From a virus: DNA of 25,361 bases. Made by a program: the position numbers and the translations under genes. The first letter of the stretch is position 1. Each line of letters begins with the position of its first letter. A model generated the notes under the pieces. That model did not search any database, was not told the origin of the DNA, and was given only the letters and a program-made list of their open reading frames with translations. This document shows positions 1-25,361 of this stretch, piece after piece. The DNA is taken from positions 1-25,361 of the IMG/VR virus record IMGVR_UViG_3300017781_001984; one strand, given 5' to 3'.

Positions 1-1
1 A

Positions 2-127
2 CGTGCTCCTGAACGTGCGCAGCTTTTAAAGGTGGTTTATGAGGAAGAGTTTCAACGAGCCGCAGACGAAGACGAAGGACGCACTCCTTTAAAGTTACAA
101 CCTAGTATTCAATATTTGAGGGTTTAA
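2..127 (+). CDS. 3' end of an upstream virion gene (partial)
   Basis: An open frame enters from the left edge and runs 41 codons to a TAA at 125-127. The visible tail is charged (an EEEF stretch, then ADEDEGR) and ends in PSIQYLRV. The stop shares its last A with the ATG of the next gene, the same 1-base coupling used elsewhere in this operon, so this is very probably the real end of a gene. Its position before the small tail proteins and adaptor suggests a head or connector protein, but too little is visible to assign a family. Confidence 0.6.
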   Translation, partial: RAPERAQLLKVVYEEEFQRAADEDEGRTPLKLQPSIQYLRV

Positions 128-591
128 TGTCATTTGCTTCTGGAAAAAATGCATACGGCATATCAGATCGATCAGGACGACGTTATCGTTTACGAGAAAT
201 GCGTCTTGAATGGACTGGTTCTTTAGTTGGTCCCGATGAGTTTGAACCAAAGCATCCACAGTTATTTCCCCCAAAAGCTTTTCCAGACCCTCAAGCTTTA
301 AGAAACCCTAGACCAGAACAGAATCTAGCTTCTGAAAGAGCGGTTCAAACAGGCTATAATCCTGTGGGATTCAGAGACATTCCAGGTATAACTCCTCGTA
401 ATAATTTAGTTGCTGAAGGAGGTGTCGGTTCAGTTACTATAGGATTATCTGATACAGGGAATGAATCAGTAAGTCTAACAGGATTATCTGCAACAACTTC
501 TGTTGGCTCTACAACAGTTGGATTAGCACCAAGATTTGATAGCACATCTGTAACATTAGACTCTACCACAGACACATTTGACGAGGGATAA
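127..591 (+). CDS. Small virion protein carrying one VTGLxATxxVGS repeat unit
   Basis: The product has 154 residues. The N-terminal half is basic and proline-rich, with RSGRRYRLREMRLEW near residues 15-29 and then a run of Pro/Phe/Gln. The C-terminal third (about 95-135) is Ser/Thr/Val/Gly-rich and contains a unit LTGLSATTSVGSTT at 117-130 that matches the repeat filling the protein encoded at 2674-3873. I do not recognise a named family, though the N-terminal segment resembles hypothetical proteins of uncultured marine phages. The start overlaps the preceding stop by one base. A role in the virion, probably at the head-tail junction or tail, is inferred from location and from the repeat shared with two other proteins of the operon. 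Confidence 0.7.
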   Translation: MSFASGKNAYGISDRSGRRYRLREMRLEWTGSLVGPDEFEPKHPQLFPPKAFPDPQALRNPRPEQNLASERAVQTGYNPVGFRDIPGITPRNNLVAEGGVGSVTIGLSDTGNESVSLTGLSATTSVGSTTVGLAPRFDSTSVTLDSTTDTFDEG

Positions 592-594
592 GAC

Positions 595-1245
595 ATGGTT
601 AAACAGACAGTAGGGATAGGAAGTAGCGCAAATGATGGCAGTGGAGATACTCTTCGTGCGGGTGCGGATAAAATAAATGACAATTTTAATGAGGTGTATG
701 CTGCTTTAGGTAATGGCACAACTCTTACTGATATAATAGATACAAATGGTGTCATAGATGTAAGCTCTGGTGCAAACAAAATTGTATTTTACTACGCCAA
801 TCTAAGTGATCTTCCAAGTGCATCCACATACCATGGTGCTGTGGCGCATGTGCATGCGACTGGGGGGCTGTATTTCGCGCATGGAGGGGCGTGGATTCGA
901 TTAAATGATGAGACAACTGGTCCTGTAACTAAGTATACAGCAGGTACAAACGGATCTTCTGCATATACATTTACTGGTGCTGGTGCTACATCTGGAGACA
1001 ATCCAAACTTTACTTTTTATAAGGGTCATACTTATCTTATCGACAATACAGCTAACGTAGGGAGTCATCCTTTGCAGATAAGAACATCTAACGGTGGCTC
1101 TGCTTTTACTACAGGTGTTACAAACAACTACAATTCAACTACAGGACTGACACAATTTATTGTGCCTCATGAACCAAGTGATACTTCTCTAGTATATCAA
1201 TGCACTAGTCATAGTGCTATGGTAGGAAACATAACAATAGTGTGA
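595..1245 (+). CDS. Virion structural protein with C-terminal cupredoxin-like domain
   Basis: The product has 216 residues. The N-terminus (about 6-40, with GSGDTL and KINDNFNEVYAALG) is of a type found at the start of tail-fibre and other virion proteins of marine phages, and probably forms a trimerising helix. The middle (50-110) is beta-rich. The C-terminus (about 118-216) looks like a cupredoxin Greek-key fold: His158 lies in GSHPLQI, followed at the end by Cys203, His206 and Met209 in YQCTSHSAMVGNITI. The C-x2-H-x2-M spacing is that of the copper loop of amicyanin. Whether copper is bound is untested, and the site could be a structural relic. A GAGGG ribosome-binding site precedes the ATG by a few bases, and the gene sits three bases after the previous stop. 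The protein is probably a tail or head decoration protein. Confidence 0.72.
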   Translation: MVKQTVGIGSSANDGSGDTLRAGADKINDNFNEVYAALGNGTTLTDIIDTNGVIDVSSGANKIVFYYANLSDLPSASTYHGAVAHVHATGGLYFAHGGAWIRLNDETTGPVTKYTAGTNGSSAYTFTGAGATSGDNPNFTFYKGHTYLIDNTANVGSHPLQIRTSNGGSAFTTGVTNNYNSTTGLTQFIVPHEPSDTSLVYQCTSHSAMVGNITIV

Positions 1246-1249
1246 TGAT

Positions 1250-1906
1250 ATGAGTTTTACATACGGACAATTAAAACAAGCTTTGCAAGACTATACAGAG
1301 AATGATGAAACATCCTTTGTAACAAATCTTCCAGTGTTTATTCGTACAGCAGAGGAACGTATTTTAAAAAGTGTTCAGTTAAGTTTGTTTCGTAAAAACG
1401 TTACTGCAACGACTGATACAGGGTTTCAATATTTAGCTGTACCCTCTGATTTCCTTGCTCCGTTTTCTTTAAGTTTGGCTGGATCAGACGGAGATAAATC
1501 TTTTATAGAATTTAAAGATCCAAGTTTTATTCAAACGTATACTCCAGATGCTACAACAACGGGTCTTCCAAAATACTATGCTCAATTCGACATAGACTAT
1601 TTTCTGTTGGGTCCAACTCCTAATGCCGAATATACTGCTGAATTACATTATTTTTACAGACCTTTGAGTATTACGGACTCTACATTAAATGACAGCAGCA
1701 CAACGTGGCTGAGTGAAAATGCAGAATTATCAATGTTATACGGTTCTTTAGTTGAAGCATATCTGTATATGAAAGGTGATCCAGATATGTTAACTTCATA
1801 TGATAAAAGGTTTCAAGAATCTTTGGCAGGATTAAAACTTTTAGGTGAGGCAAAAGAAACCACCGATGAATATCGAACTGGTAAGGTTATAAGGGTAAAA
1901 AGATAA
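1250..1906 (+). CDS. Head-tail adaptor-like protein (SU10 adaptor type)
   Basis: The product has 218 residues. It starts with a helical segment, YGQLKQALQDYTEN, continues with a helix around VFIRTAEERILKSVQL, then a beta-rich core with PSDFLAPFSL and a final helical region (about 160-205, with YLYMKGDPDML). This pattern of an N-terminal helix, an 'RTAEERI' helix and a mid beta domain is that of the adaptor proteins of SU10-like and many marine phages, which ring the portal and dock the tail. Its place among small tail genes fits. It lies four bases after the previous stop and shares one base with the next start. The family call is from memory of the pattern. The structural role is likely, the exact ring position less so. 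Confidence 0.65.
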   Translation: MSFTYGQLKQALQDYTENDETSFVTNLPVFIRTAEERILKSVQLSLFRKNVTATTDTGFQYLAVPSDFLAPFSLSLAGSDGDKSFIEFKDPSFIQTYTPDATTTGLPKYYAQFDIDYFLLGPTPNAEYTAELHYFYRPLSITDSTLNDSSTTWLSENAELSMLYGSLVEAYLYMKGDPDMLTSYDKRFQESLAGLKLLGEAKETTDEYRTGKVIRVKR

Positions 1907-2202
1907 TGTTTAAAATAGATGTAAGTGTACCACAGAATGAACAACTTGTAGGCGTAAAGACTACTAACAATCGTGGTTTTACACCAGATGAACTTGCGGA
2001 ACAGTGTGTCCAAAAGATCATATCGGTCTCTGATGATGCCCATCCAGGTATAAGAGACCAAGCTCGTGCTTTTTCTAAGCACCTTGAAAAGCTTGTGGAA
2101 TACTATATGAGACAAGCTATTCGCAGTGACCGCACAACCGTGTATAACGCAATAAAAGATGCGGGTCATCCCCAACTGGCTGAACTTATAAGGAGACTTT
2201 GA
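1906..2202 (+). CDS. Conserved small helical phage protein of unknown function
   Basis: The product has 98 residues. A short N-terminal strand segment, with TTNNRGFTPDELAE at about 19-32, is followed by nearly continuous helix (30-98), including IRDQARAFSKHLEKLVEYYM. It ends in HPQLAELIRRL. I recall similar short proteins in marine phage genomes directly after the adaptor gene, but they carry no functional name. The ATG overlaps the preceding stop by one base (TAATG), and the next gene starts one base after this stop, so translation is tightly coupled. A tail-completion or chaperone role is possible but unsupported by any motif. Confidence 0.7.
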   Translation: MFKIDVSVPQNEQLVGVKTTNNRGFTPDELAEQCVQKIISVSDDAHPGIRDQARAFSKHLEKLVEYYMRQAIRSDRTTVYNAIKDAGHPQLAELIRRL

Positions 2203-2203
2203 C

Positions 2204-2650
2204 ATGGCCTTTTCAGGAAACTTTATGTGTACATCTTTCAAGGTAGAACTCCTTGAAGGTAAGCACGATTTTACAAACGGGCAGGATCAATTCAAACTTG
2301 CTCTATATACTAACAGTGCTTCATTTAATGCAGCCACTACAGCTTACACGGCTACTAACGAAGTTAGCAACTCCGGCTCGTATGCAGCGGGGGGTGGAAC
2401 ACTTACTAATGTAACACCAACAAGTTCTAGTACTACAGCATTTACAGACTTTGCAGATAAAACATATACATCTGCAACTATAACTGCTCGAGGTGCTTTG
2501 ATCTATAATTCACAAACAGGTGGCGGATCTAACACAACGGATACAGTTATTGTTTTAGATTTTGGTGCTGACAAAACATCTACTTCTGGTGATTTTCAAG
2601 TTGTTTTCCCAACGGCTGACGCGAGTAACGCTATTATCCGTATCGCCTAA
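2204..2650 (+). CDS. Virion structural protein, beta-rich
   Basis: The product has 148 residues. It starts MAFSGNFMCTSFKVELLEG and continues with a Ser/Thr/Ala/Gly-rich beta sequence typical of phage tail or decoration proteins: FKLALYT, a SYAAGGGTL segment, then YTSATITARGALIY and a C-terminal VVFPTADASNAIIRIA. No catalytic motif is visible. I recall the same N-terminus and YTSATITARGA-type core in hypothetical structural proteins of many marine and environmental phages. A strong AGGAG ribosome-binding site eight bases before the ATG supports the start, and the gene is one base after its neighbour. A tail or decoration subunit is likely; the exact role is unknown. Confidence 0.7.
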   Translation: MAFSGNFMCTSFKVELLEGKHDFTNGQDQFKLALYTNSASFNAATTAYTATNEVSNSGSYAAGGGTLTNVTPTSSSTTAFTDFADKTYTSATITARGALIYNSQTGGGSNTTDTVIVLDFGADKTSTSGDFQVVFPTADASNAIIRIA

Positions 2651-2673
2651 ACTCTTACTAGGAGTGACAGGCT

Positions 2674-3873
2674 ATGGCAGATGCCAATGTAATATTCACG
2701 GGTTGGGGCCGAGATAGTTGGAGTAGTGGTACTTGGAGTAATCCTGCCACTACTCTTCCCTCTGCATCTGGTCAAGTAGGCGCTGTCACAGTTGTTGGCA
2801 ATGCTCCGAATATTGTTGTCACTGGTGTAGGTGTTACAACAGGCGTTTCTCCTGTCTCTATTGCTGGTGCCGCAACGGTTCCAAACACTGGATTGCAAGC
2901 AACTGGGTCTGTTGGTTCTGTAACCGCACAAGCAAACTCTTCTATTAGTGTTATTGGTTTAGCAGCTACAAGTGCTGTTGGTTCTGTTGTTGCCTCCATC
3001 CCTGGAGAGATTGCGGTTACTGGTTTATCCGCTACAAGTGTTGTTGGCTCTGTAACAACTACGGGAACAAGCCTTGTTTCTCCAACAGGTATTTCTGCTA
3101 CTGCTTCAGTTGGCGGTTTACCAACACAACCTGTTGGGGTTTCTGCCACTGGCGGTGTGGGTGTTGTCTCAGTCAACGGGGCAATGATTGCTCTTGCTAC
3201 TGGAGTTCCAGGTATAACTGGGGTAGGCACTCCAACAATTATTGGCGATGCTCCAAACATCTCAACAACAGGATTAAACTCAACGGCAAGCGTTGGTTCT
3301 GTAACTGTAAGCGTTGGTACAGGCGTTGGCATAAATGTCACAGGTGTAGGTGTTTCTTCTTCTGTTGACTCTGTTACTGCTACGGGTGGAGTTGATGCCG
3401 CTGTTACAGGACTTGCAGCAACAGGTGGATTAAATGGAGTTACTGCTACAGGGATAGCGAGTATTCCGGTCACAGGATTACAAGCAACAGGTATTGTAAA
3501 CGGACTACCACAAAACGTTACTGTGTTCTTAACAACAGCGGATGCTTCTGGTTGGGGCAGAGCAACTTGGGGTGACGGAACATGGAGTCAGCCTGTAGCT
3601 ACAGATGTGGGGATGACAGCAAGCGTTGGTTCTGTTAGTGTCTCCCTCGTAAAAAGAGTGCCTGTTACAGGCTTAGAGGTGACAACGGGCGTTGGTTCTG
3701 TTAGTGTGTCTACAGGCACGGGTGTTGATGTTCCTGTAACAGGGGTATCTGCATCTGGACTAATTGGACCGAGAGGAGTAACTGTTTGGGGAAGAATAGT
3801 TCCAAATCCAACAACGACATGGACAAATATTGCACCAAACAAAACAAAAGAGTATGCTGAAATTAGACCTTAA
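2674..3873 (+). CDS. Repeat-rich tail/adhesin-like protein (VTGLxATxxVGS repeats, two GWG modules)
   Basis: The product has 399 residues and is nearly all Gly, Val, Thr, Ser and Ala. About 14 units of a roughly 22-residue repeat, consensus VTGLxATxxVGSVTV, cover residues 50-280 and 310-368. Clear examples are NTGLQATGSVGSVT at 71-84 and VTGLSATSVVGSVT at 115-128. Two copies of a Trp-rich module, TGWGRDSWSSGTW at 9-21 and SGWGRATWGDGTW at 292-304, divide the protein into two blocks. Such repeats should form stacked beta strands in a fibrous shaft. A TAGGAG ribosome-binding site precedes the ATG. Single repeat units occur in the proteins encoded at 127 and 12907, and a GWG module in the protein at 10988, so this family of segments is shared across the virion. 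Function is inferred, with no enzymatic motif. Confidence 0.72.
   Translation: MADANVIFTGWGRDSWSSGTWSNPATTLPSASGQVGAVTVVGNAPNIVVTGVGVTTGVSPVSIAGAATVPNTGLQATGSVGSVTAQANSSISVIGLAATSAVGSVVASIPGEIAVTGLSATSVVGSVTTTGTSLVSPTGISATASVGGLPTQPVGVSATGGVGVVSVNGAMIALATGVPGITGVGTPTIIGDAPNISTTGLNSTASVGSVTVSVGTGVGINVTGVGVSSSVDSVTATGGVDAAVTGLAATGGLNGVTATGIASIPVTGLQATGIVNGLPQNVTVFLTTADASGWGRATWGDGTWSQPVATDVGMTASVGSVSVSLVKRVPVTGLEVTTGVGSVSVSTGTGVDVPVTGVSASGLIGPRGVTVWGRIVPNPTTTWTNIAPNKTKEYAEIRP
2821..3777 (+). repeat. In-gene degenerate repeats encoding VTGLxATxxVGS units
   Basis: About 14 imperfect units of roughly 60-75 bases lie inside the 399-residue gene, interrupted at 3547-3594 by a Trp-rich module. The nucleotide sequence is also repetitive, with recurrent gttggttctgt cores (for example near 2906, 2978, 3292, 3622 and 3691). 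That suggests relatively recent duplication or recombination between units rather than ancient protein repeats alone. The number of units is counted by eye and the borders are approximate. Confidence 0.7.
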
Positions 3874-3889
3874 CGGAGAATAGTGTTTC

Positions 3890-4924
3890 ATGGCTAGTAC
3901 ATATACAACAAATACAGGTATTGAACTGATTGCCAATGGCGAACAGTCTGGCACATGGGGCAATACCACAAATACAAACTTACAAATAATAGATCGTTTG
4001 ACGAATGGTGTTGGTTCTATAACTCTTTCGGGAACGACGCACACACTTACTACTACCGATGGATCTCTTTCTGATGGTCAGTACAGAGTTTTATTATTGG
4101 CAGGGTCTCCTTCGGGTACAAATACAATTACTGTAGCTCCAAACGATCAAACAAAATTGTTTTTTGTAAAAAATGGATCGGGACAAAGTGCGGTTTTCTC
4201 ACAAGGTTCTGGTGCAAATGTCACAGTACCTAATGGTGAAAGTGCTATTATATATTGCGATGGTGCGGGGTCAGGCGCGGCGGTGGTTAACATATCCGCA
4301 ACTTTTGATCTTACCACTTTTTTAGTAGCGTCTAATAACTTATCCGATGTAGGAAATGCAGCAACAGCTAGAGGAAACTTAGCTGCGGCTCCTCTTGCAA
4401 GCCCTACTTTCACAGGAACAGCAACTGCTCCCACTGTAAATGCTTCCACAGCTTTGCAGATAGGTGGTGTTGCAATAAGTGCTACAGCAGCAGAAATTAA
4501 CTATCTTGACATTGCAACTCTTGGCACAACAGCAGCATCGAAAGCTGTGACAGCAGATGCGAATGGTGTCGTTACTTTTGATAATGGTATCTATGAGGAA
4601 TACACAGCAGTCACATCATCATCGAATGCGACGACTGTAAATCTACGTGATGGCACAAACTTTAGTCATACTCTGACAGAAAACACCACATTTACATTTA
4701 GTAATCCAGCAGCGTCTGGTAAAGTTTCTACCTTTACCCTTAAATTAGTTCAGGATGGATCGGCGTCAGGTTTCACTGTAACGTGGCCCGGAAGCATAGA
4801 CTGGCCTGCGGCGACAGCACCAACATTAACTGCAACTGCAAATGCGGTCGATTACTTTGTTTTCATTTCACATGATGGTGGAACAACATACTATGGTTTT
4901 ACTGCTGGTCAAGCAATGGGGTAA
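3890..4924 (+). CDS. Tail fibre protein
   Basis: The product has 344 residues. The N-terminal domain (1-140) begins TGIELIANGEQSGTWGNTTN, a start typical of virion-anchored tail fibres, and is beta-rich. The middle (about 145-200) carries shaft motifs characteristic of tail fibres: ASNNLSDVGNAATARGNL, then LASPTFTGTATAPTVNAS and the TAAEINYLDIA element. The C-terminal domain (about 240-344) is a beta sandwich that ends YYGFTAGQAMG. No lyase, hydrolase or intramolecular chaperone motif is visible. A GGAG ribosome-binding site lies 11 bases before the ATG. The RCC1 gene follows after three bases, so the two are probably co-assembled components of the tail fibre or spike. Confidence 0.82.
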   Translation: MASTYTTNTGIELIANGEQSGTWGNTTNTNLQIIDRLTNGVGSITLSGTTHTLTTTDGSLSDGQYRVLLLAGSPSGTNTITVAPNDQTKLFFVKNGSGQSAVFSQGSGANVTVPNGESAIIYCDGAGSGAAVVNISATFDLTTFLVASNNLSDVGNAATARGNLAAAPLASPTFTGTATAPTVNASTALQIGGVAISATAAEINYLDIATLGTTAASKAVTADANGVVTFDNGIYEEYTAVTSSSNATTVNLRDGTNFSHTLTENTTFTFSNPAASGKVSTFTLKLVQDGSASGFTVTWPGSIDWPAATAPTLTATANAVDYFVFISHDGGTTYYGFTAGQAMG

Positions 4925-4927
4925 GGA

Positions 4928-7111
4928 ATGGGTAATACGAAAAAACTAATACAAGCTGCGGCTGGTGCAGGGGACGACTCAGTAACAGAATTTACTCTTT
5001 ACCAATGGGGTAAGAATACATACGGACAAATTGGCATGGGTTCATCTACATATAATCCAAGCTTAACTAAATACACATCAAGCAATGACTTTTCAGATGA
5101 TGATCGTGGTAGAAAAATAACTGCCTCTGGAGGGTCTTACTTAGCGATAAAAAGCGATGGAACTTGCTGGGCATTTGGAAGAAATGAAAATGGACAACTA
5201 GGACTTGGGGATTTGAATGATCGTTCATCTCCTGTTCAAGTTGGCACGGAAACAAACTTTACCGCAGTCTCTACGTCTGGATATCAGACGTTTTTTATTA
5301 GAGGCGGTAGTTTGTATGCGACGGGTGGAAACGCTTTTGGTAATTTAGGATTGGGTGACACGACACGTCGTTCATCTCCTGTGCAAGTATCATTTAGTTC
5401 TCCAGTAAGGATAGAAGCAGGCAAATATTTCAGTTCATTTGTAATTAATAGTAGTCAGAATCTTTACTCAACTGGATATAATTATCATGGTCAATTAGGG
5501 CAGGGGGATAAAACTAATAGATCTACATTTGCTCAAGTGGGTTCACAATCGTATTGGTCTGAAGTTGCCGCGTCTAACTGCGTTATCGCCGCTGGATCGG
5601 GCGGCAGATTATTTACGTGGGGTGAAAATAGTTATGGACAGCTAGGTGACGGAACGTCTGGAACATTTGCAGCAAAATGTTCGCCTGTTCAAATTGCCAC
5701 TGATAAGAGTTGGGATACAATTATTGCTTCGGCTAGTTATGGGCCACAATATGCGTGTGATAATAGCGGAAATCTTTGGGCTATAGGAGGCATTAATACT
5801 AGTGGTCAGCTAGGGATAGGCAACACGACATCAAGATCGTCGCCTGTTCAAGTTACTACAAACGTTGTAGGGGTCGCGGTAAACTCAAGTGGGTTTTCAG
5901 CATACTCAATGCTTTTAAAGGACAATGGCACAATTTGGAGTTGGGGTGTCGCAAGCGTAGGTGGATTAGCGGATGGAACTTGGGTAAGTAGATCATCTCC
6001 AGTGCAAGTTGGTTCACTTACAACTTGGGCATACCCTTCTGATGGAATTATAAAAACTACAGCTTCTGGGCAAAATGATTTATATATTTGGGGCAACGTT
6101 GGATATGCAACAGGTGCGGGAAATTTTAGTTCTCCAGTTCAAATAGGCTCTGTAAATGAATGGAAAACAAGTGCAAATGGAAATGATTTTTCTCTAGGAA
6201 TAAAAACAAATGGAACTCTGTGGTCTTGGGGCTACAATGGTTTTGGTCAGCTTGGCCTTGGTGATCTGAATATAAGAGCTTCTCCAACACAAATTGGAAG
6301 TGCTACTAATTGGTCAAAGATATCAGCAGGGACAAATCATGCAGCAGCAATTAACGAAGATGGTGATCTATACGTTTGGGGTAGTAATCAAGGTGGTAAA
6401 CTTGGCGTTGGTGACACAACAGATAGATGCGCTCCTATACAAGTGGGGTCAGAAAGTTACTTAGACATTGCTTGTGGTGGTGAACATACAGCATCAATTA
6501 GATCAAATGGAACGGTGTGGGTCTGGGGCGCACAGCAGTTTGGACAATTTGGTGTTGGTGACACCACATCAAGATCGTCGCCTGTTCAAACCACAAGTTA
6601 CACTGATGCTGTACAAATAGATGTAGGGAGTTACCACACCGTATTTAGGCGTAATAGTCAGGCTGGTTTGATGTTTGCAGGACTTAGTCAGTCTAGTCAG
6701 TCTGGGACTTACAGGAGCTCAAACGTTACTACTATGACTGAAGTTTTGACCTCATATACATTTAGTCATGTATCTAGCGGAGATAATCATCTAGGTGGTA
6801 TAGTTGGAACATCTCTATATATGTGGGGTACAAACTCAAACGGGGCTTTAGGGAACGGATCGAGTGGTAGTCATGCCACACCCGCGCAAGTTGCTGGTAA
6901 TTGGCTTACTGTATCTGCTGGAAAGAACAATACTTTTGCAGTTACAACAGATAATAAAATATACGCAACAGGTAATAATGGTCAGGGATATCTTGGTTTA
7001 GGCGATACGACTAACAGATCATCTTTTACGCAAATTGGCTCTAATACCACTTGGCATGCACTACCATCTAAGAGTCATAGTCAAGAGGCATTGGGTGGAC
7101 TTACAGAATGA
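4928..7111 (+). CDS. RCC1-repeat beta-propeller tail protein
   Basis: The product has 727 residues. After a short leader (MGNTKKLIQAAAGAG) it is entirely RCC1-type repeats of about 50 residues. The cores begin near residues 24, 80, 128, 178, 228, 283, 336, 385, 430, 480, 530, 580, 629 and 678, with typical forms such as WAFGRNENGQLGLGD and LWSWGYNGFGQLGLGD followed by RSSPVQVG. Twelve cores are clear; those near 385 and 580 are degenerate. Fourteen repeats would build two seven-bladed propellers. RCC1 domains are protein- and ligand-binding scaffolds. Between a tail fibre gene and a glycosyltransferase gene, this is best read as a receptor-binding tail protein. The gene ends in a 4-base ATGA overlap with the glycosyltransferase start, indicating coupled translation. 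No signal peptide is seen. Confidence 0.85.
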   Translation: MGNTKKLIQAAAGAGDDSVTEFTLYQWGKNTYGQIGMGSSTYNPSLTKYTSSNDFSDDDRGRKITASGGSYLAIKSDGTCWAFGRNENGQLGLGDLNDRSSPVQVGTETNFTAVSTSGYQTFFIRGGSLYATGGNAFGNLGLGDTTRRSSPVQVSFSSPVRIEAGKYFSSFVINSSQNLYSTGYNYHGQLGQGDKTNRSTFAQVGSQSYWSEVAASNCVIAAGSGGRLFTWGENSYGQLGDGTSGTFAAKCSPVQIATDKSWDTIIASASYGPQYACDNSGNLWAIGGINTSGQLGIGNTTSRSSPVQVTTNVVGVAVNSSGFSAYSMLLKDNGTIWSWGVASVGGLADGTWVSRSSPVQVGSLTTWAYPSDGIIKTTASGQNDLYIWGNVGYATGAGNFSSPVQIGSVNEWKTSANGNDFSLGIKTNGTLWSWGYNGFGQLGLGDLNIRASPTQIGSATNWSKISAGTNHAAAINEDGDLYVWGSNQGGKLGVGDTTDRCAPIQVGSESYLDIACGGEHTASIRSNGTVWVWGAQQFGQFGVGDTTSRSSPVQTTSYTDAVQIDVGSYHTVFRRNSQAGLMFAGLSQSSQSGTYRSSNVTTMTEVLTSYTFSHVSSGDNHLGGIVGTSLYMWGTNSNGALGNGSSGSHATPAQVAGNWLTVSAGKNNTFAVTTDNKIYATGNNGQGYLGLGDTTNRSSFTQIGSNTTWHALPSKSHSQEALGGLTE

Positions 7112-8112
7112 CAAAGAAACAACCTTTAGATTTAGCTTTTGAAGCAGCATTGCGCGGAGACTATGAGAAGTCAGAGTCAATCCTTCGCACTTGTGAACAG
7201 AACGATGCTCGTGTGGTTTTCAACTTAGGCTGGCATGAGTTGCGGCACGGGAATCTTTCAAAAGGATTGTCAATGTTGGACGCTGGAAGATTTATAAATG
7301 TTTATGGATCTCCACCCATAAAGGGGGAAATGTGGTTCGATCAAGACTTGAACGGTAAAACGCTTATGCTGCGTTGTGAGGGGGGCATGGGTGATGAGAT
7401 GTTGCAAGTTCGCTGGGTTAAACATTTTGAAGAGATGGGAGCTAATGTAATTGTTTCTTGCCACCAAACGCTTAAAGAGTTTTTATCAGCAAACGGAATG
7501 ACTTGTATTGACTCAAACTTCGAACACTTTATGCATTATGATTACTGGCTACCAGCCAAGTCGATTGCACCTTTACTAGGTTACGAGTATAGTACTCTAT
7601 CTGGAAAGAAATACTTAAAGGCAGCTAGTAAGCGGGAATTGTATTCTAAACCAGGCACACTAAAAGTTGGTATCAGGTGGGCTGGAAATCCTGAGTTTGA
7701 ACATCAGCAATTTCGTACATTTGATCCTAATTATTTAACCAGTCTGCATGAGCGTCCTGAGTTAACCTTGTACTCATTACAGCGTGATGAAGACATGATA
7801 GATGGTTTGCCCTTTGCTGATCTGCGAGATCAAATGCAAACTTGGAGCGATACCGCAGAAATAATTTCTGGATTGGATTTAGTCATATCATCTTGCACAT
7901 CTATTGTTCACTTGGCGGGTGCGTTGGGTGTAGAGGTTTGGGTTTTGACTCCAGTTATGCCATATTATACATGGGCAAAGCTTGAGAACAAAACGGAATG
8001 GTATGATAGTGTTAAAATATTCCGTCAAAAAACCTTTAACAACTGGGATGAGCCATTTAAGGAAGTGCGTGAATCACTAGACAAACGTTGCAAAACCTTT
8101 AAAGCAGCATAA
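7108..8112 (+). CDS. TPR-linked GT9-type glycosyltransferase (heptosyltransferase-like)
   Basis: The product has 334 residues. Residues 1-75 form TPR-like helices (LAFEAALRGDYEKSESIL, then VVFNLGWHELRHGN). The rest is a GT-B fold of the GT9/ADP-heptose LPS heptosyltransferase type: a GGMGDEMLQVRWV loop at 92-104, VGIRWAGNPEFEHQQFRTF at 187-205, DLVISSCTSIVHLAGALG at 257-274, then PYYTWA and a WYDSVKIFRQ end. This enzyme class transfers an activated sugar, usually ADP-heptose, to LPS or to protein. In the C-terminal nucleotide-sugar loop many relatives have Asp-Thr where this protein has Cys-Thr (263-264), which may mark a subfamily. The gene overlaps the RCC1 gene by four bases and precedes ADP-heptose biosynthesis genes, so ADP-heptose is the likely donor. 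The acceptor is unknown. Confidence 0.78.
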   Translation: MTKKQPLDLAFEAALRGDYEKSESILRTCEQNDARVVFNLGWHELRHGNLSKGLSMLDAGRFINVYGSPPIKGEMWFDQDLNGKTLMLRCEGGMGDEMLQVRWVKHFEEMGANVIVSCHQTLKEFLSANGMTCIDSNFEHFMHYDYWLPAKSIAPLLGYEYSTLSGKKYLKAASKRELYSKPGTLKVGIRWAGNPEFEHQQFRTFDPNYLTSLHERPELTLYSLQRDEDMIDGLPFADLRDQMQTWSDTAEIISGLDLVISSCTSIVHLAGALGVEVWVLTPVMPYYTWAKLENKTEWYDSVKIFRQKTFNNWDEPFKEVRESLDKRCKTFKAA

Positions 8113-8123
8113 GGAGAAATAGT

Positions 8124-8525
8124 ATGCGATATGGATATGTTGTAGATGGCGCAGTGGCTGAAGGCCCAAAGGCTTTGCCTAAAGCGTGGAAAAACATTTC
8201 TAACTTTCACAACCTTTCAGAGGAAGAATTAAAAAATCATGGTTGGTTGCCTTGGAAATTAGTAGAGGCAACGGGTCAAGTGTTTGAAGGTTCAACAGTG
8301 GCTATTGGTGCAAGTGAGATTGTAGAAACTCAAAAGTATCGTGACAAAACAGAAGACGAGTTAGCAGCAGATGAACTTAACCGCATTGAGGAAATCAACG
8401 CAAGACGTCGAGCCGACTATGCAGCAGAAGCGGACGGCTTGTTTTTTAAATGGAAGCGCGGCGAAGGAACTGAAGCTGAGTGGCTAAATAAAGTTGAAGA
8501 GATTAAGGTCCGTCACCTCAAGTGA
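8124..8525 (+). CDS. Tail-fibre-associated/assembly-type phage protein
   Basis: The product has 133 residues. The N-terminal half (MRYGYVVDGAVAEGPKALP, then NLSEEELKNHGWLPWKLVE) resembles the N-terminal part of small phage proteins encoded next to tail fibres, in which a 'LSxEEL...GWLP' segment recurs. The C-terminal half is a charged helix (about 75-133) ending VEEIKVRHLK. No enzymatic motif is seen. An AGGAG ribosome-binding site lies just upstream of the ATG. The stop overlaps the GTG start of the nucleotidyltransferase gene by four bases. A chaperone or assembly role for the tail fibre or RCC1 protein is inferred from the pattern and location. It separates the glycosyltransferase from the sugar-nucleotide genes. 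Confidence 0.6.
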   Translation: MRYGYVVDGAVAEGPKALPKAWKNISNFHNLSEEELKNHGWLPWKLVEATGQVFEGSTVAIGASEIVETQKYRDKTEDELAADELNRIEEINARRRADYAAEADGLFFKWKRGEGTEAEWLNKVEEIKVRHLK

Positions 8526-8956
8526 TTGTTTTTACTAATGGTTGTTTCGATATTTTGCATGCGGGTCATGTACAGTATTTGCAAAGATCGCGGGAACTTG
8601 GGTCTAAGTTGATTGTCGGACTTAACTCAGACAGTTCAGTCAGAAATATAAAAGGTCAAGAAAGACCTATAAACAATCAAGATGATAGAGCATTTGTTTT
8701 GAGATCTCTTTCTTGTGTTGATGAGGTTTGTATTTTTTGTGATGACACACCTTATTCATTGATACGTCAAATACGTCCAAACATTATTACTAAAGGTGGT
8801 GATTACAGTATAGATAAAGTTGTTGGGCATGATATAGCCAAGGTTGTTATTTTGCCTTATACTGATGGCAAATCAACGAGTGGAGTTATACATGCAATTA
8901 AAGGGAATAGTTGCAAAGGGTTGGGGTCGAGAAAACATCTGGTGCAGCAACGATAA
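8522..8956 (+). CDS. hldE: HldE C-terminal-type heptose-1-phosphate adenylyltransferase (stand-alone)
   Basis: The product has 144 residues, close to the second domain of bifunctional HldE/RfaE. It would transfer a nucleotide (ATP in the known family) to D-glycero-beta-D-manno-heptose 1-phosphate, giving ADP-heptose. Visible motifs are VFTNGCFDILHAGH at 3-16 with the HxGH signature at 13-16, GLNSDSSVRNIKG at about 33-45, PINNQDDRAFVLRSL, a TKGGDY segment near 90 and a GKSTSGVI end near 115. These match the RfaE domain II pattern closely. The GTG start at 8522 is chosen because the nucleotide-binding motif begins at residue 3; it overlaps the previous stop by four bases. The last 20 or so residues overlap the cupin gene in another frame and are probably dispensable. 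Confidence 0.85.
   Translation: MIVFTNGCFDILHAGHVQYLQRSRELGSKLIVGLNSDSSVRNIKGQERPINNQDDRAFVLRSLSCVDEVCIFCDDTPYSLIRQIRPNIITKGGDYSIDKVVGHDIAKVVILPYTDGKSTSGVIHAIKGNSCKGLGSRKHLVQQR
8882..8885 (+). promoter_or_regulatory. Ribosome-binding site (GGAG) that sets the cupin start
   Basis: A GGAG six bases before the ATG at 8892 lies inside the nucleotidyltransferase gene. It supports starting the cupin at 8892, immediately before the conserved KGWGRE segment, rather than at an in-frame TTG upstream. Confidence 0.6.
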
Positions 8957-9248
8957 GTATTGTGGAAAGACGCTAGAGTTTAATTCTGGTGCAAAGTTTT
9001 CAATGCACTTTCACCGCGAAAAAGATGAAACATGGTTTGTTCTTAGCGGAAAATTTACTGTTACAATAATTAATACTAAGGACGCTACCAGAAGCACGAT
9101 AAAGTTAAATGTTGGCGATACTTGGCATAATCCACCATTATTGCCCCATCAGTTGCATTGCGTTGAGGCTGGAACCATTGTTGAAGTGTCTACGCCAGAC
9201 AGCGTTGAGGATAACTATAGAGTCGAAGTGGGAGATAGTCAGAAATGA
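8892..9248 (+). CDS. Single-domain cupin, mannose-6-phosphate-isomerase (type II)-like
   Basis: The product has 118 residues. It begins with a KGWGREN segment like the PWG motif of PMI-type cupins. Cupin motif 1 is perfect: G33-x5-H39-x-H41-x4-E46-x6-G53, in SMHFHREKDETWFVLSG. Motif 2 (GDTWHNPPLLPHQLH, 75-89) supplies His89. The C-terminus EVSTPDSVEDNYRVE follows the ending of ManC-type isomerase domains. A metal-dependent sugar-phosphate isomerase or epimerase is therefore likely. It lies between the two separated HldE domains, overlapping the first by 65 bases and the second by four. That context suggests it acts on heptose phosphates, possibly replacing GmhA, but this is inference. Other sugar-binding roles for a small cupin are possible. 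Confidence 0.72.
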   Translation: MQLKGIVAKGWGRENIWCSNDKYCGKTLEFNSGAKFSMHFHREKDETWFVLSGKFTVTIINTKDATRSTIKLNVGDTWHNPPLLPHQLHCVEAGTIVEVSTPDSVEDNYRVEVGDSQK

Positions 9249-10042
9249 AGGTTTGTGTAATAGGTGATGCTTGCATTGATGTTTATCATACTGGTGATAC
9301 AAGTCGTAAAAATCCAGAAGCGTCTACGCCTTTATTAAACAACGTGAAAACCACAAAGAAGAACGGCATGGCACTGAATGTTGCGGAGAACATGTCAAAG
9401 CTAGGCGCACATGTTGAGGTAATTATTCCAAGAGGCAATCTGATTGAAAAGCATAGATACATCGATCAGAAGCATGGCAATCAATATCTTAGAGTTGATT
9501 ATGATATTCCATATAAGCGCATCAATGTATTACCTGATCTAAAAAAATATCACGCTGTTCTTGTGTGCGATTATAATAAAGGCTTTCTAACCAAGGCAGA
9601 TATTATAGCTCTTTCTCAACATAAAAACGTTTACATTGACACGAAAAAGAAAGATTTACGTGGATCTGGTGATGCTCTTTTTAAGATAAATGAGCATGAA
9701 TATAACGGATTAATCCATGAGCCAAAGAACTTTATAGTCACCTATGGAGCGCAAGGGGCTTTTTACGATGGCATTTTGTACAAGGCTGAAGCTTTAGAGG
9801 CAGTTGATGTGTGTGGTGCAGGCGACACGTTCCTAGCAGCTCTTGCATTTAGCAGATCAAAATCAAACACAATGGATAAAGCTATCAAGTTTGCAAACTT
9901 ATGCGCGGGTATAACATGCACAAAGCGAGGGACTTATGCGCCAACAAATAAAGAAGTATATAGTAGACATAGATGGAACAATTTGCACACAGACAAAGAG
10001 CGATTATTCAAATGCACAACCGATAAAGGATCGAATAAATAA
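9245..10042 (+). CDS. hldE: HldE N-terminal-type heptose-7-phosphate kinase (PfkB family, stand-alone)
   Basis: The product has 265 residues and is a PfkB-family sugar kinase of the RfaE domain I type. In that family the reaction is phosphorylation of D-glycero-D-manno-heptose 7-phosphate at C1. Evidence is VIGDACIDVYHTGDTSRKNPEAS at the N-terminus (the family's 'GD...D.Y..G..SR..PEA' start, 5-27), ALNVAENMSKLG at 43-54, LRVDYD near 82, and the anion-hole motif GAGDTF at 191-196 with the catalytic Asp194, then LCAGITCTKRGT at 219-230. It is shorter than the usual domain of over 310 residues, mainly from a loss between 60 and 75. The last 27 residues after NKEV have no family match and overlap the HAD gene. 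It overlaps the cupin stop by four bases (ATGA), preceded by a GGGAG. Confidence 0.83.
   Translation: MKVCVIGDACIDVYHTGDTSRKNPEASTPLLNNVKTTKKNGMALNVAENMSKLGAHVEVIIPRGNLIEKHRYIDQKHGNQYLRVDYDIPYKRINVLPDLKKYHAVLVCDYNKGFLTKADIIALSQHKNVYIDTKKKDLRGSGDALFKINEHEYNGLIHEPKNFIVTYGAQGAFYDGILYKAEALEAVDVCGAGDTFLAALAFSRSKSNTMDKAIKFANLCAGITCTKRGTYAPTNKEVYSRHRWNNLHTDKERLFKCTTDKGSNK
9927..9931 (+). promoter_or_regulatory. Ribosome-binding site (GAGGG) inside the kinase gene
   Basis: GAGGG four bases before the ATG at 9936 supports an independent start for the HAD phosphatase within the kinase coding sequence. This argues against a simple frameshift artefact joining the two. Confidence 0.5.
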
Positions 10043-10232
10043 GATTAATAAACTATATAATGACGGTCATTACATTGTTTATTGGACGGCTCGTGGCATG
10101 TCTTCTAATACAGACTGGACAGATTTAACATATAAACAGCTAAACAGTTGGGGTTGCAAGTATCATGAGATTAATATGCGGAAACCATCATATGATGTAT
10201 GGGTAGATGATAAAGCTAAATGGCTATTTTGA
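9936..10232 (+). CDS. Minimal HAD-superfamily phosphatase
   Basis: The product has 98 residues and shows all HAD motifs: DIDGT at 11-15 (nucleophile Asp11, acid/base Asp13), Thr51 in YWTARG (motif II), Lys83 in MRKPSYD (motif III) and D91-D92 in WVDDKA (motif IV). No cap domain is present. Such small HADs occur beside sugar-nucleotide genes. By context it could remove the C7 phosphate of heptose 1,7-bisphosphate, as GmhB does, although GmhB is nearly twice as long. Substrate is inference. The start overlaps the kinase gene by 107 bases; the catalytic motif begins only ten residues in, so no shorter start is possible. It overlaps the epimerase gene by 13 bases. Confidence 0.78.
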   Translation: MRQQIKKYIVDIDGTICTQTKSDYSNAQPIKDRINKINKLYNDGHYIVYWTARGMSSNTDWTDLTYKQLNSWGCKYHEINMRKPSYDVWVDDKAKWLF

Positions 10233-10987
10233 TAACAGGACACAAAGGTTTTATAGGCCAGAACATGATGACAGCTTTTCCTGATGTCATTGGTTATGAG
10301 TGGGGTGATGGCGACATATGTCTTAAGGATATAAGTGCAGTTATTCACTTAGGTGCCATATCTAGCACAGCTTGTAATGACTGGGATTTGCTCAAGCAGC
10401 AGAACGTAGATTTTTCCAAACAACTTTTAGATGCATGTTCAGAGCGCAAGATACATTTTCAGTTTACATCATCGGCATCTGTTTATGGTGTAGATGCTAA
10501 GTCTTTTAACGAAAGTGACGCAGTGCAGCCCGCAAACCTTTATGCAAAAAGCAAACGTGCGGTTGAGGAATACATACTAAGCAAAGAGTGGCCTATGCCT
10601 GTTCAGGCGTTTAGATACTTTAACGTCCACGGTAAGCATGAGGATCACAAGGATCAGCCATCACCTCACAGCCTATTTAAGAGACAAGCAAAACAATCTG
10701 GGGTAATAACTTTGTTTGAAGACAGCCGAAAATATAAGCGAGACTTTATTCCTGTAAATAATGTGGTAAACATACATAAGAAGTTTTTGCAGAAATCAGA
10801 AAGCGGCGTATTCAACGTGGGCAGTGGCAGAGCTACAAGTTTTTATGATATAGCACATTCTGTAGCAACCTTAACTGGTGCAAGAGTTAAAGAAATACCT
10901 ATGCCAGACCATATGATAAAGACCTATCAAAAGTTTACAAAAGCTGATATGGTGAAAACTAACAATATTTTGAACATGGATGAGTAA
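10220..10987 (+). CDS. hldD: ADP-L-glycero-D-manno-heptose 6-epimerase-type SDR (HldD-like)
   Basis: The product has 255 residues and is an extended short-chain dehydrogenase/reductase. The Rossmann motif is GHKGFIG at 7-13, SSASVYG lies at 84-90, and the catalytic pair is Tyr108/Lys112 in YAKSK. The downstream segments are diagnostic of HldD/RfaD: FRYFNVHGKHEDHKD (131-145), a FEDSRKYKRDFIPVNNVV region near 166-183, FNVGSGRATSF (198-208) and PMPDHMIKTYQKFTKADM (227-244). HldD uses NADP to invert C6 of ADP-D-glycero-D-manno-heptose. This copy is shorter than the usual 310 or so residues: it stops just after the 'T.AD' helix, losing about 45-50 C-terminal residues. It ends immediately before the nozzle gene and overlaps the HAD gene by 13 bases. 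Confidence 0.85.
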   Translation: MAILITGHKGFIGQNMMTAFPDVIGYEWGDGDICLKDISAVIHLGAISSTACNDWDLLKQQNVDFSKQLLDACSERKIHFQFTSSASVYGVDAKSFNESDAVQPANLYAKSKRAVEEYILSKEWPMPVQAFRYFNVHGKHEDHKDQPSPHSLFKRQAKQSGVITLFEDSRKYKRDFIPVNNVVNIHKKFLQKSESGVFNVGSGRATSFYDIAHSVATLTGARVKEIPMPDHMIKTYQKFTKADMVKTNNILNMDE

Positions 10988-12907
10988 ATGCCGCTACAAA
11001 AACTCCAGTTTCAACCAGGAATAAACAGAGAGACAACTTCGTATACAAATGAAGGGGGTTGGTTTGACTGTGACAAGGTTCGGTTTAGACAAGGTTTTCC
11101 AGAAAAAATAGGAGGTTGGTCTAAGATTGGTTCTACTTCTTTCTTGGGAACATGTCGTGCATTGCATCCATGGAGAACACTTAGCCTAGATGGATACTTA
11201 GGCGTAGGCACTCACCTTAAATATTATGCTGAATACGGTCAGGGTTACTATGACATAACACCTATACGATCTACTACCAGTGCCGGAGATGTAACGTTCT
11301 CTGCATCAAACGGTTCTTCAACAGTTACAGTGTCTGATCCAAGCCATGGTGCTGTTGTAAATGACTTTGTAACTTTTAGCGGTGCCGCTAGTCTAGGTGG
11401 TAATGTAACCGCCGCTGTTTTAAACCAAGAGTATCAGATTATTAGTATAACGGATTCGTCTACTTATACTGTTCAAGCAAGAGCCGCAGGAACAACGAGC
11501 AGTATAACTGTAAACGGGCAGTATTCTCCAACACCAGTCGTAGCAAATTCATCGGATAGTGGAAACGGTGGGAGTTCTGTTATTGGTAAGTATCAGATAA
11601 ACGTAGGTTTAGATACCAGTATGCTTGGCACAGGATGGGGTGCAGGGACATGGTCTCGAGGAACTTGGAACTCGGCTGCATCTGTTGATTTAATTACCGA
11701 TACATTAAGAATATGGACGCATGATAACTTTGGTGAAAACCTACTTATAAACGTAATGAATGGTGGGATATTTTACTGGCAACCATCTGGAGGTCTTACA
11801 AACAATCCGGCTGTTGCAATAAGTTCACTTGCAGGTGCCAATCAAGCTCCAACTATTGCAACCAAAGTTATTGTGTCAGACGTAGACAGACATGTAATAG
11901 CCTTTGGCTGTGATCCCGCAACAAACATAGGGACACAAGACCCATTGTTAATACGTTTTTCAGATCAAGAAAATATTACAGACTGGAACTCAACGGCTGA
12001 CAACAGTGCAGGTAGTTTGAGTATAGGATCAGGATCTAAAATCGTAACGGCTATTGAGACAAGACAACAGATACTTGTTTTTACAGACATTTCGCTACAC
12101 GCACTACAGTATGTTGGGCCTCCGTTTACTTTTGGTATCAACATGATCTCGGATAACATTACGATACGCGGTCCTTCGACTGTAGCTGCGGTGCAAGACA
12201 CAGTCTATTGGATGGGTAAAAGTGAATTTTACGTTTACAATGGTGGTGTTCAAACTCTTCCTTGTTCTGTAAAAGATTACGTGTTTTCTGATTTTAATAC
12301 TGCACAATCGGAGAAATGTTTTGCTGCTGTAAATTCATCTTTTTCTGAGGTTTGGTGGTTTTATCCGTCATCTAGCTCTGACAACAATGATCGCTACGTT
12401 GTATATAACTATCTACAAGGCATTTGGTATTACGGCACAATGGTACGAACTGCGTGGATTGATAGAGGTGTGGAAGAAAATCCAATAGCGGCTAGTAGAG
12501 ATGGTTACTTGTATAATCATGAGATAGGTTTTGATGATGGAAGCACGTCTCCTGCATCAGCTATAAGTGCATACATTGAGTCAAGTCAGTTTGATCTGGG
12601 AGAAGGGGACAGTTTCTCTTTTGTCAAAAGGTTAATACCCGATCTTACATTTAGATCATCCACTGCTTTACCGCCAACTGCAAACTTTACATTAAAAGCT
12701 AGAAACTTCCCTGGAGGAAACTACTTACAAACAAACTCTAAAGCCGTGGAAAAGACAGCTTCTGTTCCTGTAGAACAATTTACACAAGACGCACATGTAC
12801 GATTGAGAGGTAGATCGATAGCCGTTAAGGTAGATAGTAGCACCACGGGTGTGGGTTGGAGGCTTGGTTCTCCTCGAATAGATATTCGCAGCGACGGAAG
12901 AAGGTAA
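10988..12907 (+). CDS. Tail nozzle/hub-like structural protein
   Basis: The product has 639 residues, rich in beta structure. It begins QFQPGINRETTSYTNEGGW then DKVRFRQGFPEKIGGW, a start typical of large 'nozzle' or DNA-stabilisation proteins of podoviruses and SU10-like phages that close the tail tube. Features include a YYAEYGQGYYDITPIR stretch, an inserted Ig-like beta domain (about 98-180), the Trp-rich GWGAGTWSRGTWNS at 216-229, and propeller-like segments such as GGIFYW and VDRHVIAFGCDP. The C-terminal domain (about 540-639) is a beta sandwich ending RLGSPRIDIRSDGRR. A GGATGAG lies just before the ATG, and the gene follows the epimerase stop with no gap. The role is by family resemblance; P22 gp10-like is an alternative label. 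Confidence 0.72.
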   Translation: MPLQKLQFQPGINRETTSYTNEGGWFDCDKVRFRQGFPEKIGGWSKIGSTSFLGTCRALHPWRTLSLDGYLGVGTHLKYYAEYGQGYYDITPIRSTTSAGDVTFSASNGSSTVTVSDPSHGAVVNDFVTFSGAASLGGNVTAAVLNQEYQIISITDSSTYTVQARAAGTTSSITVNGQYSPTPVVANSSDSGNGGSSVIGKYQINVGLDTSMLGTGWGAGTWSRGTWNSAASVDLITDTLRIWTHDNFGENLLINVMNGGIFYWQPSGGLTNNPAVAISSLAGANQAPTIATKVIVSDVDRHVIAFGCDPATNIGTQDPLLIRFSDQENITDWNSTADNSAGSLSIGSGSKIVTAIETRQQILVFTDISLHALQYVGPPFTFGINMISDNITIRGPSTVAAVQDTVYWMGKSEFYVYNGGVQTLPCSVKDYVFSDFNTAQSEKCFAAVNSSFSEVWWFYPSSSSDNNDRYVVYNYLQGIWYYGTMVRTAWIDRGVEENPIAASRDGYLYNHEIGFDDGSTSPASAISAYIESSQFDLGEGDSFSFVKRLIPDLTFRSSTALPPTANFTLKARNFPGGNYLQTNSKAVEKTASVPVEQFTQDAHVRLRGRSIAVKVDSSTTGVGWRLGSPRIDIRSDGRR

Positions 12908-13203
12908 TGTCACGAAACCTTGCAATACCATATTTTCCAAATGCTCCAAGAGAGTATAATCAACAATATATAGCTGAAGTTGTACGTGCATTTTCAGTTT
13001 ATGTTCAACAAGTACAAAACCCTGGCGAAGGAAGAAATACATTCGGTGTATTTACAAACTTGCAAACAGATAGTTTTGCTTTAGAAACTGGGGCTATCTT
13101 TAATCATGGTGGTTATGTTAAGATAACAGAAATAAATATACCACATGCTCGTGGATCAGCAGGGACTGGGGCTGTTGGTTCAGTAACGGTAACAACTACA
13201 TAG
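12907..13203 (+). CDS. Small virion-associated protein with a VGSVTVTTT tail
   Basis: The product has 98 residues. The N-terminus (SRNLAIPYFPNAPREYNQQYIAEVVRAFSVYVQQV) predicts a short docking segment and a helix. The middle carries a GVFTNLQTD stretch, and the protein ends GSAGTGAVGSVTVTTT, a partial unit of the repeat found in the proteins encoded at 127 and 2674. The ATG shares a base with the preceding TAA. An upstream in-frame TTG exists, but the 1-base TAATG coupling used throughout this operon favours 12907. I do not recognise a named family. Location after the nozzle gene suggests a tail accessory protein. Confidence 0.7.
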   Translation: MSRNLAIPYFPNAPREYNQQYIAEVVRAFSVYVQQVQNPGEGRNTFGVFTNLQTDSFALETGAIFNHGGYVKITEINIPHARGSAGTGAVGSVTVTTT

Positions 13204-13210
13204 GTGCAAC

Positions 13211-13444
13211 ATGTCTGACGAAACAGTAATTACAATGCCGGATGGTGGTCGATGGAGACCAGCAACGTCTGTTGAAAAACTACAGTGTCATTATTGTGAT
13301 AACTTAGTAGACACACCTGAAGAGGTTGCATCGTATCCTGACGGAAACTGTCCCGATTGTGGAAAACCTTGGACAGCAGAAACTAAACGACACACCGCGA
13401 TTACAGTGACAATGCCCCAAGCTATGGACGGAGGCACCTTATGA
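13211..13444 (+). CDS. Small zinc-ribbon protein
   Basis: The product has 77 residues. Two CxxC knuckles, C26-H-Y-C29 and C47-P-D-C50, are separated by 17 residues, which is typical of a zinc ribbon. The flanks are extended: TVITMPDGGRWRP at the start, and ITVTMPQAMDGGTL at the end. Zinc ribbons of this size bind nucleic acid or protein. In a late operon it could be a virion component or a regulator. A TAGGTG lies five bases before the ATG. The stop overlaps the next gene by four bases, so its synthesis is linked to that of the ejection proteins. Function is not identified. Confidence 0.72.
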   Translation: MSDETVITMPDGGRWRPATSVEKLQCHYCDNLVDTPEEVASYPDGNCPDCGKPWTAETKRHTAITVTMPQAMDGGTL

Positions 13445-14166
13445 TTCAGTTCCTTGCACCTCTTTTAACGTCCTATCTTGCGCCAAGTTTAGCTCTTAGT
13501 TCTACCCCCGCTATTGCTGCTTTAGGTACCGCTCTTTCAAAACCAGTTATTGGTTCTGCTTTGTCAACAGGAATAGCTTCGTTATTGTCAGGGGATGATG
13601 TAGGAGACGCTTTAAAAAATGCTGCTCTAGGTGGCGTAGGAGGAGCTTTAGGTTTAACAGGTCCTACAGCAGAAGCAGGGAAAGCAGCTATGACTGCTGG
13701 AACAGAGGTGGGAAAAGATCAAATACAAAAACAAGGTATTGGTTCTCTTTTAAGTGGTTTAACTGGGAAAGATGGAATGCTATCTCCAGGCAATCTAATG
13801 TTGTTAAGTATGTTTGCGCCAAAGCCTAAGAATCCAGAACGTAAACCATATATGGGTGGAGGATACTACGGTCCCGGTGGTAGATACGTTCCGGCAAGTA
13901 GGGTTTTTGGTGCCGTCGAAGGGGGTCGCATAGAAGGTCCAGGGACTCCGACAAGTGATTCAATTCCTGCAATGATCTATCAAGATGGACAACCTGTACA
14001 AGAGGCTGCACTTTCCACACAAGAGGTGGTACTATCGCATAAAGATCTTGCAGCAATGGACCCTAATGGAGATTATGAACGTGCTTCTGAGATTATTGGC
14101 AATGCTAAGAATGGCAACCGTGCTAAAGCAGCAGCTGAAATGTATTTAAAAATGCAAAGGGCATAA
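13441..14166 (+). CDS. Internal virion/ejection protein, membrane-active N-terminus
   Basis: The product has 241 residues. The first 50 residues are markedly hydrophobic and Ala/Leu/Ser-rich (FLAPLLTSYLAPSLAL, then AIAALGTAL and SALSTGIASLLSG), plausibly membrane-inserting. The middle is Gly-rich (GGGYYGPGGRY at about 138-148). A GPGTPTSDSIPAMIYQDG then EAALSTQEVVLS segment (about 166-197) matches a recurring element of phage internal or tape-measure-like proteins, where 'DSIPA...' is followed by a 'E.V(L)S' core. A strong GGAGG ribosome-binding site six bases before the ATG lies within the zinc-ribbon gene. It is followed at a 3-base spacing by another putative internal protein. Assignment rests on position and composition. 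Confidence 0.65.
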   Translation: MIQFLAPLLTSYLAPSLALSSTPAIAALGTALSKPVIGSALSTGIASLLSGDDVGDALKNAALGGVGGALGLTGPTAEAGKAAMTAGTEVGKDQIQKQGIGSLLSGLTGKDGMLSPGNLMLLSMFAPKPKNPERKPYMGGGYYGPGGRYVPASRVFGAVEGGRIEGPGTPTSDSIPAMIYQDGQPVQEAALSTQEVVLSHKDLAAMDPNGDYERASEIIGNAKNGNRAKAAAEMYLKMQRA

Positions 14167-14169
14167 GAA

Positions 14170-15597
14170 ATGGGAAAAGGAAGTAGCGGCGGAGAACAAA
14201 TCCAACGAGTTATTCGGGAGTTACCCGAAGAAGCAAAACCATTTCTTTATGGCTTTGGAGATAAGTTTATAGAAGATCCCGACACAGGGGAGATGGTTGA
14301 AAACCCAGACTATATTGAAGGTCTTTTACCAACAGCGCAAGAACTATTCACAGGGGAAATGCCCGAATATGAAGTTGCAGGGTTTAGTCCCATGCAACAA
14401 CAAGCATTTGACTTGGCTCAAGAGGGCATCGGTGCATACAAGCCTTATCTAGAACGTGGAGATAAAGCCCTTGGTAAAGGTATTCAAACTGTAGAGGGTG
14501 CAATTGATGCATCCAAAGCTTTAGCGGGTCAGATCTCAGGAGAAGTTGATCGCGGTCAGCGTGGTATTCTTGACGCATCAAGCCGTGGAGAAGCAGCAGG
14601 ATTACGGGGTGAATCCGTTGCACAAAGAGCGGCTCGGGAACTTCGTGATGTCACTGCAATGGCAAGACCCTTTCAAGAAGAGGGGTTGGCATCTATACGA
14701 CAAGGTCGTGAGTTTCTTGGTGGGGCAGCACAAGGCTACGACCCAATGTCTGCAAAAGGATTTTACGATCCTTTTACACAGCAAGTTCTTGACGCAACCC
14801 TTGCTGATCTTGATCGAGCAAGAAGTGACGAAGCCACAGCTATGCAGAAAAACTTGGAATCAAGAGCTTTGCAGCAAGGTGCATTTAGCGGAGACAGAAG
14901 GTTTGACACGGTAGATGCTGCGTTAGGTAAAATTGATGATAGATATGCACGAGAAAAGGCACGTATATCCTCACAACTTCGCAGCCAAGCTTATCAAACA
15001 GCGCAGCAACAAGCGGCGCAAGCATTTGAGCAGCAGCAGCAACGTCAAATGGGCGTTGGTCAGTTGTTCGGGCAACTCGGAACTCAGACTGGGGGACTTG
15101 GAACAGACATCGGACAATTAGGTTTACAAGCTGCAAGGGGTGCAGGAGAGATTGGACTGTCTGGAACTGGTCAAGCAATGCAAGGTGCAGGGATGGCAAT
15201 GCAAGGTGCAGGTCAGGCGGCAGATCTTGGTCTTCGTGGAATCACTACCGGACTTGGCGCACAGCAGCAGGTTTCAGGAATGGGTCAGGGACTTGGTTCG
15301 CTTGGTATGCAGTCTGCTCAGATGGGCGGCATGGCACAGCAAATGAATCAGTCAGATGTTAACTTACTCTCACAACTTGGCGCACAGCAGCAAGGTCAAC
15401 AGCAATCTCAAATGGATGCAACCAGAGCAAATGCGATGTTGCCTTATCAACAAGTTGGTTTCTTTTCAGATGTATTGCAAGGTGCTCCGATTGGCACTGC
15501 GCAGACATCTATGTCCCCTGGGGCGTCTCCATTCCAACAAGCTACAGGAGCGGCATTAGCTTATAGCGGACTTCAGAACTCGGGAGTATTCTCATGA
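14170..15597 (+). CDS. Internal virion protein, Gln/Gly-rich
   Basis: The product has 475 residues. The N-terminal part (10-90) is acidic and ends in the helix FSPMQQQAFDLAQEGI. The middle (90-290) is helical and charged, probably coiled coil. Residues about 275-420 are very rich in Gln, Gly, Met and Ala (QQQAAQAFEQQQQRQ, MQGAGMAMQGAGQA, LGAQQQ repeated). Ala/Gln/Gly-rich helical proteins of this sort are common as DNA-ejection proteins in podoviruses. The ATG follows its neighbour by three bases, and the stop overlaps the next gene by four. No lytic or peptidase motif is seen. The name is by context, and several plus-strand reading frames inside it are shadows. Confidence 0.65.
   Translation: MGKGSSGGEQIQRVIRELPEEAKPFLYGFGDKFIEDPDTGEMVENPDYIEGLLPTAQELFTGEMPEYEVAGFSPMQQQAFDLAQEGIGAYKPYLERGDKALGKGIQTVEGAIDASKALAGQISGEVDRGQRGILDASSRGEAAGLRGESVAQRAARELRDVTAMARPFQEEGLASIRQGREFLGGAAQGYDPMSAKGFYDPFTQQVLDATLADLDRARSDEATAMQKNLESRALQQGAFSGDRRFDTVDAALGKIDDRYAREKARISSQLRSQAYQTAQQQAAQAFEQQQQRQMGVGQLFGQLGTQTGGLGTDIGQLGLQAARGAGEIGLSGTGQAMQGAGMAMQGAGQAADLGLRGITTGLGAQQQVSGMGQGLGSLGMQSAQMGGMAQQMNQSDVNLLSQLGAQQQGQQQSQMDATRANAMLPYQQVGFFSDVLQGAPIGTAQTSMSPGASPFQQATGAALAYSGLQNSGVFS
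15175..15212 (+). repeat. Tandem 21-base repeat in the internal virion gene
   Basis: The 17-base unit gcaatgcaaggtgcagg occurs at 15175-15191 and again at 15196-15212, giving a period of 21 bases. It encodes MQGAG-type units in the Gln/Gly-rich segment. Confidence 0.6.
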
Positions 15598-17831
15598 GCG
15601 TAACCAACCGTAAACTATTTAACCGTGGTGCAAGAGACGAGCTTCGTAGAAAAGGCGGGATCATGGCATCGTCTGAACCGATGATGCAAGCTGTTGGATA
15701 TGCAAACGGGGGTGGTGTAGACGATCAACTAATGCAGTATCTTGCAAGTTTGAAGCCAAGGTTTCAAGGTGGCGCAGTCCCTGGAGGTTCTTTTCCAACC
15801 AATACAGTTTACGACCCAGACCCTGCACCTCAGATACCTGTCGCTCCGACATACGACATGACACAGTTTGGCAGCTTAGATCTTCCAAAAGTTACAGGTG
15901 GGTATCAAGGTGTTCCTGTAATTAATTTCTTTGATAGATCTGGTGAACCCCCTGAATACACTGAACCCGATGACATAGGAGATATAATTGCAGCGGAGGG
16001 AGGCCCAACTTCGGATGAAGGAATCCGTGCTCGTGTTGCGGAGTCGGCAGCACAAGGTAAAGAGGCTGCTAAAATTGCTGATAAATTTGGTTTACCAATC
16101 CAAGAAGCTCTTGATATTGTTGCAGGTTTAGCAAGCGCAGGTTTGCTAGAAACAGGAGCACTTGCTTCTGATATAATGTCTTCGTTTCAATCTGGAGTCA
16201 TGGGTAATCAAGATGCCGGGGAGTTTTACGCTCGTATAGCTAGAGGCATAAAGAATTATTCAGATGAGAATTATTATAACGAAGGGGATTTTTTCCCTCG
16301 TGTCAGTGCTGGTCTTACAACAGAGGATGATAAGCAAGCCGCAATAGAGGCTGCTGCGGAACAAGAAAGACTAGATGCAATTAGACAAGCGTCACTAGCC
16401 AACATTGGTAGTGCCGACATGGAAGGTGCCGATACAGGAGTTTTTGCAGACACTGGTGACTCAATTCCTGTTTCTTCTGATTCTTTAGGACAAGAAGCTA
16501 TAAAGGAACGGATCATTTCTGATTATTTAGGACGAGAACCTATAAAGGTTGGTAGAACTTTTCCAACTGGAAGCCGATTAAATCAGTTTGGAGGACAGTT
16601 AAATCGTCTTGATGATATGGCTCTTTATTCCTCTGATCCAGATTCAATAAGGCAAGGAGTCGCTTCTATTTTACCTGGTCTTGTAAACGAACCTCCTGCT
16701 GAAGTGCCACAGACAATGAAAGAACTAATATCTGAAAAATTAGTTGATCTAGGTGCAGGTGGAGTTGAAAAGGCCGGAGAACTTTTTGAGGGCGGCGTTG
16801 GGTATTTAGAAGGGTTGATCTCAGGAGGCGATAAAGCTCCAGAAGAAAAAACTTCTACATCGCCAAACCCTATGTCTTTAGGTGAAAGAGAAGCTGAAGC
16901 AGAGCTTTCGGTTTTTGAAGAGTTAACAACCACCGCAGGTGAGTTGACAAGTAAACTTACTAAGAAAGCTGAAGACGCTATTGATGCAGTTAAAAAGAAC
17001 TTTGAAAGTCCGGAGGGTGAACAAAATATTCCTAATACAGGACAAGCTCCTACCTTAGAAAACGACGATCCTGTTGCAACAGTTGAACTTGATAGTGAAA
17101 CAGCAAATGAACCTATTCTAACTGATAAAACCGCGAACGATTTATTTGGTGGCGATACAAATCTTACTACGACAATAACAAAACTTACCAAGGGTGATGT
17201 AGGTAATATGAAAGACGACTTGTCTAACGTAACAGACGATGAGAGTTTTGAGAGTTACGTTAGTAAGTACGTGAAGCAGTACCAAGAACTGTTCAAAGAG
17301 GACGAGGATCAAATCAGAAAAGACAAAGGTTTTGCTTTGGCTATCTTTGGTTCAGTGTACGGCTCCACCGGAGATTGGGGTCAGGCCTCTGCTGCGATGA
17401 TTGATATGCTACGTGGAGACAAGGCAACACGCCAAGCTCGTACTGACAAGGTCAAGATGCTTGCTATAAACTCAGCGGCGGATAGAGCAGCAGCGGATCT
17501 AAGATACAAAAGAGAGATTGACGTTGCGAGTGCTCGTGGGGGCAGTAGTATATACGGTAAACGTACAGATCCTTTAACTCAAACTTATAGATTAACATCT
17601 GACTTTTTGAATGCCGGAGATTATGATACGTACAATGAAGCATTTGAAGCAGCTAAAAAACAAGTGGAAAAAGAATATGGTATCTCACTCGGGGCAAGTG
17701 CTGACATAGAAAAACCAGATCCAGAAATACAAAAGTTGATAACAAATCAAAGAGAAAATAAGGTGTCTGACGAAGTGATTAAGAAACAACTAGAAGCGGC
17801 AGGATATAACACTAATGTCTATGGATTTTAA
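15594..17831 (+). CDS. Internal virion/ejection-type protein
   Basis: The product has 745 residues. It starts with a basic stretch (SVTNRKLFNRGARDELRRKGG) and a Pro/Gly-rich segment (about 60-125). It then becomes acidic and helical: EAAKIADKFGLPIQEALDI, a coiled-coil-like region around 250-270, and a long acidic linker (380-540) with many Glu, Asp and Thr. The C-terminal 200 residues are highly charged and helical (YVKQYQELFKEDEDQIRKDKG, then a GFALAIFGSVYGSTGDWGQ hydrophobic patch). No catalytic motif is evident. A GGGAG lies just before the ATG, inside the previous gene. By size, composition and location between two other ejection-type genes it is probably an internal virion protein. Confidence 0.65.
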   Translation: MSVTNRKLFNRGARDELRRKGGIMASSEPMMQAVGYANGGGVDDQLMQYLASLKPRFQGGAVPGGSFPTNTVYDPDPAPQIPVAPTYDMTQFGSLDLPKVTGGYQGVPVINFFDRSGEPPEYTEPDDIGDIIAAEGGPTSDEGIRARVAESAAQGKEAAKIADKFGLPIQEALDIVAGLASAGLLETGALASDIMSSFQSGVMGNQDAGEFYARIARGIKNYSDENYYNEGDFFPRVSAGLTTEDDKQAAIEAAAEQERLDAIRQASLANIGSADMEGADTGVFADTGDSIPVSSDSLGQEAIKERIISDYLGREPIKVGRTFPTGSRLNQFGGQLNRLDDMALYSSDPDSIRQGVASILPGLVNEPPAEVPQTMKELISEKLVDLGAGGVEKAGELFEGGVGYLEGLISGGDKAPEEKTSTSPNPMSLGEREAEAELSVFEELTTTAGELTSKLTKKAEDAIDAVKKNFESPEGEQNIPNTGQAPTLENDDPVATVELDSETANEPILTDKTANDLFGGDTNLTTTITKLTKGDVGNMKDDLSNVTDDESFESYVSKYVKQYQELFKEDEDQIRKDKGFALAIFGSVYGSTGDWGQASAAMIDMLRGDKATRQARTDKVKMLAINSAADRAAADLRYKREIDVASARGGSSIYGKRTDPLTQTYRLTSDFLNAGDYDTYNEAFEAAKKQVEKEYGISLGASADIEKPDPEIQKLITNQRENKVSDEVIKKQLEAAGYNTNVYGF

Positions 17832-17833
17832 AC

Positions 17834-20800
17834 ATGGCAGAAGAAAACCCTTTTTTAACCTTCGCAAACACTAAAAAAGAAAAAGAAGAAAACCCTTTTT
17901 TAGCCTTGGCAAACACTAAAGTACCTAAAGAAGAGGAAGAAGACGAGCAAGGTGTGATTGAGTCCATTGCCCGTGGTGGAGGGGCCGGTCTCGTTGATAT
18001 ATTCAAAGGCATCTCGGAACTCGGAGCTGCGGGTCTTGAGTATGGTGATCTAATAGAGGACGGTAACCAACAAAAGGTCACCCAGTTCTTTGATCAGTTC
18101 AAAGAGTCAGCGGGTCTTATGCCTGAAAGAACCGCAGGTAAAATAACTCAGACAATTGTAAACTACGGAGCACCTGGACTAGGTGTGTTTAGTTGGTTAA
18201 GTAAAGCACGACGTGCTGGTCAGGCTGTAAAAAAAGGTGAGGATTTCGGTGGTGCAAGAAGTTTGTTTGGTAAGTCCGCCGAAGCATTTGGTCGTACTAA
18301 AGTAGGTCGCGCAGCGACGGGCACCCGTACCGCGTTAGCTGGATCGACGGCTCTTGGAACTGGGGTAGCAGACATCCTTGTTTCTCCTAGTGATATGACA
18401 ACACTAGCAGATAGTTGGGATGCAATGCCTGACTTCTTGAGAACGGAAGACGAAGATGGGTTGGTTGGTAAGGATCTTGCTGCAACCCGGTTGCGTAATA
18501 AACTCCGTTTAGGTGTTGAAGGTGCAGGGTTTGTTGGTGCAGCTGAAGCCGTGTTGCCTGTGGTTGGAGCTACCGTTCGTGCCACAGCACAGGTTCCAGG
18601 TGCTCCTACCGTAGCTCGGGCATTGTCCTCTGGTATAAACTACATAGGAGCACGTCTTGGTGATGTAAAATTTATCAGAGAAAAACTGACACCTGATGGA
18701 TTTACACCTCCTGAGATTGCTACTGCTATTCGTACAGCAGAGGGCATGACTGAGGGACAAGAACAAGCAGCATCGAAACTTGTGGCAAAGTATGACAGTT
18801 CAATTAAAAAAGCCATTAGACTTCAAAGTTTAACAGGCCGTGGTAAGTCAGGTCTACAACGTGCCCACAATGATACGATGGATTTTCTAACTGGTGAGTT
18901 GTCAGAAGATGCTTTTAGAAGTTCATATGGAAAGGCTGCTACAGAAGCTGCTACGAATATGCGTGGCATGATTGACGAAGTTAGCACAGAGTTTGAATCT
19001 TCCGTTAGAGCGGCACCAAATCTAGACGATAAACAGAAAGCAGATTTATTACAGCAGTTTTCAAACGGGCAAGGGACATACATACGACGACTGTATGAGT
19101 TACACTTACAACCAAGTAAGTTTCTGGGCACTGACATAGCAACACTGCCCCAGTACGCCGGAGCTAAACAGCAAGTTACAGACTTTCTGCAAAGACAAAA
19201 CTCCCAACTCCCAACGGGAGATGCTGCTCGTCAGGCAGAACAAGCTATCGATGACATTTTTGACAACGCTCTTCAGCTTGGAGATCTAACAAACGAACAA
19301 CAAGCTAAACAGTTGGCAAAGACTGTGGGTCAAGGTTTCAAAGAAAATCAAGGTCGCACCTCGTTGTTTCGCCTTGCTGAAGGTATGTTAAAAGATAGAA
19401 CTGAGATGTTGGATGAAGCCCCAATGTTGCGAGAGATGATGGGTGAGGTTCGTAATCCTCGTGAGGCATTTCTTAGAACCATCGACAACATGGCTACGAC
19501 CAGAGCGTCTCAAAGATTGTTTGATAGTATCACAGCTACAGGTGTTAAGAGCTATGATGAAGCCTTACAGGGGATACAGGCTGGAGCACGGCCTCTTGTT
19601 GTAGACGGAACGACAGTTCTTACCCCTCGACAAGAACGCAGTTTAACAGGTGTTCAGTATGTTAAGCTTGGAGAACTTGATCCAGAAAAAGCTTTCGGTG
19701 GAACGTATGGATCTTTGTCTGGCAACTATGTTCCAAGTGAAATTTATAACTCTTTAACTACTCCTGCTCGTACACATTCTGGGGCACAAGATGCACTGGC
19801 AGTGGCATTACAACTAAAAGGTTTATCACAGATATCAAAAACTGTTTTCAGTCCTATAGCACAAGTCAGGAACTTTTTGTCCAACACATTTATCATTGGA
19901 GCAAATGGTTTATGGGGAAGAAACACAGGGGTTTTTGAGAGTGCAGAGGTTCTTTTAGCCAACGCATTAGACAGTCCCAAGCAAGCTAAGTTTCTAAAGT
20001 CCATGGGTGACGAAGGAATGATAGGTCAGAACATCCAACTAAACGAGCTTACACGTTTGTTGAAAGAGTCCGTTGAAGGTGGTGTATCTGCTAGATTACA
20101 GAAAGCAGGGGATGTCTTTCGTAGGTCAAAAGCTGGAGCACCCGTCAGATTTATGGAGAAAGCCTACCAGATGGGGGATGACTACTGGAAGGTGGTAGGT
20201 GCCCTTGGAGAGAAAGCTCGTTACGGAGCGGCTCTACGCAAGGCAGGACTAGATATAGAAAACCTCGCTCCAGAGGTACAAACTGCTTTACGTCAGGCGG
20301 GTATCGTACAACGCACCAGTTCTATAGCGGGAACAGACTTTGGAGACATGCTTGCCATTGATTTAGTGAAACAAACGATGCCCACTTACTCCATGGTGCC
20401 GCAAGCTATCAAAGACTTACGACGGATTCCTGTTGTTGGTAACTTCATGGCGTTTCCTGCGGAGATAATTCGTACTTCTGGCAACATCGTCAACCGCTCT
20501 CTTAAAGAGATGGGGTTCAGGCCTACAAAAGAGTTGATTGAATCTTTAGAGTCACTCCCTGCTGTAAGAGAAACCATGACTCCTAATCAGTTAGCTGCTG
20601 ATACCGCTCGAGCTACAAAAGAAGCTAGAGTGTTGGCTCGTCAAATCCGTGGCATCGGAGCACAGCGTTTGTCTGGCTACGTGTCTATGGCAACGGTTGC
20701 GCCTCTGGCAATGCGTGGAGCATCGCACGAGATTCTTGAGATTACACCAGAGGAAGAGGACGTTTTAGAAAAGTCCGCCGCACCATGGACACTGGGCAAC

Positions 20801-21970
20801 ACCCTTATGTATCTAACTAAGCCTAACAAAAAGGGAGAGGCAGAGTATGTGGATTTGTCATACATGCTGCCTTATGAGTTTATGTTGACGCCTGCTCGAG
20901 CGGCTCTTCGAACCTATGCAAACAAAGGAGCGGTTGGTGCCGGAGAAGCAGAACAAATTTTGTCTGCATCATTTGAAGCTTTCAAGAAGTTTGCCGAACC
21001 CTTTGCATCAGAAGGTTTAGCTGCGGAACGTGTAATCGATGTGACTACCCGAAAAGGTAGAACGCAAACAGGTGCTCCAATTTATAGCGAAGGGGAATTA
21101 ATAGGGGACAAGTTAAAGAAATCAGTTAACCACGTTATGGGAGCTTTTGTCCCTGGTATCGTAGAGCAGTTTGTTACAGTTAAAAGTGGTAAGTTTGAAC
21201 CGGGTCGTGTGACCCGCGCAGCCTCAGATATTCCTTCTCGTGAGGGAGATCCGTATACCATAGCGGAAGAAGCTGGTACGATGATGACTGGACTTCGACC
21301 CTTGAAACTAAACATCGGACGAAGTTTACAATATCAAGGTGGTGAATACTCTGCGCTTCGTACAAATGCTGTTCAAATATTTACTAGAGTTGCCGATGAC
21401 AACGACGCGACAGAGCAAGATGTTTTAGACGCTTATGTAAAAGCTAACGAAGCAAAACGCAGGCATCAAGCTCAATTAAAATCTCGTGTAGATGCTGCAA
21501 TGGCTGCGGGTATGAGTAGACGAGAGGTATTTAAAGCTTTAGAAAACACAGGAGTTTCTAAAAAAGAAATTAATTTTATTTTAAAAGATCGTTACTTACC
21601 TATTGATCTATCACGAGATTTGATTCGAGAGGTTAATCAAGAAGTTAACATTAAAAAAGAAAATCGTATTCTTCAGAAACTTCCTAAAGCTGAAATAAAT
21701 AAATTAAAACGATCTTTTAGAAATACATCTATAACTCCAAAACAAGAAGAAGTTGTTGTTGACGAGAACAATCCTTTCTTAAAATTATTGTCTCCACAAG
21801 TACAACCAACGGTAACACAGGTTCCCGTTAATCCACCGCAAGTACAACCAACGGTAACACAGAGTAATCCACAGTCTATGCTACCGTTCTTGAGTGGCAA
21901 TCCGATAGATGCATTGAAGAACCTTGAGATACTTCAAAGGTTAAGGGGAACTAATCCGCCTCCTCAATAG
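17834..21970 (+). CDS. Large internal virion/ejection protein (1378 residues)
   Basis: This is the largest gene of the window and the last of the plus-strand operon. The N-terminus has two tandem copies of ENPFLxxANTK (4-14 and 19-29), followed by an acidic stretch and a region with Gly-rich, amphipathic helices (ARGGGAGLVDIFKGISELG). The body is mostly helical, with a segment around 655-910 (QLKGLSQISKTVFSPIAQVRN, MGDDYWKVVGALGEKARYG, RRIPVVGNFMAFPAEIIRTS) that resembles a domain of large polyvalent phage proteins delivered with DNA. The C-terminus is Pro/Gln-rich with two PQVQPTVTQ copies and a third NPFLKLL. No lysozyme or peptidase motif is recognisable. Ejection-protein status is inferred from size, position and composition. 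The ATG has no obvious ribosome-binding site, so it may depend on coupling with its upstream neighbour. Confidence 0.7.
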   Translation: MAEENPFLTFANTKKEKEENPFLALANTKVPKEEEEDEQGVIESIARGGGAGLVDIFKGISELGAAGLEYGDLIEDGNQQKVTQFFDQFKESAGLMPERTAGKITQTIVNYGAPGLGVFSWLSKARRAGQAVKKGEDFGGARSLFGKSAEAFGRTKVGRAATGTRTALAGSTALGTGVADILVSPSDMTTLADSWDAMPDFLRTEDEDGLVGKDLAATRLRNKLRLGVEGAGFVGAAEAVLPVVGATVRATAQVPGAPTVARALSSGINYIGARLGDVKFIREKLTPDGFTPPEIATAIRTAEGMTEGQEQAASKLVAKYDSSIKKAIRLQSLTGRGKSGLQRAHNDTMDFLTGELSEDAFRSSYGKAATEAATNMRGMIDEVSTEFESSVRAAPNLDDKQKADLLQQFSNGQGTYIRRLYELHLQPSKFLGTDIATLPQYAGAKQQVTDFLQRQNSQLPTGDAARQAEQAIDDIFDNALQLGDLTNEQQAKQLAKTVGQGFKENQGRTSLFRLAEGMLKDRTEMLDEAPMLREMMGEVRNPREAFLRTIDNMATTRASQRLFDSITATGVKSYDEALQGIQAGARPLVVDGTTVLTPRQERSLTGVQYVKLGELDPEKAFGGTYGSLSGNYVPSEIYNSLTTPARTHSGAQDALAVALQLKGLSQISKTVFSPIAQVRNFLSNTFIIGANGLWGRNTGVFESAEVLLANALDSPKQAKFLKSMGDEGMIGQNIQLNELTRLLKESVEGGVSARLQKAGDVFRRSKAGAPVRFMEKAYQMGDDYWKVVGALGEKARYGAALRKAGLDIENLAPEVQTALRQAGIVQRTSSIAGTDFGDMLAIDLVKQTMPTYSMVPQAIKDLRRIPVVGNFMAFPAEIIRTSGNIVNRSLKEMGFRPTKELIESLESLPAVRETMTPNQLAADTARATKEARVLARQIRGIGAQRLSGYVSMATVAPLAMRGASHEILEITPEEEDVLEKSAAPWTLGNTLMYLTKPNKKGEAEYVDLSYMLPYEFMLTPARAALRTYANKGAVGAGEAEQILSASFEAFKKFAEPFASEGLAAERVIDVTTRKGRTQTGAPIYSEGELIGDKLKKSVNHVMGAFVPGIVEQFVTVKSGKFEPGRVTRAASDIPSREGDPYTIAEEAGTMMTGLRPLKLNIGRSLQYQGGEYSALRTNAVQIFTRVADDNDATEQDVLDAYVKANEAKRRHQAQLKSRVDAAMAAGMSRREVFKALENTGVSKKEINFILKDRYLPIDLSRDLIREVNQEVNIKKENRILQKLPKAEINKLKRSFRNTSITPKQEEVVVDENNPFLKLLSPQVQPTVTQVPVNPPQVQPTVTQSNPQSMLPFLSGNPIDALKNLEILQRLRGTNPPPQ
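17840..17920 (+). repeat. 45-base tandem repeat encoding ENPFLxxANTK
   Basis: The segments 17840-17875 and 17885-17920 are near-identical at both DNA and protein level (period 45 bases). Both encode EENPFL...ANTK. They lie immediately after the start of the 1378-residue protein. Confidence 0.8.
21794..21862 (+). repeat. 42-base tandem repeat encoding PQVQPTVTQ
   Basis: The segments 21794-21820 and 21836-21862 differ at one of 27 bases and encode identical PQVQPTVTQ peptides near the C-terminus of the 1378-residue protein. Confidence 0.8.
21951..21970. other. Tail-to-tail overlap of two converging transcription units
   Basis: The plus-strand gene ends with TAG at 21968-21970 and the minus-strand gene ends with TAG at 21953-21951 (cta on the plus strand). 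The two coding sequences therefore share 20 bases. No stem-loop followed by a T run is evident here, so the units either read through or use an unrecognised terminator inside a gene. Confidence 0.75.
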
Positions 21971-22160
21971 TCAGTTTGATGCCGTTACCACCAAATATTT
22001 TTAGCAGTTCGTCTGCAAAAGCTTCGGTGTCTTCTATTATTTGATCGTCTTTTGTAAGCGTAGCCAAGTTCAATGTTATGCTTATAAACTCTACAAGTGC
22101 ATCAACTTGCATCTTGTGCATATCTTTAAGGCCAAGACTTTTAAATTCTTTTTCAAACAT
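21951..22160 (-). CDS. Small helical protein of unknown function
   Basis: The product has 69 residues. It is mostly helical and amphipathic (MFEKEFKSLGLKDMHKMQ, then EDTEAFADELLKIFGG) and ends KLTIEEAD. No motif is recognised. The ATG at 22160 is favoured because it shares one base with the polymerase stop (TAATG), the coupling seen repeatedly here. An in-frame TTG 18 bases upstream is less likely. GGGGAG lies about 10 bases upstream of the ATG. The gene is last in the minus-strand unit. Confidence 0.6.
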   Translation of the reverse strand: MFEKEFKSLGLKDMHKMQVDALVEFISITLNLATLTKDDQIIEDTEAFADELLKIFGGNGIKLTIEEAD

Positions 22161-24061
22161 TATGTTATATCTCCCCAATCATTTTGAATATCTACGTCAA
22201 TTTTAGAAGGAACTTTGAGTGCAATACCCGTCTCCATAATCTCTTTAATCTTGTCGGTTTGCTCTTGATTTTCTATGTTAAAACATAGCTCATCGTGTAC
22301 CGTAAGCATAGGAGTAAGTCCCTCGTTGTAGCAATCGAGCATTGCTTTCTTAGTTTGATCTGCTGCTGAACCTTGAATCAATCTGTTTAACGCCTTGTAA
22401 GTAAACGCTCTTTTAATCAAAGGTCCGTATTCTTTTTGTGCCTCGTCATGTTGCAAAGGTTTTCCTGCACCAAACTTCTTTGGCTCCCACAATGGAAAGC
22501 GGCACTTGCGTCCAAGCAAAGTTCGTATCTGACCAAACTTAGATGCCTGCTGCATTGCAAGTTCTGCAAGAGATTTAACAAACGGAACTTTACTTTGATG
22601 ATTGTCCATCAGTTCCCTCGCATCTTCCTTTGAAATGTCTAACTGGTTGGCTAACTTACCCACACCCATGCCATACATAATCCCCAGGTTCACAGTTTTG
22701 GCTTGCTTACGATCAATGCCTGCTATGTCTGCTACCATCTGGTGCAGATCTACATCACCTGTATTAAATTCATCGACGATCTGATCCACCATGTCATGCC
22801 GATTGACCCCTCGAACCGAAGCTGCAAAGTGGACAAGGAGCCGTGGCTCTTGGCTTGAGTAGTCGAAAGATCCCCACTTGCATCCATCGTTAGGAACAAA
22901 AAGGCCACGGATCAGTTTCTTTATATCCTTATCTCTGGCAGGTATTTGCTGGAGATTCGGATTGGAGCTTGAGAACCGACCCGTGACAGTGCCACCCTCA
23001 TCGCGTCTCGTAGAGTGGAGTTCCGTATGGATACGTCCATTGTGCTCATGTCGAAGGATGCTGTCAATAAAAGTTGAGTCGGCTTTGTCAAATTCTCTGA
23101 GCTTGACAAGTGTCTTACATACATCAGATGGATGACTCGTTAGGAACTCTTTCGTAAAGCTTGGCGCACCCTTCTCGGTTCTTGGATACGGTATATCAAG
23201 CTTATCAAACATCTTTGCAATCGATGCCGACGCCCATATGTCTACGTCTAGTCCTGATTCTTTCTTGAGAAACTTTCGAAATGAATCATTTTTCTTCTTG
23301 ATTAGTTTCTTATTTACATCAGCTTTGTCCAGGTCAACCCTCACGCCTTGTGTTCGCATGTCCAACATGCACGGTATCAATCCTATCTCAAGGTGCCAGA
23401 TGTCCCACAACTCTTCCTTTTGTAGTATTGGTTTGAGTGCATCCCATAGTTTGAGTGTAGCGACGGCATCCTGTTCCGCATATGCACCCACATACTTGGG
23501 CGGTAGCTTCCACATCTCAGCCTTTGGATCTATGCCCCACTCTTTCGCAGCTGCCTGTAGGAGCTTCTCATCTTTCCGCTGAGAGATGTAATCCCTTGCC
23601 ATGGCATCCAACCCGAAAGACCACCTGTTCTCGTCTACAAGAGCCCCTGTGATCATCGTATCGACTATCTTACCCTCAATCTCAATGCCCTCGGCGCGTA
23701 ACCAACCTGCATCGTAGGTAGCATTGTGCATAATCACATTCATATCTGGCACGGACAATTGTTTCTTGAGCCATCGCAACGTGAACTTCGGATCTAGATT
23801 GTGCCCGTTTGAATGCCGGATAGGAAAGTACCCTTGGTATTCTCCTGCTGCTACGGCTATGCCTATGATGTATCCATCGTTCCGTGCCCACCCAGGGCCT
23901 AATGTTTTGATGTTTGGATCATAGGTTTCTAGATCAACTGCTATCTCCTTATAACCTGTGAGGTCTGGGAACTCTGGAGGTATGTTCCAGTCCACATCTA
24001 CTAGATCCATTTCACCTCGGATCTGGTAGTTTTGATCACTTCCGAATAGATTTTTTTGCAT
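22160..24061 (-). CDS. polA: Family A DNA polymerase with 3'-5' exonuclease
   Basis: The product has 633 residues. It has a DnaQ-like exonuclease domain with D43-L-E45 (ExoI), N113/D117 in MHNATYDAGWL (ExoII) and D198 in YAEQDAVAT (ExoIII), so proofreading residues look intact. The polymerase domain carries TVTGRFSSSNPNLQQIP (358-374), motif A FDYSSQEPR (399-407, Asp400), motif B RKQAKTVNLGIMYG (451-464) and motif C VHDE (588-591, Asp590). There is no 5'-nuclease domain, as is usual in phages. Motif B has Leu459 where E. coli Pol I has Phe762, a variant linked in the literature to phages with slower or temperate-like replication. The gene overlaps the DUF6378-type gene by 26 bases and is co-directional with the helicase, forming a replication module. 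Confidence 0.95.
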   Translation of the reverse strand: MQKNLFGSDQNYQIRGEMDLVDVDWNIPPEFPDLTGYKEIAVDLETYDPNIKTLGPGWARNDGYIIGIAVAAGEYQGYFPIRHSNGHNLDPKFTLRWLKKQLSVPDMNVIMHNATYDAGWLRAEGIEIEGKIVDTMITGALVDENRWSFGLDAMARDYISQRKDEKLLQAAAKEWGIDPKAEMWKLPPKYVGAYAEQDAVATLKLWDALKPILQKEELWDIWHLEIGLIPCMLDMRTQGVRVDLDKADVNKKLIKKKNDSFRKFLKKESGLDVDIWASASIAKMFDKLDIPYPRTEKGAPSFTKEFLTSHPSDVCKTLVKLREFDKADSTFIDSILRHEHNGRIHTELHSTRRDEGGTVTGRFSSSNPNLQQIPARDKDIKKLIRGLFVPNDGCKWGSFDYSSQEPRLLVHFAASVRGVNRHDMVDQIVDEFNTGDVDLHQMVADIAGIDRKQAKTVNLGIMYGMGVGKLANQLDISKEDARELMDNHQSKVPFVKSLAELAMQQASKFGQIRTLLGRKCRFPLWEPKKFGAGKPLQHDEAQKEYGPLIKRAFTYKALNRLIQGSAADQTKKAMLDCYNEGLTPMLTVHDELCFNIENQEQTDKIKEIMETGIALKVPSKIDVDIQNDWGDIT

Positions 24062-24371
24062 CTTTTATCATCTCCTCAATGCTTCGCTCGTCTCTTGTTA
24101 CGAACTCTGCACCTAATGCTGTATATCCTGCCTTATCAATCCACGAATCCTCGTGGTCTATAGTCTCAAGTAGTCTGCTTGTTTTAACCCAGTCCATCAT
24201 CAACGCGACGTGAGCTGCGGTTAGGTATCCGTGGGATCTTAACGCCCCACTTATGATTATGTTCCATCCCTCTGCAATGCGGTCATGGTTTTCGAAAGCG
24301 TCCCCGTAATCTTTTGCACGAGGTCCGTTAACTAATTTTTCTGCTGCTTCTAGTAGTTCTTTTCTGTTCAT
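24036..24371 (-). CDS. DUF6378-type phage protein
   Basis: The product has 111 residues. It carries the pattern PRAKDYGDAFENHDRIAEGWN at its N-terminus (about 17-37), followed by AAHVALMMDWVKTSRLLE (57-74) and DSWIDKAGYTALGAEF (80-95), which is typical of the DUF6378 family found in many phages. Function of the family is unknown to me, although the helical His/Glu/Asp-bearing pattern recalls MazG-like or related metal-dependent nucleotide pyrophosphatases. The ATG overlaps the helicase stop by four bases, and the end overlaps the polymerase start by 26 bases. Co-transcription with replication genes would suit a nucleotide-pool or replication accessory role. Confidence 0.8.
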   Translation of the reverse strand: MNRKELLEAAEKLVNGPRAKDYGDAFENHDRIAEGWNIIISGALRSHGYLTAAHVALMMDWVKTSRLLETIDHEDSWIDKAGYTALGAEFVTRDERSIEEMIKDAKKSIRK

Positions 24372-25361
24372 AACATGTACCTGTATTTGTTTCCTGTTAA
24401 AACGATATAGAGATTGTGTCGTGCTCTTGTTACGCCGACATAAAATGCCCGATGCTCATCATCTGGGTGGTCACTGTTCACACATGCAGCGGTGGACTTA
24501 TCCAACACTACACAGTTGTCATCCTCTCCACCCTTCATTGCATGAAACGTTGAGACTTTGATACGGGGTTTAGAAGTTAGATCCTCACCTCTACGATAGA
24601 TTGCTTCGATGTAATCTCGTTCCTTGTAACTTACTTTTAATATATCATATGCCGCGTGACTTGCATCTCGGAGCAAACCAAACTCATCCAGAAGTGTATC
24701 CATGTCTACTTCATCCTCGGCACTCAAGACCTCCAATAGTTTTGAGGCACCTCGTTTAACAACGGCATCTTCCCCTTGCTTGGGTACAGCAGCGTAAAGT
24801 CTTTTGATCCGTTCTGTATTGATCTTCTTACCTTGGCACAGATCATCCCATGTCATCATGTTCTCAACCAGTTTCTCTGAGATGCTAGGTCTGCCCTTGA
24901 TAGAATATTTAAACCCAGAGTTTCGCAGAAAAGAAGCAACGTCCCTGACATATCTGTTTGTTCTTGTCATGATTGTCCAAGACCCTTCATTCAAAGGGAT
25001 CTGATCTATGTAATATACATACTCAACAGTGCCCAGTTCATCACGGGGATCAAACTTCTTTTCAATACGCCCATCGATGCGGTTGGCTATATTAGCTGCC
25101 AGTTCATGGACACGTCTTGGTATACGGTACGACTGCGTTAGGTACTCAACATTATTAGAGCTTTGAATAAACAAGTCTACATTAACACCAGTCCAACGAT
25201 GTACAGCTTGGTCATCATCTCCTGCAATAATTATCTTACCTGCACACTCAGACATACCCTTAACCATCTCCCATTGTAACGGTGTGAAGTCTTGTGCCTC
25301 ATCCACAAACAAGTAGTCTAGGTTTGGATACTCACCCAGTTCAATGTATCGTTCAATCATA
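24368..25361 (-). CDS. SF1 UvrD/Rep-type DNA helicase (5' end beyond window)
   Basis: The last 330 residues of a superfamily 1 helicase are visible; the gene continues past the right edge, where the Walker A motif must lie. Numbering from the first in-window Met: motif II DEAQD at 20-24, motif III AGDDDQAVHRWTG at 46-58, motif IV-like YLTQSYRIP at 73-81, a TRTNR segment at 132-136, motif V-like STFHAMKGGED at 270-280, and motif VI FYVGVTRARHN at 306-316. The whole is a UvrD/PcrA/Rep-like 3'-5' helicase type. It is co-directional with the polymerase and likely unwinds DNA in replication or repair. The ATG near 25358-25360 is probably internal, not the true start. Confidence 0.9.
   Translation of the reverse strand, partial: MIERYIELGEYPNLDYLFVDEAQDFTPLQWEMVKGMSECAGKIIIAGDDDQAVHRWTGVNVDLFIQSSNNVEYLTQSYRIPRRVHELAANIANRIDGRIEKKFDPRDELGTVEYVYYIDQIPLNEGSWTIMTRTNRYVRDVASFLRNSGFKYSIKGRPSISEKLVENMMTWDDLCQGKKINTERIKRLYAAVPKQGEDAVVKRGASKLLEVLSAEDEVDMDTLLDEFGLLRDASHAAYDILKVSYKERDYIEAIYRRGEDLTSKPRIKVSTFHAMKGGEDDNCVVLDKSTAACVNSDHPDDEHRAFYVGVTRARHNLYIVLTGNKYRYML

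Follow-up and report, generated by a model that had tools for sequence, protein, structure and literature searches.

A gene for an RCC1-repeat tail protein followed by a gene for a glycosyltransferase (GT) with a TPR-like N-terminus forms a conserved pair in the viral and contig sequences that we compared, and their adjacency there is far beyond chance. The pair is carried by many aquatic phages, and its conservation across unrelated viruses suggests that these phages sugar-coat their own host-recognition protein. We consider it reasonably likely that the GT is a dedicated cytoplasmic protein glycosyltransferase, which would act much as FlmG does and decorate the RCC1 tail adhesin prior to tail assembly. 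Virion glycosylation (in mycobacteriophages) and adhesin heptosylation (by TibC) are known, whereas the RCC1–GT pair is apparently new, as no earlier description of it was found in the open-licence literature. The DNA analysed (hereafter named the window) is a whole virus record of 25361 bases, possibly a fragment of a genome.

The RCC1 gene and its junction with the GT gene

The RCC1 gene (4928..7111, plus strand) encodes a tail protein of 727 residues, which we propose as acceptor and adhesin. It matched PF00415 with E=1e-85 and 12 RCC1 stretches, and its score of 282.6 bits against a cut-off of 21.7 placed the RCC1 repeats above threshold. The protein is probably composed of two seven-bladed propellers; its AlphaFold model (pLDDT 52) was too poor for inspection. 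Immediately 5′ of it lies a gene for a tail-fibre-like protein on the same strand (3890..4924; phrog_9017 tail fiber, E=2e-14). RCC1-like matches are rare in phages (29 of 50697 phage records). At many loci the lengths of the paired RCC1 proteins fell into steps of approximately 380, 730, 1075 and 1430 residues, which suggests that RCC1 tail proteins grow by whole propellers. One open RCC1 frame of more than 2700 residues was seen in L310 (3-8192), and L387 (1310-10185) held seven complete tandem RCC1 genes, or eight with the partial first, with no GT in view. The gene after this array is APS-kinase-like (PF01583, E=2e-10), a hint of sulfate-donor supply. In L105, a contig resembling a prophage, RCC1 was preceded by a gene with a P22-type tailspike head-binding domain, which places RCC1 in the receptor-binding module.

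As an earlier note on this DNA had stated, the RCC1 stop and the start of the GT gene (7108..8112, plus strand) share the four bases ATGA (7108..7111). A Shine–Dalgarno-like GGTGGA is located 8 nt 5′ of the GT start. Taken singly, the overlap is weak evidence because other junctions of the window overlap likewise: an exact 4-nt overlap was present at four further junctions in this densely packed window, and ATGA coupling was therefore rejected as evidence in itself. Among 94 RCC1–GT junctions, 30 overlapped by 4 or 1 nt, 24 had a gap of 0–30 nt, 39 had a gap of 31–140 nt and one was unclear. The same note had pointed to a richness of the RCC1 protein in Ser/Thr/Asn. The content is as described (S+T 23%, N 7%), but it has no special status, since adjoining tail proteins reach 26% S+T, and it was rejected as evidence for glycosylation. 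An SSPxQ loop was likewise rejected as a GT-specific acceptor motif, being present in the RCC1 array of L387 and absent from the RCC1 proteins of S-SRM01 that adjoin a GT.

Conservation and exchange of the pair

Scans of IMG/VR and GTDB contigs yielded 309 GT ORFs in 156 clusters at 90% identity. Upstream sequence of 600 nt or more was available for 146 of the clusters. RCC1, scored as adjacent when it lay no more than 300 nt upstream, was found directly upstream of the GT at 94 of these distinct loci. When the GTs were ranked by their score to the window GT, RCC1 was adjacent in 41 of 42 members of the near clade (score >300) and in 44 of 54 in the band of 200–300, giving 85/96 for the two closest bands together; the lower bands gave 2/10 (150–200), 6/26 (100–150) and 1/14 (below 100). 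Many GTs scoring 100–200 had RCC1 slightly farther away, and a methyltransferase gene frequently separated the two. The tree built from 145 GT domains (IQ-TREE quick search with SH-aLRT) had long branches and was midpoint rooted, and thus serves for clustering, not polarity. A clade of 101 GTs (SH-aLRT 98) had RCC1 adjacent in 88, within 3 kb in nine and absent in four, and in a separate group of 17, in which the GT of phage MW202512 joins 16 multi-TPR proteins from bacteria, RCC1 was adjacent in none (0/17). Clustering of the RCC1 label this strong was obtained in 0 of 500 shuffles.

Four distinct phages had a GT match among the phage records. In BUCT-ZZ01 and S-SRM01 the GT directly follows RCC1, in AG-345-E08 RCC1 is approximately 1.2 kb off, and MW202512 has none. 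An RCC1-only query returned eight loci, all eight with a GT within approximately 1.3 kb. With an RCC1 alignment as query, the GT was found within 300 nt at 53 of 62 informative loci and within 1 kb at four more, although the resulting 57/62 is biased upward because GT-bearing loci supplied most of the seed alignment. In Gram-positive phages (those of Clostridioides, Bacillus, Brevibacillus and Listeria), no such GT adjoined RCC1, indicating that some RCC1 tail proteins can do without glycosylation. The backgrounds bearing the pair include podovirus, T4-like and prophage ones. The adjacency counts and the tree support the functional tie between the two genes that had been proposed from the window. 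RCC1-linked or related GTs were also seen in contigs of Patescibacteria/Woesearchaeota MAGs (L106, L107, L109 and L113), where they may be of virus origin, host genes or the product of mis-binning.

The window backbone resembles those of L008, L013 and L015 (72–75% for the tail gene, 62–64% for the stabilisation protein and 55–60% for HldD), but the window GT is only 35–36% identical to their GTs, the upper value of each range being that of L008; in L008 (7549-9360) and relatives, the RCC1-linked GT carries a sulfotransferase (PF13469, E=5e-18) at its N-terminus. The closest relatives of the window GT, at 58–59% identity, are the GTs of L003, L005 and L027; these phages are built on another backbone, and their sequenced flanks held no heptose genes. 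GT and RCC1 distances were correlated (Mantel r=0.33; the highest of 2000 permutations was 0.16). On these identities and distances, RCC1 and GT appear to travel together, swapping between backbones independently of heptose genes.

RCC1 genes without this GT after them were often followed by a GT25, sulfotransferase, methyltransferase or 2OG-Fe(II) oxygenase gene, or else by one for a tail-assembly-like protein; a sulfotransferase domain was fused to many of the GTs. Taken together, the neighbouring modifying enzymes, the GT fusions and the head-binding domain of L105 suggest that RCC1 tail proteins are chemically decorated. Only tentatively do we extend this to a widespread strategy, in which extendable RCC1 adhesins would be glycosylated, sulfated, hydroxylated or methylated by adjoining enzymes and exchanged with them as cassettes.

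Fold and relatives of the glycosyltransferase

The AlphaFold model of the 334-residue GT, made with 32 relatives, had a pLDDT of 93.4, and the closest solved structures were 1psw, 3tov, TibC (4rap) and WaaC (Foldseek/VIA). The VIA Z-scores were 15.9 for WaaF, 15.9 for 3tov, 15.8 for TibC (246 residues, rmsd 3.2) and 15.1 for WaaC, and other folds reached approximately 11 or lower (other GT-B folds 11 to 9), except for one chain at 12.5. Judged by this model, the GT has a heptosyltransferase-type GT-B catalytic domain. The GT profile gave no match to PDB chain sequences, and a single-sequence search of PDB chains matched designed TPR-like repeats only. The GT9-type assignment made earlier holds at the level of the fold, the GD motif and a weak PF01075 match of the L003 homologue (E=0.012, 15.4 bits against a cut-off of 22); it does not hold as a family match, as the window GT had no GT9 (PF01075) match above the Pfam gathering cut-off. 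Bacterial relatives scored 19–22 bits with PF01075.

The GGMGDE of the GT was aligned by hhalign with the WaaC-type SSLGDV (E=1.8e-5, probability 78%). GGxGD is an invariant motif among the GT relatives, D96 included. The catalytic role of the GD-motif Asp is established for WaaC, and Asp110 of TibC fills this role (PMC4358343). Arg203, Thr264 and His268 were invariant even in distant members, and motif mapping suggests that their GT9 counterparts are the conserved Lys, Thr/Ser and His. The GT9 DTG motif reads CTS, with the Asp replaced by Cys263 (Cys in 32/32 relatives) and the T/S and His kept; thus the donor or the chemistry may differ from those of heptosyltransferases. Conservation of this Cys among bacterial GTs is a selection effect, since the genome-scan pattern required it. 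The four N-terminal helices of the model (residues 6–63) resemble two TPR hairpins and bacterial homologues have long Pfam TPR arrays, bearing out the TPR-like helices of the earlier note.

The TibC or Aah gene adjoins its adhesin gene, and these enzymes, which form dodecamers and use ADP-heptose, had been put forward as analogues of the GT. TibC is indeed among the closest solved folds and shares an adhesin-modifying logic; it has an iron-finger of four cysteines (339, 342, 358 and 370) and an N-terminal β-barrel (residues 1–97) (PMC4358343). The window GT has none of the TibC-type iron-finger cysteines (its own are 29, 90, 118, 133, 263 and 328, of which only 118 and 263 are conserved in 32/32), and the TibC-type barrel is absent from its model, which has the four helices instead. 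Furthermore, the acceptor of TibC/Aah is a β-helix autotransporter, whereas the proposed phage acceptor is a β-propeller. The analogy therefore extends to the heptosyltransferase fold but not to family membership. FlmG of Caulobacter, in which a TPR part binds flagellin and a GT-B part O-glycosylates it (PMC7591256), is by analogy the better functional precedent. It is soluble, has a TPR N-terminus and a GT-B C-terminus, a layout that the phage GT model shares, and acts on a surface filament protein. The likeness is drawn from architecture; FlmG has 596 residues and uses pseudaminic acid on flagellin, whereas the phage GT is much shorter, with two TPR-like hairpins. WaaF and WaaC, the GT9 LPS heptosyltransferases, provided the best fold match and have the catalytic GD motif; the phage GT differs from them in falling below the Pfam GT9 cut-off, in CTS for DTG, in the extra TPR-like domain and in being linked to RCC1 rather than to LPS genes. 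In mycobacteriophages, virions likewise carry glycans and the phages encode GTs (Freeman et al. 2023, cited in PMC11256854 and PMC12619734), but the citing passages concern other virion proteins (capsid and tail tube), describe the glycans as a shield and mention no RCC1 partner.

Sugar donor and proposed role

Downstream of the GT, on the plus strand, is a gene for a small protein weakly like phage proteins (8124..8525; phrog_2432, E=7e-8), possibly of the tail-fibre assembly chaperone type judging from its position and an analogue in L064, where a Phage_tail_APC protein (PF16778, E=2e-21) comes after the RCC1–GT pair. It is followed on the same strand by genes for an HldE-C type heptose-1-phosphate adenylyltransferase (8522..8956; TIGR02199, E=2.5e-51, 173 bits against a cut-off of 181.5), a cupin protein of uncertain start codon (8844..9248; PF07883, E=7e-9, and PF01050, E=1e-5), an HldE-N type heptose-7-phosphate kinase, a short PfkB (9245..10042; TIGR02198, E=2.4e-32, below the equivalog cut-off), a small HAD phosphatase with a putative GmhB role (9936..10232; TIGR01689 EcbF-BcbF, E=1.2e-8, below cut-off) and an HldD type ADP-heptose 6-epimerase (10220..10987; TIGR02197, E=4.5e-57, below the equivalog cut-off). 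Across 8522-10987, HldE is split into kinase and adenylyltransferase with the cupin between them, and overlaps reach 107 nt. A virion stabilisation-type protein is encoded 3′ of the cluster. No GmhA was seen among the window genes scanned, in a record that may be a fragment. Together these genes would make up most of an ADP-heptose pathway, 'heptose' being a best guess because none of the assignments reaches its NCBIfam equivalog cut-off. Cyanophages such as S-CAM1 have annotated HldD-like genes, and rfaE has been reported in pelagimyophages (PMC7029224). Towards its end (22160-25360), the window switches to the minus strand with PolA, DUF6378 and UvrD-like genes, and the GC skew changes sign.

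Among the 62 pairs for which 4.5 kb or more of downstream sequence was available, 6 had heptose genes nearby; the window pair was the only such case in the near clade. Heptose was therefore rejected as the general donor, and with so few pairs near heptose genes RCC1 is the common denominator. The proposed use of ADP-heptose is plausible in the window phage, which has its own heptose genes, but fails as a general rule, as the relatives with 58–59% identical GTs are without them; even for the window phage we regard this donor as possible and somewhat doubtful.

In the mechanism that we propose, the RCC1 propeller protein, a product of the tail-fibre region, would be synthesised in the host cytoplasm, and the GT, made right after it, would hold it by the N-terminal TPR-like hairpins. 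The heptosyltransferase-type GT-B domain would then attach a sugar to surface Ser/Thr/Asn residues of RCC1 before tail assembly. The window phage may make ADP-heptose with its own HldE-N, HAD phosphatase, HldE-C and HldD homologues together with host GmhA, and in most relatives the donor would have to come from the host. Sequence and model show the gene identities, the fold, the catalytic motif, the conserved pairing and its independence from heptose genes. We infer the presence of RCC1 in the virion, its receptor-binding and acceptor roles, the modified residues and the donor, as well as the benefit, which may lie in adhesion tuning, protection or stability; adjacency of RCC1 and GT does not prove an enzyme–substrate relation.

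The usual explanation for phage-encoded GTs is that they modify DNA or the surface of the host. The GT might alter host surface glycans (LPS/capsule), thereby blocking superinfection or re-adsorption, and neighbour RCC1 through a host-recognition island. The closeness of the fold to WaaF/WaaC and the ADP-heptose genes in the same operon are consistent with this, and GTs of the pelagimyophage host-recognition cluster have been read so (PMC7029224). However, the fixed order directly after RCC1 in very diverse phages, the exchange of RCC1 and GT as a pair, the TPR-like N-terminus and the absence of nearby heptose genes at most pairs make it unlikely. A target other than RCC1 among the virion proteins, such as the tail fibre of 3890-4924 or 2674-3873, is more improbable still; these neighbours are as Ser/Thr-rich (26%), yet the upstream tail proteins vary or are missing among loci and RCC1 is the constant partner. 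The GT could also have kept its fold but not catalysis and serve RCC1 as a chaperone of folding or assembly, as might be expected from its being nearly always encoded with RCC1, its TPR-like part and the Cys in place of the DTG Asp. We give this very little credence, given that even distant members keep the GD motif, Arg203, Thr264 and His268 without change and that the modifying enzymes found beside other RCC1 genes are unrelated.

If the GT does glycosylate the RCC1 adhesin, sugar-coating of their own tail protein would be a third, testable role for phage GTs, in many aquatic phages, and host range could depend on host sugar metabolism. If decoration of RCC1 adhesins is as widespread as suggested above, phages would vary their host-contact proteins in chemistry and not in sequence alone. 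With a single annotation rule, 'RCC1 then TPR-GT', hundreds of unexplained genes would receive a label.
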